From Gammaproteobacteria bacterium (GTDB lineage Bacteria; Pseudomonadota; Gammaproteobacteria; Pseudomonadales; Azotimanducaceae): DNA of 64,000 bases. The translations under genes were made by a program, and so were the position numbers. This document shows positions 1 through 64,000 of this stretch, piece after piece. Under the pieces are notes generated by a model. It saw only the letters and a program-made list of their open reading frames with translations, did no database searches and was not told the origin of the DNA. How positions within the stretch are numbered: position 1 is the stretch's first letter; every line of letters starts with the position of its first letter. The stretch spans positions 124,001 to 188,000 of the forward strand of contig VXNY01000028.1 in assembly GCA_009840305.1 (NCBI GenBank), given 5' to 3'.

Positions 1-1391
1 TCGTTCTTGATGAATTAACGCGATCAACCGTAGACTGGGGGGCCATCAATCAACCGTTTGAACCTGACGCTATGGATGTTCTATGGTCTAGAGTTCAAAA
101 TTTCGTTGATCGGGGTGAATCTTGTTACCGTGGGTTGATGCACGTAGGGGCGCATCCTGAACATTACTTACCTGTACAGGTAACAACCCAGTTTGCGTGG
201 CATCAGATGTTCGCAAGCTCGTTGTTTTTAGTCCCAGATACATTCAATCCTGAACGCAGAGACATTTGGCAAATACTGAACGCGCCACGATTTGTTTGCG
301 ATCCCTCGCGAGACGGTACTAATTCAGACGGTACTGTAATCATAGATTTCAGTGGTAAGCGGGTATTAGTGGCAGGGATGCACTATGCTGGCGAGATGAA
401 GAAAGCAATGTTTGCTGTACTAAACTTTTTGCTCCCTGACAAGGACATCTTGCCGATGCATTGCTCGGCTAATGTTGATTCAAATGGCAAAGTCGCGCTA
501 TTTTTTGGTCTTTCGGGTACCGGAAAAACCACACTTTCTTCAGACCCCGAATGTCTCTTGATCGGTGACGACGAACACGGCTGGGGAACTGGTACAGTTT
601 TTAACTTTGAGGGCGGTTGCTATGCAAAGTGTATTAATTTAAATCACGAAACCGAGCCCGTGATTTACGATGCCATTCGATTCGGCGCGTTGTTAGAAAA
701 CGTCGTAATCGATGAACACACAAGAGCGCCGGATTACTCAGACTCCAGTCTCACCGAAAACACCCGCGCATGCTACCCACGTGAAAACATTAAGTTGTGC
801 GTCCCCGACAATCGAGCTGGCGAGCCGGAGACAATCATTTTCTTAACTTGCGATGTCAGTGGAGTGCTACCCCCGGTTTCATTACTGTCATTAGAGTCCG
901 CAGCCTACCACTTTCTGTCTGGCTACACCGCCCAAGTTGGGTCTACAGTGGTCGGTGCGACAGAGCCTTTTACTTCGACGTTTTCAGCTGGGTTCGGAGC
1001 AGCGTTTTTACCACGTCCTCCGCGTGTGTACGCGGAATTGTTGATGCGCCGTATCAATGCCTTCGGTGCTAACGTTTATCTGGTAAACACTGGTTGGTCC
1101 GGTGGAGCATTTGGCGATGGACGTCGAATGAGCATTCCAGATACGCGTCGAATTATCAATGCCGTGCGTTCTGGTGAGTTAGTACACGCGCCGACGAAAC
1201 ACCTACCGGAATTGAATCTTACTATTCCAACACAAGTTGAGGGAATTGATCCACAAATTTTAGACCCAAGGGCGGGATGGAGCAATCCTCACCAATATGA
1301 TGCCGCCCGCGAAGCACTGATTTCCAAATTCAAAGACAACTTTACGAAGTTCGACATTGGATCTAATATCTTGGAAGCCGGACCGAAGTAA
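1..1391 (+). CDS. pckA: Phosphoenolpyruvate carboxykinase (ATP), 5' end outside window
   Basis: ATP-dependent PEP carboxykinase, which converts oxaloacetate and ATP to phosphoenolpyruvate, ADP and CO2 at the start of gluconeogenesis. The frame is open to the left edge (codons begin at base 3) and reads VLDELTRSTVDWGAINQP before the first ATG at 72. That matches the family's N-terminal part, so ATG 72 is internal and the true start lies upstream. Visible signatures are the MHCSANV stretch, the kinase-type P-loop FFGLSGTGKTTLS, the metal-binding IGDDEHGW and FNFEGGCYAK. The C-terminus (EAGPK) ends where the family usually ends. The gshA ATG follows after 57 nt, possibly in the same transcript. 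Identification is very secure; only the N-terminus is missing. Confidence 0.97.
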   Translation, partial: VLDELTRSTVDWGAINQPFEPDAMDVLWSRVQNFVDRGESCYRGLMHVGAHPEHYLPVQVTTQFAWHQMFASSLFLVPDTFNPERRDIWQILNAPRFVCDPSRDGTNSDGTVIIDFSGKRVLVAGMHYAGEMKKAMFAVLNFLLPDKDILPMHCSANVDSNGKVALFFGLSGTGKTTLSSDPECLLIGDDEHGWGTGTVFNFEGGCYAKCINLNHETEPVIYDAIRFGALLENVVIDEHTRAPDYSDSSLTENTRACYPRENIKLCVPDNRAGEPETIIFLTCDVSGVLPPVSLLSLESAAYHFLSGYTAQVGSTVVGATEPFTSTFSAGFGAAFLPRPPRVYAELLMRRINAFGANVYLVNTGWSGGAFGDGRRMSIPDTRRIINAVRSGELVHAPTKHLPELNLTIPTQVEGIDPQILDPRAGWSNPHQYDAAREALISKFKDNFTKFDIGSNILEAGPK

Positions 1392-1448
1392 AGCGTTTTT
1401 TACGCCGAAAATTACGAGACTAAATCCCAACGAACGGCACGGTCGCTA

Positions 1449-3020
1449 ATGTTGGAAAAGAAATTTTCACAGCTAATTGCTGGGTTTCGAGGTCATCCAG
1501 ATCTAGGACGACTCAACCATGGATTGGAAAAGGAGGCATTGCGGATTGATAAGCACGGGTATCTGTCCAAAAAACCCCATCCAAGCGCATTAGGCTCGTC
1601 TCTCACACATCCATGTATTACGACCGACTTTTCAGAGGCACAACTCGAACTTGTCACCAAAGTGCACACCTCGATAGAGAGTTGTATGCAAGAAATGGAA
1701 GAAATACATCGCTTCGTATACGATGTGTTGGACGACGAATTGCTTTGGCCATCCAGTATGCCTTGTATGCTGAGAGGGGAAAAGTCGATACCTCTAGCCG
1801 ATTATGGGAAATCTAATATTGGACAATTCAAGCGAGTCTACCGGCAGGGATTAGCTCTCCGTTACGGCAAGTACATGCAAACAATTTCCGGTCTGCATTA
1901 CAACTTTTCGCTTCCGAAGACTTTATGGGCACACTATGCTGAGTTGCTAGGTGTAGACGATACGATGGACTTTCGGAACCAGTGTTATCTTGGGTTGATC
2001 CGAAACGTTCGGCGATACACATGGCTCTTGGTTTATCTTTTCGGTACATCGCCAGCAGTGTGTGGTTCGTTTCTTGCCGGACGTGCGCACGATCTTGAGC
2101 CGTTTGACGGCGAGTCTTTTTACTTGCCACATGCGACCTCGCTACGGATGGGACCCTTGGGGTACCAGAGTGTTGTGCAAGGACGACATTACCTCTCCTT
2201 CAACACACTCGTTGACTATCGCGAATCGATGCTTCCTTTATTGTCCGAACCCTATTCTCAATATGAAGAGTTAGGATTGCAGTCGTCGAACGGCGAATTT
2301 CAACAACTCTCGTTGTCGCCGTTACAAATTGAGGCAGAGAGTTATACCCCTATACGACCGAAACCCAAAGCAAAATGTTCGCTACGTCCTCTGTTAGCTT
2401 TAGAAAAACACGGCATCGAGTACGTAGAAGTTCGATGCTTGGATTTAAATCCCTTTTTCTCCACTGGTATTGACCGTACAACGTTGTACTTTTTAGATGC
2501 TTTCTTGTTATTTGCTCTGCTTATTCCGAGTCCACGTGATTCACAAGAACGTTGGGAAGAAGATCAACGAAATCAAACGATAGTCGTGGAACGGGGTAGG
2601 GACCCAAACGTGGAACTAATGGTTGACGGTGAAAACTGTTCCCTAACACGCAGCGGTCGTCCCATTCTCGATGTAGTAATACAGATAGCCGGATTACTTG
2701 ACGAAGTAGATAAAGGGAGCACCCATGTAGACGCTGTCGCGCTACAAATAGAGAAATTGCAAGATCCCTCCAAAACTCCGTCAGCGCGTCTACTGCAACA
2801 GATGGCAACGTGGGAAAAATCCTATTATCGGACTATCGAGACGCTTTCCAAGCAGCACCGAGACAATTTACGGTCGCAACAGTTACCTGCAACAAGACGG
2901 CAACATTACCGGGAGCTGGCTATGCAATCTCATCGAGAACAACACGAACTCGAAAACGCGGAGACGAGTTCGTTTGAACACTACTTAGAAGACTTCATGC
3001 AATTCGAGCGATCAGAGTGA
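1449..3020 (+). CDS. gshA: Glutamate-cysteine ligase
   Basis: First enzyme of glutathione synthesis, joining glutamate and cysteine with ATP in the cytoplasm. The 523-residue length and the N-terminal HGLEKEALRI, TTDFSEAQLEL and SGLHYNFSLP motifs are typical of the proteobacterial type 1 GshA family. The ATG at 1449 gives the usual N-terminus; no strong Shine-Dalgarno sequence is seen. The stop overlaps the next gene by 4 nt (GTGA), so acpH is probably translationally coupled to it. gshB is not in the window. Recognition is firm. Confidence 0.96.
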   Translation: MLEKKFSQLIAGFRGHPDLGRLNHGLEKEALRIDKHGYLSKKPHPSALGSSLTHPCITTDFSEAQLELVTKVHTSIESCMQEMEEIHRFVYDVLDDELLWPSSMPCMLRGEKSIPLADYGKSNIGQFKRVYRQGLALRYGKYMQTISGLHYNFSLPKTLWAHYAELLGVDDTMDFRNQCYLGLIRNVRRYTWLLVYLFGTSPAVCGSFLAGRAHDLEPFDGESFYLPHATSLRMGPLGYQSVVQGRHYLSFNTLVDYRESMLPLLSEPYSQYEELGLQSSNGEFQQLSLSPLQIEAESYTPIRPKPKAKCSLRPLLALEKHGIEYVEVRCLDLNPFFSTGIDRTTLYFLDAFLLFALLIPSPRDSQERWEEDQRNQTIVVERGRDPNVELMVDGENCSLTRSGRPILDVVIQIAGLLDEVDKGSTHVDAVALQIEKLQDPSKTPSARLLQQMATWEKSYYRTIETLSKQHRDNLRSQQLPATRRQHYRELAMQSHREQHELENAETSSFEHYLEDFMQFERSE

Positions 3021-3622
3021 ACCATCTAGCGCACTGCTGGCTCGCCAAAGGCAACGAGGGACACATTGCTGGTGGATTTCTTGGTGACTTTTACAAAGGT
3101 CCAATTCGGCGGGATCTACCCGAAGAGCTTCAGGAAGGGATTCGGCTACACCGGTACATTGACTCATTGACGAACCAAATGCCCGAGATGCGGTCTACTT
3201 ATTCACGTTTTGGAACAGAGTTGCGAAGGGTTGCACCCATTCTGTTGGATTTAGTCGCTGACCACTTATTAGCTCGGCATTGGGATCGGTATGGAACTGG
3301 TGAATTGACAGATTTCACATCAAAATGCTATCGTATAATTGGGCAGTACGAGATTCCCCCTACCGGGAAGCGCTTTTTCCACCATGTGGTGTCCCGAAAT
3401 CTGTGGTGTGAGTACACTGATTTTGATGTCATACTTTCAGTGATGTGTCGCATTCTCATGCGCTTGCGTCTGGATGATCGGGCAACACATTTGTCCAAAC
3501 TTGAACCTCGGATCGAAGACTTTCATCAAGACTTTCGCGAGTATTTCCCAATACTTGTGGATAAGGTGCAGACTTGGAAAGCGAGCAATACGGCGGCGAT
3601 AGAAAAAGTAAATCAGTCGTGA
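3017..3622 (+). CDS. acpH: Acyl carrier protein phosphodiesterase
   Basis: AcpH (YajB) family, which removes the 4'-phosphopantetheine group from holo-ACP in the cytoplasm. The sequence begins MNHLAHCWLA, followed by GGFLGDFYKG and EGIRLHRYIDSLT, the conserved His/Asp-rich pattern of this HD-like fold; DLVADHLLARHW follows further on. Its 201 residues match the family. It starts with GTG at 3017 inside the end of gshA (GTGA overlap), so it needs translational coupling or read-through initiation. Pairing with gshA is not the enteric arrangement. Confidence is high on family and moderate on the exact physiological role. Confidence 0.9.
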   Translation: MNHLAHCWLAKGNEGHIAGGFLGDFYKGPIRRDLPEELQEGIRLHRYIDSLTNQMPEMRSTYSRFGTELRRVAPILLDLVADHLLARHWDRYGTGELTDFTSKCYRIIGQYEIPPTGKRFFHHVVSRNLWCEYTDFDVILSVMCRILMRLRLDDRATHLSKLEPRIEDFHQDFREYFPILVDKVQTWKASNTAAIEKVNQS

Positions 3623-3681
3623 CCGTGTGGAGTTCAATCTACGTAAATTAATTTGAAGATATTCGCCAGAGAGGAGTATTG

Positions 3682-4173
3682 GTGTTTTTAGGATTTGACT
3701 TTCGACATTCCGAAACTTGGGCAACAGTGGGAGTGCTCGTCGGTGGAGGCATGCTGTTATCTACTTTAGTGTTAGAGCACGTCTTCGCGCTCCATCCTTG
3801 CTATCTCTGTTTATCGCAGCGCTACTGTATGTTCCTAGCGGTGTTGGTGACAACGTGGAGTTTGTTTGCTGATCCAAGACGTGGAATCTTTCCGGTACTT
3901 ACTATTGTGTGTTGCTTCGGTGGGATCGGTTTCGCGTTTCGTCAGTTTTACTTGCAATACGTACCTGGTGCTGTTGAGAGCTGTGATGCTGATTTGAACT
4001 ATAGACTCAATTCTGATTGGGGGTTCTGGGAAATTTTCGATGGATTTTTCCAAGGTTCGGAGAGTTGTGGCGAAGCTTCGATTATTCCTGTACTGTCGTG
4101 TGATGCATTTCTCCTATTGATCACCATTGCGATTTTGCAGCTGGTGTATGGACCTCGATCGTCCTATAAGTAA
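3682..4173 (+). CDS. dsbB: Disulfide bond formation protein B
   Basis: Inner-membrane quinone reductase that re-oxidises DsbA. The sequence shows four hydrophobic segments and both periplasmic cysteine pairs: C-Y-L-C just after the first membrane segment (HPCYLCLSQRY) and two later cysteines about 28 residues apart in the second periplasmic loop (VESCDAD and SESCGEA). I place the start at GTG 3682: the GAGGAG at 3671-3676 is then 5 nt away, whereas the in-frame TTG at 3679 is only 2 nt from it. It lies 56 nt after acpH on the same strand. dsbA is not in the window. Confidence 0.93.
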   Translation: MFLGFDFRHSETWATVGVLVGGGMLLSTLVLEHVFALHPCYLCLSQRYCMFLAVLVTTWSLFADPRRGIFPVLTIVCCFGGIGFAFRQFYLQYVPGAVESCDADLNYRLNSDWGFWEIFDGFFQGSESCGEASIIPVLSCDAFLLLITIAILQLVYGPRSSYK

Positions 4174-4261
4174 CGCGCCAAAACTTTGATTCGTGTCGGT
4201 CAATAGGGATTAGGTTCCCTGACCTTATCTCTTTCTACATCGTTCGCGTTTTAGCAATTCT

Positions 4262-6142
4262 GTGTTGCAGTTCAGCGACATTTATTTCAAATACGACGAC
4301 CAACCACTCTTTTCCGGGTTATCACTAACGATACACGCTGGGCATAAAGCTTGCATAGTAGGGCGAAACGGCGTCGGAAAGTCCACACTGTTTGAGCTAC
4401 TGCTCGGTAACCTGATTCCAGACGACGGGGATATACGTAATCCCAAGGATTGGCGTGTCGCGACCTTACGTCAAAACATCGCGCCGAGTGAACGCTCGGC
4501 ACTCGATTTTGTCATGGATGGAGATGCGATTTTGCGTAATCTTGAACGCACGATCGAAAGGGCAACAAAAAGTGCAGATGACAGTAAACTCGTCGCCTCG
4601 TTAAGCGCATATGAGGACCAGGGAGGCTACCGCTACACTCAGCGAGCCGAGACAATATTACAAGGACTTGGATTTACTTCCAAGGACTTCGACAAACCTC
4701 ATCGTGATTTCTCTGGGGGATGGCGAATCCGACTTAATCTTGCTCAAACACTGATGGTACCTTCAGACTACCTGTTGTTAGATGAGCCAACGAATCATTT
4801 AGATCTAGAAGCCGTGTCATGGCTGTACCGTTGGTTGTTTAAGTACGAAGGGACGGTCGTTTTGATAGCACACGATCGCGAGTTTATAGATCGAATTGCA
4901 ACAGAAGTCATTCACTTAGATCAAGGAGTTGCCAGAACGTACAGTGGTGGATACAGTGCTTTTGAAAAGCAACGTGCGGCACTTTTACTTGAACAAGAAA
5001 CACTACTACAAAGACAAGAGAAAGAAAGAGCGCGCATTCAAAAATTTGTCGATAGATTTCGCGCAAAGGCTAGTAAAGCAAAGCAGGTTCAGAGTAGGAT
5101 CAAATTACTCGAAAAGATGACCTATACGGCAGTTCTACGTGACGAAGCACCTTATAAATTTACCTTTTCATCTCCTGCTCGTTTCGATCAACCCATGGTA
5201 AGTTTTCAAGCTAGTTCGATCGGATATGGAGACGAAACGGTAATCAGAGACTTTACCCAGAGAATTTATCCCAAAGATCGAATAGGGATTCTCGGGATCA
5301 ACGGTGCTGGCAAAACGACACTGTTAAAAGCTATAGCAAAAGAAATTGACCCGTTACATGGTGTTGTGGAACTGAGTACCCACACGACTGTCGGTTACTT
5401 CGCTCAACATCAGTTGGAGGTATTAGAGGCTACGAGCTCTGCATATAAGCACATCGAAGAAAGTACGGAATTGTCGGCTCAGTCGATCCGTAATTTTTTG
5501 GGTGCTTGGGGATTTTCCGGATCCACAATATTTCGACCCGTTTCCCAATTGAGTGGCGGCGAAAAAGCTCGCTTGGTACTCGCGAAGCTTGCGTTGCGAA
5601 GACCCGCGATATTGGTTCTGGACGAACCTACAAACCATCTCGATTTAGAAATGCGAAACGCCTTGGCGAGTGCATTAGACAACTTTGAAGGTGCAGTTGT
5701 GCTCGTCGCGCACGACCAACACCTACTCCGTCAATGTGTCAATGATTTTTGGCTAATTCGCGATGGAACGATCTCCGTGTACCGGGGTGACTTGGACGAT
5801 TATGAAGCTATGCTGAATCACACAGGAGATGTACAAGTTAGTAAGAGTAGTTTCAACTCTAGAGCGAAAAGACGACAGCGCGCACTATTACGCGAGCGGA
5901 AGAGAGTATTCGCTAGAGAATTGAGCCGTATTGAGAGTTCTATAGAAGAAATTTCTGGAGAGGTGCAATCATTAACGGATCGCTTACAAGATCCTTCTAC
6001 TCTGAAGCACTTGGATCGTAACGAGTTGAACAGTCTTCTCGCCCGACACAGCAACCTTACTCAGGAATCGGCGCGCTTGGAAGCTCAGTGGTACTCGCTT
6101 ACCGAATCGATGGATCGGTTTAGTGGGGATCGTTCTCAGTGA
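4262..6142 (+). CDS. yheS: ABC-F family ATPase, YheS type
   Basis: Soluble tandem ATPase of the ABC-F group, whose members bind the ribosomal E site and act on translation. Two complete nucleotide-binding domains are present: Walker A GRNGVGKST with Walker B LLLDEPTNHLDLEAV, and GINGAGKTT with LVLDEPTNHLDLEMR. Signature motifs are FSGGW and LSGGEKARL. Between them lies the charged linker rich in Arg/Lys (KQVQSRIKLLEKM), the P-site tRNA interaction motif region. The charged C-terminal tail (about residues 540-626) and domain spacing resemble YheS more than Uup or EttA. The GTG at 4262 (then TTG) is the likely start. Its 3' end overlaps the convergent PDZ gene by 7 nt. Confidence 0.9.
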   Translation: MLQFSDIYFKYDDQPLFSGLSLTIHAGHKACIVGRNGVGKSTLFELLLGNLIPDDGDIRNPKDWRVATLRQNIAPSERSALDFVMDGDAILRNLERTIERATKSADDSKLVASLSAYEDQGGYRYTQRAETILQGLGFTSKDFDKPHRDFSGGWRIRLNLAQTLMVPSDYLLLDEPTNHLDLEAVSWLYRWLFKYEGTVVLIAHDREFIDRIATEVIHLDQGVARTYSGGYSAFEKQRAALLLEQETLLQRQEKERARIQKFVDRFRAKASKAKQVQSRIKLLEKMTYTAVLRDEAPYKFTFSSPARFDQPMVSFQASSIGYGDETVIRDFTQRIYPKDRIGILGINGAGKTTLLKAIAKEIDPLHGVVELSTHTTVGYFAQHQLEVLEATSSAYKHIEESTELSAQSIRNFLGAWGFSGSTIFRPVSQLSGGEKARLVLAKLALRRPAILVLDEPTNHLDLEMRNALASALDNFEGAVVLVAHDQHLLRQCVNDFWLIRDGTISVYRGDLDDYEAMLNHTGDVQVSKSSFNSRAKRRQRALLRERKRVFARELSRIESSIEEISGEVQSLTDRLQDPSTLKHLDRNELNSLLARHSNLTQESARLEAQWYSLTESMDRFSGDRSQ

Positions 6143-7137
6143 ATCATTTGATCTTCGGCATTTCGAAAGATCACCGATGTTCGCTCTAACTCTATTTCCA
6201 CCTTTTTCCCTTTGCGTTTCACTTCAGCGCTGATCATATCGTTCTCTGATAACTTTAGTGCCTTGGTAACATGATCAATGGCTCGGATCGCCGTGTCTTC
6301 GATGTCAACCAAGATGTCGCCTGCCTTGAAATCGCTGTCTTTGGGAGCTTTCAAGATTAACACTCCAAACTCAACGTCGAAATACTGTCCCATTTCGTCT
6401 TCGATTTCTAATAGAAACACTGAGGGAGGGGGTTTGTATTCAATGGTAATCTCTCCGGGACCGCCGTGGTCCCACATCAGTATTGGCCCCGTGGGTCCCT
6501 TAATTTCTTTCATGTTATACTTTGTAATTATTGCTTCTTCGTCATTCTCGATCTCAATGTCAAAGTCTTTCCCGTCTCGACTGACTGTGAGTGCAAGTGG
6601 TGGAAAGCCTTTGATCACCTTGGCATAAGGAAATAGGTAGTATCGCATAGTTGCCACGGGGTCGTCCAGCTCTTCGACTGCAACTTGTTCGTTTATCTTG
6701 ACAATGACGTCGTTTGCCTTGAGATCAGTGAGATAGAATCGACCCTCCGGTTCGATGGATGTGACCAACACTTGGTTTTTTGGCGTCTCTTCCAAAGTGA
6801 TTCCTAGATCCTGTTCTCCGAAGTTCGCAAATCTCCCTGAAAGGTTGTTTAGCATGGTCTTCATGAAGTCTTCAATTGGTGAAACCATATCTTCGACATT
6901 CATGGTGTTAGATAGGTCGACAAGGGCACTCTCAGCTAACACCCAGGACTCAAGCTCAGCTAACGTGTCTAAATATCGGTCGCTATCGCGGGGTCGCTGC
7001 ACTTCTTCAACTGCCGCACTGTCTTGCTGGTCTTCTTCATTCGAGGATTGGTCTTGAGCCCACAGTTGCGGCGTGACCGACATCATCATTGCTAGAGATA
7101 GTATTCGTTGCATTTTGCTTTTATATTCTTCGTTCAT
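6136..7137 (-). CDS. Exported two-PDZ protein (PDZ cluster, last gene)
   Basis: Predicted secreted or periplasmic protein of 333 residues. The N-terminus (MQRILSLAMMMSVTPQLWAQ, preceded by eight residues from ATG 7137) looks like a signal peptide. An acidic stretch follows, then a PDZ-like domain around residues 105-200 (LGITLEETP, LKANDVIVKIN, ELDDPVATM) and a second around 240-330 (FLLEIEDEMGQYFDVEFGVL, FKAGDILVDIEDTAIRA). No protease or other catalytic domain is visible. It is the most divergent of four tandem paralogues and lacks their common ILE/ILD end. The gap to the upstream paralogue is 26 nt, so it is probably the last gene of the sigma-factor operon. Substrate or peptide-binding role is inference only. 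Confidence 0.75.
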   Translation of the reverse strand: MNEEYKSKMQRILSLAMMMSVTPQLWAQDQSSNEEDQQDSAAVEEVQRPRDSDRYLDTLAELESWVLAESALVDLSNTMNVEDMVSPIEDFMKTMLNNLSGRFANFGEQDLGITLEETPKNQVLVTSIEPEGRFYLTDLKANDVIVKINEQVAVEELDDPVATMRYYLFPYAKVIKGFPPLALTVSRDGKDFDIEIENDEEAIITKYNMKEIKGPTGPILMWDHGGPGEITIEYKPPPSVFLLEIEDEMGQYFDVEFGVLILKAPKDSDFKAGDILVDIEDTAIRAIDHVTKALKLSENDMISAEVKRKGKKVEIELERTSVIFRNAEDQMIH

Positions 7138-7163
7138 GGTTTGTTGATATCTTGTTAGTACGT

Positions 7164-8159
7164 TTAATCCAAAATCGACCGTAACTTAAAGTCATTTTTG
7201 TTTACAGTTACACTTCTTTCTCGCTTATTTCGCTTAACTAGAAGCTTAAGTTCGTCTTTACCATCCTGAAATTCTTCAATCGCTTGAGGCACCGAACGTA
7301 TAGGTTGATCGTCCACTTTCAACAAAATGTCGCCAGGTTTAATACCCTCGACTTCTTCTGCTTCTAGTACTAATACACCGTAATCTACTCCGAAATAGCG
7401 ACCAAATTCCTCTTCGATGTCCATGACATAAACAAGGTTGCTCGGACTTTCGAAATCTGATCGGAACAATGAGCTAAGGCGTTCACGAATATCGCGCAAA
7501 GTTTCTGGTACTTGATAAGTGGTAGTCTGCCTTGGAGCTATCGACGACCAACGGACGGTAGCAACATCTACTTGAACCTCGTCAGTACCACGTAGCAATG
7601 TGATCCTAATGATGGATCCGGGCGGATTTGAATTGATCAACTCGACCATAGACGTTACTGGATCATCTAGTTCAGCAATGTCCACATCGCCGATTCTCGT
7701 AAGCACGTCACCAACTAGAATGCCAGCCATTTCTGCAGGTGCCCCTTCCAAGACTCTGACTATAGGTACTCCAACGTCCGTTGCTTGATCCATTTGAACG
7801 CCGATAAAGCCTTTGGTCATGTCGTCTCGAGCCTGCGCGTAGCGAGAAATGAGAGTATCAATCGGTGGACGTCGAATTGATGGTGTTGCATCATCGCGCA
7901 GTTCGTGCAAGAGTCTTTGCAGTGTTTGAAGCCGTAGTTCTAGCTGGTGCATCTGAGCTTCCAACTCGTTCAATCGAGTGTCTTCGAGTTGCTGTTGGAG
8001 AATAGCTTCTTTTTCCCCGGTTGCGACTGTTTCAGAGTCGTCGGCAACTAGGTTCAAATTAAAGCTCGCCAAGAAGCAAAAGATACAAGGCAGGGTAATG
8101 AGAGCTTTTATATTCATGGTTCTAAACAGTTTCAATTTGATCAAGTACTTTGTAGTCAT
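7164..8159 (-). CDS. Exported coiled-coil two-PDZ protein (PDZ cluster)
   Basis: Exported protein of 331 residues from the ATG at 8159, which overlaps the upstream paralogue's stop as ATGA. ATG 8117 is an alternative that gives a more compact signal peptide (MNIKALITLPCIFCFLASFN). After the signal come a predicted coiled coil (about residues 52-90, heptad-like Leu/Glu/Gln), PDZ1 (GFIGVQMDQATDVGVPIVRV, MAGILVGDVLTRIGD, ELDDPV) and a C-terminal PDZ2 (YVMDIEEEFGRYFGVDYGVL, IKPGDILLKVDDQPIRS). It ends LRSILD, like its neighbours. No catalytic triad is seen, so it is not a DegS or DegP protease. A scaffold or sensor role in the envelope is inferred from domain content and from the sigma factor upstream. 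Confidence 0.78.
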   Translation of the reverse strand: MTTKYLIKLKLFRTMNIKALITLPCIFCFLASFNLNLVADDSETVATGEKEAILQQQLEDTRLNELEAQMHQLELRLQTLQRLLHELRDDATPSIRRPPIDTLISRYAQARDDMTKGFIGVQMDQATDVGVPIVRVLEGAPAEMAGILVGDVLTRIGDVDIAELDDPVTSMVELINSNPPGSIIRITLLRGTDEVQVDVATVRWSSIAPRQTTTYQVPETLRDIRERLSSLFRSDFESPSNLVYVMDIEEEFGRYFGVDYGVLVLEAEEVEGIKPGDILLKVDDQPIRSVPQAIEEFQDGKDELKLLVKRNKRERSVTVNKNDFKLRSILD

Positions 8160-9190
8160 TCCAGAATTGCGCGCAGACTAAATTTATCTTTTTCGAGAGA
8201 AATTCTCTTTTCTTTTTTCTTTCGTTTAATTTGAAGTTCAACCTCAATTCCTGCATTGTGTTTGTGCTGGAATGCCTGTGAGATGGAGCGTATTGGTTTG
8301 TCGTCAATTTTTAAAAGAATGTCGCCTGCTTGGATACCGTCAACATCTGGCGCTTTGACCACCAAGACACCATACTCTACATCAAAGTAGCTACCTAAGT
8401 CTTCTTCAATCTCCATCACGAAGATTTTGTTTTCCGCTCCAGGAAACGTCTCGGTGATAATGTTCCAAATTTTTGGATCCACAGGCGCGTTGTTAATCGT
8501 GACGCCGTCAATTGCATGCCATTGTCCACCAATGGCGCGGAGCCACTCCATTGAGAGTCGATCAATGGTGGCTACTTCTACTTCCTTTTCATCGTCGTTC
8601 CTTTGTAACATTAACCGAACGATCGTGCCCGGTGGTCGCGATGTAATCACTTCAAATGCGGATTGAACGGGATCATCGAGGTTCAACATTTGAACATCAT
8701 CTATACTCAGGATCACGTCCCCAGCTTCAACGCCTGCAATGTAAGCCGGCGCAGTGTCCATCACACCTTTGACTAACACCCCGTCGCCCGACGCATCCTC
8801 CAATGCGACACCGATAACGCCGTCATTGCGTCTTTGAAAGTTCCACACCATCGTGTCTCGAACCAAATTTAAAGTGACTGGAGCAATCTGATCAGTAAGC
8901 TTGTTAGTGAGAATCAGTACATCATCGAAGATGCTTTGCGAATCTTGGAGCTCGGCCGAGACTTTTTTTAAGTGATCCCGCGCTTCCAGTAGTTCTACCG
9001 CGGCCTCGTCAAACAACTTTTGAGCTTCATCAAACTTTGCTTTCGCTGCTCTCGCGCTAGCTTCCTTAGCTTGGAGTTCTTGTGTCGCGTCTTCTTCGTT
9101 CTGTGTTACAGCTTCTTCCTCCGCGTGAGATTGCAGTCCCGCGACCAGTAGGACTACGACGATGAATGCTAGGATGTTGGAAGTTTTCAT
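8156..9190 (-). CDS. Exported coiled-coil two-PDZ protein (PDZ cluster)
   Basis: 344-residue paralogue with a clear signal peptide (MKTSNILAFIVVVLLVAGLQ, cleavage near SHA-EE). A long charged, probably coiled-coil stretch follows (about residues 28-95, rich in Ala/Glu/Lys). PDZ1 holds GVIGVALEDASGDGVLV, YIAGVEAGDVILSIDD and NLDDPVQS; the C-terminal PDZ2 holds FVMEIEEDLGSYFDVEYGVL and IQAGDILLKIDDKPIRSIS. The last residues are FSLRAILE, shared with the next paralogue upstream. Its stop overlaps the next start by 4 nt; it lies 35 nt after the large paralogue. No Shine-Dalgarno sequence is evident. Function is unknown beyond an inferred peptide-binding role. Confidence 0.8.
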   Translation of the reverse strand: MKTSNILAFIVVVLLVAGLQSHAEEEAVTQNEEDATQELQAKEASARAAKAKFDEAQKLFDEAAVELLEARDHLKKVSAELQDSQSIFDDVLILTNKLTDQIAPVTLNLVRDTMVWNFQRRNDGVIGVALEDASGDGVLVKGVMDTAPAYIAGVEAGDVILSIDDVQMLNLDDPVQSAFEVITSRPPGTIVRLMLQRNDDEKEVEVATIDRLSMEWLRAIGGQWHAIDGVTINNAPVDPKIWNIITETFPGAENKIFVMEIEEDLGSYFDVEYGVLVVKAPDVDGIQAGDILLKIDDKPIRSISQAFQHKHNAGIEVELQIKRKKKEKRISLEKDKFSLRAILE

Positions 9191-9225
9191 AAAGTCAATA
9201 GATTAGGTAATTTGCTTAAAAGTGT

Positions 9226-11250
9226 TCACTCCAAGATTGCGTGCAAACTAAATTTGTCTTTATCGAGAGTAACGGTCTTCTCTCGTTTATTTCGCTTCAA
9301 CAAAATCTCGACTTCATCGTCCGCATCTTGTTTGTGGCGAAACGCTTGTGATAGAGATCGTACGGGTTTTTCGTCGATTTCTAACAGAATGTCGCCAGCC
9401 TGTACACCTGCCACATCCTCTGCTTTTAATACAAGAACTCCGTACTCAACATTGAAGTAGTCACCGAACTCTTCTTCAATCTCCATGACGAATATTTTGT
9501 TGTCGGTGCTTAGACCTTTTAGCAATTGGGTCGGACCTCCAACAACTCCTGCGAAACTCACGGATTCAGGGTTCGTGACATATCCAATTGAGGGTGCCCA
9601 CGATCTAGTGAAAGAAGTGAGCCCTTTTAAGGAACCACGATCGATAACCGCCACACTTACGTCTTCCTTTTTGTGGTCGCGTTTTATAGTTAAGTGGATG
9701 ATCGAACCAGGTTGTTGTAACTCTATAAACGCACCGGTGAATGCCGTCGGATTATCTAAATTGGCGAGTTCAATTTTTCCTATAGCCAAAATCTCATCGT
9801 CCGCTTGAATGCCAGCGATGTCTGCAGGTGCACTCTTATGAACTTCTTGAATCGGTACCCCTGTGTCCGTTGCTTCACCCAATAGGACTCCAATTACCCC
9901 ATCTTTATACTGTTGCATCTTCGATCTCGGATCATTTATGAACGCGCTAAAAGGCCTAATCTTGTCTGGAATGTTCAGTGCTGTCGTAGCGACTTCAACT
10001 CCCATCTCTTTCGCATCCCGTAGTAGTGTGAGTTGGATGATAGATCCCGGTTTGTATGAAGAGACTAACGCCAAGGCAGTCGCAATTGGATCATCTACAT
10101 TGGTGAGCTTAACACTATCTACACTCTGAATAACATCACCTGCTTGAACACCCGCGATGTATGAGGAGGAACCTTTATACGCCTCTACAATAGGCACTCC
10201 GGTGTCTGTTGCCGCTCCCAATAAGACACCAATGTAGCTCTTACCTGTCGCAGCATAGGGATTGCGATCGATGACCGCGACACTTACATCTTCCTTCTTG
10301 CGGGCGCGTTTTATAGTTAGTTGGATGATCGAACCAGGTTGTTTGAGCGAGAGAAACGCGCCAGCGAATGCCGTCGGATTGTCTAAATCGGCGAGTTCAA
10401 TTTTTCCTATAGCCAAAATCTCATCGTCCGCTTGAATACCAGCGATATCTGCCGGTGTCGCTTCATACACCTCTTGAATCGGGACCCCAGTGTCCGTTGC
10501 TTCACCTAATAAGACTCCAATCACCCCATCTTGATACTGTTGAATTTTCGCTCTTGGATCATTTATGTACGAGCTAGGAGGACTGATCTTGATCGGAATG
10601 TTCCGGCCTGTCGTAGCAACATCAACTTTCATCTCTTTCGCATCTCGTCGCAATGTGAGTTGGATGATAGACCCAGGTTTGTAAGAAGAGATTAACGCTA
10701 GGGTGGTTTCAATTGGATCATCTACATTGGTAAGCTTTACACCGCCTACGCTCAAAATAACATCACCAGCTTGAACGCCTGCGATATAGGACGATGAGCC
10801 TTTGAACGCCTCTACAATCGGCACTCCATTGTTTGAAGCTTCTCCCAATAAGACTCCGATGTAGCCCTTACTAGGTGAGGCACTCTTTGATGATGGACCA
10901 ATCCAGTTGGCAATCGTTTGAACGAGCGGTTCTAATCTTTGAGCAGTGAGTCTCGAAGACTTTGCCGCTAGGAGTCGTTCTCGCTCCGTTGCCTCGCGTA
11001 GAATAGCAGATTCTTTGGCCAATTGACTACGTGCCGCTCGCAAGTCGGCGGCACGAGCATCGAAGGCTTTTTGCTTTTCTTCGAGTGCGGCTTGGGCTTC
11101 TTCAACCAAAGTTAATTTTTCTGAATATTCCTTCGTTGCGTCCGCAGTTTGACTCGTTTCTGAAATATCGGATTCATCATCGTCCTTAGCGACACCGTTT
11201 AAGCCAATCACCAAAAGGGTAAGCATTGCGAATTGTCGAAGAGTTTTCAT
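9226..11250 (-). CDS. Exported five-PDZ protein with internal duplication (PDZ cluster)
   Basis: The largest paralogue: 674 residues from ATG 11250, chosen because a GGAG lies 9 nt upstream; an in-frame TTG at 11265 is less likely. Signal peptide MKTLRQFAMLTLLVIGLNG, then a long coiled coil (about residues 40-100), then five PDZ-like domains. PDZ1-PDZ2 (residues 128-336) are repeated as PDZ3-PDZ4 (337-538) with a 209-residue period; shared strings include KGSSSYIAGVQAGDVI, YKPGSIIQLTL and ADIAGIQADDEILAIGKIEL. The final PDZ (about 580-674) matches the C-terminal domain of the other paralogues (FVMEIEEEFGDYFNVEYGVL) and ends HAILE. No enzyme domain is visible. It follows the anti-sigma gene by 21 nt. 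Confidence 0.82.
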   Translation of the reverse strand: MKTLRQFAMLTLLVIGLNGVAKDDDESDISETSQTADATKEYSEKLTLVEEAQAALEEKQKAFDARAADLRAARSQLAKESAILREATERERLLAAKSSRLTAQRLEPLVQTIANWIGPSSKSASPSKGYIGVLLGEASNNGVPIVEAFKGSSSYIAGVQAGDVILSVGGVKLTNVDDPIETTLALISSYKPGSIIQLTLRRDAKEMKVDVATTGRNIPIKISPPSSYINDPRAKIQQYQDGVIGVLLGEATDTGVPIQEVYEATPADIAGIQADDEILAIGKIELADLDNPTAFAGAFLSLKQPGSIIQLTIKRARKKEDVSVAVIDRNPYAATGKSYIGVLLGAATDTGVPIVEAYKGSSSYIAGVQAGDVIQSVDSVKLTNVDDPIATALALVSSYKPGSIIQLTLLRDAKEMGVEVATTALNIPDKIRPFSAFINDPRSKMQQYKDGVIGVLLGEATDTGVPIQEVHKSAPADIAGIQADDEILAIGKIELANLDNPTAFTGAFIELQQPGSIIHLTIKRDHKKEDVSVAVIDRGSLKGLTSFTRSWAPSIGYVTNPESVSFAGVVGGPTQLLKGLSTDNKIFVMEIEEEFGDYFNVEYGVLVLKAEDVAGVQAGDILLEIDEKPVRSLSQAFRHKQDADDEVEILLKRNKREKTVTLDKDKFSLHAILE
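9637..10869 (-). repeat. Internal tandem duplication of a two-PDZ module
   Basis: Within the five-PDZ gene, 10243-10869 and 9637-10242 encode two copies of the same PDZ pair with a 627-nt period. The DNA is alike as well as the protein: for example a stretch starting caatttttcctatag occurs in both units (near 9770 and 10399), and the nearby cgtccgcttgaat is shared. Scattered substitutions show that the duplication is not brand new. Confidence 0.85.
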
Positions 11251-11271
11251 TACGCCTATCTCCAAAGTTGT

Positions 11272-11772
11272 TTAATTGAAGTGCGCTACTTTTTGGTATG
11301 CGTTCTTCTGTTGTTGTAGTCGAATTGAAAGATAATTCTCTTTCAGAGTTTCTTTCGTCTTTAGCAATTCTTGTCGTCGCGCGGTATCGCTCATAGGAAG
11401 TCTTTCGATCTCCTGGTTAATGTTCGTTATCCGATGCACGATTGCCGTCGGAGTTAAAGCAGACGGTTGCTGTTGGAAATCAAGATCTGTCGGTAGTATT
11501 GATCTCGGTTCTACGACGGCTACTTCGTTCTCTTCGACTCCCTCGTTCACCGCGACATTGTCGGGCGACTGAATCTTCGATTGCTGGTCGACTACGACCC
11601 AAAGAGTCGCAGCAAACAATGAAAGAACGACACTACACTGCGTCAACTTTCGCTTGAATGCTTTTCTTCTTTGGATCGTATTCTGAACATCCAGCAACAA
11701 ACCTTTGGGAGGGTTTTGAAGGGGAAGTTGTTGTAACTGCTCCGAGAAATTTTCGAGAGAATTTATGGACAT
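11272..11772 (-). CDS. Putative membrane-anchored anti-sigma factor
   Basis: A 166-residue protein from ATG 11772, which has GGAG 9 nt upstream (ATG 11787 would add five residues). A cytoplasmic N-terminal part of about 43 residues ends in a basic patch (QRRKAFKRKL). A single membrane segment follows (CSVVLSLFAATLWVVV, about 46-62), then a roughly 100-residue extracytoplasmic part predicted to be helical. This topology, and its start inside the end of the ECF sigma gene (10-nt overlap), are typical of anti-sigma factors. No zinc-binding HxxxCxxC motif is present and I cannot assign it to a named family, so the role is inferred from position and topology. Confidence 0.65.
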   Translation of the reverse strand: MSINSLENFSEQLQQLPLQNPPKGLLLDVQNTIQRRKAFKRKLTQCSVVLSLFAATLWVVVDQQSKIQSPDNVAVNEGVEENEVAVVEPRSILPTDLDFQQQPSALTPTAIVHRITNINQEIERLPMSDTARRQELLKTKETLKENYLSIRLQQQKNAYQKVAHFN

Positions 11773-12362
11773 GAAAGAGTGCTCCATGGGCTTAGTAGTT
11801 CAGTTTGGACCGACTTTCCCTCAGTCTCCTCCACTGGGGAACGTGAATCAGCTGAACTCAATTTTTGCGATAATCTTGAAATAATAACTTTTGAATAACT
11901 AGTGCTGCGTTTAAGTATTTGCCCAATTTCTTTGTGGGTATATCCTTCCACGCAGTACATCCAGACCACCAATCTCGTTTTTGGATCCATTTTCGCCAGA
12001 GCTTGATTAATGTCTATTGCATTAGCCTGATCGATTTCTTCGCATCCTTCTTCGGGTTCTACATCGATACGTCGCTTGTGCCATGGAGAACGAATTCTCA
12101 AGTAACACCGATTAATTGCAACGGTACGAACCCAACCGACGAATCGATCTGGATTCTTAACGGTATGGGCTTTGGAAATCACATCGACAAAAGTATCTTG
12201 GGTGACATCCTCGGCTGCGTGGCTATCGCCTAAAACTCTAAGTGCCATCGAATACACGTGGGGCGACAAGCGTTCAAAAACTGCCGCTTGCGCGCTAACA
12301 TCACCCCGCATGAGCTTTTGCACAGTCTGCTCATCGATTTCTACGCCACGAATGCTGGTCAT
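11763..12362 (-). CDS. ECF-type RNA polymerase sigma factor
   Basis: Extracytoplasmic-function sigma-70 family protein, 199 residues. Region 2 is seen at about residues 24-90 (VFERLSPHVYSMALRVLGD, HAAEDVTQDTFVDV, RFVGWVRTVAINRC). Region 4 is at about 120-170 (LAKMDPKTRLVVWMYCVEGY, THKEIGQILKRST, VIISRLSQKL). The two are joined by a short acidic linker, with no region 1.1 or 3. An extra tail of about 30 residues follows region 4. It is the first gene of a probable operon with the putative anti-sigma and four PDZ genes, so these exported proteins are likely part of its stimulus-sensing route or its regulon. Which ECF group it belongs to cannot be settled by eye. Confidence 0.93.
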   Translation of the reverse strand: MTSIRGVEIDEQTVQKLMRGDVSAQAAVFERLSPHVYSMALRVLGDSHAAEDVTQDTFVDVISKAHTVKNPDRFVGWVRTVAINRCYLRIRSPWHKRRIDVEPEEGCEEIDQANAIDINQALAKMDPKTRLVVWMYCVEGYTHKEIGQILKRSTSYSKVIISRLSQKLSSADSRSPVEETEGKSVQTELLSPWSTLSCP

Positions 12363-12587
12363 GCTTGTATAGATTGTTGTATTAAAAAAAAGGTCACAAA
12401 CAATAGATCACGATGTGTGCGTTCTTTATGTTCTTTAGTAGCTTCTGAATTAGTCAATGTTACGTTTGAATGGTTCATAACCAAAGGTCATTGGTAGTTG
12501 GAACCAAGCGGTGAAATTCATCATCTGACAATGGAATAGGGTTGTCTTCCGCGATTTTGACGCGTTCAAAGAACCGATGGGTCACCC

Positions 12588-12602
12588 TTACAACAGTTGT
12601 AA
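12588..12602. promoter_or_regulatory. Perfect palindrome, candidate operator
   Basis: TTACAACAGTTGTAA is a perfect 7-bp inverted repeat around one central base, about 95 nt before the phosphatase start. The size and symmetry suit a dimeric regulator. No candidate regulator gene is adjacent apart from the ECF sigma factor, which would not use such a site. Function is unproven. Confidence 0.4.
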
Positions 12603-12673
12603 ACCCTTGTACTTCTCTTAAAATATTGAGTTTGTTCGATGCTAGTTCAGAGTATCTTTTGACAGTAATGTTG

Positions 12674-12691
12674 GTGCGTACCGCTACGCAC
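12674..12691 (+). promoter_or_regulatory. 7-bp stem-loop just before the phosphatase start
   Basis: GTGCGTA and TACGCAC flank a four-base loop (CCGC) and end 4 nt before the GTG at 12696. A ribosome binding site for this gene would have to lie in or beside the hairpin, so it could limit translation, or it could be a second operator. Confidence 0.4.
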
Positions 12692-12695
12692 TTGG

Positions 12696-15308
12696 GTGGT
12701 GGCGCTGACTAATACACACGGTAACGGGGAGATCCCGTTCAAACGGTCCATTCGTGGAAAGTTAACCGTTATCGTTATTACCATATTGATGTTGACGGTC
12801 ACAAGTGTGACCGTTTTTGACTTCGTCTACATTCGCGATATCCTGAAACGGGAAATCCATAACGAGCTTAGTCTGTACGGCAAAAGTCTCCGGTCAATTC
12901 TTCACCTGTATATCGAGCAAGAGCTCGAGCTACTTCGTACTTATATTGCAGTCAATCAATTGGACGTGTCTTTGGAGTCGACTCGTGAGAGTTTTTCTGG
13001 GGCACGTGAACTCAGCGAACAGATGCAGAAAAGCATCATTGAATTTGAAACGGGATCGGATACTTTTCGCGATTTTCAGTTATTGGATCGTGAGGGTGCC
13101 ATTGTCGCCGCTAGCGATCAATCAGAAATAGGGAAGTCTTTAGTCGGAAGTACGATTTTTAAGAAAGGTCGGCTAGGAAGATTCTCTGAATTTCAGATAC
13201 ACGACACTCTAGGTCAAATACTCTCCATTTGTGAACCGATTACCAATGCTCAAGGTGAATTTTTAGGCGTTGCTGTCATTAACAGTGATGTTTCGCTGTT
13301 ACAAGAAGTTCTTAATTCAGCACAAACAGCGCACGAAAGCACGGACGTTCGTCTTGGTGTTTTGAATGAGCAAAAGTGGATTGAGTATGTCTTTTCGACG
13401 GACAACTCACCCCTTCACGATCCTATTGATCCGAAAAATGATATAGCAATGAGTCGTGCTTTGCTTGGCGAGACAAATTTCATCGACAACCTTGTTGACA
13501 ATGATGGAAATAGTGTCCTCACAGCGTTCTTACCCGTGAGCGACGGGAGTTTTGGTTTGGTGGTGGAAGTTAACACTAGTGAAGTGTTCGCGCCCACCCG
13601 TAGAGCTCTAGCTACTACGATTATCGTAGGAGTCACCGTGGCATTACTATCCATTCTGGTTGCGACAACGTTCGTACGTACTTCATTGTTTCCGATCCGT
13701 CGTTTATCCCATGCGGCACAACGGGTCACCGAGGGTGATTTGACGGCACGCGTGACCGAAGACTCGAAAGATGAACTAGGAGCCTTGGCGCAAGTATTCA
13801 ACGATATGGTCGAGACCGTACGCACAAACCAACAAACGCTTGAAGATACGGTTAATAGACGCACCGCTGAACTAGAAGAATCTAAGGATCAATTGAGTGC
13901 ATTGGTGGCGAGCTTCGAGCGCCAGAATGAACTGATGGATCAAGACTTGCAACAAGCCGAGGTCATTCAACGGTCATTGCTACCACGACAACCACCCGCT
14001 GTTCCTGGATTCACGCTCTCGGCACTCTATGTTCCTGGTAATAACGTTGGAGGAGATTTATACGATGTGTTCCGAATCGACGATCAACACTTCGGCTTAG
14101 TAGTCGCTGACGCGACTGGTCATGGAGTCAGCGCTGCGATGCTGTCGGTTCTCTTTAAGAATCGTTTGGACTTAGTCGAAGCCGACGAAAGTGTGTTTCA
14201 ATCGGAGTCGAGCACAAATCCATTGACCGATAGAGTTTCCGAGCCACGATCAGCTTATAGTGCGATCCCCGTATTTGAACGAGTGAATGACGAACTCGTG
14301 TCAGATGTGGTCGGATCGAATATGTTTGTCACGGCCGTATGCTGTATTTTGGACACCCAGAAATCGCAACTTACCATTGCAAATGCGGGTCATCCTCCAG
14401 TGTTGTACATTCGAGCTTCCGGCGAGGTCGAACTCGTGAAATCGCCAGGTCCGGCGTTAGGGCTGTATCCCGACGCGGTGTATGCGGAACGTACCCTGAC
14501 TTTACACGACGGAGACAATGTTTTGCTATACACCGACGGATTGTTCAGCTTGGATGAAGACGAAACAATTCGGATGGAAGCGATCGCGAGCAAGTTGCAG
14601 CAATTAAAAGGTCAGGACAACATTTTGAACGCATTAGTTGGCGAATTGCAAAACGGAGCATCTCCCGAGGAGCAGGACGACATTACCATGCTCTTGATTG
14701 ATGTGCGCGAAGGTGAGAATCAGTTTGAAAACCAGTTCGAGTCCCTTACCCGTACGCGTACGATGGGTTCAACGACGGGGAAAGAAAACAATGGACAGCC
14801 CGCGCCGCACATCGAAATCGCTCAAGATGAAAAGACTACGTTTTTGATCTTTGTTGGAAAGGTTTCTTGGGTACAAGGGAAGCCGGTCGCCCAATCGATT
14901 CGCGATGCTGTGCGGAAAAAACAGGACATCGTTGTGGATCTCACTGCTTGCGACTATCTTGACAGCGCCATGCTCGGAACTCTACATGAAACTGCGCACG
15001 AGTGCTCTCTCCATAACTTGAAACTAACCATTCAAGGTACGTCAAAACCGATATACGATGCGTTCGTAGAACTCGGTATGTACGATGTTCTAGGATTTGT
15101 AATTAGCGGAAAAATGCTGGTACCTGATGATCGCTCTCGACTATCTGACGAAGACATAGACATGATGGCGCAACAGCGATGGCTACTACGAGCACATGAA
15201 GCATTGGCATCGCTTAACACTGCCAACGAGGAAGAATTCCGACACGTTATTGAAGAGCTACGCGAGGGTATTGAAGAAGCTGAAGAAGCGCGCCGAACAA
15301 AGTCTTAG
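12696..15308 (+). CDS. Membrane sensor with SpoIIE-type phosphatase and C-terminal STAS domain
   Basis: An 870-residue signalling protein. TM1 (about 23-46) and TM2 (about 302-327) bracket a periplasmic sensor domain of about 250 residues, probably Cache-like. A HAMP domain (about 327-380) and a coiled coil (380-425) lead to a PP2C/SpoIIE phosphatase (about 430-670) with metal-binding VGGDLYD, ADATGHG, LLYTDG and QDDITM and the substrate-side NAGHPPVLY. The C-terminal region (about 710-810) looks like a STAS antagonist domain with CDYLDSAMLGTLHE, the Ser lying where SpoIIAA-type proteins are phosphorylated. A helical tail follows. Such phosphatases normally dephosphorylate a separate STAS protein; here the two are fused and no serine kinase is nearby. 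The start is GTG 12696 or 12699; an in-frame stop at 12666 rules out a start further up. Confidence 0.88.
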   Translation: MVALTNTHGNGEIPFKRSIRGKLTVIVITILMLTVTSVTVFDFVYIRDILKREIHNELSLYGKSLRSILHLYIEQELELLRTYIAVNQLDVSLESTRESFSGARELSEQMQKSIIEFETGSDTFRDFQLLDREGAIVAASDQSEIGKSLVGSTIFKKGRLGRFSEFQIHDTLGQILSICEPITNAQGEFLGVAVINSDVSLLQEVLNSAQTAHESTDVRLGVLNEQKWIEYVFSTDNSPLHDPIDPKNDIAMSRALLGETNFIDNLVDNDGNSVLTAFLPVSDGSFGLVVEVNTSEVFAPTRRALATTIIVGVTVALLSILVATTFVRTSLFPIRRLSHAAQRVTEGDLTARVTEDSKDELGALAQVFNDMVETVRTNQQTLEDTVNRRTAELEESKDQLSALVASFERQNELMDQDLQQAEVIQRSLLPRQPPAVPGFTLSALYVPGNNVGGDLYDVFRIDDQHFGLVVADATGHGVSAAMLSVLFKNRLDLVEADESVFQSESSTNPLTDRVSEPRSAYSAIPVFERVNDELVSDVVGSNMFVTAVCCILDTQKSQLTIANAGHPPVLYIRASGEVELVKSPGPALGLYPDAVYAERTLTLHDGDNVLLYTDGLFSLDEDETIRMEAIASKLQQLKGQDNILNALVGELQNGASPEEQDDITMLLIDVREGENQFENQFESLTRTRTMGSTTGKENNGQPAPHIEIAQDEKTTFLIFVGKVSWVQGKPVAQSIRDAVRKKQDIVVDLTACDYLDSAMLGTLHETAHECSLHNLKLTIQGTSKPIYDAFVELGMYDVLGFVISGKMLVPDDRSRLSDEDIDMMAQQRWLLRAHEALASLNTANEEEFRHVIEELREGIEEAEEARRTKS

Positions 15309-15503
15309 AGAGCGCTTTGAAATAAAAAATTCGAGACGTAGATGTTCTCGTTGGATTCGCACGTCGGCGCAATGTGAGCTACGCAACCAATCGAGTTCTA
15401 GTTTGGTATAACGCACAGACTGGATTACGGTCTAATTTCTCTTACGGCTCACAGGATGCACCTGTTCAATATTGAAAGATGTTTAGAAACGCGCAAGACC
15501 TTA

Positions 15504-16088
15504 CTACGATTTGCATCCAACGAATTGGGTGATTGCGGCAAACTGACCGTCTGGATCGATTATTAAACCTTCATATTCATAGAGTGTTTCGAAATCTTCG
15601 ACCAGAGTCTTTAACTCTTTAGGATCAAGCCGATACTCGGGACTCTCCGGCCCAGCTAACGGTCTGTCATCGGCGTCATATTTGATGTGATGTTCGATGA
15701 GCAGATGGCCACCATCTACCAAGTAATTATCGAGTTTGGGAAACAATTCTCGTTTTATATATCGAATTACGATGATAAGATCAAAATTTGCGAGCAGAGG
15801 TAGTCCTTCATCAAGATCATGATGTATATAGGTAATCTGGCCGTTATTTGGGTGCGTTGTGTTCCTTGCCTTTGCCAACGCAACGTCAGAGACATCTACC
15901 CCAGTCACCTCAAAGCCTCTACTGGCGAGAAAACGACTGTTTCGGCCTGTACCACAGGCGATGTCTAAAGCGCGCGAACCATGAAATCGTTCACACCAAT
16001 GTGCGAGAAGTCTACAGGGATGGGGTCGATTCTCGTAGAATCCATCCAGATATCTTTCGTTCCATTTAGTGCGATCGTCTTCACTCAC
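15504..16088 (-). CDS. Class I SAM-dependent methyltransferase, TehB/TPMT-like
   Basis: A 194-residue Rossmann-fold methyltransferase. Motif I is ALDIACGTGRNSRFLASRGF, with the acidic GVDVSD after strand 2 and HHDLDEGLP further on. The start SEDDRTKWNERYLDG resembles the TehB/thiopurine methyltransferase-like group (WNERY) that often acts on small toxic or thiol compounds. The substrate cannot be told from sequence. The gene stands alone on the minus strand, 195 nt past the convergent phosphatase gene. Confidence 0.82.
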   Translation of the reverse strand: MSEDDRTKWNERYLDGFYENRPHPCRLLAHWCERFHGSRALDIACGTGRNSRFLASRGFEVTGVDVSDVALAKARNTTHPNNGQITYIHHDLDEGLPLLANFDLIIVIRYIKRELFPKLDNYLVDGGHLLIEHHIKYDADDRPLAGPESPEYRLDPKELKTLVEDFETLYEYEGLIIDPDGQFAAITQFVGCKS

Positions 16089-16162
16089 TGTTTAGCCGTC
16101 CTTTCGCTTGAACACATTGCGAATCTCGGTGTTTCTGGTTGTTCTTCTTTGGCAAGTTACTA

Positions 16163-16366
16163 CTAAGAGGGCGTATCCTCACCCTCCGATTCTCCGGTGC
16201 TGTTATTTCTGCTAGACCGCTCTTTATCTTCGACAGGATGTTCCTTTCGCGACAAGCGTCGCACGAGCCACCAAGCGGCGACTAAAAAACCGCCCGCGTA
16301 AACAACTCCCATAACGAGTAGCGCGATGCTACTACCAGAGTCAACGTCTGGCAAGATACAACTCAC
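16163..16366 (-). CDS. Small single-pass membrane protein, unknown
   Basis: A 67-residue reading frame with one hydrophobic segment (about 14-36, IALLVMGVVYAGGFLVAAWW) followed by RRLSRKEH and an acidic, Ser-rich tail. Basic residues after the segment suggest the C-terminus faces the cytoplasm. It sits between yggX and the methyltransferase on the same strand. I do not recognise the family. The clean topology argues for a real gene, but the length is marginal. Confidence 0.5.
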   Translation of the reverse strand: MSCILPDVDSGSSIALLVMGVVYAGGFLVAAWWLVRRLSRKEHPVEDKERSSRNNSTGESEGEDTPS

Positions 16367-16450
16367 ACGTTCGTACGAACGCGTAGCACGAGAGTACAGA
16401 ATCAGGCATACGCTCTCCCCGAAAGACCCTTAGTAGGTGTTAGTGCAAAT

Positions 16451-16732
16451 TCAAGGTTTGTTCTGCATTGGGTCAACAAAACCCGCTGGACGGTCGTGTT
16501 GTTCATTATTGAAATACTTCTGCATTTGGTCCATCAGATAGCGTCTTGCTTGCGTGTCGCGCATTGAAAGATGACCTTCGTTGATAAGCATAGTCTGGAG
16601 TTGCTGCCACTCCTGCCAAGCGCGAAGTGATATGTTCTCATAGATGTCCAGACCGAAACTGCCCGGCATCGGTGGGTGATCCAATCCCGGTAATTCTTCT
16701 TGATACTTGCGACAGAAAACGGTACGGGTCAT
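16451..16732 (-). CDS. yggX: Probable Fe(2+)-trafficking protein
   Basis: YggX family: small cytoplasmic proteins that protect iron-sulfur clusters from oxidative damage. The 93-residue sequence has the hallmark start TRTVFCRKYQEELPGLDHPP, with the conserved Cys near the N-terminus, then LRAWQEWQQLQTMLINE and YLMDQMQKYF. Its ATG overlaps the mutY stop as ATGA. The mutY-yggX pair is the standard gammaproteobacterial arrangement, linking iron-sulfur protection to an iron-sulfur repair enzyme. Confidence 0.96.
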   Translation of the reverse strand: MTRTVFCRKYQEELPGLDHPPMPGSFGLDIYENISLRAWQEWQQLQTMLINEGHLSMRDTQARRYLMDQMQKYFNNEQHDRPAGFVDPMQNKP

Positions 16733-17793
16733 GTATTCTCCACAAAGGACTTCGCTAACTGGATTCGTTGCATTGCTCTCACAGGTAAACCTAAGCGCTT
16801 AAGTGATCGAAACGGTGTCCACCGAGTATGCGAGGGAGTACCAAGATTCTTCGATGGAACGTTGTATTTTGCAACCGCCAGCTTCTCAGTGACTTGCTGA
16901 TTGGATATTCGGTAAGTATTCGTGTGTGCGATATCGAACAAGCGCAGATTGGAATTTGGTAGATTCAATTGACGTAGGAATGTCTGCGGTTGGACAATAT
17001 TTCCTAGTTCGGGAGTGTCCCACATTTGTGCATAGGTTCCAGACGATTCGCGTTGTCGCAGCAAGCAGTCAAAGTGCTGATCGAACACGACGCATGGTCT
17101 GAATGTTGTGCAACGAAGTGGAGCATTTCGTTTCTTCGCCGGAAACTTGGAAACTTGACCTGTCTGATAAGCAACGCAGTTCGAATTTAACAGGCATTCG
17201 TTGCACTTTGGATTAGAAACCTTGCACCACAAGGCACCAAAATCCATGATTCCTTGATTGTAGTCCCGAGAACTCTCTATTGACGTGTGTGATTCGGCTA
17301 ACTTCCACAATTCACGTTCTGATATTTTTGTTGCTTCCGGTCCATTTACACCGTGAAATCTCGACAACACCCTTCTTACGTTCGCATCAAGAATAGCGGC
17401 CGGTTCGTTCCACACTGCCGAGACAATGGAACCTGCCGTAGACCGCCCAATTCCAGGTAATGAACGCAACTCAGAGACGGTCTTTGGAAATTCTCCAGAA
17501 TACTCTTTGACGATCACATCCGCTGTTCGATGCAAATTTAATGCTCGCCGATAATAACCCAGACCGTACCACGCTGCGAGTATCTCTTCAGAGGTGGCGC
17601 GCTGAAGCGTGAATACGTCAGGGAATTGTTCGATAAAACGACCGAAGTGGTTGATGACGGTTGCTACTTGGGTTTGCTGCAACATGATCTCAGAAACCCA
17701 CACTCGATATGCAGAACGATTCTCTTGCCAAGGTAAGTCTGTCCGACTTTGTACATTACTCCATCGAAGAATCTGAGTGGTAAACCAGGTCAT
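16729..17793 (-). CDS. mutY: A/G-specific adenine glycosylase
   Basis: DNA repair glycosylase that removes adenine opposite 8-oxoguanine. The helix-hairpin-helix and catalytic parts are clear: VWVSEIMLQQTQVATVI (catalytic Glu), LPGIGRSTAGSIVS (HhH) and AAILDANVRRVLSRF (catalytic Asp). The 4Fe-4S loop is C-x6-C-x2-C-x5-C (CKVSNPKCNECLLNSNC). A C-terminal NUDIX-like domain follows (about 230-350). I use ATG 17793 (MTWFTTQILRW), which fits the family's N-terminus; the open frame runs up to 17877 but would overlap the divergent gene. Length is 354 residues. Confidence 0.95.
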   Translation of the reverse strand: MTWFTTQILRWSNVQSRTDLPWQENRSAYRVWVSEIMLQQTQVATVINHFGRFIEQFPDVFTLQRATSEEILAAWYGLGYYRRALNLHRTADVIVKEYSGEFPKTVSELRSLPGIGRSTAGSIVSAVWNEPAAILDANVRRVLSRFHGVNGPEATKISERELWKLAESHTSIESSRDYNQGIMDFGALWCKVSNPKCNECLLNSNCVAYQTGQVSKFPAKKRNAPLRCTTFRPCVVFDQHFDCLLRQRESSGTYAQMWDTPELGNIVQPQTFLRQLNLPNSNLRLFDIAHTNTYRISNQQVTEKLAVAKYNVPSKNLGTPSHTRWTPFRSLKRLGLPVRAMQRIQLAKSFVENT

Positions 17794-17862
17794 TTCGCGC
17801 CTGCTGCTGGGGCTAAAATAATTGGAAGCACATTCTAGTTCAATTTCTTCAGAGGAAGCGCA

Positions 17863-18267
17863 GTGTCGGATGTTCAAAACTGGGATCCAACCCTATCTAC
17901 ACTAGGTCAGACACACAGAGATCTCTTGAACTCTTTGGAAATTGATACTACCGACAAACAAATACAACTAACATCTGAACAACTCGACATTCTGAGAGTC
18001 ATTTTTCTAATTGATGCGCGAGGTTGGACGGAGTTTGCAGAGGATAAGAACAGCGCAGAATTGATTTGCTGGATTAAATTGTTATCGTTGGTCCCAGAAC
18101 AATATTCCGGTTTTGACAGTGGTGCAAAATCGCCGGTCATTTCGCTCGTACGGGTGTTACGTCAGCGTGGCGGGTATCCTACTTACCTGACCGCTTGGAT
18201 CAAACAGCATTCAACGAATAGATTTCTTCCTTATGGTAGCCTAACCGATCGTCTATCCAAGATCTAA
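17863..18267 (+). CDS. Unknown 134-residue soluble protein
   Basis: A GTG start at 17863 has a good GAGGA 6 nt upstream (17852-17856). The product has no signal peptide or membrane segment. It begins with a polar stretch, then a helical middle (LTSEQLDILRVIFLIDARGW, ELICWIKLLSLVPEQY) and a basic tail (RVLRQRGGYPTYLTAWIKQH). I do not recognise a domain. It is divergent from mutY with 69 nt between the two starts, so they probably share a promoter region. The good ribosome binding site and protein-like composition support a real gene. Confidence 0.65.
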   Translation: MSDVQNWDPTLSTLGQTHRDLLNSLEIDTTDKQIQLTSEQLDILRVIFLIDARGWTEFAEDKNSAELICWIKLLSLVPEQYSGFDSGAKSPVISLVRVLRQRGGYPTYLTAWIKQHSTNRFLPYGSLTDRLSKI

Positions 18268-18682
18268 CCTAGATATCGAAGATCTTGAGTCCGCAAATGC
18301 AATACCCTGTTTGTGGTTTGTCAAAAAAATCTCGCACGCAAAAAAACGCAAATTTGACTATGTACCAGAGTCGGTACAGAGCGTAGCGATGTTTGTAGTC
18401 TTCGGAGTGGTCTAAAGATTCTGATCGGTTCCTATGTTTGGAGTTCCAGCATTTGCGACGTATTGCACCAGTGTGGGCTCTTCCCAGAATTCGAAATATT
18501 GGACTTGAGACCTAGCAAGGCACTCAATGACGTATTGTCTAATTTAGTGAAACCAACTCAGTTCATAGAATTTGCGAACAAATCTATTGTTTATTTAGTT
18601 ACCTGTTAATTTCGAGGAATAAACGTCTCGAGTGCAGAGTATCGTCCAGCCATCACAAACATCTTCTTAATAAGGAATCACT
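18268..18682. other. Non-coding gap of 415 nt
   Basis: No convincing reading frame and no RNA gene was recognised. It contains a short inverted repeat (TGTACC 18361-18366 with GGTACA 18373-18378) and TCGAG/CTCGA arms around 18613-18632. The end is AT-rich and probably carries the promoter of the transporter gene at 18683, whose start has AAGGA 6 nt upstream. Confidence 0.4.
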
Positions 18683-20044
18683 ATGGCCAATGATTGGCTC
18701 TTCAACGTTCTCCTGATTCTCGTCGCAATTGTCGTTTTTGTGTTTCTCGTCTTACCAAGACTTCGAAAAAGCGAACTTTGGCAAGCCACTTTGACACCGT
18801 TGTCCTCCATTATCGGTAGCGGCTTTTTGGTGATGGCACCGCTACTCGCCAGTATCGTCGGAGTGTACGCGACATATGCGGTAACTGGTATTGTTCTAGT
18901 TGCCTATGCGCTGGGTTACGTGATGCGGTACAACATCAGCAACGTGGAATCGCCCAGTCTCGACTCTGAACCGCACAAGGTGTTTCGGGTACCAGAATAT
19001 CTAGGAAATTTGGTTCTCGTTGTAGCTTATGTAATTGCAGTAGCGTTTTATTTATCGCTGCTATCCGACTTTCTGCTAAATTTCTTTGGTATCAACAATA
19101 TTCTTCTAGAAAGGATTTTTACTTCTACCATCATCGTGTTTATCGCTATTGTGGGATACACACGGGGATTGACGGGCTTAGAACGTTTGGAGTCCTATTC
19201 CATGACCATTCAGTTGTCCGTCGTTGCTGCATTAATCCTAGGACTCTGCTTATTTAACTTCAATTTTCAAGAGAAAGTTGTATTTGCACGTGAAGAGTTC
19301 ACTTTTGTAGTGCAGATTCAGATGCTTGCAGGTGTGCTTTTGGTTGTACAGGGATTTGAAACTTCTAGATTTCTTGGCGATAAATACACACCTGAAGTGC
19401 GAATTAAGAGTATGAGGATTGCACAGTGGATATCTGGGGTGATCTATATCGTCTCGGTGTTTCTACTGCTGCCCGTACTTACCAACGTCGATCTTTTCAA
19501 TGTTGAACTGTCCTCAATCATCTCCGCTATGGCCCCGGTCGCGTTTGTTTTACCCGCGATGTTGATGCTCGCAGCTTTAATGAGTCAGTTTAGTGCTGCT
19601 GTAGCGGATACCAGTGGAGGCGGGGGTTTATTGCGCGAAAACAGTCAGGACATCCTGTCCTCCAAGGTGGGCTACATAGTAGTGTCAATCTCTGCTGCAA
19701 TGCTTGTTTGGACGGTCGACTTGTTTGGTATCATCGCACTTGCTTCAAAAGCGTTTGCTGCTTACTACTTTGTACAGACAGTGCTTGCTCTCATTCACAA
19801 CACGAGGGAAGGGATGTTTCGTTCTTTGGCGGCTATCTGGCGTCAGGTACTTTTTGTGGCATTAGCGCTTATTTTGGCTTTTGTTGTGATCTTTTCCATT
19901 CCTGCAGAAGAAGAAGACACCGAGCATAAAGTTGAAATCACCACGGACTTAATTTCAGACATGAACACAGTGCGGTTAAACGAAATTCACTCTTTAACGG
20001 TTAAGAGTGGTTATCGACCTGATCTAGTTAATCACAGTATATAG
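18683..20044 (+). CDS. APC-superfamily-like inner-membrane transporter
   Basis: A 453-residue integral membrane protein with about 11-12 hydrophobic segments between residues 5 and 410. The string SSIIGSGFLVMAPLL in the second segment resembles the broken first helix (GxG) of amino-acid permeases in the APC superfamily; VVQGFETSRFLGD in the middle fits the sixth helix of that fold. An extra N-terminal helix precedes the core, and a hydrophilic tail of about 45 residues follows the last helix. The substrate is unknown. The gene is flanked by long non-coding gaps, so it is probably transcribed alone. Secondary-transporter identity is moderate; permease subfamily is not assigned. Confidence 0.6.
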   Translation: MANDWLFNVLLILVAIVVFVFLVLPRLRKSELWQATLTPLSSIIGSGFLVMAPLLASIVGVYATYAVTGIVLVAYALGYVMRYNISNVESPSLDSEPHKVFRVPEYLGNLVLVVAYVIAVAFYLSLLSDFLLNFFGINNILLERIFTSTIIVFIAIVGYTRGLTGLERLESYSMTIQLSVVAALILGLCLFNFNFQEKVVFAREEFTFVVQIQMLAGVLLVVQGFETSRFLGDKYTPEVRIKSMRIAQWISGVIYIVSVFLLLPVLTNVDLFNVELSSIISAMAPVAFVLPAMLMLAALMSQFSAAVADTSGGGGLLRENSQDILSSKVGYIVVSISAAMLVWTVDLFGIIALASKAFAAYYFVQTVLALIHNTREGMFRSLAAIWRQVLFVALALILAFVVIFSIPAEEEDTEHKVEITTDLISDMNTVRLNEIHSLTVKSGYRPDLVNHSI

Positions 20045-20636
20045 TCTGTTATCCTTTCGAAATTTGATCGGGTGCCGAAACAGGTCGTCTGAGATATCGA
20101 AAAAGGACTGGGTCGAACCTCGTGGTTCACGCACAATCACATCCTTCACTTAACAATATCGAATCCTCAGTCCGGCGAAGGCGAATTTCTAAGATCCATT
20201 TTATCTCGTGCTTCGCTGGATAGATACGAATCGCGATGATCCAACCGTTAGTCCGCGTAAGTGTGCTGGCGACTGAGGTGACAATCCATGAGTGCACAAG
20301 CTAAAAGAGACCGCGCCTCGTCAGAAGGAAAATCGTCCATATTGATTCGTTAATGCCCAATTACCTAAACAAAAAATTTTGATAAGTTTAACAGATCGTT
20401 GTTAGTCCTTCCTTAACTTGTTAGAGTCTTTGTAGATGTGGGAATAGGTTGCAATTCGAAATTGATCAAAGCCTCAAATTAACACAGAATATATTTTTTT
20501 ACAGTAGCACCGAAGTTGAAGCGATTGCGATTGAGTTTTGTGTAAAATGAATTTCCATCGCGGGCGCGTACGTACGTTTGGCGGAAGTATTGCGTCTACC
20601 AATCTTGTTCTACTTGTTGTGAATATAGGGGGACCT
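20045..20636. other. Non-coding gap of 592 nt upstream of the retropepsin-TlpA triplet
   Basis: No supported gene. A frame open from 20538 is only the upstream extension of the next gene, whose real start is ATG 20637 behind an aggggga ribosome binding site. An AT-rich stretch at about 20360-20510 is the likely promoter area; TGTAAAAT at 20540-20547 could be a -10 element. This leader does not resemble those of copies 2 and 3. Confidence 0.4.
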
Positions 20637-22613
20637 ATGACGAGATCTTCATTTAAGTCGCTGTGGTGGTTGCCACTAGTTGCGATGCTTTCATGTTTGG
20701 GTATCCAAGCCCAAAATGGTAATTCAGCTGCTACACCCGAACACGGAATTGGCGGTGCTGTACCGATGAGCATTTACAGCGACAACATTGCAATGAAGTT
20801 ACGCCTTGAAACCGAGCGATGGCGTAAAGATACCTATGTAGTTATTGATTACGCCCAAACGAATGCGTTTGAAATTCAGGCTTGCGTACTTGGTACGTTA
20901 CGGTTTGGAGAGAACGAAAACACGTTGAAAGTACTCGCCGAGAACTTTCATATTGAAGTTTCCAAAGAAGACATCAGCGTAGCGCCAGACTTACTTTGTA
21001 ACACATTGACGGCAGAGTATGCCGAAGAAAACAATCAGATTGATGTCGCCGCGAAGATCGGATGGCCGATTTTGAAGCATTACAGCTTGCGGTTAAATTT
21101 TGACACTCAAGAGTTGGTACTGACACCTTCGGAGGAGCGTTCCGCAGAGGATGCAAGAGCAGAGTTTGAGCTTGTAATAAACGATCTTCAACAAGTTGGA
21201 GACCAAGTTTGGGTTCCAGTATTCGCAGCAGAAGATGATAGAGTCTATATGCAATTCGATACAGCTACGTATCACACCCGCATTGATCAAGATCTCGCGT
21301 CGACCATTGACTACCCGGCTGAGGAAGGAGCAACGGTTTACTTCTCAGATGGAGATACTGAACGACCGATTACGGACATGGCAGCTTTGATGCGAGTCGA
21401 CTTTCAATCAGATGACCGCATGAACGCAGGTCAGCGATTGGCGACCGGGCTCTCTTTATTGACGGGTTATGATCTCGAGATTAATCCAAAACAGGGTTAT
21501 CTCGCGCTCACACAGGTCACGAATAGCAACTATAGAACTCAAGATGAGGAATTCTATGCTGCACTTGAAGCTACAGACCGGCACGCTCTTGATGCATTTC
21601 TGGCAGCTCATCCATCAGACCGAAACGTCGAAGAAGCTGTAGAAAACAGATTCGTATTTGGACTTGAAGCTGGCGATGAAGTCGACGTGCAAATGGCTGC
21701 ACTAGAAAAAGGCGTCGAAGTTACTGACAAAGGCGAACGATTCCGCTATCTCAACGGATTTGTTGGTCTTGCTGCACAAGCTCAAGCTGACCCCAATTTG
21801 ACGATCGCTGTTGGAGAACGTTCATTAGAGTTTGTAGGCGTGTCAAACAACCCAGCCGACCGCCAGCAGATTCAGATGTACATGGGTGATTTGTACTTTG
21901 AACAGGGTGATGTCAAACAGGCCACAAGATACTACATGAGTGCAGGCTTTAATGGCGATCCGAGAGCAGAGAACGTTGTCAAGTTCAAGTTAGCGACAGT
22001 TTATGAAAAACAGGAGCGGTGGGGTCGTGCATATGCAAACTATGCGCGTGCTCTAAAGGAGCAAATGACTCTGCCACCCGATATGGTTGCACAAGCTCAG
22101 GAAGGACTTACACGAATTCGACCGAATCTTGATCCACATGATCCATTAATCGAAGAAGTGGAAAACATGCGAAAGTATGTCTCCGTCGTCGTGAAAATCG
22201 GTGATGCATTACCTAATGTCACCGCCAAGACTTTGGAAGGTGTTGAACAGACGCTTGAAGATTTCAAAGGCCAGGTAGTACTTATTGACGTGTGGGCTAC
22301 TTGGTGTGGTCCTTGCATTGCCGGCCTGCCCAAGCTCCGCGAAGTAGCGAAGAAATTTGAAGGAACTAACTTCACAGTCCTCTCGGTGAGCGCGGACGAC
22401 AAAGTGGAAACGGTGACAGACTTCTTAGAAGACGAAGCGTTACCTTGGGATCATTGGCACATCGGAGCGACTAGCGAAACACATCAGAAGTGGAATATTC
22501 GCGGTTATCCAACCTACATGCTTGTTAGCCAAGACGGCACTTTGCTTGCTCGTGGGCATTCGCTGACTGACGAGATGATTTCTCTCATTGAACAGAATTT
22601 GATTCAGATTTAA
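20637..22613 (+). CDS. Exported double retropepsin-like, TPR-like, TlpA-thioredoxin protein, copy 1
   Basis: A 658-residue exported protein, first of three tandem paralogues. The signal peptide is within MTRSSFKSLWWLPLVAMLSC (cleavage near IQA-QN). Two lobes with the outline of retropepsin-like aspartyl protease domains follow. Lobe 1 has VVIDYAQ and IGWPILKHYSLRLNFDTQEL; lobe 2 has MQFDTATYHTRID and LLTGYDLEINPKQGYLAL. In lobe 2 the usual Asp-Thr-Gly is Asp-Thr-Ala. A helical repeat, TPR-like region covers about 310-500 (IQMYMGDLYFEQGDVKQA, FKLATVYEKQERWGRAY). The C-terminal thioredoxin domain has WATWCGPCIAGLPKLREV and the cis-Pro loop RGYPTYML, as in TlpA/ResA. ATG 20637 is chosen for its strong ribosome binding site. 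A terminator follows. The role is unknown; redox or proteolytic handling of envelope proteins is inference. Confidence 0.78.
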   Translation: MTRSSFKSLWWLPLVAMLSCLGIQAQNGNSAATPEHGIGGAVPMSIYSDNIAMKLRLETERWRKDTYVVIDYAQTNAFEIQACVLGTLRFGENENTLKVLAENFHIEVSKEDISVAPDLLCNTLTAEYAEENNQIDVAAKIGWPILKHYSLRLNFDTQELVLTPSEERSAEDARAEFELVINDLQQVGDQVWVPVFAAEDDRVYMQFDTATYHTRIDQDLASTIDYPAEEGATVYFSDGDTERPITDMAALMRVDFQSDDRMNAGQRLATGLSLLTGYDLEINPKQGYLALTQVTNSNYRTQDEEFYAALEATDRHALDAFLAAHPSDRNVEEAVENRFVFGLEAGDEVDVQMAALEKGVEVTDKGERFRYLNGFVGLAAQAQADPNLTIAVGERSLEFVGVSNNPADRQQIQMYMGDLYFEQGDVKQATRYYMSAGFNGDPRAENVVKFKLATVYEKQERWGRAYANYARALKEQMTLPPDMVAQAQEGLTRIRPNLDPHDPLIEEVENMRKYVSVVVKIGDALPNVTAKTLEGVEQTLEDFKGQVVLIDVWATWCGPCIAGLPKLREVAKKFEGTNFTVLSVSADDKVETVTDFLEDEALPWDHWHIGATSETHQKWNIRGYPTYMLVSQDGTLLARGHSLTDEMISLIEQNLIQI

Positions 22614-22638
22614 CCTTTCTTTTCTTAATAAGGCAGAG

Positions 22639-22672
22639 CGCCGGTGGTGAGTGACCTCGCCACCGGCGTTTT
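22639..22672 (+). terminator. Rho-independent terminator after copy 1
   Basis: A 9-bp perfect stem (CGCCGGTGG 22639-22647 with CCACCGGCG 22660-22668), a 12-nt loop and a TTTT tail, 25 nt after the stop codon. Confidence 0.88.
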
Positions 22673-22754
22673 ACGTTTAGCGTTGCCGATTCTTTGCTAG
22701 TCAACCAACAGCAATTCTTAAGTATGTCTCCGCCTGATTTTGTGGTACAGTACG

Positions 22755-22912
22755 TAACACTAGACATACACTATGTAATATAGTTTGCGTTTTACAACGC
22801 TCTAGTTGGTTGAGTTCATCGATCCGCTGTTGTGGATCACTACACTTGGCCATATCTAAGCGACAATTTGTAAAGAGCACTTACTAGCTACAAACGAGGG
22901 ACAGTCACTACT
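22755..22912 (+). promoter_or_regulatory. Structured leader of copy 2
   Basis: About 158 nt before copy 2 that aligns along nearly its whole length with the leader of copy 3. A candidate -10 (TACAGT 22746-22751) sits at the same place as TAAAAT in copy 3, implying a long untranslated leader. It can form GATCC/GGATC (22821-22825 with 22834-22838) and GTAA/TTAC pairings whose counterparts in copy 3 are also paired. Confidence 0.45.
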
Positions 22913-24952
22913 ATGAAGAACCTACTTAGCTCCAGAATTTCTTGGGTTGCAATTCTTGCACTGCTCACGGGAATTTCATTGCAAGCACAATCAGGAGATG
23001 CTCCCGCGACCACCGAATTGGGAATCGGAGGGTCAGCTCCTCTCACTGTGTACAGCAACAACATTGCCGTCAAATTGAGACTAGAGTCTCAAGTGTTTCA
23101 AAAAGACACGTATGTGGTTATTGATTACACCCAACCCACTGCTATGGAGATTCACCGCAATCTTGCACGATCAATGCGATTTGGGGAAGGTGAAACGACG
23201 CTAAAAATTCTTGCCGAAAATTTTTCTTTAGAAATTCCAGTCGATGACCTGCGCGAAGCCCGCGGTCAAAGTTCACAATTGTTGGAAAATCTCACGGCTG
23301 AATTTGAAGAGCAAAACGAACGAATTGACGTTACTGCAAAGATTGGTTGGGCAGTGTTAAAACACTTCAGTTTAAAGCTCGATTTCGACAATAACGAACT
23401 AGTGCTAACACCGGCGTCAGAACGTACCGAGGACGACATCGCTGCTGAGTATGAAATGATCGTTAAGGGTGTAGTCCGAGTGGATGACCGAGTGTGGATT
23501 CCTGTTCAGGATGATGTGTATCAAAGTGTATACATGCTTTTCGATACCGGTTCCTATCACACTCGTGTAGACAAAGATTTCGCTAGTTTGCGAGGTTTTC
23601 CGCTAGGTGATGTTCCGAATCTACGATTCCAGGAAGGCGGACAAACCCAGCCGATATCGGAAATGGCAGCACTCATGCCCAACGGTGTGGAACGAGCACC
23701 GAAGATGGAACTTCCCGAAGGCGTAGAAGTTCCGGAAGTAGCACCGATTGAAGAGCGTATGAAGTCAGAGCCAGTGTTGATATCCGGTTTGTCGTTACTA
23801 TCAGGCTATACCTTGGAAATTAATCCAGAAGAAGGGCTGTTAGCACTCACTCGAATCAAAAATAGCAATTACCGAGAGGAAGATGAAGCGTTCTACTCTG
23901 CTGTAGGTGCGCGCGATAGCGAGAAATTGGATGTTTACTTAGAGACATACCCGGAAGATCGACACGTGCGTGAAGCGGTATTCTGGCGTTTCGGTTTGGG
24001 TATTGAAGAGAAGGATCCCGTCGACGTTCAACTCGCGACCCTCGACCGAGGATTAAATGTCGTTCTTGAGTCTGATCAGTTTCGTTACATCAATAACTTC
24101 ATTAGCTTCTCTAACGCAGTTGGTGCAGAGTCAGATCTTAAGATTGGTATTGGTGAGAAAGCTCTTGGATTCGTCGCAGTTTCGAAGAATCCTGCGCATC
24201 GGCAACATGTACAAATCTTCTTAGGCGACTTGTACTTTGATCAAGAAAACATTGACAAAGCGTACGAAAACTATTTTGCCGCGGCTTTCAATGGCGATCC
24301 AAGATTAGAACCCTTCAACCGGTATAAGTTAGCCACCGTTTACGAAGCGATGGGTAAGTATCGACGTGCGTATTCCAGCTATTCACGAAGTCTTCGTGAT
24401 TTTGATGATCTCCCACCCGATATGGCATCAGGTAGTTTAGAAGCGCTTACACGTCTCCGTGAGCATCTTGATCCAGACGACCCGTTGATCGTTGAAGCTG
24501 AAACCAACCGCATGTACGTTCCCAAGCAACTCAACATTGGCGAACCACTACCCGTCGTCACCGCGATGACTCTCGAAGGCGAAGAGCAAGCGTTAGACCA
24601 CTTCAAAGGTAAAGTAGTACTAGTCGACGTGTGGGCTACATGGTGCGGACCTTGTATCGCTGGACTTCCGAAGTTGCGAGAGGTAGCAGAGAAGTTTGCC
24701 GGTACTGACTTTGAAGTGTTATCAGTAAGTGCCGACGACAAAGCGGAGACGGTGATCGACTTCCTCGAAGATGAAGATTTACCGTGGCATCACTGGCATA
24801 TCGGTGCTGGTGGAGATGTCCACAAAGAGTGGAACATCCGAGGCTATCCGACCTACATGTTGATTGATAGAGAAGGAACTCTACTCGCTCGTGGCCACGG
24901 TCTAACCGACGAGATGATTTCTCTCATCGAACAAAATTTGAAACAAATCTAG
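22913..24952 (+). CDS. Exported double retropepsin-like, TPR-like, TlpA-thioredoxin protein, copy 2
   Basis: A 679-residue paralogue of copy 1. The signal peptide lies in MKNLLSSRISWVAILALLTG (cleavage near LQA-QS). Lobe 1 (about 40-170) has VVIDYTQ and IGWAVLKHFSLKLDFDNNEL. Lobe 2 (about 185-320) has the full aspartyl-protease-like motif YMLFDTGSYHTRVD with Asp211, then LLSGYTLEINPEEGLLAL. A TPR-like helical region covers about 325-525 and the TlpA-type thioredoxin domain about 540-679, with WCGPC at 577-581 and RGYPTYML. From codon 149 (23357) to the stop it appears identical to copy 3, while the part before that differs. GAGGGACA lies 7 nt upstream of the ATG region. It has its own leader and terminator, so it is a single-gene transcript. 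The enzymatic role is unknown. Confidence 0.8.
   Translation: MKNLLSSRISWVAILALLTGISLQAQSGDAPATTELGIGGSAPLTVYSNNIAVKLRLESQVFQKDTYVVIDYTQPTAMEIHRNLARSMRFGEGETTLKILAENFSLEIPVDDLREARGQSSQLLENLTAEFEEQNERIDVTAKIGWAVLKHFSLKLDFDNNELVLTPASERTEDDIAAEYEMIVKGVVRVDDRVWIPVQDDVYQSVYMLFDTGSYHTRVDKDFASLRGFPLGDVPNLRFQEGGQTQPISEMAALMPNGVERAPKMELPEGVEVPEVAPIEERMKSEPVLISGLSLLSGYTLEINPEEGLLALTRIKNSNYREEDEAFYSAVGARDSEKLDVYLETYPEDRHVREAVFWRFGLGIEEKDPVDVQLATLDRGLNVVLESDQFRYINNFISFSNAVGAESDLKIGIGEKALGFVAVSKNPAHRQHVQIFLGDLYFDQENIDKAYENYFAAAFNGDPRLEPFNRYKLATVYEAMGKYRRAYSSYSRSLRDFDDLPPDMASGSLEALTRLREHLDPDDPLIVEAETNRMYVPKQLNIGEPLPVVTAMTLEGEEQALDHFKGKVVLVDVWATWCGPCIAGLPKLREVAEKFAGTDFEVLSVSADDKAETVIDFLEDEDLPWHHWHIGAGGDVHKEWNIRGYPTYMLIDREGTLLARGHGLTDEMISLIEQNLKQI
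23357..24951 (+). repeat. Long direct repeat, first copy
   Basis: A 1595-nt block repeated at 25705-27299 at a constant offset of 2348 nt. The encoded proteins are identical over the whole block, and the DNA matched wherever I compared it. It begins inside codon 149 of copy 2 and ends within the stop codon (TAG here, TAA in copy 3). Upstream of the block the two genes clearly differ. Confidence 0.92.
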
Positions 24953-24976
24953 TCATTCGTTTTACTAGTTAGACAG

Positions 24977-25013
24977 AACGCCGGTGACGAGAAAATTCGC
25001 CACCGGCGTTTTT
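24977..25013 (+). terminator. Rho-independent terminator after copy 2
   Basis: A 10-bp perfect stem (AACGCCGGTG 24977-24986 with CACCGGCGTT 25001-25010), with a further CGA/TCG pairing inside the loop and a run of five T at 25009-25013. Confidence 0.9.
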
Positions 25014-25096
25014 CTATCAGGGTTTCCAAATAGGTTGCTAAACGTACAGATTGCAATGACTGACTTTGTGTCGGCTTGATATTGCGGTAAAATAGC

Positions 25097-25254
25097 TAAC
25101 ACTAGATAGACACAATGCAATATAGTTTTGTGTATTGCAACGCTCTAGATAATTGAATTGGCTGATCCACCGTTTTGGATCAGCTGTTTAGTCATATTTG
25201 AACAACAATTTGTGAAGAGTACTGACTAGCGACAAACAAGGGACAGGCACTATT
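25097..25254 (+). promoter_or_regulatory. Structured leader of copy 3
   Basis: Counterpart of the copy 2 leader, behind a candidate -10 TAAAAT at 25088-25093 with TTGTGT 16 nt before it. It contains a perfect 9-bp hairpin (GCTGATCCA 25161-25169 with TGGATCAGC 25176-25184, 6-nt loop) and GCAATA/TATTGC arms (25117-25122 with 25133-25138). Confidence 0.5.
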
Positions 25255-27300
25255 ATGAAGAACCTATTTAGCTCCAGAATTTCTTGGGTTGCAATTCTTG
25301 CATTGCTCTCGGGAATTTCAATGCAAGCACAATCAGGAGACGCTCCTGCGACCACCGAATTGGGAGTCGGAGGATCAGCGCCACTTACTGTGTACAGCGA
25401 TAACATCGCCGTCAAATTGAGACTAGAGTCTCAAATGTTTCAGAAAGACACGTACGTAGTTATTGACTACACGCAGTCCTCAGTGATGCACATGCATGCT
25501 GCCCTCTTTAGATCAATGCGTTATGGCGAAGGGGAGACAACTTTAAAGATTCGCGCGGAGAATCTGTCTTTAGAGATCCCGGTGGATGACATTCAGGGTG
25601 TCGGTCCAGGCCATCCGAGTTTTGCTCTGATGAACCAATTGACCGCGGAATTTGAAGAGCAAAACCAACGAGTTGATATCGCCGCCAAGATCGGTTGGGG
25701 ACTATTAAAACACTTCAGTTTAAAGCTCGATTTCGACAATAACGAACTAGTGCTAACACCGGCGTCAGAACGTACCGAGGACGACATCGCTGCTGAGTAT
25801 GAAATGATCGTTAAGGGTGTAGTCCGAGTGGATGACCGAGTGTGGATTCCTGTTCAGGATGATGTGTATCAAAGTGTATACATGCTTTTCGATACCGGTT
25901 CCTATCACACTCGTGTAGACAAAGATTTCGCTAGTTTGCGAGGTTTTCCGCTAGGTGATGTTCCGAATCTACGATTCCAGGAAGGCGGACAAACCCAGCC
26001 GATATCGGAAATGGCAGCACTCATGCCCAACGGTGTGGAACGAGCACCGAAGATGGAACTTCCCGAAGGCGTAGAAGTTCCGGAAGTAGCACCGATTGAA
26101 GAGCGTATGAAGTCAGAGCCAGTGTTGATATCCGGTTTGTCGTTACTATCAGGCTATACCTTGGAAATTAATCCAGAAGAAGGGCTGTTAGCACTCACTC
26201 GAATCAAAAATAGCAATTACCGAGAGGAAGATGAAGCGTTCTACTCTGCTGTAGGTGCGCGCGATAGCGAGAAATTGGATGTTTACTTAGAGACATACCC
26301 GGAAGATCGACACGTGCGTGAAGCGGTATTCTGGCGTTTCGGTTTGGGTATTGAAGAGAAGGATCCCGTCGACGTTCAACTCGCGACCCTCGACCGAGGA
26401 TTAAATGTCGTTCTTGAGTCTGATCAGTTTCGTTACATCAATAACTTCATTAGCTTCTCTAACGCAGTTGGTGCAGAGTCAGATCTTAAGATTGGTATTG
26501 GTGAGAAAGCTCTTGGATTCGTCGCAGTTTCGAAGAATCCTGCGCATCGGCAACATGTACAAATCTTCTTAGGCGACTTGTACTTTGATCAAGAAAACAT
26601 TGACAAAGCGTACGAAAACTATTTTGCCGCGGCTTTCAATGGCGATCCAAGATTAGAACCCTTCAACCGGTATAAGTTAGCCACCGTTTACGAAGCGATG
26701 GGTAAGTATCGACGTGCGTATTCCAGCTATTCACGAAGTCTTCGTGATTTTGATGATCTCCCACCCGATATGGCATCAGGTAGTTTAGAAGCGCTTACAC
26801 GTCTCCGTGAGCATCTTGATCCAGACGACCCGTTGATCGTTGAAGCTGAAACCAACCGCATGTACGTTCCCAAGCAACTCAACATTGGCGAACCACTACC
26901 CGTCGTCACCGCGATGACTCTCGAAGGCGAAGAGCAAGCGTTAGACCACTTCAAAGGTAAAGTAGTACTAGTCGACGTGTGGGCTACATGGTGCGGACCT
27001 TGTATCGCTGGACTTCCGAAGTTGCGAGAGGTAGCAGAGAAGTTTGCCGGTACTGACTTTGAAGTGTTATCAGTAAGTGCCGACGACAAAGCGGAGACGG
27101 TGATCGACTTCCTCGAAGATGAAGATTTACCGTGGCATCACTGGCATATCGGTGCTGGTGGAGATGTCCACAAAGAGTGGAACATCCGAGGCTATCCGAC
27201 CTACATGTTGATTGATAGAGAAGGAACTCTACTCGCTCGTGGCCACGGTCTAACCGACGAGATGATTTCTCTCATCGAACAAAATTTGAAACAAATCTAA
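25255..27300 (+). CDS. Exported double retropepsin-like, TPR-like, TlpA-thioredoxin protein, copy 3
   Basis: A 681-residue paralogue with the same domain order as copy 2: signal peptide (MKNLFSSRISWVAILALLSG), degenerate lobe 1 (VVIDYTQSSV), lobe 2 with YMLFDTGSYHTRVD (Asp213), TPR-like helices and a TlpA-type thioredoxin domain with WCGPC. Residues 151-681 are identical to copy 2. The first 73 residues are close but not identical, and residues about 74-150 (rest of lobe 1) are the most divergent part, including two extra residues. The pattern suggests recent conversion of the 3' four-fifths of the gene while lobe 1 is free to vary. ATG 25255 is preceded by AAGGGACA. It is followed by hairpins that end the transcript. 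Confidence 0.8.
   Translation: MKNLFSSRISWVAILALLSGISMQAQSGDAPATTELGVGGSAPLTVYSDNIAVKLRLESQMFQKDTYVVIDYTQSSVMHMHAALFRSMRYGEGETTLKIRAENLSLEIPVDDIQGVGPGHPSFALMNQLTAEFEEQNQRVDIAAKIGWGLLKHFSLKLDFDNNELVLTPASERTEDDIAAEYEMIVKGVVRVDDRVWIPVQDDVYQSVYMLFDTGSYHTRVDKDFASLRGFPLGDVPNLRFQEGGQTQPISEMAALMPNGVERAPKMELPEGVEVPEVAPIEERMKSEPVLISGLSLLSGYTLEINPEEGLLALTRIKNSNYREEDEAFYSAVGARDSEKLDVYLETYPEDRHVREAVFWRFGLGIEEKDPVDVQLATLDRGLNVVLESDQFRYINNFISFSNAVGAESDLKIGIGEKALGFVAVSKNPAHRQHVQIFLGDLYFDQENIDKAYENYFAAAFNGDPRLEPFNRYKLATVYEAMGKYRRAYSSYSRSLRDFDDLPPDMASGSLEALTRLREHLDPDDPLIVEAETNRMYVPKQLNIGEPLPVVTAMTLEGEEQALDHFKGKVVLVDVWATWCGPCIAGLPKLREVAEKFAGTDFEVLSVSADDKAETVIDFLEDEDLPWHHWHIGAGGDVHKEWNIRGYPTYMLIDREGTLLARGHGLTDEMISLIEQNLKQI
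25705..27299 (+). repeat. Long direct repeat, second copy
   Basis: Second member of the 1595-nt direct repeat with 23357-24951; see that entry for its limits. Because both copies lie in the same orientation 753 nt apart, recombination between them would delete 2348 nt and fuse the genes in frame. Confidence 0.92.
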
Positions 27301-27309
27301 TAAAAAGCA

Positions 27310-27399
27310 GAAAGTTCTACTGAACTTTCGAACTGTCCTTTTAACCGTTTTACGGTAGATTACCGGCGGGGCTCTTGGAGACCCGTCGGTATTCTTTTT
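27310..27399 (+). terminator. Double hairpin terminator after copy 3
   Basis: First hairpin: GAAAGTTC (27310-27317) with GAACTTTC (27322-27329), 4-nt loop, no good T-run. Second hairpin: ACCGGCGGG (27362-27370) with CCCGTCGGT (27382-27390), one G-T pair, then TTTTT at 27395-27399. The second is the likely terminator. Confidence 0.8.
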
Positions 27400-27416
27400 G
27401 TTTGCACTCCTTGAAC

Positions 27417-28556
27417 TTATTCATCTTGAGAATCCAGCCACGGAATTGGGTCAATTTGCACACCGTTTTCGAGAACTTCGAAATACAGACCAGGAATCGT
27501 CGAACCTCCACTTTGCCCTGTTTTTGCAATCACTTCACCCGCTTCAGCGTAGTCACCGGCTTCGACAAGTAGTGAATTACAGTTCGCGTAAATAGTCTTC
27601 ACATCATCTCCGTGATCGATGATTACGATCAACCCGTACCCTTGGAACCAGTCGGCCATCACGACCCTACCAGCTGCAACCGCCACAACATCTGAGTTGT
27701 CCTTAGCTGCGAACACGACACCGTTCCAAGTGAGACGACCATCAGCTCGGCTCTCTCCAAACTCTCTAACGATATCTCCGTTGACGGGAGCTTTGAGAGG
27801 TTCGTTCGTTGCAGTGAATTCAGTTGGCACGTCTAAGCCCAGCGCGTCTATTTCTAAGATAAGCTTTCGTATCCGCTGCTGGTCCTGTGTCAGTTTTTCC
27901 ACTCTAACTTCCGCGTTGTGAATTTCTGTTTCGAGGTTTGCTATTTGTACTTCTCGTCGTGCTAATTGTTCGTCTAAACGTTGTTTCGACCGATTTGCAA
28001 TTGCTCGTTCGTGATTGAGAAGGGACCGCTCTGCGTGCAATTCTCGACTGGTTTGATTGAGGTCGGACATTGCCAGATTGAACTCGTTCAGGGACTTGGA
28101 TTTGGAGCGAACTATATACTGGTGATAACGGATGAATCGCGCTCGCTTTTTTGGTTCATCGTAATCGAGCAGATTCTTAAGCCAATGATTCTTTTGAAGC
28201 CGGTATTCGGAGTGCAAATGCCAACTCACAGAGTCGGTTAGTTCGTTAATTTTTTCCTGAAATGCTGTTTGATCAATCTCCAATAGATCTATTCTTTCCT
28301 CGAGTCTTCCAATGTTGGATTCGAGCTCGGTGATTTCGTGAGTGACCGCGGCAATTTCAGTATCAGATTCTTTGATTCTTCCTTCGATTGAAAGAATTTC
28401 TTCGTTTGCAGTCTCAATCCATTCTTCGCGCTCGTTAAGTTCGTAAATTACACGACCGAGTTGCGATCTATACTCTGTTATAGAAGGTATCGCGGCATTA
28501 ATGCCCAAACCACAAACTAGAGCAGAAGAGACTGCTACGAAGTGTCGAACGTGCAC
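27417..28556 (-). CDS. envC: Murein hydrolase activator, EnvC type
   Basis: Periplasmic coiled-coil protein with a C-terminal LytM domain that activates amidases at the division septum. From GTG 28556 it has a signal peptide (FVAVSSALVCGLGINAA), a very long coiled coil (about 25-245) and a LytM-like domain (about 255-370; VVAVAAGRVVMADWFQGYG, LIVIIDHGDDVKTIYANCN). The metal-binding residues of active LytM peptidases are lost: WNGVV replaces the HxxxD site and YANCN the HxH site. That is expected for EnvC, which has no catalysis of its own. It follows gpmI by 22 nt, the conserved gpmI-envC order. Confidence 0.88.
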   Translation of the reverse strand: MHVRHFVAVSSALVCGLGINAAIPSITEYRSQLGRVIYELNEREEWIETANEEILSIEGRIKESDTEIAAVTHEITELESNIGRLEERIDLLEIDQTAFQEKINELTDSVSWHLHSEYRLQKNHWLKNLLDYDEPKKRARFIRYHQYIVRSKSKSLNEFNLAMSDLNQTSRELHAERSLLNHERAIANRSKQRLDEQLARREVQIANLETEIHNAEVRVEKLTQDQQRIRKLILEIDALGLDVPTEFTATNEPLKAPVNGDIVREFGESRADGRLTWNGVVFAAKDNSDVVAVAAGRVVMADWFQGYGLIVIIDHGDDVKTIYANCNSLLVEAGDYAEAGEVIAKTGQSGGSTIPGLYFEVLENGVQIDPIPWLDSQDE

Positions 28557-28578
28557 GGAATTTCGCTCAATAAACTTG

Positions 28579-30108
28579 TCAAACTAGCAACGATTTACCC
28601 GTCATTTGGGAAGGGATCGGCAGTTGTAGTACATCCAAAATCGTGGGAGCGATGTCGGCTAGCGCGCCATTAGGGCGAAATTTCAGGGAAAGGGGACCCA
28701 CATACAAAAATGGAACTGGATTATTGGTATGTGCGGTATTTGCCTGTTCTGTCGAAGTATCGTAGAGATGTTCAACATTTCCATGGTCTGCAGTAACGAA
28801 ACAATGTGCCGAGTTCGAATGACTCTCTCGAAAGATGTGCTCCAAGCAATGATCGAGACATTCAACAGCTTTTACCGCAGCGCTAAACACACCGGTATGT
28901 CCGACCATGTCGCCGTTTGCGAAGTTGCAAACGATCATGTCATATTCGCCAGATTTTATCGCTGAAACTACGGTGTCGGCGACGCCTCCAGCACTCATCT
29001 CTGGTGTGAGATCGTAGGTCTTTACATTGGGAGAAGCGACAATTTGGCGACTTTCGTTGTGGAAGGGGAGTTCGCGACCCCCAGAAAAGAAATAGGTTAC
29101 ATGTGCGTACTTTTCAGACTCGGCTACACGTAATTGTCGCAAACCACGATCTGCGAAGTACTCACCTAAGGAGCTCGACACTGAAGGCATTGGAAAGAGA
29201 GTCTTAACCGGTGTTTCATGTTTTGATTCGTTAATTTCCTTTGAGTATGGAGTAAGTGAGATGAACTCAGACAGTTTTGGACGATTCAATCGATCGAAAT
29301 GAGCGAACTCGTCTAGTACGAAAGCGCTACTCAGCTGTCGCGCGCGGTCGGCTCTAAAGTTCATAAATATGACGATATCGTCGTCCTTTATCGGAGTAAA
29401 GTACTTTGTCTGAGTGGGTTTAACGAATTCGTCTGTTTCGTTGCAAGCGTAGGATCTTTCGAGTACGTCGACTGCGGTGACGTCGCGTTCATCTGGAGTT
29501 GGAGTGGTCAACATTTCGAAGGTAAGTTTTGTTCGCTCCCATCGTTGATCTCGGTCCATAGCGAAATATCGACCAGAAAGGGATGCCACTCCTGTACCTG
29601 TTCTCTTTTGTAAGAGTGTTTCTATACTGACTAGACTCTCACGGGCACTTTGTGGAGGCGTGTCTCGTCCGTCCAAAAAACAGTGTACACTCAACTTAGA
29701 CGTCGCGTCGAGAAGGTAATCGACTAGGAAATTTATCTGTGCTTCATGGCTATGTACTCCGCCAGGAGAATACAGTCCCATCACATGGACGCGTCTGGAT
29801 CCAAGGCTTTCGATTAGTTGGCGAATCACCGAGAGTTTCAAAAACGAGCCATCGTCAATTGCGTTGTTTATCCTTGTGAAGTCTTGATGAACGACCCGGC
29901 CTGCCCCCATGATCATGTGTCCGACTTCCGAATTTCCCATTTGTCCTGATGGTAGGCCAACATGTTCGCCTGAACATTCTAGGAGAGCTGTTGGGCACCT
30001 AGCCCAATACTCATCCCAAGTGGGAGTGTTTGCAATGTGGATGGCGTTGTAAGGACTCGGTTCTCCGTGGCCCCAGCCGTCAAGAACTATTAATACTGCA
30101 GTGTTCAA
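28579..30108 (-). CDS. gpmI: 2,3-bisphosphoglycerate-independent phosphoglycerate mutase
   Basis: Mn-dependent glycolytic enzyme that interconverts 3- and 2-phosphoglycerate; 509 residues. Metal and catalytic motifs are visible: VLDGWGHG, LPSGQMGNSEVGHMIMGAGR (catalytic Ser), FLDGRDTPP, YFAMDRDQRW, NFRADRARQLS, FANGDMVGHTG and TADHGNVEHL. The start is TTG 30108; an in-frame TGA at 30117-30115 leaves no alternative further upstream. It is divergent from yibN with 68 nt between, as in enterics. Confidence 0.96.
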   Translation of the reverse strand: MNTAVLIVLDGWGHGEPSPYNAIHIANTPTWDEYWARCPTALLECSGEHVGLPSGQMGNSEVGHMIMGAGRVVHQDFTRINNAIDDGSFLKLSVIRQLIESLGSRRVHVMGLYSPGGVHSHEAQINFLVDYLLDATSKLSVHCFLDGRDTPPQSARESLVSIETLLQKRTGTGVASLSGRYFAMDRDQRWERTKLTFEMLTTPTPDERDVTAVDVLERSYACNETDEFVKPTQTKYFTPIKDDDIVIFMNFRADRARQLSSAFVLDEFAHFDRLNRPKLSEFISLTPYSKEINESKHETPVKTLFPMPSVSSSLGEYFADRGLRQLRVAESEKYAHVTYFFSGGRELPFHNESRQIVASPNVKTYDLTPEMSAGGVADTVVSAIKSGEYDMIVCNFANGDMVGHTGVFSAAVKAVECLDHCLEHIFRESHSNSAHCFVTADHGNVEHLYDTSTEQANTAHTNNPVPFLYVGPLSLKFRPNGALADIAPTILDVLQLPIPSQMTGKSLLV

Positions 30109-30176
30109 GTTGTTTCACATCAAGACAGTGTACCACCTGAAATTTTAGACGAAGACACACAAGGTATTCCTATAAT

Positions 30177-30623
30177 TTGAGGTTGCCACCCTACGGAATT
30201 CTCCCAGAATTGTCTGACATTTTTAACTTCATTTCGCAGCATCCTTTACCTGTTATTGCGTTTATTTCGTTGCTAGTGTTATTCATCTGGAATGAGACAA
30301 AACGAAGTGGAAAGACGATTGATAGCCAACAGCTAGTCAATATGATGAACAACCAAGATGCCTTGGTTCTCGACATACGAGATCCCGGTGACTATTCAGA
30401 AGGCCACATTCCACGCGCTAAGAACATTCCTTATACAGCTCTTCAATCTCGAGTACGAGAGCTCGACAAATTCAAGGAACAACCCGTAGTGGTTGCATGC
30501 AAGATGGGTCAGCATTCCGGTATGGCTACCGGCATATTGCGTCGTGCTGGATTTCAAAACGTAGCGAAGCTACGCGGTGGACTCACGGAGTGGCGTGCAC
30601 AAAACATGCCTGTGGTCAAGTAA
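30177..30623 (+). CDS. yibN: Membrane-anchored rhodanese-like protein, YibN type
   Basis: One N-terminal membrane segment (HPLPVIAFISLLVLFIW) followed by a rhodanese domain with ALVLDIRDPGDYSEGHIPRA, a loop Cys (VVACKMGQHSG) and LRGGLTEWRAQNMP. The arrangement and the position before secB match YibN. The start is TTG 30177 or TTG 30210; the second begins SDIFNFISQHP, nearer to the usual YibN N-terminus. The physiological substrate is not known; rhodaneses transfer sulfane sulfur. grxC, which lies between yibN and secB in enterics, is absent. Confidence 0.85.
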   Translation: MRLPPYGILPELSDIFNFISQHPLPVIAFISLLVLFIWNETKRSGKTIDSQQLVNMMNNQDALVLDIRDPGDYSEGHIPRAKNIPYTALQSRVRELDKFKEQPVVVACKMGQHSGMATGILRRAGFQNVAKLRGGLTEWRAQNMPVVK

Positions 30624-30626
30624 TTC

Positions 30627-31088
30627 ATGGTTGAAAGCGTAACAGCACGTGTACAGATTGAACGAATTTACTTAAGTGAGTTAGAGTTCAAACCGAAGGA
30701 CATGCGTCAACTGCTGGAATTAAAGTGGCGACCCAAAGTAAACATTTCGTTAGCTTCAAACTATGACGAATTAGAAGACTCTTGCTACGAAGTGAGGCTG
30801 CAAGCAACTTTGGATGTGTCCATCGCCGCGGACGATGCCGTGCACATAAAGGTCGTTCAAGCTGGAGTTTTCAAGATTGAGGAGACACCCGCTATCAATC
30901 AGATTCTAGCAGTAGAATGTCCCAACATCTTGTTTCCATATATTAGAGAGACCTTAGATAGTGTTATGGTGAAAGCCTCGTTACCTCCTTTCGCACTTGC
31001 TCCAGTGAACTTTCGGGAAGTGGTACAGAGCGCTTTGGAACAAAATAAACCGATATCACCTCCTTACTCTAAACCGGTCGTCAACTAA
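30627..31088 (+). CDS. secB: Protein-export chaperone SecB
   Basis: Tetrameric cytoplasmic chaperone that keeps preproteins unfolded and delivers them to SecA. The 153-residue sequence has the family pattern: ARVQIERIYLSELEFKP (for FxxQRIYTKDxSFE), YEVRLQATLDVSI, VVQAGVFKIE and the well-conserved CPNILFPYIRETLDSVMVKA. It starts 3 nt after yibN. The many exported proteins in this window fit a need for SecB. Confidence 0.95.
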   Translation: MVESVTARVQIERIYLSELEFKPKDMRQLLELKWRPKVNISLASNYDELEDSCYEVRLQATLDVSIAADDAVHIKVVQAGVFKIEETPAINQILAVECPNILFPYIRETLDSVMVKASLPPFALAPVNFREVVQSALEQNKPISPPYSKPVVN

Positions 31089-31090
31089 CT

Positions 31091-31552
31091 TCACTCCGCA
31101 CCGGCAAATCCTTGTTGCCGCCACGCCTCAAAAACTGCTACACTCACCGCATTCGACAGATTGAGACTTCGTGATTCTGGCTGCATCGGAATCCTTACGC
31201 AAGTATTCGCGAAGCGATCACGTACACACGTTGGTAATCCCCTAGTTTCCGGACCAAATAGTAGTACGTCTGCCGGACGAAACCTCACTTCGTCGAGCCG
31301 CAGAGTCCCTTTTGTAGAGAAAGCAAAAATTCGGTCTTCCGAGGTATTGTCTATGCTTTCGTCGAGCGTGTCATATACCTTGACGTTTACCCACTCAGGA
31401 TAGTCTAAACCCGCGCGCTTTAGTTTTGCATCTTCAAGTGTAAACCCAAGAGGACGTACAAGAGAAAGAGTTGAACCGGTATTGGACGCGAGTCGCATGA
31501 TGTTTCCGGTATTTGGCGGGATTTCCGGTTGAAAGAGAACAATGTGGAACAT
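31091..31552 (-). CDS. trmL: tRNA (cytidine/uridine-34-2'-O)-methyltransferase
   Basis: SPOUT-class enzyme that methylates the ribose of the wobble base in some leucine tRNAs. MFHIVLFQPEIPPNTGNIMR, LLFGPETRGLP and MQPESRSLNLSNAVSVAVFE are the three conserved SPOUT motifs, including the trefoil-knot SAM site. I use ATG 31552 as in the family; a TTG three codons upstream (31561) opens the same frame. It is convergent with secB (2 nt apart) and 11 nt downstream of the TusA-like gene. Confidence 0.95.
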   Translation of the reverse strand: MFHIVLFQPEIPPNTGNIMRLASNTGSTLSLVRPLGFTLEDAKLKRAGLDYPEWVNVKVYDTLDESIDNTSEDRIFAFSTKGTLRLDEVRFRPADVLLFGPETRGLPTCVRDRFANTCVRIPMQPESRSLNLSNAVSVAVFEAWRQQGFAGAE

Positions 31553-31563
31553 CTGTAACAAGA

Positions 31564-31839
31564 CTACTCATTAATGCGGTTGGTTGCTTCCGCGGTCCGT
31601 ATCCACATTTGAATAACGTTCTCCTGCGATAATTCTTCCACGCGGATGATTTCGTGGCCATGCATACGGCACCAAGCTGGTATGTCGTAGTAAACTCCGG
31701 GATCGGACGCTAGAAGAAGAAAGCTAGACCCTGGCGCTAGTCCTTTTGCTAGGTCTTGAGCACGAATTAGTGGTAACGGACAGAGCAGTCCGGTGGTGTC
31801 TAGAGTAATTGTCGTTGAGTTCAAACTCCAATGTGCCAA
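31564..31839 (-). CDS. TusA-family sulfur carrier
   Basis: A 91-residue TusA/SirA/YedF-type protein with the CPxP signature (TTGLLCPLPLIRAQDLAKGL) whose Cys carries persulfide sulfur; SDPGVYYDIPAWCRMHGHEI is the following conserved half. Its start lies 19 nt inside the 3' end of the PP-loop ATPase gene, so the two are coupled. That suggests it hands sulfur to that ATPase rather than to TusBCD-MnmA. I leave the symbol blank because paralogues of TusA have different partners. Confidence 0.85.
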   Translation of the reverse strand: MAHWSLNSTTITLDTTGLLCPLPLIRAQDLAKGLAPGSSFLLLASDPGVYYDIPAWCRMHGHEIIRVEELSQENVIQMWIRTAEATNRINE

Positions 31840-32891
31840 TGTTCTGGTATTTCATGTGCAGAGTAGGGTTCGATGCTCAAATTCTTCTCCTCGCCATCGG
31901 GAAAACGTACGCGCACGCTAACGTTGGGCTCATTACGTCCTTGACTATATCTTGCTACGATGCGGCCAGCTACCCGAAGGTCGTTTTCATTTGGGTTACC
32001 GTCAATCAAAGCTAGTGGTCCTGTGTGGTTAGCAATATCAATTTGAATGTACCGTTGTCGATATCCCTTTAAAAAGTTATTCTCTCCTTCTTCTCGCGCC
32101 AATATCAGTTTAAACCGGTGGTTGGGTCGTAAGTGTCGCCCCACCTTGAGGAGTACGATGTCGTCCAACTCATAATCTCGCTGACCGCGAGTGTTCCAGA
32201 GATCGCTCAGTTTCGAAGAATAATTTTGGTCTGTCAAAAAACAACAACCTCCAGCCGGTTGTGCATAGTCTGTGAATCCGTATTCCGCGGCTAATGTCAT
32301 TTGCGGTTTTCGTGAACGACCAGAAAAGTCGTACAGAGCATCTCGATTCACCCACCCCTGCCGTTCGGGTAACGTAGAGGGAAGACTCTTAGCGCATAAC
32401 GGACGCAGCAGTCTGTCGTTAGCACCAGATTCTCGACTGATGATTGCCATGCTTTCGCGCTTTTGCGACTTGGGTCGTTGCCCAATCACTTCCCCTGAAA
32501 TAGCAAAATCAAACGTGCGGCCATCAAATCCAACCATGTTCAAAGCGCGCTCTACCATAAAAATCTTACAATCAAGGCATGGATTTAAGTTCTTTCCGTA
32601 TCCATGTTTGGGATTGAGTACGATATCTTTATAGTCTTGAACGACATCAACGATGTGCAGTTTGATCCCTAACTGCTCTGCAACCCACAATGCGTTGTTT
32701 CGCTTAATTTTCTCTCGCTGGCGTTTGCGTATCGCATGCGTATGGCCCTCAACGCAAAATCCGGTAAAAAAGTTCACGCCTTCGACGTCGATACCTTGGT
32801 CCAGAACAACTTTGGTTGCGAGCAGAGAATCGAGTCCACCAGAAAGCAACGCAATTGCTTTTACCTCGCGAGGAGTCGTTGGTCGTTCCAT
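31821..32891 (-). CDS. PP-loop sulfur-transfer ATPase (MnmA/ThiI-like) with C-terminal RNA-binding-like domain
   Basis: A 356-residue protein from ATG 32891. The N-terminal PP-loop SGGLDS (17-22) activates a substrate with ATP. CLDC (105-108) and further cysteines (LCAK near 174, GGCCF near 222) suit persulfide transfer, as in thiouridine synthases. It lacks the true MnmA length and central domain. The last part (about 240-340; IVLLKVGRHLRPNHRFKLIL, GPLALIDG) resembles, from memory, the NFACT-R-type domain described on bacterial thiouridylase-like proteins. With the coupled TusA-like gene this looks like a dedicated RNA thiolation pair. The frame is open to 32969, but that start would run into the divergent dtd gene. 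The RNA target is unknown. Confidence 0.75.
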   Translation of the reverse strand: MERPTTPREVKAIALLSGGLDSLLATKVVLDQGIDVEGVNFFTGFCVEGHTHAIRKRQREKIKRNNALWVAEQLGIKLHIVDVVQDYKDIVLNPKHGYGKNLNPCLDCKIFMVERALNMVGFDGRTFDFAISGEVIGQRPKSQKRESMAIISRESGANDRLLRPLCAKSLPSTLPERQGWVNRDALYDFSGRSRKPQMTLAAEYGFTDYAQPAGGCCFLTDQNYSSKLSDLWNTRGQRDYELDDIVLLKVGRHLRPNHRFKLILAREEGENNFLKGYRQRYIQIDIANHTGPLALIDGNPNENDLRVAGRIVARYSQGRNEPNVSVRVRFPDGEEKNLSIEPYSAHEIPEHWHIGV

Positions 32892-32912
32892 GTCTACAAA
32901 TTCTACGACTTG

Positions 32913-33353
32913 ATGAAAGCGCTGATTCAGCGAGTAGCCAGTGCCAGCGTGCACATAGCTGGGGAACATAAGGCTTCTATCGGCAGGGGCATGCTGGTGT
33001 TCTTAGGAGTGTTAAAAGGAGATGCTGAAACTGACGCAACATGGCTCGCCAATAAAGTTGTGAACCATCGAATTTTTCCTGATGAGCACTCTTCAATGAA
33101 CGAATCAATTCAAGACGCGGGAGGGGAGGTGCTTGTAATTTCACAATTCACCTTAGCTGCTACTTCCAAGAAAGGGAACCGCCCAGACTTTGCTCAAGCG
33201 GAACATCCCGTTCGAGCAGAGGAGTTATACCAACACTTCGTTCGAGAGATGAAGCGGTTGCATAAGAAGGTTGAGACTGGTGTGTTTGGAGCAAACATGC
33301 AAGTGACGCTGATTAACGACGGTCCCGTTACTATTCTGATTTCTTCTTCTTGA
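32913..33353 (+). CDS. dtd: D-aminoacyl-tRNA deacylase
   Basis: Removes D-amino acids mischarged on tRNA. MKALIQRVASASV, FLGVLKGD, GGEVLVISQFTLAA and the C-terminal FGANMQVTLINDGPVTI give the Dtd active-site motifs (SQFTL and NxGPVT, here NDGPVT). ATG 32913 is the family start although the frame is open from 32736. Only 21 nt separate it from the divergent PP-loop start. Its 3' end overlaps the convergent tatC by 23 nt. Confidence 0.95.
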   Translation: MKALIQRVASASVHIAGEHKASIGRGMLVFLGVLKGDAETDATWLANKVVNHRIFPDEHSSMNESIQDAGGEVLVISQFTLAATSKKGNRPDFAQAEHPVRAEELYQHFVREMKRLHKKVETGVFGANMQVTLINDGPVTILISSS

Positions 33354-34137
33354 CCATGCGCGCTATAAGTAGACCTACCTCAAATAAGACCCAAGCTGGA
33401 AGCGCTAGTAATATCTGGGAGATGACGTCGGGTGGAGTTAGAAACATTCCCACCACAAAGCACCCTACGATGATGTAGGGTCGCGCTTTGGACAACGTTT
33501 TTGCTTGAACCAGCCCTGTTACAACAAGCAAAAATATGACGATCGGTACCTCAAATACGACTCCGAACGCGAAAAATATTTTTAGCATGAAAGATAGGTA
33601 ATAATTTATGTCTGGCTGGTACACCACATTTGCTGGCGTGGTGTACACAAAGAAACTAAACACCAACGGAAGCACCAAAAAATACGCTACAACAATCCCA
33701 GCGTAGAACAATAGAACACTTGACGCGAACAAAGGTATCGCAAACTTTTTCTCGCGCAAGTACAAACCGGGCGCAATAAATTTCCATAGCTGGTGTAGCA
33801 CGTAAGGCATGCCCGTAAATAGGGCAAGGTAGAGTGCGAACTTTATCGGTACCAGAAAAGGAGATGCAGGTTGCACCGCGATCATTTTTTGCGCATCACC
33901 TTCGTCTTCTTGAGCGTCGTTGTCCATGAGTGCTTCTACCAAGGGTTCCGCGGCAAATTCCCAAATTTGATTACTAAAAATCAGATATGGAATACAAAGA
34001 ATTCCGACGACGAGCACTGAGCGCAGCACACATCCTCGAAACGCTATTAAATGAGCAAGAAGCGGTTGTTCGTTTTGGTCGACTCGGTCATCATGCTTTT
34101 TTTCCCGGTCTGCCTTGCGGTCAGCTGAGGACTTCAT
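33331..34137 (-). CDS. tatC: Sec-independent protein translocase TatC
   Basis: Six-helix membrane subunit that, with TatB, recognises twin-arginine signal peptides. The family markers are LLAHLIAFRGCVLRSV, the FxxPFxxxxK-like stretch AVQPASPFLVPIKFALYLAL, FIAPGLYLREK and VPIVIFLLVVTGLV. An N-terminal charged extension of about 25 residues (KADREKKHDDRVDQNEQ) precedes the first helix. It overlaps tatB by 4 nt (ATGA). The gene order tatA-tatB-tatC behind the ubi genes is conserved. Confidence 0.96.
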   Translation of the reverse strand: MKSSADRKADREKKHDDRVDQNEQPLLAHLIAFRGCVLRSVLVVGILCIPYLIFSNQIWEFAAEPLVEALMDNDAQEDEGDAQKMIAVQPASPFLVPIKFALYLALFTGMPYVLHQLWKFIAPGLYLREKKFAIPLFASSVLLFYAGIVVAYFLVLPLVFSFFVYTTPANVVYQPDINYYLSFMLKIFFAFGVVFEVPIVIFLLVVTGLVQAKTLSKARPYIIVGCFVVGMFLTPPDVISQILLALPAWVLFEVGLLIARMVKKKKSE

Positions 34138-34478
34138 CCAACGGAATTAGACTTGCTAGGTCTGAACACGTCGCTGGTCTCGTCTGAGACGGCGGAGTTT
34201 GCTGCTTGAATTGCCGAATCTGTTTCATTGAGAATAGAGTTAGTCTCGCTTTCCAGAGACTTCATCTCTGCCATGATCTTCTCGTTGTGCAACTGTTGAC
34301 GAATCTCGTCCATACCCACCTCACGCTCGAATTCCAGTTTAAAGTTTTGATAGGTGCGGCGAATTCGTCCAAACCACAATCCAAGGGTTCGGGCAAGTTC
34401 AGGCAATTTAGTGGGGCCGAGGATGACGAGAGCCGCGAGCATGACGACGAGAATCTCATATCCTCCGAAACTGGGCAT
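34134..34478 (-). CDS. tatB: Sec-independent protein translocase TatB
   Basis: A 114-residue protein with the short N-terminal membrane helix and Glu (MPSFGGYEILVVMLAALVIL), the GP hinge (LGPTKLPELARTLG) and the amphipathic helix (LWFGRIRRTYQNFKLEFERE), then a long charged region. TatB forms the receptor with TatC. The 3-nt gap to tatA and overlap with tatC indicate one operon. Confidence 0.95.
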   Translation of the reverse strand: MPSFGGYEILVVMLAALVILGPTKLPELARTLGLWFGRIRRTYQNFKLEFEREVGMDEIRQQLHNEKIMAEMKSLESETNSILNETDSAIQAANSAVSDETSDVFRPSKSNSVG

Positions 34479-34481
34479 TAG

Positions 34482-34691
34482 TTAAGATTTGGAGTCTGTT
34501 TCTTTTTGGTCAGTTTCCGATAAGGACTCTTCGTTTGATCCCTTGGTATCGTCTTTTACGGCATTACGAAAGCCTTTGATAAAGCCACCAAGATCGGAGC
34601 CTAAATTTCTAATATTTTTTGATCCGAATATGAGAAAGACAATTAAGATGACGGCAAGTAATATGAAGAGCTGCCAGATGCTAGGACTCAT
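34482..34691 (-). CDS. tatA: Sec-independent protein translocase TatA
   Basis: A 69-residue pore-forming subunit: [20 protein letters not shown] membrane helix, [20 protein letters not shown] hinge and amphipathic helix, and an acidic, Ser-rich tail. The FGxxxxxxLGxxxGxxxKxFK pattern is clear. First of the tatABC genes. 262 nt without a recognised gene separate it from ubiB upstream, so a tat promoter probably lies there. Confidence 0.94.
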
Positions 34692-34953
34692 AATTTCCTC
34701 AAAAAGGGTGAATAATCATATGATACGAATTTTGGAGTTCTCAAATACGTATTCGTACTCGAGTGCAATTACGTTGTTACGAACTACTCTATTGCGGGAC
34801 TCCAAAATTTGCATGACGCTGCTTTGTCCATGCCGAGAGGTGAAATCGCCGTTCCTTAACAATCTGTGTCCATAAATACCTCGGCGCAACACTTTAGGTC
34901 GGTTTAATTACGTCGAGTCATTCAGATAGACTTTCAGGTTCGGCAATGCTTGT

Positions 34954-36588
34954 TTATCGACTCAGTAGAAAGATGAGACCACAAATCCCAATTACCGCTA
35001 GCAACGTCGAAGTAAAAAAAGAGTTGGGGGGTGCACGCGTAATGTTCCAAGCGATCACAGTGCCCCCGAGTAACAGGACTCCAACAAACCGTCGCGCGAA
35101 GCTCGCTCGTTTGGCTCGTTGTAGGTTAGTGTTTAGTTCATTGATCCGTTGATGTTGGTAGGCGGCTTTGTAGTTTAATTTCGTAATCGTCCGTCGAGCA
35201 GTTGCGAGTAGCTCGGGTAGAAACGGCAATTCGAGCATGATTTCTGGTGCATGGTCGAGCGTTGCCTGAATTGTCTTCAAGGGACCATACTTTGTTTGCA
35301 TCCATCGTTCCATGAACGGCTTCGCGGTGGACCATAGGTCCAAGTTGGGATCTAATTGCCGACCCAAACCTTCAACCTGCAAAAGAGTTTTTTGCAGTAA
35401 CACTAACTGGGGCCGCACTTCCATTTCAAATTGTCGCGCCGCTGTAAATAGATTCAGCAAAAACTGTCCAAAAGAAATTTCTGACAATGGCTTTTCGAAA
35501 AAGGGCTCCAACAGTTCTTGAATTAGTTCCTCGAACTCTCCAATCTTTGACTCATCTGGAACCCAACCGCTTTCGACGTGTAGGCGCGCGATTTCTCCGT
35601 AGTCTCTATTGAAGAACGCAATAATATTGCGAGCAATAAAAGTTTGATCTTCCGTGGATAGAGTTCCAAAAAGCGCACAGTCAACGGCTATATACGACGG
35701 TTTCTTTGGATTGGTTACATCAACAAAGATGTTTCCAGGATGCATGTCTGCATGGAAGAAATTGTGGTCGAAGACTTGTGTGAAAAAGGTCTCAACTCCG
35801 CGCTTCGCAAGCAACTTGACGTCCACATCCAATGCGTTTAAAGTGTCCAATTCTGAAACCGGAATACCACGAATTCGTTCCAATACTAGGATGTTCTTGG
35901 TAGTGACGTGAGTGTATACTCGTGGAGCGTACAGTAACTCTGAACTCGCGAAATTTGTCCGTAATCTTGTTGTGTTCTGACCTTCTTGAGTTAAATCCAA
36001 CTCAGCAAGGATAGCAGCTTCGTAGTCGGTAACGACTTCGATCATATGGAGTCGGCGCGCTATCCCGGACACTCGTTCCAAGAATTTTGCGACCCCCTTT
36101 ATCATTCGCATGTCCCGATGGATAGCGTCTTCGGCATCGGGTCGAATAACCTTAACAACGACTTCAGATCCGTCCAATAGAATAGCCGCATGCACTTGTG
36201 CTAAAGAAGCCGATGCTAGTGGTTCTTGTTCAAACGATGTGAAGAGTTCTGCAAGAGGTGCGCCTAACTCTTGCTCTACACGTTCTACGGCGATTTTGGA
36301 GTCAAAGGGCGGTACTCGTGCCTGTAATGTAGCCAGTTCGTCCGCAAACTCGTCAGGTAATAGGTCTCGTCTAGTCGAAAGCGTCTGACCAAACTTCACA
36401 TAAATCGGGCCGAGATGAATAAGCGCTTGCTTGAGCCGAGTAGCAGAGCTTGATTTAGGTTTCGGAAGATAGGTCGCCGGGAGAAACCACCGCAACCAAT
36501 GGTCTGCGACGAAGTCAGATAATATCGTGTCTAAACGATATCGTAATCCGGCATAAAGTACCCGAAAAACTGGGCGGATGGGGATCAA
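34954..36588 (-). CDS. ubiB: Ubiquinone biosynthesis atypical kinase UbiB
   Basis: Membrane-anchored kinase-like ATPase (UbiB/ADCK group) needed for ubiquinone synthesis. The KxGQ motif YVKFGQTLSTRRDLLP, the Ala-rich nucleotide loop (ASASLAQVHAA), the invariant Lys in VVVKVIRP, the ExD motif (AELDLTQEGQN) and FHADMHPGNIF are all present. The DFG equivalent reads VDCALFGTL, with Cys where Asp-Phe/Gly is usual. Two C-terminal membrane helices (about 500-543) are expected for this family. Its start overlaps ubiJ by 4 nt. Confidence 0.95.
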   Translation of the reverse strand: MIPIRPVFRVLYAGLRYRLDTILSDFVADHWLRWFLPATYLPKPKSSSATRLKQALIHLGPIYVKFGQTLSTRRDLLPDEFADELATLQARVPPFDSKIAVERVEQELGAPLAELFTSFEQEPLASASLAQVHAAILLDGSEVVVKVIRPDAEDAIHRDMRMIKGVAKFLERVSGIARRLHMIEVVTDYEAAILAELDLTQEGQNTTRLRTNFASSELLYAPRVYTHVTTKNILVLERIRGIPVSELDTLNALDVDVKLLAKRGVETFFTQVFDHNFFHADMHPGNIFVDVTNPKKPSYIAVDCALFGTLSTEDQTFIARNIIAFFNRDYGEIARLHVESGWVPDESKIGEFEELIQELLEPFFEKPLSEISFGQFLLNLFTAARQFEMEVRPQLVLLQKTLLQVEGLGRQLDPNLDLWSTAKPFMERWMQTKYGPLKTIQATLDHAPEIMLELPFLPELLATARRTITKLNYKAAYQHQRINELNTNLQRAKRASFARRFVGVLLLGGTVIAWNITRAPPNSFFTSTLLAVIGICGLIFLLSR

Positions 36589-37118
36589 GGTTTACCAAGT
36601 GTCTTCACATAGTCTTCAAGACTGTTGAAAGCCTTTTGTAGATCTTGTAACTGCAATTCAAGCTCTTCAATTCTTGCTTGGTCCCGACGATTTGTGGTAA
36701 GTTCACTCGCTAAACCTTCGATCGCAGATTTTGTTGCGGCGACTCCGTACTCAGCAGTAGCACGCAACGTGTCGGCCATAGAGTCCACGTTGAAACTAGG
36801 TCGAAAGATGTGCTTTAACGACTCTAACTTAGTTTCATCGCCCTCCAGCTCGACATCGCTAACGCTACCGGTTAGCAACGTTTTCCCTACGGCGACAACG
36901 GTGCCTGTGATGGTCAGTTGAGGTACTTCGTCGGTATAGCTCGCAACCTTCGCAGTCCCATCTTGAAACAGTACATAGAGAGGACGATTTTCTACATTGA
37001 TTTTGACTAGCGTACCGTCCAATTCCTGCGCAACCGCGCGTGCTTGTGGATCAAGTGCGAGTCGCGCTTTTATCGATGCTTCTAAAGCGTTCGAAGTAGT
37101 AGATTCGATGATGGTCAT
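36585..37118 (-). CDS. ubiJ: Ubiquinone biosynthesis accessory factor UbiJ
   Basis: SCP2-type lipid-binding protein of the soluble Ubi complex. The N-terminal half holds an SCP2-like fold (LVKINVENRPLYVLFQDGTA, LTITGTVVAVGKTLL, VELEGDETKLESL). The C-terminal part ends in a coiled coil (ELELQLQDLQKAFNSLEDYV). Position between ubiE and ubiB with 4-nt overlaps on both sides is the conserved gammaproteobacterial arrangement and settles the identity. Confidence 0.92.
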   Translation of the reverse strand: MTIIESTTSNALEASIKARLALDPQARAVAQELDGTLVKINVENRPLYVLFQDGTAKVASYTDEVPQLTITGTVVAVGKTLLTGSVSDVELEGDETKLESLKHIFRPSFNVDSMADTLRATAEYGVAATKSAIEGLASELTTNRRDQARIEELELQLQDLQKAFNSLEDYVKTLGKP

Positions 37119-37807
37119 TTAATTCCTCTGTGAATAGTGACAATTCCACCTAAAAGGCTGTGGTGCACACAAGCTCGAAAGCCCGCGGATTCCAAAAACA
37201 TATCCATAGCCTGAGCTGTTGGATGACGGTCGATCGACTCAACTAAATACCGATAGGGATGAGAATCCCCGACTACTAATTGCCCAATGACCGGCCACGT
37301 TTGGCGGTATATGTTAAACAGGACACGAAGACTATCGATTTCTGGATGCGAAAATTCTAACACCGATAGACGTCCGCCCGCCCTCAAAACACGCCAGCAC
37401 TCAGCTAGAGCAACGTCCATATGACTCATGTTGCGGATACCGAAAGCTACAGTAACGCAGTCGTATGTTTCATTAGAGATAGGCATTGCTTCGGCGTTAG
37501 CAAGAACGTACTGTACGGACGCGAAACCCGCGTCGATCAGTCGATCGCGACCGCGGAGCAACATGTTTTCGTTGATGTCGAGGATTGTAATACTACCGCT
37601 TGGACCAACTACAGGCGCGAGTAACAGCGAAATATCGGCTGTACCACCGGCAACGTCTAACACTCGACTCCCAGGGTGTACACCAGTTGATTCCCGAAAG
37701 ATTCCCTTTAAGAAAAGATGCGTTCCCAGGGACATGATGTCATTCATCAAATCGTAGCGTGGTGAAACTGCATCAAAGACTTCTTTGACTAACTCATTTT
37801 TTTCCAT
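37115..37807 (-). CDS. ubiE: Ubiquinone/menaquinone methyltransferase UbiE
   Basis: SAM-dependent C-methyltransferase of quinone synthesis. The family signature VFDAVSPRYDLMNDIMSLGTH opens the protein; motif I is VLDVAGGTADISLLL, followed by VAFGIRNMSHMD and LSVLEFSHPE. The 230-residue length is normal. First gene of the ubiE-ubiJ-ubiB run, 16 nt after the DUF971 gene. Confidence 0.96.
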   Translation of the reverse strand: MEKNELVKEVFDAVSPRYDLMNDIMSLGTHLFLKGIFRESTGVHPGSRVLDVAGGTADISLLLAPVVGPSGSITILDINENMLLRGRDRLIDAGFASVQYVLANAEAMPISNETYDCVTVAFGIRNMSHMDVALAECWRVLRAGGRLSVLEFSHPEIDSLRVLFNIYRQTWPVIGQLVVGDSHPYRYLVESIDRHPTAQAMDMFLESAGFRACVHHSLLGGIVTIHRGIK

Positions 37808-37823
37808 ACTGACTGGATGTGGT

Positions 37824-38207
37824 TTATGTCGGTGGGGACCAAGAACCTAGAGGTATGGTCGATAGGCGTGAAGAGTTCGTAGCTGCTAGTTCCGAGAGAT
37901 ATTGATTCCAATTAGAAGAAAAATTTTCACTAAGTTCGCGTAAATACGACCAAGAATAGATTCCACTGTCATGACCATCGGAAAACACAATGCGTATCGC
38001 ATAGTTTCCTATTGGTTCAATTGAATTGATCGCAACATCTTTCTTACCAGTCTGAAGTACACGTTGGTCCGTTGAATGTCCTCGTACCTCAGCTGAAGGC
38101 GAAAACACGCGGAGATACTCGGCTGATAACACGATAGACTCAGTATCTTCGTACCAAATCTCAAGCTCACGGGATTTTGAGTGATAGGTGATCGATTTTG
38201 GGTTCAC
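37824..38207 (-). CDS. DUF971 (GBBH-like N-terminal) domain protein
   Basis: A 127-residue protein with the DUF971 pattern: ITYHSKSRELEIWYEDTES, LSAEYLRVFSPSAEVRGH and IRIVFSDGHDSGIYSWSYLR. The domain also forms the N-terminus of gamma-butyrobetaine hydroxylase. In many proteobacteria the stand-alone gene sits between hslU and ubiE, as here. Its role is not established; in other proteins the domain can bind metal or help with iron-sulfur assembly. Confidence 0.88.
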   Translation of the reverse strand: MNPKSITYHSKSRELEIWYEDTESIVLSAEYLRVFSPSAEVRGHSTDQRVLQTGKKDVAINSIEPIGNYAIRIVFSDGHDSGIYSWSYLRELSENFSSNWNQYLSELAATNSSRLSTIPLGSWSPPT

Positions 38208-38227
38208 GAAACTTACGGTGAACGATG

Positions 38228-39568
38228 TTAGAGAATGTACCGCGATAAGTCTTGGTTTTTCACGAGAGCATTGAGCTGCATATCTACGTAGGTCGCATCG
38301 ACATGGAGTGACTGTTGAGTGTCCCCGCCACTATATGAGATCTCTTCCATCAGACGTTCTAGAATTGTGTGCAATCTTCGAGCACCGATGTTTTCTGTAT
38401 TCTCGTTCACCTCGCAGGCGATTTCAGCAATTCTTTCGATCGCATCATCAGAGAAAGTGAGAGAGACGCCATCAACGGCGAGTAATTCTCGGTACTGTTC
38501 CGTCAGTGAAGCTTTTGGCTCTACAAGAATACGTTGGAACTCTTCAGCGCTTAGCGCGCTTAATTCGACTCGGATCGGTAGTCTTCCCTGTAATTCTGGG
38601 ATTAGGTCGGACGGCTTAGCTAAATGAAACGCACCAGATGCGATAAACAGGATATGATCCGTGCGTACCATTCCGTAGCGGGTTGATACGGTACATCCTT
38701 CAATGAGCGGTAACAGGTCGCGCTGCACTCCTTCTCGGGAGACGTCGACACCATGGTCGGTGCGTTTTGCGACCTTATCTAATTCGTCGAGGAAGACGAT
38801 ACCTGTTTGTTCAACGCTCGTCACCGCTTGAGACTTTAGTTCATCTTCGTTCAGCAGTTTACTTGCTTCCTCGTTTTCTAGGCGTTTTCGGGCATGTACT
38901 ACTTTCAACTTGGATTTCTTCTTGCGACCTGAGGAAACTTGTTGAAACATGTCCTTTAGATTGGAAGCCATGTCTTCCATGCCTGGAGGAGCGAGGAAAT
39001 CCATTCCAAGTGGCATGTCGGATGCAGTTGTTTCAACTTCAATCTCTTGGTCATCGAGTTTGCCGGATCGAAGGTTTTTCCGCATCTCATCCTTCCAATT
39101 GGCTATTTCTAAGCTCCCCGTCCCAGTCTGCGTGTACCCGTAATTACTACTCGGCGACATAGTCAGTGCTGTCAATATTTTTTCTTCAGCAGAGCGCGCA
39201 GCAGGTTCGCGAACATTGTCTAACGCTTGTTCGCGCAACATTTTGTACGAAGCGTCAATTAGATCCCGAACGATAGATTCGACATCTCGACCGACGTACC
39301 CGACTTCAGTAAATTTGGTGGCTTCGACTTTTATAAATGGTGCGTTCGCCAGACGTGCCAATCGTCGAGCGATTTCCGTTTTCCCAACTCCCGTTGGGCC
39401 TATCATCAAGATGTTCTTCGGCGTGACTTCCTCACGCAACTTTTCGGGTAATTGCATGCGACGCCAGCGATTACGCAATGCGACTGCGACCGCGCGTTTT
39501 GCTTGATCTTGGCCGATGATGTGTTTGTTTAATTCGTGAACTATTTCACGAGGTGTCATCACGGTCAT
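38228..39568 (-). CDS. hslU: HslU ATPase of the HslUV protease
   Basis: AAA+ unfoldase that feeds substrates to Hsl[21 protein letters not shown], Walker [18 protein letters not shown], the pore loop [12 protein letters not shown] and Walker [13 protein letters not shown] are present, as is the insertion (I) domain (about 110-240). It ends in the typical hydrophobic tail DLSRYIL that docks into HslV. The ATG at 39568 lies 2 nt after the hslV stop. Confidence 0.97.
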
Positions 39569-39570
39569 TG

Positions 39571-40104
39571 TTACAGAAGTTCGATTGTCAAACTATGGTT
39601 GGTATAAACACAGATGTCTGCAGCGATACTGAGTGCTTTTTGAACGATCTCCTTAGCATCTAGTTCCGTATTCTGAAGCATTGCCTTAGCCGCGGCTTGT
39701 GCGTAAGGACCACCGGAACCGATAGCGATGAGATCGTCGTCTGGTTCAATAACGTCGCCTGTTCCGCTGATGAGCAGGGAATTCTCTTTGTCTGCAACAA
39801 TTAGCAGTGCTTCAAGACGGCGTAACGCTCGATCAGCGCGCCAATCTTTTGCGAGTTCCACTGCAGATCGCGACAGATTACCTTGATATTTTTCCAGCAT
39901 ACCTTCAAATCGTTCAAAGAGCGTGAACGCATCGGCAGTACCACCAGCGAAACCTGCAATCACTGTGTCGTTATGCAACCGTCGAACTTTTACCGCGCCA
40001 CTCTTCATCACCGTATTCCCCAACGAGACTTGGCCGTCTCCTCCGATAACTACAACCGCGTTGCGGCGGACACAAAGTACGGTCGTTCCATGGATTGCTT
40101 TCAA
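39571..40104 (-). CDS. hslV: HslV peptidase of the HslUV protease
   Basis: Proteasome-like threonine peptidase. [19 protein letters not shown] with the N-terminal catalytic Thr, [37 protein letters not shown] and [18 protein letters not shown] are diagnostic. I place the start at TTG 40104, giving a six-residue propeptide (MKAIHG) before Thr, as in other HslV proteins. The frame is open to 40173, but that would overlap ftsN and give an unusual 29-residue leader. Processing after Gly is needed to free the Thr. Confidence 0.93.
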
Positions 40105-40135
40105 TTGAGTGTTTCGCTTAAATGAGAGGTGTTTT

Positions 40136-40759
40136 CTAGGGTTGTTCCGATACTTCTCGCATCGGTACGACAAAAGTCGATACGTTTCGTTCTTTGAGGC
40201 GTTGAGAGTCTTCTTTGCTCTCTTGAACAGTCTCGTACGGACCGACTATGACGCGATACTGCACGTCTAAATTTTCGTCTGAAATCTCTGTCGTATACGC
40301 GTTGTAGCCTTCAAATAAGAGGGACGCACGGAACGAGTCTGCATGTTTCTTGTCCGTAAATGCTCCTGCTTGGAGAACATACCCGGTAATTGTGTCCGTG
40401 CTCTCCGCAGTGAGTTCAGGGTCCGGTGTCTCATCAATGTTCTCTTCTTGATTTGTCGGTGTAGAAGCAATGTCCTCGTCTGGCGGTTCTTTGTTTTCTG
40501 ACTGCGGTTCTTCTGGCTCCGAAAACGTACCGACTCGCGCTGGGTCGGTCTCTTCTAATCGTTGGGGAAATTCAAAAGTCGTGTTTGGAAAAGTCTTATC
40601 GACATCAGGAAACGTCTTGAGAAACTCTGTGTTTGGATCGAAGTTTCTCACTCCAAAGTAGTACACACAGGAAACCATGATAGCACCAAGAACAATACCA
40701 CTCAAGAATGGTGGTGCCCAGCTCGAATTCTGTTTTTTCTTTTCTTTTTGCTTTGCCAT
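40136..40759 (-). CDS. ftsN: Cell division protein FtsN-like, SPOR domain
   Basis: Bitopic inner-membrane protein: cytoplasmic Lys-rich start ([11 protein letters not shown]), one membrane helix (about 17-38), a long acidic periplasmic linker and a C-terminal SPOR domain (about 127-203; [40 protein letters not shown]) that binds denuded septal glycan. Position just before hslVU is conserved and supports FtsN over another SPOR protein. Confidence 0.88.
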
Positions 40760-41194
40760 GTTGATGGACTTACCCGATATTCATTAAAGTAGGTACGTTG
40801 TGCCAAATTACAAGTAACCTGCCGTAGAACAACCGTTCAATCGTCGTAGTCGTACACGAATTTGCGGAGACGACGTTTATACCTACCACGGATTAAGTTT
40901 ATCGTAGTTCACGGTAAATTCTGCACAGTGTTTAGTTCAGGCTGTCAATTGAATCGACATTGTTCTATTTGAACGGTTACTCGAACCCCTTCAAGCAAAT
41001 TGTTGTCGAAGGTTAAGGATTTCTGCACCTGCATACAAGCATGTCACGGTTCGACAGAGTCTGTATTTGATCGAAATCCGAAGATAATGTGAACACAAAG
41101 TAGTTCGTGTTAAAAAAACTTACAACTCACGCTCACTGTCTAATATTTTTGGAAAACACTTGCCAACATCCATGGGAAATCGAGCGATCACAAT
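40760..41194. other. Divergent non-coding gap of 435 nt between ftsN and the PBP1A gene
   Basis: No gene or RNA was recognised. It must hold promoters for ftsN (minus) and mrcA (plus). TAATAT at about 41141, 15-16 nt after TTACAA, is a candidate mrcA promoter. No palindrome longer than 6 bp was noticed. Confidence 0.35.
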
Positions 41195-43681
41195 ATGAAC
41201 AAAGAATCTTTCTTTGATGCTGATATATGGCTCTTGATCAAAAGGGTTCTCGTGCAAACTTTAAAGGTGGGGACTTGGTGCTTAGCCGCGGGAATGTTTT
41301 CGCTCGTTTGGGTTGTCGCGAGTACGTTTCTCTACTTTGACCCCAAAAACCCCGATACTGAAAGTTATCGAAACTTTCAATATGAGCGTCCATTACGTGT
41401 GTTCTCGTCGGAAGGAGCGTTGCTTGCAGAGTACGGTGAACGGAGACTGATTCCAGTCGCAATTGACGACGTACCGCAACATTACTTGGATGCAGTAGTG
41501 TCAACTGAAGACAAGCGTTTTTATTCTCATCATGGTGTTGATTGGATTTCGTTTACCAATGACGCGCTCGACTTTCTGTTTTCAGATTCTGCAAGGCGTG
41601 GTGCCTCTACGATTACGATGCAGATTCCACGAAATGTGGCTGACTTATCGCGCGAGCAAACTATCGTTCGAAAAATTCGCGAAATGCTTCTCGCGCTCAA
41701 GATTGAACGTGAACTTTCCAAGGACGAAATTCTAGAGCTTTATATAAACGTAGTGCCGTTTGGGAAACACGCCTACGGAGTCCAAGCAGCGGCATACACT
41801 TACTACGGCAAACCGGTTCGTGAACTCTCTTTAGCACAACTTGCAATGCTGGCGGGTATTCCAAAACGACCGGAGGCAGGAAATCCAATAAACGGGCCGG
41901 AGTGGGCACTCGAACGACGAAATCTTGTGTTAAGACGAATGCTCACAGAGGAATTTATAACTCAGGAAGAATACGACATCGCGCAAGCACAACCAATTAC
42001 AGCAACAGTGCATCGCCGTCAGCTTGATGTACATGCTCCATATCCTGCGGAACTTGTAAGACAAGAGCTGTATCGCGAATTTGGAGATCAAATTTATTCC
42101 GGTTATTCTGCCTATACCACCATTGATGTCGATCACCAACGAGCTGCTCAAAGAGCTGTTCAGGATGAATTAGAAGAGTTTGATATCCAGTACGGTTATC
42201 GTGGTCCGACGCGTAAAGTGCAGGTCCCTACAGATAGAACCGAAGTCAAATCTGTGTTCCTTGCGGAAGTCGCTAAAGACCGGACGATCGGCACGATGAT
42301 ACCAGCTATTGTGACCTTGGTCGAGGAACGATCGATCGAGTTCATATTAAAAGATGCTAGTATGGGTACGGTCGGTTGGGATGGGCTTTCTTGGGCACGA
42401 CCAAAAGCTGGGAGTGGAGTAGGACGGAGACCGACGACAGCAACAGAGATTGTGAATGTTGGCGATGTCATAAGAGTCCAACGCAAGAACGGAGTTTGGC
42501 GTCTTGCACAATTACCTGAGGTTCAAGGGGCGATAGTCGCGATTGACCCACGCACAGGTCGAATTACCGCGATGGTTGGCGGGTATGACTTCGACATATC
42601 CGAATACAACCATGCCACTCAAGCACAACGTCAACCTGGTTCTGGTTTTAAACCCTTCGTGTATACAGCAGCACTTGCACACGGGGTAACTCCAGCTTCA
42701 ATTTTCTTGGATGGCCCCCTCGTGTATGACGACGAAGGCTTAGAAGAAGCTTATCGCCCACGAAACTTTACCGGGGACTATAACGGCCCAACCAGAGTAC
42801 GAGAAGCCTTGTACCGATCAATTAATTTAGTTTCCATCAGAGTGTTAGAACACACTGGTGCGGCTAAAACGAAGAATTTTCTTACACGTTTTGGCTTTAC
42901 AGAATCAGACTTACCTCAGAGTACGCAGTTAGCAATAGGTGGTGGAAGTATGACTATGTCTTCGCTGGATATGGCAACTGCCTATGCAGTCATCGCAAAC
43001 GGTGGCTATAGGATTGAGCCACACCTGGTCGATAAAGTGGTCAATCTACAAGATGAGATAGTCTACGCGCCCATCCATCCTGTCGTTTGCTCGAATTGTG
43101 GATACACGAACACCGATTGGAATGCAAATGTCTGGCGAGAGTCATCGGAGTTTGTCGTTGAGACTAAATCTATAGTCGCCGAAATACCACCGCAAGCTGA
43201 ACGAGTTCTAGACGAACGACTCGCGTTTATCGTGGACTCGTTGTTGCGTGATGTAGTACGCTTAGGTACCGGTCGGCGAGCTGCGGAAGTACAACGTTCT
43301 GATCTAGCTGGCAAAACCGGTACGACCGACGAAGCCGTCGACACTTGGTTCAATGGATATCAGCAAAACTTAGTTGCGACATCGTGGGTTGGTTACACCG
43401 ACCGACGCTCACTTGGCGAGTCAGAGTTTGGATCAACTCGACCATTGTCAATATGGATTGAATTTATGAAGGGCGCGTTAGAGGTTGTACCAGAGTACGT
43501 CCCGACACCTCCCGATGGAGTCGTGAGTATGTACATTGATCCCGAATCCGGAAAAGTGGCCACTCGAGACCAATCGGATGCTATCCTAGAGTACTTTCTC
43601 GCAGAAACCGCACCAAAGTTGAACCCCTTACAAGAAAAAGGGGAAGAAACCGAGATCGTCGAACCAGAGGATATCTTCTGA
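41195..43681 (+). CDS. mrcA: Penicillin-binding protein 1A (class A)
   Basis: Bifunctional peptidoglycan synthase in the inner membrane, 828 residues. One membrane helix (about 28-50), then a GT51 glycosyltransferase (AVVSTEDKRFYSHHGVDW with the catalytic Glu, GASTITMQIPRN, KIREMLLALKIERELSKDEI). After an inserted OB-like domain (about 320-440) comes the transpeptidase with SxxK (QPGSGFKPFVY), SxN (YRSINLVSIR) and KTG (LAGKTGTTDEAVDTWFNGY). A Cys pair CSNCGY (about 631-634) in the transpeptidase domain is unusual. The inserted domain points to PBP1A rather than 1B. Confidence 0.95.
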   Translation: MNKESFFDADIWLLIKRVLVQTLKVGTWCLAAGMFSLVWVVASTFLYFDPKNPDTESYRNFQYERPLRVFSSEGALLAEYGERRLIPVAIDDVPQHYLDAVVSTEDKRFYSHHGVDWISFTNDALDFLFSDSARRGASTITMQIPRNVADLSREQTIVRKIREMLLALKIERELSKDEILELYINVVPFGKHAYGVQAAAYTYYGKPVRELSLAQLAMLAGIPKRPEAGNPINGPEWALERRNLVLRRMLTEEFITQEEYDIAQAQPITATVHRRQLDVHAPYPAELVRQELYREFGDQIYSGYSAYTTIDVDHQRAAQRAVQDELEEFDIQYGYRGPTRKVQVPTDRTEVKSVFLAEVAKDRTIGTMIPAIVTLVEERSIEFILKDASMGTVGWDGLSWARPKAGSGVGRRPTTATEIVNVGDVIRVQRKNGVWRLAQLPEVQGAIVAIDPRTGRITAMVGGYDFDISEYNHATQAQRQPGSGFKPFVYTAALAHGVTPASIFLDGPLVYDDEGLEEAYRPRNFTGDYNGPTRVREALYRSINLVSIRVLEHTGAAKTKNFLTRFGFTESDLPQSTQLAIGGGSMTMSSLDMATAYAVIANGGYRIEPHLVDKVVNLQDEIVYAPIHPVVCSNCGYTNTDWNANVWRESSEFVVETKSIVAEIPPQAERVLDERLAFIVDSLLRDVVRLGTGRRAAEVQRSDLAGKTGTTDEAVDTWFNGYQQNLVATSWVGYTDRRSLGESEFGSTRPLSIWIEFMKGALEVVPEYVPTPPDGVVSMYIDPESGKVATRDQSDAILEYFLAETAPKLNPLQEKGEETEIVEPEDIF

Positions 43682-43703
43682 GATTCAACTCAAAAAAGGG
43701 TTT

Positions 43704-44423
43704 TTACGTCCTGCTAGGTATTTCCGATTGAATTGTTGCAGCTAGTCTTGCAAACGGCATAGTTTGCAACCACACGGTACCGCGCCCTGAAAGAGTTGCA
43801 AGGAACAATCCTTCTCCACCGAACATCATCGACTTCAAATTTCCAGCCGCCTCAACGTTGTAGTCGATTCCGGAATCCATAGCTACCACGCAACCAGTGT
43901 CAACGCGAAGTGTTTCTCCTTTCAGTTCTCGTTTCAAAAGTGATCCTCCCGCGTGAAGCATAACCATGCCATCACTATCTAACTTGGTCAGCACGAATCC
44001 TTCGCCACCCAAGAATCCAGCACTCAATCGGCTCGTAAACGCGATACTGATTTTGGTGCCGAGAGCAGCAGCGAGAAATGCACTTTTTTGGCAAAGTAGG
44101 GTATTCCCATAATTAGCTAAATCGACGGTAAGAATCTCGCCAAGATGGGGTCCTGCAAAGGCGACAGATTGCTTGCGGTGACCTTGGTTTGTGAAATGAG
44201 TTAGAAACAACGACTCGTTCGCCAGTTTCCGCTTTACCGCACCAAACAAAGAGGCTAATCCAGATGTCGTGCCATCCCCCATCTTTGCTTCAAAAGTAAT
44301 ATCAGGATCAATGTAGAGCATCGCGCCTGCTTCCGCGATGACGGTTTCTTGCGGGTCGAGATCGACAACCACATATTGATTGCCTCCCGAACCACGGATA
44401 TCACAGTCAATGACGTGCGCCAT
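43704..44423 (-). CDS. AIM24/TIGR00266 family protein
   Basis: A 239-residue protein with a double-stranded beta-helix look: VIAEAGAMLYIDPDITFEA, SLFLTHFTNQGH, LGGEGFVLTKLDSDGMVML, VDTGCVVAMDSGIDYNVE and MMFGGEGLFLATLSGRGTVW are typical of this widespread family of unknown function. It has no signal peptide. It sits alone, convergent with mrcA and 53 nt after the M48 gene. The distant mitochondrial homologue Aim24 affects inner-membrane organisation; that does not define the bacterial role. Confidence 0.88.
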   Translation of the reverse strand: MAHVIDCDIRGSGGNQYVVVDLDPQETVIAEAGAMLYIDPDITFEAKMGDGTTSGLASLFGAVKRKLANESLFLTHFTNQGHRKQSVAFAGPHLGEILTVDLANYGNTLLCQKSAFLAAALGTKISIAFTSRLSAGFLGGEGFVLTKLDSDGMVMLHAGGSLLKRELKGETLRVDTGCVVAMDSGIDYNVEAAGNLKSMMFGGEGLFLATLSGRGTVWLQTMPFARLAATIQSEIPSRT

Positions 44424-44476
44424 ATGCGTTCCTCATCGTTAGCTTCGAATTAAAGTGGTAGAGTACTACGACCCCA

Positions 44477-45880
44477 CTACTTGATTTTGATTACTTTAAC
44501 CTTGTCACCCGCTCGTGGTTCCCCGTACGGGTGATGACCATTGATTAGACGCAGAGTCTCTTCTGGGTAATCGACGGAGTGTAATGAACTTGGGTGCACC
44601 AAGCTTGCATAGGTGTCCCCCGGCTCGGCTTCCTGAATGTGTACCTTGAGAATCTCCTCATAGGTTAGATCTTGAGAGGTTAGACTTCGGATTCCAGATA
44701 CGACTTTTTCGATACTAGATTTAATGAAATCCGATGAACCTCTGGGGCCGTAGGTACCCGAAATCAAATAATGAACGTTTGCACGGGTATAGATTGCGAT
44801 GAACGATCCACTGTTGCTGGGCGCGGGAGCTTTGTATTCCAAAAGATAGTACTCGCAACAGTCAATAACGACGTCGTTCTCGGAAGCTATATCTTCGTCT
44901 TTGACGCCGAGGGAGTCCCGTACGAATTCAGAGGGTACCAAATTTTCCTGTTGAGTATATCGAGAGATTTTGATCTCTGCCTGCGAAGCTCCATTTGGAG
45001 CGTGTCCTACAACTTGGGTTTGGTTTCGCTGAACGCGCCAATTTTCAGGAAACTCAATCACAATTCGATAGGTCTTATCGTAATAAATGTTCTGTCGGGT
45101 GCCGAACGTTGTCGGCATTCCATAGTGTAAGCCATCAATCATTTCCCAAAAGTCTCCCACCGGCTGGACAGACTCTTCAGGTAATAATTCCAGGGCATAG
45201 CTCACAACTTCGTGAAGACGCTTGTCGTTCTTCGGATGAGTAGCAAACAAACCGTGATAACTCGGAGTTTGCTGTCGGACTTCCCGAGCGAATAATTCTT
45301 GGTCTTTCAGAACTGATATCGTTTCGATGACCGCCATAGGGTTATAGCCAGCTAAAGCTAAAAGTTCTGCGCCGAAGCGATCCGCCTCCAGTTCATCTTC
45401 TCTGCCATAACCTGAAATCCAAATCTGGCTCAAAGCGTCGGCAGCCTCCCACAGTTCTCCACGACCAGTTAGGATGTAAGCCGCAAAACCCGCGCCTCCG
45501 CTCAGTAAGGATGCCGCACGGCGTTTTGCATGGTGGCGCAGAGCGATGTGTCCAATTTCGTGGCCGATCACCGCTGCTAATTGGTCTTCGGATGACAAGT
45601 ATGTGAGCAAGCCGCGGTGGACATAGATGTAGCCATCACCTGTGGCAAATGCATTAATGGTAGGTACGTCTAAAACAAAGAAGTGGTAGGTCCGATCTTT
45701 GTCTTTCGAGTGTTTTAATAAACGTTGGCCGATGGCGTCGACATACTCTTGCCATCTCTCGTCGTCATAGAACTCACCAGTATCCTTAAATTCGTTATAC
45801 AGTTCCGCACCGTGCCCACCTAGCAAGGAACCGGATGTCGTCAGAGAGAGCAGGATTAAACTAACCTTAAAGAATTTCAT
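44477..45880 (-). CDS. Exported M48-family metalloprotease with C-terminal LysM-like domain
   Basis: A 467-residue protein from ATG 45880, chosen for the excellent GAGGGAG 2 nt upstream; the open frame begins 20 codons earlier. The signal peptide is MKFFKVSLILLSLTTSGSLL. The zinc site is AVIGHEIGHIALRHHAKRR with the third ligand in DELEADRFGAELLALAGYNP, placing it in family M48 (BepA/LoiP-like periplasmic quality-control proteases). After a middle region of unclear fold, the C-terminus (about 415-467; EAEPGDTYASLVH, AGDKVKVIKIK) looks like a LysM domain that would bind glycan. A probable role is clearance of misassembled outer-membrane proteins; this is inference from the family. Confidence 0.88.
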   Translation of the reverse strand: MKFFKVSLILLSLTTSGSLLGGHGAELYNEFKDTGEFYDDERWQEYVDAIGQRLLKHSKDKDRTYHFFVLDVPTINAFATGDGYIYVHRGLLTYLSSEDQLAAVIGHEIGHIALRHHAKRRAASLLSGGAGFAAYILTGRGELWEAADALSQIWISGYGREDELEADRFGAELLALAGYNPMAVIETISVLKDQELFAREVRQQTPSYHGLFATHPKNDKRLHEVVSYALELLPEESVQPVGDFWEMIDGLHYGMPTTFGTRQNIYYDKTYRIVIEFPENWRVQRNQTQVVGHAPNGASQAEIKISRYTQQENLVPSEFVRDSLGVKDEDIASENDVVIDCCEYYLLEYKAPAPSNSGSFIAIYTRANVHYLISGTYGPRGSSDFIKSSIEKVVSGIRSLTSQDLTYEEILKVHIQEAEPGDTYASLVHPSSLHSVDYPEETLRLINGHHPYGEPRAGDKVKVIKIK

Positions 45881-45998
45881 AACTCCCTCTCGATTTAACA
45901 ATGAATAAGGTACTAAAAAAATCTCGGACGCGCTCCTCAATATGAAACTAGAAACAGATCTTCAATGAACCACAACATAGAGCATTACCCTACCCAGT

Positions 45999-46223
45999 TT
46001 ATGAGCTTTGTGTTCCCGTGGTTCGGCGTCCGAAACGACTCTTGAATCGTTCTACTCGTCCAGCAGAGTCCACGATCTTTTGTTTCCCAGTATAGAACGG
46101 ATGACACCTCGAACAGACATCAAGATGTATATCACGACAAAGTGTAGATCGTGTTGTAAACGTGTTTCCACAACCGCAGGTTGCAGTAATCTCTTCGTAC
46201 TTCGGATGTATATCAGATTTCAT
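45999..46223 (-). CDS. rpmE: 50S ribosomal protein L31, zinc-binding form
   Basis: A 74-residue L31 of the cysteine-containing type: [20 protein letters not shown] followed by [26 protein letters not shown]. The four Cys (CGC and CSRC) bind zinc; this form is replaced by a Cys-free paralogue under zinc starvation in many bacteria. It is divergent from priA, the normal gammaproteobacterial arrangement. Confidence 0.97.
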
Positions 46224-46355
46224 GATTATGTAGTGTAAGATTAGCTTAAACCAACAATTTTATGTAAAAAAACTATGCGAGTTTTTAGGAGTGATCGCGC
46301 GCTGTCGTGAAAGTAGACCACAAAATCTATGAATAGTTCAATAACTGTTTATATG

Positions 46356-46361
46356 TATAAT
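46356..46361 (+). promoter_or_regulatory. Candidate -10 element for priA
   Basis: A perfect TATAAT, 58 nt before the priA ATG, inside an AT-rich stretch. A matching -35 is weak, so this is a modest prediction. Confidence 0.35.
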
Positions 46362-46419
46362 ATATTTTTGTAGTTTTTTCACCAAACTATCAGTTGTTCG
46401 TCATTTACAAAAGCAGATT

Positions 46420-48570
46420 ATGGCTCAGATCGTAAAGGTCCTTATACCGCGACCTGTGTGGCAGGCCTACGATTACCTACTACCCGATACTGTATCGAAT
46501 GTTGTCGTTGGTGCTCGCGTGCGTGTGCCATTTGGACCAACGACAGTTGTTGGTATCGTGGTTGAGCTCCCAGCGAGCTCGGAGCATGTCGATCAATTAC
46601 GATCGGTGGACAAGGTATTTGATCAGCGAAGTATTCTTACGGCAGACATACTCAGACTCGCTAACTGGTTGGCTTCCTACTATCACTGTCCGATCGGTAC
46701 AGTGATCGAGACCATGCTACCCACCGACGTCTTACGTGGTCGTCCAATGATTGTGGATCCTGACTTTGAGTGGATGATTGTTGCACAAGACCATGCGGTG
46801 GAATTCAAGCATGCTAAAAGACAGAAAGAAGTATGGGAACTTCTCACCAAACGTGGTACGATTCCAGATGCGGAGATGCGCAAAGTAGGAGTTATCAGAA
46901 GCGTCCTAAACTCCATGGAAACTAAAGGTTTGATTCGCCGAGTGCCTTTGCTTCCGAAGTACCAGTTTAAAACAAGAGGCATCAAACCAACCCAAGAGCA
47001 AGATATTGCTATCAATAGTATTCTTGCTGCATTAGAGAGTTTCGGAGTTCACGTTTTAGACGGCGTTACCGGTAGTGGAAAGACCGAAGTCTACATCCGC
47101 GTGATAAAAGAAGTACTAGAGCAAGGTAAACAGGTCTTAGTATTAGTACCGGAAATAGCACTCACGCCGCAGACTGCAAATCACTTTCGCGACAGATTTG
47201 GTGATGTAGCAGTACTTCATTCCATGCGCACAAATCTTCAAAGATTTGAAATTTGGTGTAAGGTAGCTAGTGGTGAACAACGATTGGTTTTGGGAACTCG
47301 TTCAGCAATCTTCACGCCATTCAAAGATCTAGGGTTAATCGTCGTCGATGAAGAACATGACACTTCTTATAAACAAGCAGATTCATTGCGATATTCGGCG
47401 CGAGACGCCGCTATCGTTCGCGCTCGTGATCTCAATGTCCCAGTCATTCTTGGGAGTGCAACACTTTCGTTAGAAACGATCGAAAACATCAATCGGACAA
47501 AGTATAACAGCTACCGACTATCTGCTCGCCCGGGCGTCGCAAAACTTCCGAAGTTTCAACTGCTGGATATTCGAGGACAGACGCTTCAGGGCGGCATGTG
47601 CCACTCCTTGATCGAGATTATGCGCTACCATCTAGATAGGAAAGGACAGGTGTTGGTGCTGATCAATCGTCGGGGATTTGCCCTGTCGTTGATTTGCCAC
47701 GACTGTGGGCGTCGAGCAACGTGTCAAGACTGCGATGTAAGCTTAACGTTGCATGAGTATCCGCGCCGCGAACTACGATGCCACTATTGTGACCGCCGCT
47801 ATGAACTACCGGAGTCTTGCCCTGATTGCTCGAGCAACAGACTAGTATCGATCGGCGCGGCAACACAAAGAGTTGTTGAGACGTTAAGCGATGCGTTCCC
47901 TGACGTACCGGTTCGTCGTATTGATAGGGATGCCGTAAACACGAACCGTAAGCTGGAACAGACTATTGAAGCTATGCAACGTCCGAGTCGGTGCATTTTG
48001 GTGGGTACGCAGATGCTAGCAAAGGGCCATCACTTGCCCAACGTGACGCTAGTCGCAGTACTTCGAGCTGACGCTGGATTCTTTAGCGCTGACTTTCGCG
48101 CTGCTGAAAGAACAGCTCAATTAATCGTCCAAGTAGCAGGTCGAGCGGGTCGCGCTGAACGGGAAGGGGAAGTATGGATTCAAACACATGATCCAGAGCA
48201 TCCACACTTGGAATCTCTCGCAAAATCGGGCTACGCAGGATTCGTAAAGACTGAGTTGATTTCACGGAAGGGCGCGAACCTACCACCCTATTCACACTTG
48301 GCGTTGTTGCGAGCGGAAGGGACCAATTCAGAAGCTGTCAGCGCGTTCTTGGAACAACTGCTGACTGAGATTCAGTTCACCAGTACCGAGAAGCTAGGAC
48401 CGATACCCGCCTCGATACCTCGGTTGAATAACCGATGGAGATGTCAAGCTGCGTTAGTTGATTCCAATCGAAAGAGACTACACGAATCTCTTTCAAAGAT
48501 CGCAAGATCGCCGATGCAAAGATCAAAGATTCGTTGGTCGATCGACGTCGATCCATTGGACATGTCCTAG
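46420..48570 (+). CDS. priA: Primosomal replication protein PriA
   Basis: 3'-5' helicase that restarts stalled replication forks; 716 residues. An N-terminal DNA-binding domain (to about 200) is followed by Walker A GVTGSGKTEVYI, DEEH (LIVVDEEHDTSYKQ), the zinc region with cysteine pairs (CHDCGRRATCQDC, CHYCDRRYELPESCPDC) and helicase motifs VLGTRSAIFTPF, GTQMLAKGHH and VQVAGRAGRAEREG. All key residues are present. Confidence 0.97.
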   Translation: MAQIVKVLIPRPVWQAYDYLLPDTVSNVVVGARVRVPFGPTTVVGIVVELPASSEHVDQLRSVDKVFDQRSILTADILRLANWLASYYHCPIGTVIETMLPTDVLRGRPMIVDPDFEWMIVAQDHAVEFKHAKRQKEVWELLTKRGTIPDAEMRKVGVIRSVLNSMETKGLIRRVPLLPKYQFKTRGIKPTQEQDIAINSILAALESFGVHVLDGVTGSGKTEVYIRVIKEVLEQGKQVLVLVPEIALTPQTANHFRDRFGDVAVLHSMRTNLQRFEIWCKVASGEQRLVLGTRSAIFTPFKDLGLIVVDEEHDTSYKQADSLRYSARDAAIVRARDLNVPVILGSATLSLETIENINRTKYNSYRLSARPGVAKLPKFQLLDIRGQTLQGGMCHSLIEIMRYHLDRKGQVLVLINRRGFALSLICHDCGRRATCQDCDVSLTLHEYPRRELRCHYCDRRYELPESCPDCSSNRLVSIGAATQRVVETLSDAFPDVPVRRIDRDAVNTNRKLEQTIEAMQRPSRCILVGTQMLAKGHHLPNVTLVAVLRADAGFFSADFRAAERTAQLIVQVAGRAGRAEREGEVWIQTHDPEHPHLESLAKSGYAGFVKTELISRKGANLPPYSHLALLRAEGTNSEAVSAFLEQLLTEIQFTSTEKLGPIPASIPRLNNRWRCQAALVDSNRKRLHESLSKIARSPMQRSKIRWSIDVDPLDMS

Positions 48571-48833
48571 CAGAAATTTATTGTGTCAGCGATCGTCTTA
48601 AGGGTACGTCCCAAACGGTCTTCCCTGAGGAGAATCTGCACCTCCCAAGTCCACACGTGAATGGCGGACATTCTTCGGTGTCGAAACGGATGTAGCGATC
48701 GCCCCCAATCCGGAATCGAATCCACAAAGATAAGTTGATGTTGCCTGAACTACCCTATAGACGTTCAATATTTCGAGAGACTAGATTAGGCAAAACTCTG
48801 TTGTAAATTCACTAATCTTAATACAACATTTAC

Positions 48834-49652
48834 TTAAGGTTCGACATCGTTTTGTTCGATTTGAAATAGAAGAGCGAAATAACCTAGCGTTGCGTCACTG
48901 GGAAATTTAGCTATCGCCATTGCTGTTAATTCACTCGCTTCCGTTATTTTTTCAGCTTCCATTAAACGACCGATTGCAATACCGTATATTTCCGGCAATC
49001 CCCAGGTCGGCGTCATCGCATCACCCTTAGTCTCGTAATTTGACGACAGCACTGTATTGATATTGGCTTGAACATCTATGTCGATGGAAAATCCTGTCAC
49101 GGGCGAAACACCAATGAAGATCTGGGCAAACAAGACTCGCAGATTTGTGGGGTCTGCTTCAATCGCGCGATCCAAGGCGTCTTGCATTTTCGAGAAGAGT
49201 TCAAACGTCCGTGTCTTATCGTAATCGATTTTTGCCCGGTATAGCAAGGCTAGCAGAGAGTTCGTTTCCGCGATCGCGTAGTCAGTTTGCTCTAGTAGTT
49301 CAATCGATTCGTCGATCAAGCGATGCACTTGGTCATCAGCACCGATCTCTTGTTCCAAAAAAATTAGGTTGGTATTTAATACCGCAGTCCAATATTCTCG
49401 ACTTAAAGCTCTTTCATCGTCTTCACCGGTGTGAATTTTTACGAGCTGTGACTTAAAACGGTATAGCTCGCTTGGACTTTCATCGCGTACAGCTTGATTG
49501 GTCAGTTCAATTATTCGGGCTTCAAGCTCATCCCAATCGAAGACCCAAGCGGTGTCAGTTTCATCAGTTGGATCAAGTTGATAGGATTGACAGCCAGTAA
49601 ACAGAAGCAGAATACAAGACAAAAAAAGAGACAAACGGAAAGTGTTTATCAT
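48834..49652 (-). CDS. Predicted lipoprotein with TPR-like helices, unknown
   Basis: ATG 49652 gives MINTFRLSLFLSCILLLFTG followed by Cys21, a lipoprotein signal with lipobox LFTGC. The open frame extends 20 codons further up, but those residues do not fit a signal. The mature part of about 250 residues is mainly helical and TPR-like (YAIAETNSLLALLYRAKIDY, LDRAIEADPTNLRVLFAQIF, ELTAMAIAKFPSDATLGYFA). I do not recognise the family. It is flanked by non-coding gaps of about 260-320 nt. Membrane anchoring is probable; the function is unknown. Confidence 0.75.
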   Translation of the reverse strand: MINTFRLSLFLSCILLLFTGCQSYQLDPTDETDTAWVFDWDELEARIIELTNQAVRDESPSELYRFKSQLVKIHTGEDDERALSREYWTAVLNTNLIFLEQEIGADDQVHRLIDESIELLEQTDYAIAETNSLLALLYRAKIDYDKTRTFELFSKMQDALDRAIEADPTNLRVLFAQIFIGVSPVTGFSIDIDVQANINTVLSSNYETKGDAMTPTWGLPEIYGIAIGRLMEAEKITEASELTAMAIAKFPSDATLGYFALLFQIEQNDVEP

Positions 49653-49976
49653 GATCGTGCTCTGTACATCGTCAATCCATCGAACCATCGATCTTCTCTC
49701 TAGATTGTACATTTGTATTGATTCTGTTCAAGTACCTGTCGTACCAGACAACTTCGATGTGTTGGTGATCGCGTGGATCAACCTATCTTCGTTTTTGAAG
49801 TGATCGAATTTAGTTCTTTGTAGATTAGACCGATTGCACTTGTGATTGTTTCAAGCGTTCCAAACAGCTGATTCCCAATTGAGCTCGTATGAGGCTCGAA
49901 TTCATGTGTTGCAGACTAAGCAAGTCGTAGAATGTGCTAACTCCTTTACTCACAGTTCACAAATAGTAGAGTACAA

Positions 49977-50948
49977 ATGAAAGAACCACTTCGCATAACG
50001 GTGACAGGCGCAGCCGGACAAATCGGTTACGCTATGCTGTTTCGTATTGCATCTGGTGAGATGCTTGGCGTCGATCAACCGGTGACATTGCAACTTCTTG
50101 AAATACCCCAAGCCATGAACGCTCTCGACGGCGTAGTGATGGAATTGCAAGATTGTGCATTTCCGTTGCTACAACGAGTTGTCTCTACATCTCGACCCGA
50201 GGAGGCATTTTCAGGTGCAGATTTTGTACTGTTGGTGGGTGCTCGTCCTCGCGGGCCTGGTATGGAACGCAAAGATTTATTGGAAGCAAATGGTGCGATC
50301 TTTACGGGTCAAGGGAAGGCGATTAATGATCACGCGTCAAAGAATGTCAGAGTGCTCGTCGTAGGGAATCCTGCAAATACCAATTGTTTAATCACCCTAC
50401 AGAATGCCAGAGATTTGCAACCAGAACAATTTAGTTCGATGACGATACTCGATCACAATCGCGCTGTGGCGCAGTTGGCGGGAAAAACAGGTGTCCACGT
50501 AGACGCGGTCCATGACCTTGCAGTTTGGGGAAACCATTCGTCCACCATGTTTCCGGAGCTTCTTTCTGCGAAGGTTGGGAGTACTCCGGCATTGGAACTA
50601 GTTGACTTTGAATGGTATCGCGACAAATTCATTCCTGCGGTTCAACAACGAGGTGCGGAAATTATTCGAGCGCGAGGTAGTTCGAGTGCGGCGTCAGCTG
50701 CTAACGCGGCTATTCAACACATGCGACTCTGGAGCTTGGGTACGACCACCGTTACTAGCATGGGTACTGTTAGTTGTGGGGAATATGACATTACCGAGGG
50801 TATTGTGTACTCATTCCCAGTTACGTGTAGAGCAGGGAAAATTGATATTGATACGTCCCGTAAATTAGACGATTTTTGCGTCGAACGTTTGCGGCTAACC
50901 GAAAAAGAACTATTGGAAGAGCGTGATGCCATCAAACATTTACTGTAA
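49977..50948 (+). CDS. mdh: Malate dehydrogenase
   Basis: NAD-dependent malate dehydrogenase of the cytosolic-like (type 2) group, 323 residues. The nucleotide-binding [51 protein letters not shown] and the catalytic [12 protein letters not shown] (active-site His) are diagnostic. It converts malate to oxaloacetate in the TCA cycle. It appears to be a single-gene unit, followed by a small palindrome. Confidence 0.97.
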
Positions 50949-50962
50949 GAATGAGCTCATTC
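50949..50962 (+). terminator. Palindrome after mdh, possible weak terminator
   Basis: GAATGAGCTCATTC directly follows the mdh stop codon. As a hairpin it has a 5-bp stem and 4-nt loop, followed at 8 nt by TTTTTAT. It could equally be a symmetric protein-binding site. Confidence 0.4.
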
Positions 50963-51105
50963 GGCAGTATTTTTATACGACAAACCGTTTTCTTGGATAA
51001 AATTCCAGTTTAACGACGTAGGACATCCAACGCATCAACCCTTGTTGAGGGTCTGATGTACGATGTCAACGGTCATGGATTGACGACTCGACTCACGGAG
51101 GAGAT

Positions 51106-51900
51106 ATGAAACCTCACTCTTTAGCTCCCCAACTACAACTAACGGTCGGCTTATTGCTGTTCGCGCTGGCATCCTCTGCTTCGGCAGAGGGAATGTTTTA
51201 CTTTGGTAGCGGTATTGGGCTCGAAAACTTCAAAGCGAGATACGACAAGCGCGCCGACACAGATCTGTTTCCCTCACTATCGCTCAGTGATCTTGTATTT
51301 AACGACCGAGATGGTGGTGATGGTACTCCCTACAGCCTTAACGCATTCACTGGTATTCGTATCGGTCTGCACAAGAAGGGGCTCTGGTTCGGTGTGCAGA
51401 CAGAAACGGTTCTAAGAAGCGACGTTGTGGAAGGACGTTTAGCTGGTGTAGGGAAGACCACCGATGGCTATGAAATTTCGAATCTACTTGAACAAAACTG
51501 GACATTAAGAACTGATCGAGACCGTTCTCTCATTGTGCGCGCAGGAACAGTTGTCAGTTTTCTCGGTATGCTAGACTTTTCGCCTTATGTTATCGCTGGC
51601 GTGCGTGAAGTGGAGGTCGCATTTGAGCGTTCCTTAGAAATTTGTGGTATTAAACTTGTTTGTCAAGAGGGTGAACAAGGCACGACAACTACAGAACGAC
51701 GCACTCCTTCTCTTCGTCACATGGTAGTTGGTCTTGGGATAGAAAAATTTATCGGCGAGAAGACATCCATTTCCTTCGAAGCTCGATACTCGAGTGAAGA
51801 TGACGACAGCTGGGACGAGTCTACGAATGACATCATTACTCCCTCTAGTCTTTCTACGGACTCCTACGATGTATCGTTGAAATTTTCGATCTACTTATGA
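51106..51900 (+). CDS. Outer-membrane beta-barrel protein, unknown
   Basis: A strong GGAGGA lies 5 nt before ATG 51106. The signal peptide ends ALASSASA-EG. The mature protein of about 235 residues has alternating amphipathic strands (MFYFGSGIGLENFKARYD, FSPYVIAGVREVEVAFER, TSISFEARYS) and ends in a strand closing VSLKFSIYL, the C-terminal pattern of barrel proteins. A Cys pair (EICGIKLVCQEG) probably forms a disulfide in a loop. The family is not recognised; an 8- or 10-strand OmpA/OmpW-like barrel is likely. It is 1 nt away from the convergent ABC gene. Confidence 0.72.
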   Translation: MKPHSLAPQLQLTVGLLLFALASSASAEGMFYFGSGIGLENFKARYDKRADTDLFPSLSLSDLVFNDRDGGDGTPYSLNAFTGIRIGLHKKGLWFGVQTETVLRSDVVEGRLAGVGKTTDGYEISNLLEQNWTLRTDRDRSLIVRAGTVVSFLGMLDFSPYVIAGVREVEVAFERSLEICGIKLVCQEGEQGTTTTERRTPSLRHMVVGLGIEKFIGEKTSISFEARYSSEDDDSWDESTNDIITPSSLSTDSYDVSLKFSIYL

Positions 51901-51901
51901 A

Positions 51902-52990
51902 CTAATTGCTAGCGATTTTTTCAGTTTGAGTGTGAGACAGCTTTAAATCGTCCCAGAAAAAGCAAGCGGCGCTACCACGTGAGGAGCTATCGGACGCTAG
52001 TTCAAGTGGCGGAGCCTCCTCAGAACAGCGAGGTTGAGCATAACGACAGCGGGTGTGAAAGCGACAACCGTTCGGGGGTAAGATCGGTGAAGGCACATCA
52101 CCTTTTAAGATAATTCGATCGGGTCGTCGTGTCGGATCGGCAACTGGAATCGCAGAGATCAGTGCCTGCGTGTATGGATGCTTGGGTGCTCGGTATATGT
52201 CCTCAGAAGTACTGGTTTCAACGATCTGTCCAAGGTACATAACAGCGATTTTATCGGATACGTGCTTGACAACAGCTAAGTCGTGAGCGATAAAAATTAG
52301 CGCTAAATCCATCTCGGTTTGCAGATCGAGCAACAAGTTTACTACTTGGGATTGAACGGATACGTCGAGTGCGGAAACAGCTTCGTCACACACGACTAAT
52401 TTTGGCTTGAGCGCGATCGCTCTAGCGATCCCGATACGTTGACGTTGTCCTCCAGAAAATTCGTGCGGAAAACGATTTGCGGCAGATTCATCTAGCCCAA
52501 CTCGATTTAACAGTTCACAGACCCTTTGTTCTCGCTCTGCCTTCGTACCTAATCGATGGATGATAAACGGTTCTGATAGTATCTTACGCACCGTATGGCG
52601 ACTGTTCAGAGATTCAAACGGATCTTGGAATATGATCTGTACGTCTCGTCGTAACTCGCGTAATTCTCGGCGTTTCATCCCAACAATGTCGCGTCCTTCA
52701 AACTTCACTGATCCGTAAGTTGGATGTACAAGTCTTAGCAGAGTTTTTCCAACGGTGCTCTTACCGCAACCCGACTCACCTACAAGACCTAGAGTCTCGC
52801 CGCGCTCCAGTGTGAAGGAGATATCATCCACGGCATGAACCTGCCCAACTGTTCGTGGGATAATTCCTTGTTTTACTGGGAAGAACTTAGTTAGTCCGTG
52901 AACCTCGAGAAGTGGCGGGACATAGGTAACGTCATCGTTTTCGTTCGCGTCTTTGATTTCGATTGCGTTCCCTTTATTGATATCGTTCAC
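51902..52990 (-). CDS. Oligopeptide/dipeptide ABC transporter ATPase, OppF-like
   Basis: A 362-residue ATPase of the OppF/DppF group. Walker [19 protein letters not shown], signature [18 protein letters not shown], Walker [17 protein letters not shown], and the C-terminal oligopeptide-transporter extension with cysteines ([16 protein letters not shown]). The start is GTG 52990, overlapping the upstream gene's TGA as GTGA; the frame is open to 53026 but the 4-nt coupling is more likely. The permeases and binding protein that such ATPases need are not next to it. Confidence 0.92.
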
Positions 52991-53976
52991 TTGACATCTA
53001 CCACTGAATCTTGCCAAAAATGACAAGCGACGCTTCTCGCCTGCTGTGCTCCGAAATATTCAGGTACTTCCTGTGCGCATAATTGTTGCGCCCGTTCACA
53101 ACGATTACGAAAACGGCATCCCGACGGCATGTTAGCAAAGCTGGGCACCATTCCTCTGATGGTCTTCAGTTGTGTCTTTGGAATACCACTCAACGTTGGA
53201 ATCGAATTGAGTAAGCCTTGCGTATAAGGATGAAGTGGTTGAGAAAACAATTCCAACGCAGTCGCCTCTTCCGCGACTCTACCAGCATACATCACTACCA
53301 CTCGATCGGCGATTTCGGCGATGACTGCCAAATCGTGCGTAATAAAAATCACCGCCATCCCATTTTCACGTTGTAATTCGGCGATCAGTTCAAGAATTTG
53401 AGCTTGAATCGTGACGTCTAGTGCTGTAGTAGGTTCGTCTGCGATCAGGATGTCAGGTACATGTATTAACGCCATCGCGATCATCACTCTTTGACGCATC
53501 CCGCCTGATAGTTGGTGCGGGTATTCCGTTAGACGTTGTCGAGGTTCTGGAATACCAACTCGATCTAGCAATTCGACGCTGATCTTGAGTTGTTCGTCCT
53601 TACTGAGTTCTGGGCGGTGAAGTTGGAGTGTTTCCATTAACTGACGCCCAACGCGCTGAACGGGGTTAAGCGCGGTCATAGGCTCTTGGAAGATCATCGA
53701 TATCTTGCGACCCCGAATACTTCTCATTTGCTCGGGTCGGTATGACAGGAGATCGTCGCCACCAAACATGATTTGACCGCCAGTGACGCGACCGGCCGGT
53801 TTGGGAAGTAGTCCCATGATGGCTAAAGAGGTCACGCTTTTACCACACCCAGACTCACCCACGACGCCTAGAGTCTCACCTTTGGCTAACTGAAAAGCGA
53901 CATCATCTAGAACCGCTACCGTAGCTTCATCAGTATCGAAAGAAACCGAAAGATTCTGAACTTCTAAAAGGGCCAT
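52987..53976 (-). CDS. Oligopeptide/dipeptide ABC transporter ATPase, OppD-like
   Basis: A 329-residue ATPase of the OppD/DppD group: Walker [20 protein letters not shown], signature HQLSGGMRQRVMIAMAL, Walker B ILIADEPTTALDVTIQ and the C-terminal extension (SGCRFRNRCERAQQLC). It is the first gene of a two-gene unit with the OppF-like ATPase. Upstream lie 188 nt without a gene and then an unrelated exported nuclease gene, so the permease genes must be elsewhere. Confidence 0.92.
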   Translation of the reverse strand: MALLEVQNLSVSFDTDEATVAVLDDVAFQLAKGETLGVVGESGCGKSVTSLAIMGLLPKPAGRVTGGQIMFGGDDLLSYRPEQMRSIRGRKISMIFQEPMTALNPVQRVGRQLMETLQLHRPELSKDEQLKISVELLDRVGIPEPRQRLTEYPHQLSGGMRQRVMIAMALIHVPDILIADEPTTALDVTIQAQILELIAELQRENGMAVIFITHDLAVIAEIADRVVVMYAGRVAEEATALELFSQPLHPYTQGLLNSIPTLSGIPKTQLKTIRGMVPSFANMPSGCRFRNRCERAQQLCAQEVPEYFGAQQARSVACHFWQDSVVDVK

Positions 53977-54164
53977 TAATGAAGTGGTGTACGGCTATTG
54001 GCTCAACACGAGAAAGAAAAGTTGATGCTAGTCTTTGTTAGTTGAAGTGCGTTGCTCATATGGAGTATTGTGCTTAAAGTAAGTTGACCGACGAATATCT
54101 AATTCAACGAATCAGAGCGGACGAGTCTCTCTAAAGCGTAGCTCACACGCCCAAAAAATCTTCT

Positions 54165-55067
54165 TCACCGAAGTTCAAAATCTGCAGAAACTGCACAATG
54201 ATCGGGGTGGTCCGCGATTCTCGGTCCCTCACGAAAAGAGTTTTTGACCAAAAGAGACCCGTTCAAGTCTCCAACAATAATGTGGTCGATGAACTCGGAA
54301 AAACTTGGATGACACTTCGATCCACCGGCACTGGTCAACAATTCTAGTTTTTGATCTTTGGTATTTAGTAGTGTCCATCCCCAGTCCTTTGGTAGTGCGA
54401 GTCGGCGATTAAAATCGCCCAAGATTGCAAAGGATTCATTCCCATCAAGTCGTGCATCGCGCCATTCGACCAAAATCTCTAATTGAGTTCTTAAGTCTGC
54501 ACATTGAGCTTTTTTCGCCTCATCCTCGTCTTCAGTGTTGCTCCAGCAGCCCGGGACTAGATGAACGTTAAGTAAACGCAGGTTGGAACCTGATTTGATC
54601 GAAATGTCGGTACCCCATCGGTGAAAGTTGTGACCAAGACCCAGACTTTTTACGTCGTCGTGTCGTTCGTAATCGATACCTTTACGGATCGCAAAGCCTG
54701 TTGCAATGTGCTGTCGAAAACGACCCAGTGCGTCCAAGCATTCCATGTTCGGTTCCTGATGTGGTCGTTTCGACACTTCAATGTTCCATTCGGTCGGAGA
54801 AAAAACTTTCTCTGCAGCCGCTAAGTCTTTGACTTCTTGAAACGCAACAACGTCAAATTCTTGCTCAAGTATCGATTGCTTCATCAGGGTAAAATCGGCT
54901 TCGGTCCGGTCGATGCAACCTTCGGATCCATCCGCATTTAAGTGTTCCAAGTTCCAAGCTGCGACACGCAGTGGTTCAGCTTCCATCCAACTACAAAGCA
55001 AGATCATTATGCTTGAAGTCGTAGCTAGAATCCGAGTCACAGAGCGATGTCTAAGTAGGCGATGCAC
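54165..55067 (-). CDS. Exported endonuclease/exonuclease/phosphatase-family protein
   Basis: A 300-residue protein with a signal-like N-terminus (ILATTSSIMILLCSWMEAEP). The EEP-fold motifs are in order: RVAAWNLEHL, VVAFQEVKD, LRLLNVHLVPG, FAILGDFNRRL, EFIDHIIVGD and the final ADHPDHCAVSADF. These hold the metal-binding Glu, Asn, Asp and catalytic His. Substrate (DNA, RNA or a phospholipid/phosphoester) cannot be told. Extracellular or periplasmic location is likely. Four cysteines in the mature part fit an oxidising compartment. Confidence 0.85.
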   Translation of the reverse strand: MHRLLRHRSVTRILATTSSIMILLCSWMEAEPLRVAAWNLEHLNADGSEGCIDRTEADFTLMKQSILEQEFDVVAFQEVKDLAAAEKVFSPTEWNIEVSKRPHQEPNMECLDALGRFRQHIATGFAIRKGIDYERHDDVKSLGLGHNFHRWGTDISIKSGSNLRLLNVHLVPGCWSNTEDEDEAKKAQCADLRTQLEILVEWRDARLDGNESFAILGDFNRRLALPKDWGWTLLNTKDQKLELLTSAGGSKCHPSFSEFIDHIIVGDLNGSLLVKNSFREGPRIADHPDHCAVSADFELR

Positions 55068-55169
55068 ACAGCAAATAGTATTGTAGTTGGAGGATTCTTT
55101 TGTGCTAGGGCACGTCCGTATTTCCAGAGACTCGTACTACCTCATATGTTTCGTTGATGGAGCAAGTTT

Positions 55170-56708
55170 TTGACACTGATTGAAAACCAACCTGCACGTG
55201 AATATCCAGATTTACTCGGCACCCTAGAACCATTTGCCGCGATTGATCTAGGCTCGAACAACTTTCACGTAATTATCGCGATGGAACGTCCAAACAATCG
55301 TTGGCAGATCATTGACCGGCACAAAGAACTAACGCGACTCGCACAGGGTATTGAAGAAACGCGTGTGATCAGTCGGCAATCGCTGAATCGAGCACTTCGT
55401 GCTTTAGAACGCGTGAGCCAACGTATTCGAAATCTACCCAAACGGAACGTAAGAGTAGTTGGAACGCACACCCTTCGGACTGCTGAAAATGCGAATGAAT
55501 TCATTCGTCAAGGTGAAGCGGTACTTGGTCATCGTATCGAAGTGATCAGTGGCCGAGAAGAAGCGCGTCTGATCTATCTAGGGGCATCTCATTCTTTTGA
55601 ACACCGGTCTCGAAATCGGCTAGTCGTTGATATCGGTGGTGGGAGCACTGAGATCGTACAAGGCACCCAATTTCAGCCGAATGTATTGCGGAGTTTTCAT
55701 ATCGGCTGCATCTCCATGACGGATAGGTGTTTTGCTGATGGGAAGATCACAGCGAAACGGTTTCGTCGTGCTCGAGATCTAGCTTTGGACGAATTGCAAC
55801 CGTTTCGGTTTATGTTTCGTTCGCAACCGTGGGAAGTTGCCGTGGGGACGAGCGGTACGCTGCAAGCAGTGCAATTTGCAATCAATGGGTTGTACTCCGC
55901 AAAGTTAATCACCCAAGTTGCACTTGCGGAACTAATACAAAAGCTGTGTGATCTCGGACACACTGAAAAGATCTCCGAAGACATTTGTAACCAGAATCGA
56001 GCACCAGTATTCGCCGGTGGTGTCGCGATCGTCGATGCGATAATGCAGACTTTGGGTATGGATGAGTTACACGTCACCGACGGAGCTTTACGTGAGGGAG
56101 TCCTGCACGATCTACTTGGTCGAACGCAACACAACGACATTCGTGAGACTTCCATCCAAGATCTCGTTTCGCGTTTTCACATTGACGTGAAACACAGTGA
56201 GAGAGTTTCGGATACCGCGTTGGATTTGTTTCAGCAGGTGCAGCACGCTTGGGCACTTGATGAACGAGAGGAAAAGAACCTCTTACGCTGGGCTGCTATG
56301 CTGCATGAAATTGGAATGGATATCTCGCACTCCAAATATCATCGACACGGTGAATACTTGCTGCAACACCTCGATTTAGCCGGCTTCTCTCAGAGTGAAC
56401 AACGACGGTTAGCGATCTTAGTACGCGCACATCGCAGACGTTTCCCTTTAGAGCTCTTTGTTGAGAATACAACGTTGTCGAAACTCGCAAGTCTATTACG
56501 CCTTGCAACGGTGCTTCGGAGAAATCGTGCAGATCATCCGGCACCACCTTATAGCCTTGACATTAATGATTCTGGTCTTGCGTTAAGTTTGCCTCGAGAC
56601 TGGTTGCGCGATCATCGACTAACTTTAATGGATCTCCAACGAGAAGTTGCATACATGCGATCTGCGCCTTATCAACTTACACTCTCGCTGACGAACAGTT
56701 CCAAGTGA
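55170..56708 (+). CDS. ppx: Exopolyphosphatase (Ppx/GppA family)
   Basis: A 512-residue Ppx/GppA phosphatase with the actin-like ATPase-fold motifs FAAIDLGSNNFHVIIA and LVVDIGGGSTEIVQG, then VGTSGTLQAV and the C-terminal HD-like domain (LLRWAAMLHEIGMDISHSKY, HGEYLLQHLDLAGFS). The start is TTG 55170 with GGAG 7 nt upstream. It degrades polyphosphate from the ends. It faces ppk with 15 nt between stops, unlike the enteric ppk-ppx operon. GppA (ppGpp-related) activity cannot be excluded, but context favours Ppx. Confidence 0.92.
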   Translation: MTLIENQPAREYPDLLGTLEPFAAIDLGSNNFHVIIAMERPNNRWQIIDRHKELTRLAQGIEETRVISRQSLNRALRALERVSQRIRNLPKRNVRVVGTHTLRTAENANEFIRQGEAVLGHRIEVISGREEARLIYLGASHSFEHRSRNRLVVDIGGGSTEIVQGTQFQPNVLRSFHIGCISMTDRCFADGKITAKRFRRARDLALDELQPFRFMFRSQPWEVAVGTSGTLQAVQFAINGLYSAKLITQVALAELIQKLCDLGHTEKISEDICNQNRAPVFAGGVAIVDAIMQTLGMDELHVTDGALREGVLHDLLGRTQHNDIRETSIQDLVSRFHIDVKHSERVSDTALDLFQQVQHAWALDEREEKNLLRWAAMLHEIGMDISHSKYHRHGEYLLQHLDLAGFSQSEQRRLAILVRAHRRRFPLELFVENTTLSKLASLLRLATVLRRNRADHPAPPYSLDINDSGLALSLPRDWLRDHRLTLMDLQREVAYMRSAPYQLTLSLTNSSK

Positions 56709-56723
56709 GCTTCGGCTCGGCAG

Positions 56724-58787
56724 TTAGGCAAGTTGCTTTAACAACTCGGATTGAGCGCTAAGTTGTTTCGTTTCGGCCTCAAGAGGTAAATAGGTGCCAT
56801 CCGCTTGCAATATCCAAGCTTGACTGTTGTCTTGTAAGTAGAGTTGTAGACTCTCGTTACACACTCTTTCCGCTAAATCTCGATCTAGGATGGGAAAGCC
56901 AGTTTCTACTCTGGCAAAAAAGTTTCGAGCCATCCAGTCAGCACTTGACAGATAGGTTTGCGGGTCGCCACCGTTTTCGAAGTGAAACACTCGTGAGTGC
57001 TCTAAAAATCGACCGACAATAGAACGCACTTCAATATTTTCCGATATTCCGGGGATTTGTGGTCGTAACGCACAGACTCCTCGTACGATGAGTTTGATTT
57101 CAACTCCAGCTTGTGCAGCTCGATAAAGTTCTTTAATGATATTTTCCTCGACGAGGGAGTTCATTTTGGCAATGATCCCACTTGGCTTACCCGCTTCTTT
57201 GTGCGCAATTTCTTGGCGGATATGTGCAACCATGGCATCGTACAGAGTAAAGGGCGATTGAAGGAGCTTCTTCAACTTGTCAGAATGTCCTGTCGAGACG
57301 ATTTGTCGAAACAGTTGTTGGACATCTTCTCCAATTTCAGGATTACAAGTAATCAAACCATAGTCGGTGTAGATTCGTGCAGTATCGGCATGGTAATTCC
57401 CCGTAGCAATGTGTACGTACCGACGTAACCCGTCTCTTTCGCGCCGCATTACAAGCAACATTTTGGCGTGTGTCTTGTAACCCACTACGCCATAGACTAC
57501 TTGCGCGCCTGCAGCTTGAAGTTTAGTCGCAAGTTCTATGTTGTCAGCTTCATCAAAGCGTGCTCGTAATTCGATCACGACCAACACTTCCTTGCCACTT
57601 GCAGCGGCATTAGTCAGAGCTTGTACGACGGCGGAATTTACGCCCGTACGGTAGAGAGTTTGACGTATTGCAATCACATCTGCATCACTCGCGGCTTGGC
57701 GAAGAAAGTCAAGCACGGGGGTAAAAGATTCGAATGGATGATGTAGGAGTATGTCGTTTTTGCGCACCACTGCAAAAAGATCATTAGCTTTTCGTATGTG
57801 TTTTGGGACGCTCGGTGTAAATTCGCGAAACTTGAGGTCCCGTCGGTCGACTAGGTCCGGGACCTGATTTAAACGCATTAGATTTACGGGACCTTCGCAA
57901 GAATAGACTGCACTCTTAGCAAGTCCAAATTGCGAGCGTAAGAAATCACGTTCATATTCCGGACAAGCACTATCGATTTCAAGTCGAACTTCATCTCCGA
58001 ATCGTCGCCCCGGTAACTCCCCTTCGAGCGCGTGCCTTAGATCGGTGATTTCTTCTTCGTCTACCCACAAATCGCTGTTTCTGGTGACGCGGAACTGATG
58101 GCAACCCGATACCGTCATTCCTTGAAACAGCTCGTCTACATGTGCATGGATAATCGAAGAAAGGAAAACGAAGTCCCATTCGTGAGAAGCGATCTCTTTT
58201 GGGAAGCGAATCAGTCTTGGTAATGCTCGAGGTGCATGGACGACAGCCATCTGCCCCGGACGACCGAATGCGTCTTGTCCCTCAAGTATTACTACAAAAT
58301 TGAGAATTTTGTTCAACAATCTCGGGAAAGGATGAGCGGGATCGAGTCCAATTGGATTTAGAACCGGAGAGAGTTCTCGAACAAAATAATCATGAACCCA
58401 GTGCTTCTGCTTGTCGTCCCATTCGTGTCGTCGAAGGAAATAGATCCCTTCCGCGCGCAGTTCAGGAATCAGCTGTTCATTTAGTACCCGGTATTGTTCG
58501 TCGACTAGAGCTTGAACTTCAATTGATATTTGCGCTAGTTGTTCCTGTGGTGTTAAATTGTCGGGACCGCGCTGAGTGGAGCCGTATTCAACTTGTTGTA
58601 TGAGACCGGCGACCCGGATTTCAAAAAATTCGTCTAGATTGGAACTTGAGATGCAGAGATATCGCAAGCGCTCGAGAAGGGGATAGCTCGCGCGCTGTGC
58701 TTGCGCGAGTACACGACTATTGAACTGAAGCAAAGACAGTTCCCGATTAATAAATAATTCAGGTCGGTCAAATTCAGATTCGTTCAA
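56724..58787 (-). CDS. ppk: Polyphosphate kinase 1
   Basis: Makes inorganic polyphosphate from ATP; 687 residues. Motifs: FINRELSLLQFNSRVLAQA, the autophosphorylated His in VVGYKTHAKMLLVMRRE, HIATGNYHADTARIYTDYGL, IIKELYRAAQAGVEIKLIVR and the second conserved His in FLEHSRVFHFENGG. All four domains of PPK1 fit. An inverted repeat lies 35-70 nt upstream of its ATG. Pairing with ppx gives synthesis and breakdown of the same polymer. Confidence 0.96.
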   Translation of the reverse strand: MNESEFDRPELFINRELSLLQFNSRVLAQAQRASYPLLERLRYLCISSSNLDEFFEIRVAGLIQQVEYGSTQRGPDNLTPQEQLAQISIEVQALVDEQYRVLNEQLIPELRAEGIYFLRRHEWDDKQKHWVHDYFVRELSPVLNPIGLDPAHPFPRLLNKILNFVVILEGQDAFGRPGQMAVVHAPRALPRLIRFPKEIASHEWDFVFLSSIIHAHVDELFQGMTVSGCHQFRVTRNSDLWVDEEEITDLRHALEGELPGRRFGDEVRLEIDSACPEYERDFLRSQFGLAKSAVYSCEGPVNLMRLNQVPDLVDRRDLKFREFTPSVPKHIRKANDLFAVVRKNDILLHHPFESFTPVLDFLRQAASDADVIAIRQTLYRTGVNSAVVQALTNAAASGKEVLVVIELRARFDEADNIELATKLQAAGAQVVYGVVGYKTHAKMLLVMRRERDGLRRYVHIATGNYHADTARIYTDYGLITCNPEIGEDVQQLFRQIVSTGHSDKLKKLLQSPFTLYDAMVAHIRQEIAHKEAGKPSGIIAKMNSLVEENIIKELYRAAQAGVEIKLIVRGVCALRPQIPGISENIEVRSIVGRFLEHSRVFHFENGGDPQTYLSSADWMARNFFARVETGFPILDRDLAERVCNESLQLYLQDNSQAWILQADGTYLPLEAETKQLSAQSELLKQLA

Positions 58788-59240
58788 AAAAACCTCAAGT
58801 GATCGTTAAGAATACGCGAACATGACCCTCTCCCTCGCGAGAACTCAGTGGGTCATTTCTAGGTAGGACCACAAAAGACCAAGTAAAGATTCACGACTAA
58901 CCAACAAGTAGTTGATGTGTTTCCCAGTTTGGTCAAAAGATGGACTTTCCGGTACTCAGCAACTATTTGATTTTAGGGAAGATCTTGAGTAGGAGACTTT
59001 CATTGACGCAAAGCATAACGCATCAAAAGCAACAGAGAGCATGCAATAAATCTCTAAAGCTTTGGAGTCTGTTACGAAATCTGTTCTACCGTTGGAGAAC
59101 GTTCGAAAACAACAAACTTCGTGAATTCAGGTAAACCAATGTAGCTAAGTTTGTACCTAAGTCTAGGAGTTTTGGAAAGTCGTTCACACTTACAATAGAC
59201 TTAACTTTACGACGCATAAGAAAGTGCTCCCGCTTAGGCA
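58788..59240. other. Divergent non-coding gap of 453 nt between ppk and a small membrane protein
   Basis: No supported gene or RNA. Near ppk there is an inverted repeat ATGACCC (58822-58828) with GGGTCAT (58850-58856) enclosing the palindrome CTCGCGAG (58834-58841), a possible ppk control site. No Pho-box-like CTGTCAT repeat was found. The rest is AT-rich and featureless. Confidence 0.4.
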
Positions 59241-59636
59241 ATGTCCGTATTTTTAGGTTTCTCATTTTTTCGTTTTCATCGTCGCCGGAACAAAATACTT
59301 GCGATTTATGAGACCTTTCTGACATCTTCGAAGCGTCGATTGCATCCGCTAGAAATCGGTCGGGAAAGTGGTATGCACACCATAGATGTGATTAAGGTAT
59401 TGTCGAGCACACCAGAGATCTTTCTTAAAGTTCCCGGGGCCGGTTCACAGGGTGTAAACCTGTACGCTCTACGTTCATCTGTCGTCGTACAAAGTAGCGA
59501 TGCAGTTGTAGCTTATATCAATCGATTAGCGCGACGGGATAGAATCTTATATTACTCTCTAATCATCCTTGTTTTAGCGGCTATTGTAGTAGTCGGACTA
59601 AGAAGTATCACGTTTGTACGATATTTGTTTGCATAG
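59241..59636 (+). CDS. Small protein with helical N-domain and one membrane helix, unknown
   Basis: A 131-residue product from ATG 59241. Residues about 20-90 (ILAIYETFLTSSKRRLHPLE, GMHTIDVIKVLSSTPEIFL, VNLYALR) have the spacing of a winged-helix-like domain, though this is only a visual impression. A polar helix follows, then a C-terminal membrane segment (ILYYSLIILVLAAIVVVGLR). Tail-anchored topology with the N-domain in the cytoplasm is likely. Family not recognised. It lies convergent with smrA. Confidence 0.6.
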   Translation: MSVFLGFSFFRFHRRRNKILAIYETFLTSSKRRLHPLEIGRESGMHTIDVIKVLSSTPEIFLKVPGAGSQGVNLYALRSSVVVQSSDAVVAYINRLARRDRILYYSLIILVLAAIVVVGLRSITFVRYLFA

Positions 59637-59687
59637 AAGAAAGGTAAAGCCAACTGTTATCGTTGGATACTCTAAATTTGAACACGG

Positions 59688-60275
59688 TTACCCTAAACGG
59701 CGAGCGATTCGTTCCCTAGTTTCATCCTTTGCGGCTCGAGATTTCTTTAAGTGGACGAGTGTAGCTCCGGAACCACCTTGGTGTTTCGGCGCAGAGGCGA
59801 AAGCGTTGACCTTTGGATGATGTTTGAGCCAGTGCGCCACGTGACTTTTCAATTGTGCTGGAGGGGTACTTCGTAATCCTATACCATGTACGATTAGCAC
59901 GGTACGCATACGTTTCTCCAAACTTTTTGAAATGAACTGTAACATGCAGCGGAAGGCATCTGTCACTCGAAGGTTGTGTAAGTCCAATTTATCTTGGATT
60001 GGGTATCGACCACTTCTCAATTTGGCCATAGTGTCGGGCTGTACTCCCTCAGCCTTCCACTCTAAATGGTCGTGGGATTCGACGAAGTCTAAGTCGACTG
60101 GTTGTGCTTCCAACAGGTCGTTAGTCGAAGCTTCCCTGGTTGCATTGGTACGTGCACGTTCTCGATTTGTTTGGTGGTTCTTGGATTGCTTTTGTACTTC
60201 TACACGCGGTGTATTTGCTATAGCTTGAACATCGGAAAATTCTTGTTCGAAAATAGAGCGTTTTTTATCTGACAT
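59688..60275 (-). CDS. Smr-domain endonuclease, SmrA-like
   Basis: A 195-residue protein. The polar N-terminal half is probably disordered. The C-terminal Smr domain (about 93-180) has KLDLHNLRVTDAF (LDLHG-like), VLIVHGIGLRS (HGxG-like, here HGIG) and APKHQGGSGATLVHLKK. This is the SmrA (YdaL)/SmrB family of nicking or RNA-cleaving enzymes; SmrB acts on mRNA at collided ribosomes. The HxAxxxHGGxGAT-like end fits SmrA best, but the subfamily is not certain, so no symbol is given. Confidence 0.85.
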   Translation of the reverse strand: MSDKKRSIFEQEFSDVQAIANTPRVEVQKQSKNHQTNRERARTNATREASTNDLLEAQPVDLDFVESHDHLEWKAEGVQPDTMAKLRSGRYPIQDKLDLHNLRVTDAFRCMLQFISKSLEKRMRTVLIVHGIGLRSTPPAQLKSHVAHWLKHHPKVNAFASAPKHQGGSGATLVHLKKSRAAKDETRERIARRLG

Positions 60276-60437
60276 TTCGGTGCCCAGTTTTTCTGCGTCG
60301 GTACTTACTAATCAATCCACTTGGACTAAACAGAAGAAGTTTACACACATTGATTCTTTCCCTTACTAAGCAAAGAAGACTACCGCCAAGTAACATTTGT
60401 TGCTCATTCTCGTTTTCAGAACCCAGAGGGCGGTTCG

Positions 60438-61613
60438 TTGCGTCTAAATAGATTCTTGCGTCTGAGCGTGCGTATATTGCTCCCGATTGTGATTCTCGGT
60501 GTAGGCATTCTCGGTTTTCTTTCGCTGCGCGCAATCAAACCAGAGTTGCAAACCACGATTGAAGAACCTCCCGCACACTTGGTCGCCGTTCTGGTCGCAC
60601 AGAAACAGCAGGTAAGGTTTGAATTGACTTCACAAGGAACGGTGAGACCGAAGACTTCAACCAGTCTTGTGTCCGAAGTAGCCGGGCGGGTGTCAGAAGT
60701 TTCGCCGAAATTTGTTTCGGGTGGTTTTTTTGAAGCGGAAGAAACACTGGTAAACATAGATCCGAGAAACTACGAAACCACACTCAAACGAGCCGAACTA
60801 GCCCTAGCTCGTGCTCGAGTGCGAGTGGATACCGAGCGTGCTCTTTCAGGCTATGCACAGAAAGATTGGGAAAAGTTCATTGCAGACAATGATTCATCCA
60901 CCAGTCCGACCGAACTGACGTTGCGAAGACCACAACTCGCAGAAGTGTTAGCTGAATTTAGCGTGGCTGAAGCAGAGATGAAACAAGCACAGGACGATCT
61001 CGTTCGCACTAAAGTGAATGCACCCTACCGTGGTCTCATTTTGGAAAAGAATGTAGACGTAGGACAATATGTCGGGGTGGGAACGCCACTTGCAAGTACC
61101 GTTGGTGTAGACTTCGCCGAAGTGCGGTTACCAATTTCCTTAAACGATTTGGAGTATCTCACACTTCCGGAACGAGCGGGTAGTTCACCGATCAGTGTGC
61201 AGTTGCATGCGACAGTGGGCGGAACAGTGTCCATTTGGGACGCGAAGATCGTGCGGACGGAAGGTGTGGTCGATACTCAATCGAGAGTCATTCACGCAGT
61301 CGCGGAAGTTTCGGATCCGTACGACTTTGCTGGTGTCGGTAGAGAATTGCTGCGTTTTGGTACGTTTGTTCACGCAACAATTCAGGGCGATGACGCAGGC
61401 GAAATGTTTGTAATTCCGCGGCACGCGGTCTATCCGGGATCGCAAGTATGGATTGTTGACTCGGATGACACCATTACGCCGCGCGCGGTAACTGTAGTTC
61501 GGTTTGACGACGACTACGCATATATCAGCGAAGGTTTGGAAAATGGGGATGTCTACTGTGTTACTCCAATTGATCGTCCGTTACCTGGCATGAAGGTAAA
61601 GATCAGTGGTTAG
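60438..61613 (+). CDS. RND efflux periplasmic adaptor subunit
   Basis: A 391-residue membrane fusion protein. One N-terminal membrane anchor (about 7-28, LSVRILLPIVILGVGILGFL) is followed by a biotinyl-lipoyl-like half (FELTSQGTVRPKTSTSLVSE, EVAGRVSEVSPKFVSGGFF), a short helical hairpin (about 110-185), then the returning lipoyl half (VNAPYRGLILEKNVDVGQYV) and beta-barrel domains. The start is TTG 60438 with GAGGG 7 nt before it. The RND permease starts inside its last codons. It bridges the pump to an outer-membrane channel; no TolC-like gene is in the window. Confidence 0.9.
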   Translation: MRLNRFLRLSVRILLPIVILGVGILGFLSLRAIKPELQTTIEEPPAHLVAVLVAQKQQVRFELTSQGTVRPKTSTSLVSEVAGRVSEVSPKFVSGGFFEAEETLVNIDPRNYETTLKRAELALARARVRVDTERALSGYAQKDWEKFIADNDSSTSPTELTLRRPQLAEVLAEFSVAEAEMKQAQDDLVRTKVNAPYRGLILEKNVDVGQYVGVGTPLASTVGVDFAEVRLPISLNDLEYLTLPERAGSSPISVQLHATVGGTVSIWDAKIVRTEGVVDTQSRVIHAVAEVSDPYDFAGVGRELLRFGTFVHATIQGDDAGEMFVIPRHAVYPGSQVWIVDSDDTITPRAVTVVRFDDDYAYISEGLENGDVYCVTPIDRPLPGMKVKISG

Positions 61614-64000
61614 TGATGGTCATGATGACTCCGACGAGGGTCTACAGAACCAACAGCTACCTGTAACTAAAGAGCAATCGAATTTGCCAGTCGATACGGC
61701 GGATTCGGATTCAACGACCTATCTAGTTCGACCTTCTGAGGGCATCATTGGTTGGTTCGCCCGTAATCATGTTGCTGCGAATCTTCTAATGATCGCTATT
61801 CTTGGAGCGGGCGTGTATATGTTGTTTACGGGCATGCAAAAAGAAACTATGCCAACGTGGTCCTTTGGACAGATATCTATTTATGTTCCGTTTCGCGGCG
61901 CGAGTCCAGAAGAGGTGGAAGAAGGCATCCTCTACAAAGTCGAGGAAGCGGTTCGCTCGGTCGAGGGGGTGGGTAACGTGGCATCGGAAGCTTACGAAGG
62001 AGCGGGCAGAGTTTTCGTCGAAGTTGTTAGTAGCTACGAGATTGATGCAGTGATCGACGAAGTGAAGCTCGTCGTGGACTCTATTTCGAATTTACCTAGT
62101 GACTCTGAACGCCCGATAATTCGAGAGAGAGAAGGCTTCCGGTCTGGAGCGTTGTATGTTCAGATTTACGGGGAATTAGATTTTTTCACACTACAAGACA
62201 TCGCAGCAGACATCCGAAACGAAATATTGGAACTACCGGAAGTATCTCAAGCCTCCATTCAGGGTGCTCGTTCTTCCGAAATCAGCATTGAAATTCCAGA
62301 AGAGAACTTGAGAAAGTATGAGTTGACGCTCAGCCAAGTAGCCCAATTGATTCGACTCTGGTCAGTTGATTTAGCGGGTGGTGGTATTAGAACAGAGGGC
62401 GGGTATGTGCGCGTCCGAGCGACTGGACAAGCAAATACTGCTGAGGATTACGAAGATATTGTGCTACTCACTCGGCCGGATGGCAGCGTTCTCAAATTAC
62501 GGGACATCGGTACGGTTGTCGACAACTACTCAGAGACCGATTTTTGGTCTTTTTTTAACGGCCAACCAACAATCGGTATTTCAGTCGATGCCAGAGATGG
62601 TGAAGATGTATTGGCAATTTCCAAAGCCGTTCGGGAGTATGTTGATCAGCGGAAACAGACTTTGCCTCCTTCGGTGCAACTTGACTACTTCGGTGATTCC
62701 ACTCACTACCTCAATGACCGACTGAACATGATGTTGAAGAACATCATGTTCGGTGCAATACTGGTGTTCATTCTCTTAGGACTATTTCTTCACTTACGCA
62801 TCGCATTTTGGGTGTGCGTCGGTTTACCTGTTGCTTTTATGGGTGCTCTGTTCGTCCTTCCTTTAGTCGGTGTAACACTGAACCTTGTCAGCTTATTTGG
62901 GTTCATACTGGTGATTGGGGTGGTCGTCGATGATGCGATCATAATCGCCGAGAGTGCTTACGCAGAAACCGAACGTCGCGGTTATAACGTCGATAGCATT
63001 ATTCGTGGAGCACGTCGAGTTGCAGTTCCTGCAACGTTTGGTGTTCTCACAACTGTAGCGGCGTTTACGCCAATGTTATTTGCTCAAGGCGGAGTCACGG
63101 TGTTTTTCCAGTCGATCGGCTGGGTCGTCATTATGTGTCTGTTGTTTTCGTTAGTCGAATCGAAACTCATCCTTCCCTCGCACATGGCTCTCATGCAATC
63201 CTCTCGCGGAAAACGGCGCGGGGTCGCGGACTATACGAATCATCTCTTAAAACGATTCAGTAAGGACGTGTATATTCCTTCGTTAAGGCTATTGCTCCGG
63301 AATCGCTACGCCACAATGTGCGCATTTCTTGCACTTCTCCTACTCACGGTCGGTTTTTACTTGAGCCCTTTTTTAAAGAAGAGTTTCTTTCCTGAGTTTG
63401 AGAATGACTTTGTTTTTGTTAATGTGGCCATCATGGAAGGATTGAGCGACGAGTACATCGTAAACGTAACTGAGTCAATCATGACAGCAATGCATGCGAC
63501 GAACGACGAAATTGTGGCTGAAACAGGTGCAAGAGAAAAACCGATTCAACATGTGTTTGCTTTCATTGCAGACGATACATCGGCAAGACTGACCGCAGAG
63601 CTAGCAAAACCAGAAAACAGGACACTGCGACCTACCGACATAGCAAGTCGCTGGCGCGCGAAAGTAGGGAATATCGCTGGCACCACGGAGTTGCAATTTT
63701 CAGCAGAACAACGCTTTCATAGTGGAGCTCCCTTAGAGTTTGATTTAACTGGGAAGAACTTTGATGCGCTTGACGCGGCTGCGGAGGAACTCGCGCAGAA
63801 ATTGGCTGAATATGACGGAGTGTACGAAATTCGCACGCCGATTGGCACCGGCCCCGACGAGATCAAACTTGAAGTCAAACCCGACGGTAAGGCAACCGGT
63901 TTAACACTGAGTAGCCTAGCAATGCAAGTGCGTGAAGCTTTTTTTGGAATCGAAGCTCAACGCATACAACGCGGTGAAAGTGAATATCGCGTTATTGTGC
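61606..64000 (+). CDS. RND efflux transporter permease, 3' end outside window
   Basis: AcrB/MexB-superfamily proton-driven pump, at least 798 residues and still open at the right edge. GTG 61606 overlaps the adaptor's end by 8 nt and has AAGG 9 nt upstream. A hydrophilic lead of about 47 residues (unusually long) precedes the first helix (WFARNHVAANLLMIAIL). ETMPTWSFGQISIYVPFRGA and EEVEEGILYKVEEAVRSVEG open the porter domain. The proton-relay pair is in VIGVVVDDAIIIAESAY. The second half begins near LLRNRYATMCAFLALLLL. The sequence fits the group of pumps of unknown substrate annotated as hydrophobe/amphiphile or AcrB-like; substrate cannot be told. Confidence 0.92.
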   Translation, partial: MVSDGHDDSDEGLQNQQLPVTKEQSNLPVDTADSDSTTYLVRPSEGIIGWFARNHVAANLLMIAILGAGVYMLFTGMQKETMPTWSFGQISIYVPFRGASPEEVEEGILYKVEEAVRSVEGVGNVASEAYEGAGRVFVEVVSSYEIDAVIDEVKLVVDSISNLPSDSERPIIREREGFRSGALYVQIYGELDFFTLQDIAADIRNEILELPEVSQASIQGARSSEISIEIPEENLRKYELTLSQVAQLIRLWSVDLAGGGIRTEGGYVRVRATGQANTAEDYEDIVLLTRPDGSVLKLRDIGTVVDNYSETDFWSFFNGQPTIGISVDARDGEDVLAISKAVREYVDQRKQTLPPSVQLDYFGDSTHYLNDRLNMMLKNIMFGAILVFILLGLFLHLRIAFWVCVGLPVAFMGALFVLPLVGVTLNLVSLFGFILVIGVVVDDAIIIAESAYAETERRGYNVDSIIRGARRVAVPATFGVLTTVAAFTPMLFAQGGVTVFFQSIGWVVIMCLLFSLVESKLILPSHMALMQSSRGKRRGVADYTNHLLKRFSKDVYIPSLRLLLRNRYATMCAFLALLLLTVGFYLSPFLKKSFFPEFENDFVFVNVAIMEGLSDEYIVNVTESIMTAMHATNDEIVAETGAREKPIQHVFAFIADDTSARLTAELAKPENRTLRPTDIASRWRAKVGNIAGTTELQFSAEQRFHSGAPLEFDLTGKNFDALDAAAEELAQKLAEYDGVYEIRTPIGTGPDEIKLEVKPDGKATGLTLSSLAMQVREAFFGIEAQRIQRGESEYRVIV

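Follow-up and report, generated by a model that had tools for sequence, protein, structure and literature searches.

Three tandem genes of a marine bacterium raise the question of why probably exported proteins should join a pair of aspartyl-protease-like lobes to a thioredoxin domain. They lie in the window, as we call the whole 64-kb stretch of DNA that was analysed. An earlier note on this DNA had described a tandem triplet in which each protein combines two retropepsin-like lobes, TPR-like helices and a TlpA domain with a WCGPC motif. Open reading frames, Pfam matches to TlpA, and AlphaFold2 models compared by Foldseek agree with this description.

Architecture of the triplet and predicted fold of its lobes

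The three genes and their parts are as follows.

20637..22613, + strand: copy 1, 658 aa (ORF call; upstream TTG start also at 20538)
22630..22677, + strand: GC-rich hairpin downstream of copy 1, with TTTT (inverted repeat; terminator-like by eye)
22913..24952, + strand: copy 2, 679 aa (ORF call; stop TAG)
23027..23413, + strand: predicted lobe 1 of copy 2, residues 39-167 (AlphaFold2 strands, Foldseek)
23129..23182, + strand: variable segment A of lobe 1 (copy 2 residues 73-90), immediately following the lobe-1 Asp; copies 2 and 3 differ at 9/18 residues
23240..23296, + strand: variable segment B of lobe 1 (copy 2 residues 110-128); copies 2 and 3 differ at 12/19 residues
23357..24951, + strand: 1595-nt block identical to 25705-27299 in copy 3
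23456..23860, + strand: predicted lobe 2 of copy 2, residues 182-316, with a low-confidence insert at 259-277 (AlphaFold2, Foldseek)
23876..24511, + strand: TPR-like region of copy 2, residues 322-533, predicted to form twelve helices (AlphaFold2; Pfam TPR below cut-off)
24530..24949, + strand: TlpA/ResA-type thioredoxin domain of copy 2, residues 540-679 (Pfam, Foldseek)
24644..24655, + strand: CGPC of copy 2 (sequence)
24977..25010, + strand: GC-rich hairpin downstream of copy 2, with TTTTT (inverted repeat; terminator-like by eye)
25255..27300, + strand: copy 3, 681 aa (ORF call; stop TAA), with another lobe-1 type than copy 2
25705..27299, + strand: 1595-nt block identical to 23357-24951 in copy 2

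Copy 1 begins with a signal-like N-terminus (by eye), followed by lobe 1 with a cysteine pair (C83/C121), lobe 2 with FDTAT, the TPR-like helices and a TlpA domain with C557/C560. Copy 2 has D71 in lobe 1, D211 within the FDTGS of lobe 2, TPR-like helices and C578/C581 in the TlpA domain. Copy 3 shows the same order of parts, with D71, D213 and C580/C583. All three proteins are probably exported to the periplasm. The two hairpins were not among the predictions of a terminator scan, and a promoter scan gave no excess over shuffles (4 versus 9.9).

A TlpA/AhpC/Redoxin domain scores above the Pfam cut-off in all three copies. TPR models stay below the cut-off in the window copies (Pfam) and in 10 members of the family that have no TlpA domain (unfused members, see below). 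AlphaFold2 nevertheless places twelve helices between the lobes and the TlpA domain of whole copy 2, and a profile search against the PDB matched designed TPR chains (E 1.1e-19). When the full-length model of copy 2 was submitted to Foldseek, the 50 matches listed were all thiol-disulfide oxidoreductases or thioredoxin-like proteins. Because only TlpA-type matches were listed, the lobes were modelled alone.

The model of the lobes (copy 2, residues 33-328) reached a pLDDT of 88.9 and a pTM of 0.86. Foldseek against the PDB returned 204 matches at E<=0.001, and the 50 of these that were listed were without exception two-lobed aspartic proteases (best E 1.8e-8), with TM-scores of only 0.41-0.53. 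By predicted structure the lobes are aspartyl-protease-like, as had been claimed. Sequence searches gave a different picture. Up to E=1, no Pfam or NCBIfam peptidase model matched the lobes of the three window copies, the sole lobe match being a 13-residue NCBIfam bacteriocin match in copy 1 (E 0.17) that we take as chance. PDB sequence searches yielded no aspartic protease among the matches listed (in one search, the best 60 of 297). Moreover, a peptidase model matched none of 10 unfused members scanned singly, and the 25 families listed in a scan of all 34 aligned proteins include none (e.g., PF13650). As modelled, then, the lobes are a pepsin-fold family that curated models fail to recognise.

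With clan AA peptidases (pepsin-type A1, retropepsin-type A2), including PDB 9iy9, a putative endopeptidase of Bacteroides fragilis for which a literature search found no paper, the window proteins share the two-lobed fold and an Asp at the expected lobe-1 loop. They differ in lacking the DTG pair and any sequence-family match, and in carrying TPR-like helices and a TlpA domain after the lobes. Rlo and RimB of Pseudomonas are retropepsin-like enzymes (PMC12239564), and Rlo is active as a homodimer in which each chain supplies one DTG. Rlo proteins resemble the window proteins in two respects: they are exported retropepsin-like proteins of a gammaproteobacterium, and a disulfide is described close to their flap. 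The window proteins, in contrast to the Rlo homodimers, have both lobes on one chain and no DTG in lobe 1.

The active-site positions bear on whether the lobes cut. The lobe-1 Asp is kept in all 34 aligned members, always as D-Y/F/L, and the window copies have D-Y-T or D-Y-A in place of D-T-G. The lobe-2 Asp is found in 9/34 members, all of them TlpA-fused (9/10 fused rows, 0/24 unfused; the fused exception is L044). None of the 34 has DTG in both lobes. Both lobes of copies 1 to 3 do carry an Asp, and in copies 2 and 3 the lobe-2 motif is DTG, so that a weak protease activity of these copies is still conceivable. A working aspartic protease would use D71 and D211 as its catalytic dyad, and the TlpA domain would reduce client disulfides before cutting. 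The predicted pepsin-type fold, these retained residues and the DLGS seen by eye in lobe 1 of two distant relatives (L100 and L102) speak for such an enzyme. Lobe 1 is never DTG in the aligned rows, however, 25/34 rows (fused L044 included) lack the lobe-2 Asp, and the peptidase models matched neither the three window copies nor any of the 10 unfused members. With the DTG pair apparently lost, a working protease is unlikely, and to the two-step enzyme just outlined we assign only a small probability. Of the two roles that the earlier note had put forward for the lobes, peptide binding alone fits better than cleavage.

The core family, its TlpA domain and its operon

Seven genomes, counting the window's own, show the order lobes-TPR-TlpA, which is therefore more than a chance arrangement. 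It was not found described among the literature matches listed, in line with the novelty claimed for it, and no thioredoxin motif occurred in the 31 frames of 30 PF13650 loci of the order to which the architecture check extended (123/194 genomes had PF13650 matches). Lobes and TPR-like helices stand without TlpA in 24/34 aligned proteins, the other 10 rows being fused. The TlpA domain is an add-on of one clade, and the core is lobes plus TPR. Profile A3 matches 10/390 genomes of the order, three of them (G057, G215, G234) weakly and in the TPR part only, and profile A5 matches 1/369 genomes of the class, namely the window's own. The core is a rare family of Gammaproteobacteria. The earlier note had missed that TlpA is a clade-specific addition, that the core heads a MoxR/Bat operon in relatives, and that the copies differ mainly in two lobe-1 segments.

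At most unfused loci the gene order is lobes plus TPR, a probable membrane protein, MoxR and then, where the sequence allows, DUF58 and BatA. MoxR lies downstream in 19/22 of these loci (17/19 plus 2/3 further regions), counts that are not independent because the loci are related (L053/L064 and L048/L058 are nearly identical). Pfam named the MoxR/Bat operon genes at L062, L047, L060 and in an operon of the window's own genome; the L064 counterpart of BatA had no Pfam match. TonB receptors are often found at unfused loci. Thus, the unfused lobes plus TPR gene heads a Bat-type MoxR-DUF58-BatA-VWA operon. The fused genes stand outside it: no MoxR/Bat operon gene was found in the window or in the flanks fetched for 8 other fused loci, and the own-genome operon (G000:C27:74005-77689) is without a lobes gene. 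Bat (aerotolerance) and MoxR-DUF58-BatA-VWA-TPR operons (PMC3557215, PMC9976466) resemble the one headed by the relatives' gene. The window genes differ from these by their location outside the operon, and no pepsin-like TPR member of such operons was found in the literature matches listed.

In 8/19 unfused loci a separate TlpA gene lies upstream on the same strand. At L055, L059 and L065, 27 nt separate the TlpA and lobes open frames, with start codons further in. In such genomes this nearness is less surprising, as the window's own genome (2.6 Mb) has 22 other TlpA places, many in long frames. The same abundance favours reading the triplet as ordinary TlpA oxidoreductases among the genome's many multidomain ones, with lobes and helices serving only as a scaffold or for dimerisation, a role to which lobes without a DTG pair would be suited. 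Against this stand the conservation of lobes plus TPR without TlpA in 24/34 proteins, mostly in an operon of their own, and the concentration of variation in two lobe-1 segments rather than its spread. We regard this reading as possible, if doubtful.

The TlpA domain itself resembles TlpA, ResA and DsbE (CcmG) in its thioredoxin-like fold, CGPC and GYP motif. CGPC, with GYP at the cis-Pro place, is present in all five distinct fused motifs listed. The domain differs in being the C-terminal part of a large chain and in having Gly where Glu follows CxxC, and copy 2 scores 57-66 bits with the NCBIfam ResA, TlpA and DsbE models, under their cut-offs of 123-230. The fused clade reads CIAG[LI]P after CxxC, versus C[IR]AE[IL]P in the operon-neighbour TlpA proteins. 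In ResA a Glu lies soon after CxxC and is important; since such a Glu is found in the neighbours but absent from the fused domains, the chemistry of the latter may differ. In a tree of TlpA domains that took in 14 of the 22 other own-genome places, the fused branch (length 2.16) joins the operon neighbours and two own paralogues with support of 89/89. The parts stand in reversed order, lobes-TlpA in the fused proteins and TlpA-lobes in the separate genes. The fused domain may descend from an operon-neighbour TlpA gene, though the very long fused branch and this opposite order make that uncertain.

Constant and variable parts of the copies

Copies 2 and 3 differ at 85/270 nt within residues 61-150 and at none of the 1593 nt that run from codon 149 through the final one. 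Segments A and B of lobe 1, 37 residues together, hold 21 of the 35 amino-acid differences between the two copies. Relatives share the lobe-1 types of the window copies. In the pairs compared dN/dS is low, with dS often saturated, which argues that the copies are maintained; positive selection on lobe 1 was considered for the same pairs and was not seen.

The 1595-nt identity might be an artefact of assembly instead of gene conversion, given a draft of 35 contigs and the unusual placing of perfect identity beside 31 percent divergence. We consider this unlikely, since G008 carries the two copies as well, and there they diverge by 7-13 percent outside residues 61-150 and by 28 percent within. 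Moreover, contigs of G005, G009 and G013 break off within copy 2 or where it ends, and those of G008 and G011 stop 87-88 nt after copy 1, as near-identical repeats would cause.

Lobe-1 cysteines number exactly two in 14/42 proteins, none in 28/42 and one in 0/42 (truncated L063 left out). In every one of 12 genomes that carry two or more copies (window; L039; L041; L042; L045; L040+L043; L044+L046; L047; L048; L051; L054; L058), exactly one of the copies seen bears the pair. Both regularities would suit an array in which the Cys-pair copy is a redox sensor and the Cys-free copies are constitutive; TlpA would reset the sensor in cis or in trans. Several observations weigh the other way: the pair is confined to three clades of the family tree, it occurs in the only copy seen in L052 and L057, distant L100 has its two lobe-1 cysteines at other places, 10 apart, L101 and L102 have none, and such pairs are often plain structural disulfides. 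The sensor is a minor possibility, to be entertained with reserve.

A proposed client-binding model and its meaning

The explanation that we find best, at about an even chance of being right, is a pseudoprotease of the periplasm that binds clients and hands the bound chains, or a disulfide of its own, to a thiol oxidoreductase. Each gene would encode an exported periplasmic protein whose two lobes form a pepsin-like cleft with its paired DTG chemistry lost, binding extended or unfolded protein segments without cutting them. The TPR-like stretch would dock to a partner. In the fused clade, the TlpA/ResA-type domain of the same chain would swap disulfides with the client held in the cleft; alternatively, its substrate may be a disulfide formable inside lobe 1 of the Cys-pair type. 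The copies would then offer one constant part with different lobe-1 types, the variable segments presumably lying at the cleft, and different lobe-1 types therefore probably mean different clients. The unfused members, which head the MoxR-DUF58-BatA-VWA envelope operon and often lie beside a TlpA gene, may thereby be linked to Bat function.

The role of the stress-related Bat/MoxR-VWA operon is unsettled. According to PMC3557215, one proposal is that Bat proteins reduce periplasmic proteins that have been damaged, another that they export reducing power, yet Leptospira biflexa showed no oxidative phenotype after their deletion. We suggest, as a rather improbable conjecture, that the Bat/MoxR machine could choose its clients in the periplasm by means of the lobes-TPR protein and have TlpA, fused or neighbouring, as its redox arm, the long-sought route for reducing power to damaged envelope proteins. 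Arrays would diversify the client-binding face, and conversion would keep the working part constant. The analysis adds a pepsin-fold family unseen by curated models, with a clear constant/variable design within tandem genes. Gene order and fusion connect a pepsin-like, putatively binding protein and its TlpA partners to the Bat operon, which makes the redox proposal testable in a defined system, and the operon link suggests how a Bat-type cluster could choose and reduce its targets.

The three genes and the predicted fold of their lobes

Three tandem genes of the window, here copies 1 to 3, are flanked by a gene for a 453-aa protein without a Pfam match on one side and an M23 peptidase gene on the other.

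20637-22613, plus strand: copy 1, 658 aa
22913-24952, plus strand: copy 2, 679 aa
25255-27300, plus strand: copy 3, 681 aa

By eye, the N-termini are hydrophobic and signal-like; after them come two lobes, then helices, and at the C-terminus a thioredoxin-like domain. The domain order proposed in the earlier note, two lobes, helices and a TlpA-type domain, is present in all three copies. In Pfam, AhpC-TSA, Redoxin and Thioredoxin_8 score above cut-off in each copy, TPR models only below it. No peptidase model of Pfam or NCBIfam matches the lobes of copies 1-3; the sole NCBIfam match there, a bacteriocin model over 13 residues of copy 1 (E = 0.17), is taken as chance. In ten unfused relatives (lobes and TPR only), scanned singly, nothing matched in the lobes either; all matches were to TPR models, apart from a few weak ones to models other than peptidases. 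GC-rich hairpins with short T runs, alike, lie 3' of copies 1 and 2 (22630-22677 and 24977-25010), which may mean that each copy is transcribed on its own; neither is among the calls of a terminator scan of the window.

The AlphaFold2 model of whole copy 2 (34 aligned family proteins; pLDDT 83.5, pTM 0.67) shows two lobes rich in beta strands, followed by twelve helices and a thioredoxin-like domain, and 50 of the 50 matches listed by Foldseek against the PDB are thioredoxin-like entries. When the lobes were modelled alone (residues 33-328, copy 2 numbering here and below; pLDDT 88.9, pTM 0.86), two-lobed aspartic proteases accounted for 50/50 among the matches listed, led by a putative endopeptidase of Bacteroides fragilis (9iy9, E = 1.8e-8) and followed by plasmepsins, histo-aspartic protease, renin, pepsin and others. 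The TM-scores are moderate (0.41 to 0.53) and the rmsd large; in our reading of the models, the single lobes fit aspartic proteases better than their mutual placement does. The aspartyl-protease-like fold previously suggested for the lobes is thereby upheld as a prediction.

Variable segments of lobe 1 in an otherwise probably homogenised gene

Copies 2 and 3 share 1595 identical nt (23357-24951 = 25705-27299), but over residues 61-150 they have 85 differences in 270 nt. Their counterparts in a related genome, G008, where the order of the two types is reversed, differ at 76/270 nt in these residues and by 7 to 13 percent elsewhere. A given lobe-1 type diverges by 3.6 to 13.0 percent between genomes (five pairs), and two unlike types by 26.7 to 32.6 percent (16 pairs). 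The G002 copy comes closest to the copy-3 type, at 20 to 22 percent, and is 29 to 31 percent away from the remaining types. Between types, dS over residues 61-149 is 2.9 and 1.7, close to saturation, and outside them it is zero for copies 2/3. These patterns suggest that the lobe-1 types are ancient and present across species, and that the rest of the gene has been homogenised again and again, with gene conversion as the simplest route. One stretch of the window copies, residues 151-200 (23363-23512 and the copy 3 counterpart), does not fit this picture simply: its distance to each of the relatives compared is 20 to 22 percent, and against G008 and G013 it diverges more than the adjoining stretches.

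Copies 2 and 3 have 35 amino-acid differences, 21 of them in residues 73-90 and 110-128; for the G008 counterparts, 20 of 54 fall there. The first of these segments directly follows the lobe-1 Asp, and the second comes after a hairpin that presumably forms the flap. Contigs break within or near the array in five of the six other fused genomes (G005, G009 and G013 inside copy 2 or at its end; G008 and G011 87-88 nt past copy 1), which fits repeats impassable for short-read assembly.

Active-site residues, cysteines and the TlpA domain

The lobe-1 Asp (D71) is kept in 34/34 aligned proteins, followed by Tyr, Phe or Leu, never Thr. The lobe-2 Asp occurs in nine of the 34, every one TlpA-fused; it is replaced by Gly in one fused protein (L044) and present in 0/24 unfused ones. 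By eye, the distant relatives L100 and L102 combine DLGS in lobe 1, near the classical motif, with a lobe-2 motif without Asp, and L101 has neither DLGS nor the lobe-2 Asp. Judged by these residues, the family looks like pseudoproteases descended from aspartic peptidases. The window copies have an Asp in each lobe and belong to the members for which inactivity is least safe to assume.

Among 42 proteins (three from the window, 39 from fetched loci, truncated L063 excluded), lobe 1 has two cysteines in 14, none in 28 and one in 0. The pair (C83 and C121 of copy 1) maps to the variable segments, is spaced 36 or 38 residues apart and occurs in three clades of the tree. Exactly one copy among those seen bears it in 12/12 multi-copy genomes; in L051 it is the second of two, and in L052 and L057 the single copy seen. 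Of the distant relatives, L101 and L102 lack lobe-1 cysteines, and those of L100, two in number, are 10 apart and differently placed. This all-or-none pattern favours a lobe-1 disulfide, which would be a natural partner for the TlpA domain.

The TlpA domain carries CGPC and GYP motifs and scores below the NCBIfam cut-offs for ResA, TlpA and DsbE. The Glu after CxxC is required for ResA function; at this position operon-neighbour TlpA proteins have Glu and the fused clade has Gly. The chemistry of the fused domain may therefore be altered. The Foldseek matches of the full copy 2 model include the structure of ResA E80Q.

Distribution, the Bat-type operon and a possible role

Lobe matches were found in 12 of 58 genomes (own and relatives): 11 of the 18 belonging to the genus, plus a single further genome. 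Scanning named genomes yielded 27 loci, each from a genome labelled as a Gammaproteobacteria, Pseudomonadales, Woeseiaceae or OMG-group MAG; the isolate codes of several (COS, RHO, IRC, CAR) presumably denote reef-sponge metagenomes. Eight of these loci (six genomes), plus the window, have the TlpA fusion, and a branch with support 100/100 separates the ten fused proteins from the rest of the tree.

In 17 of 19 unfused loci (exceptions L051, L052), the lobes-TPR gene is followed by g2 (which probably encodes a membrane protein) and a MoxR AAA+ gene. By eye, g2 has hydrophobic segments and then a Ser-rich acidic tail; it has no Pfam match above cut-off. DUF58 and BatA-domain genes are also present in 13/19, and four of the other six loci stop at MoxR or just past it. 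Queries were taken from L062, which is included in the counts; L103, judged by length to be the same contig as L060, is left out. Pfam names the operon genes in L062 and some of them in L047 and L060, and has no match for the BatA counterpart of L064. L100 and L102 show the same arrangement, and L101 has g2 and a VWA gene and lacks MoxR.

TonB receptors lie upstream of the lobes gene in 7/19 unfused loci and in 3/3 of L100, L101 and L102. In L051 (1478-13400) the TonB receptor and lobes-TPR unit is doubled in tandem, and in L100 (20-1683) two frames upstream of the receptor resemble, by eye, an ECF sigma factor and a FecR-type regulator. A separate same-strand TlpA gene lies upstream in 8/19 (L049, L050, L053, L055, L056, L059, L064, L065), with only 27 nt between the open frames in L055, L059 and L065. 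These eight occupy about two places in the lobe tree (L049, and a group to which L060 and L061 also belong) and thus are not eight independent events. On this unrooted tree, either state, operon or fused, may have given rise to the other.

The window's own genome has a Bat-type operon on contig C27:

C27:74005-77689: g2 (twice), MoxR, DUF58, BatA, VWA/GATase1-like protein, TPR protein

A lobes gene is absent from it, the fused genes sitting elsewhere in the genome, and operon genes were found in none of the fetched flanks of the eight other fused loci. With 3 differences in 1818 nt, the g2 pair (7962-9779 and 10163-11980 of L091, a region of C27) brings the recent tandem duplications noted in this genome to two. 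Frames that precede the MoxR operon (L091 674-6185) resemble, by eye, coenzyme F420 biosynthesis genes. The 2.6 Mb genome has 22 further TlpA-domain places, several clustered and many in 400-700 aa frames.

The tie of the lobes family to Bat function is one of gene order and fusion only. Proposed roles of Bat proteins are the reduction of damaged periplasmic proteins or the export of reducing power, and a Leptospira biflexa deletion gave no support for such a role (PMC3557215); NorQ/NorD, a MoxR/VWA pair, acts on its client enzyme while iron is inserted (PMC9976466). This literature is a fitting frame for the mechanism we favour. The pseudoprotease cleft would bind client chains instead of acting as a protease and would present them, or its own lobe-1 disulfide, to the TlpA domain, while the TPR-like part would dock to an envelope machine. 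Among the papers listed by searches of open-access literature we found no description of the lobes-TPR-TlpA architecture, which the earlier note had taken to be undescribed, and no pepsin-like Bat operon member. Known folds and motifs make up the protein, but the family and its domain combination look new.
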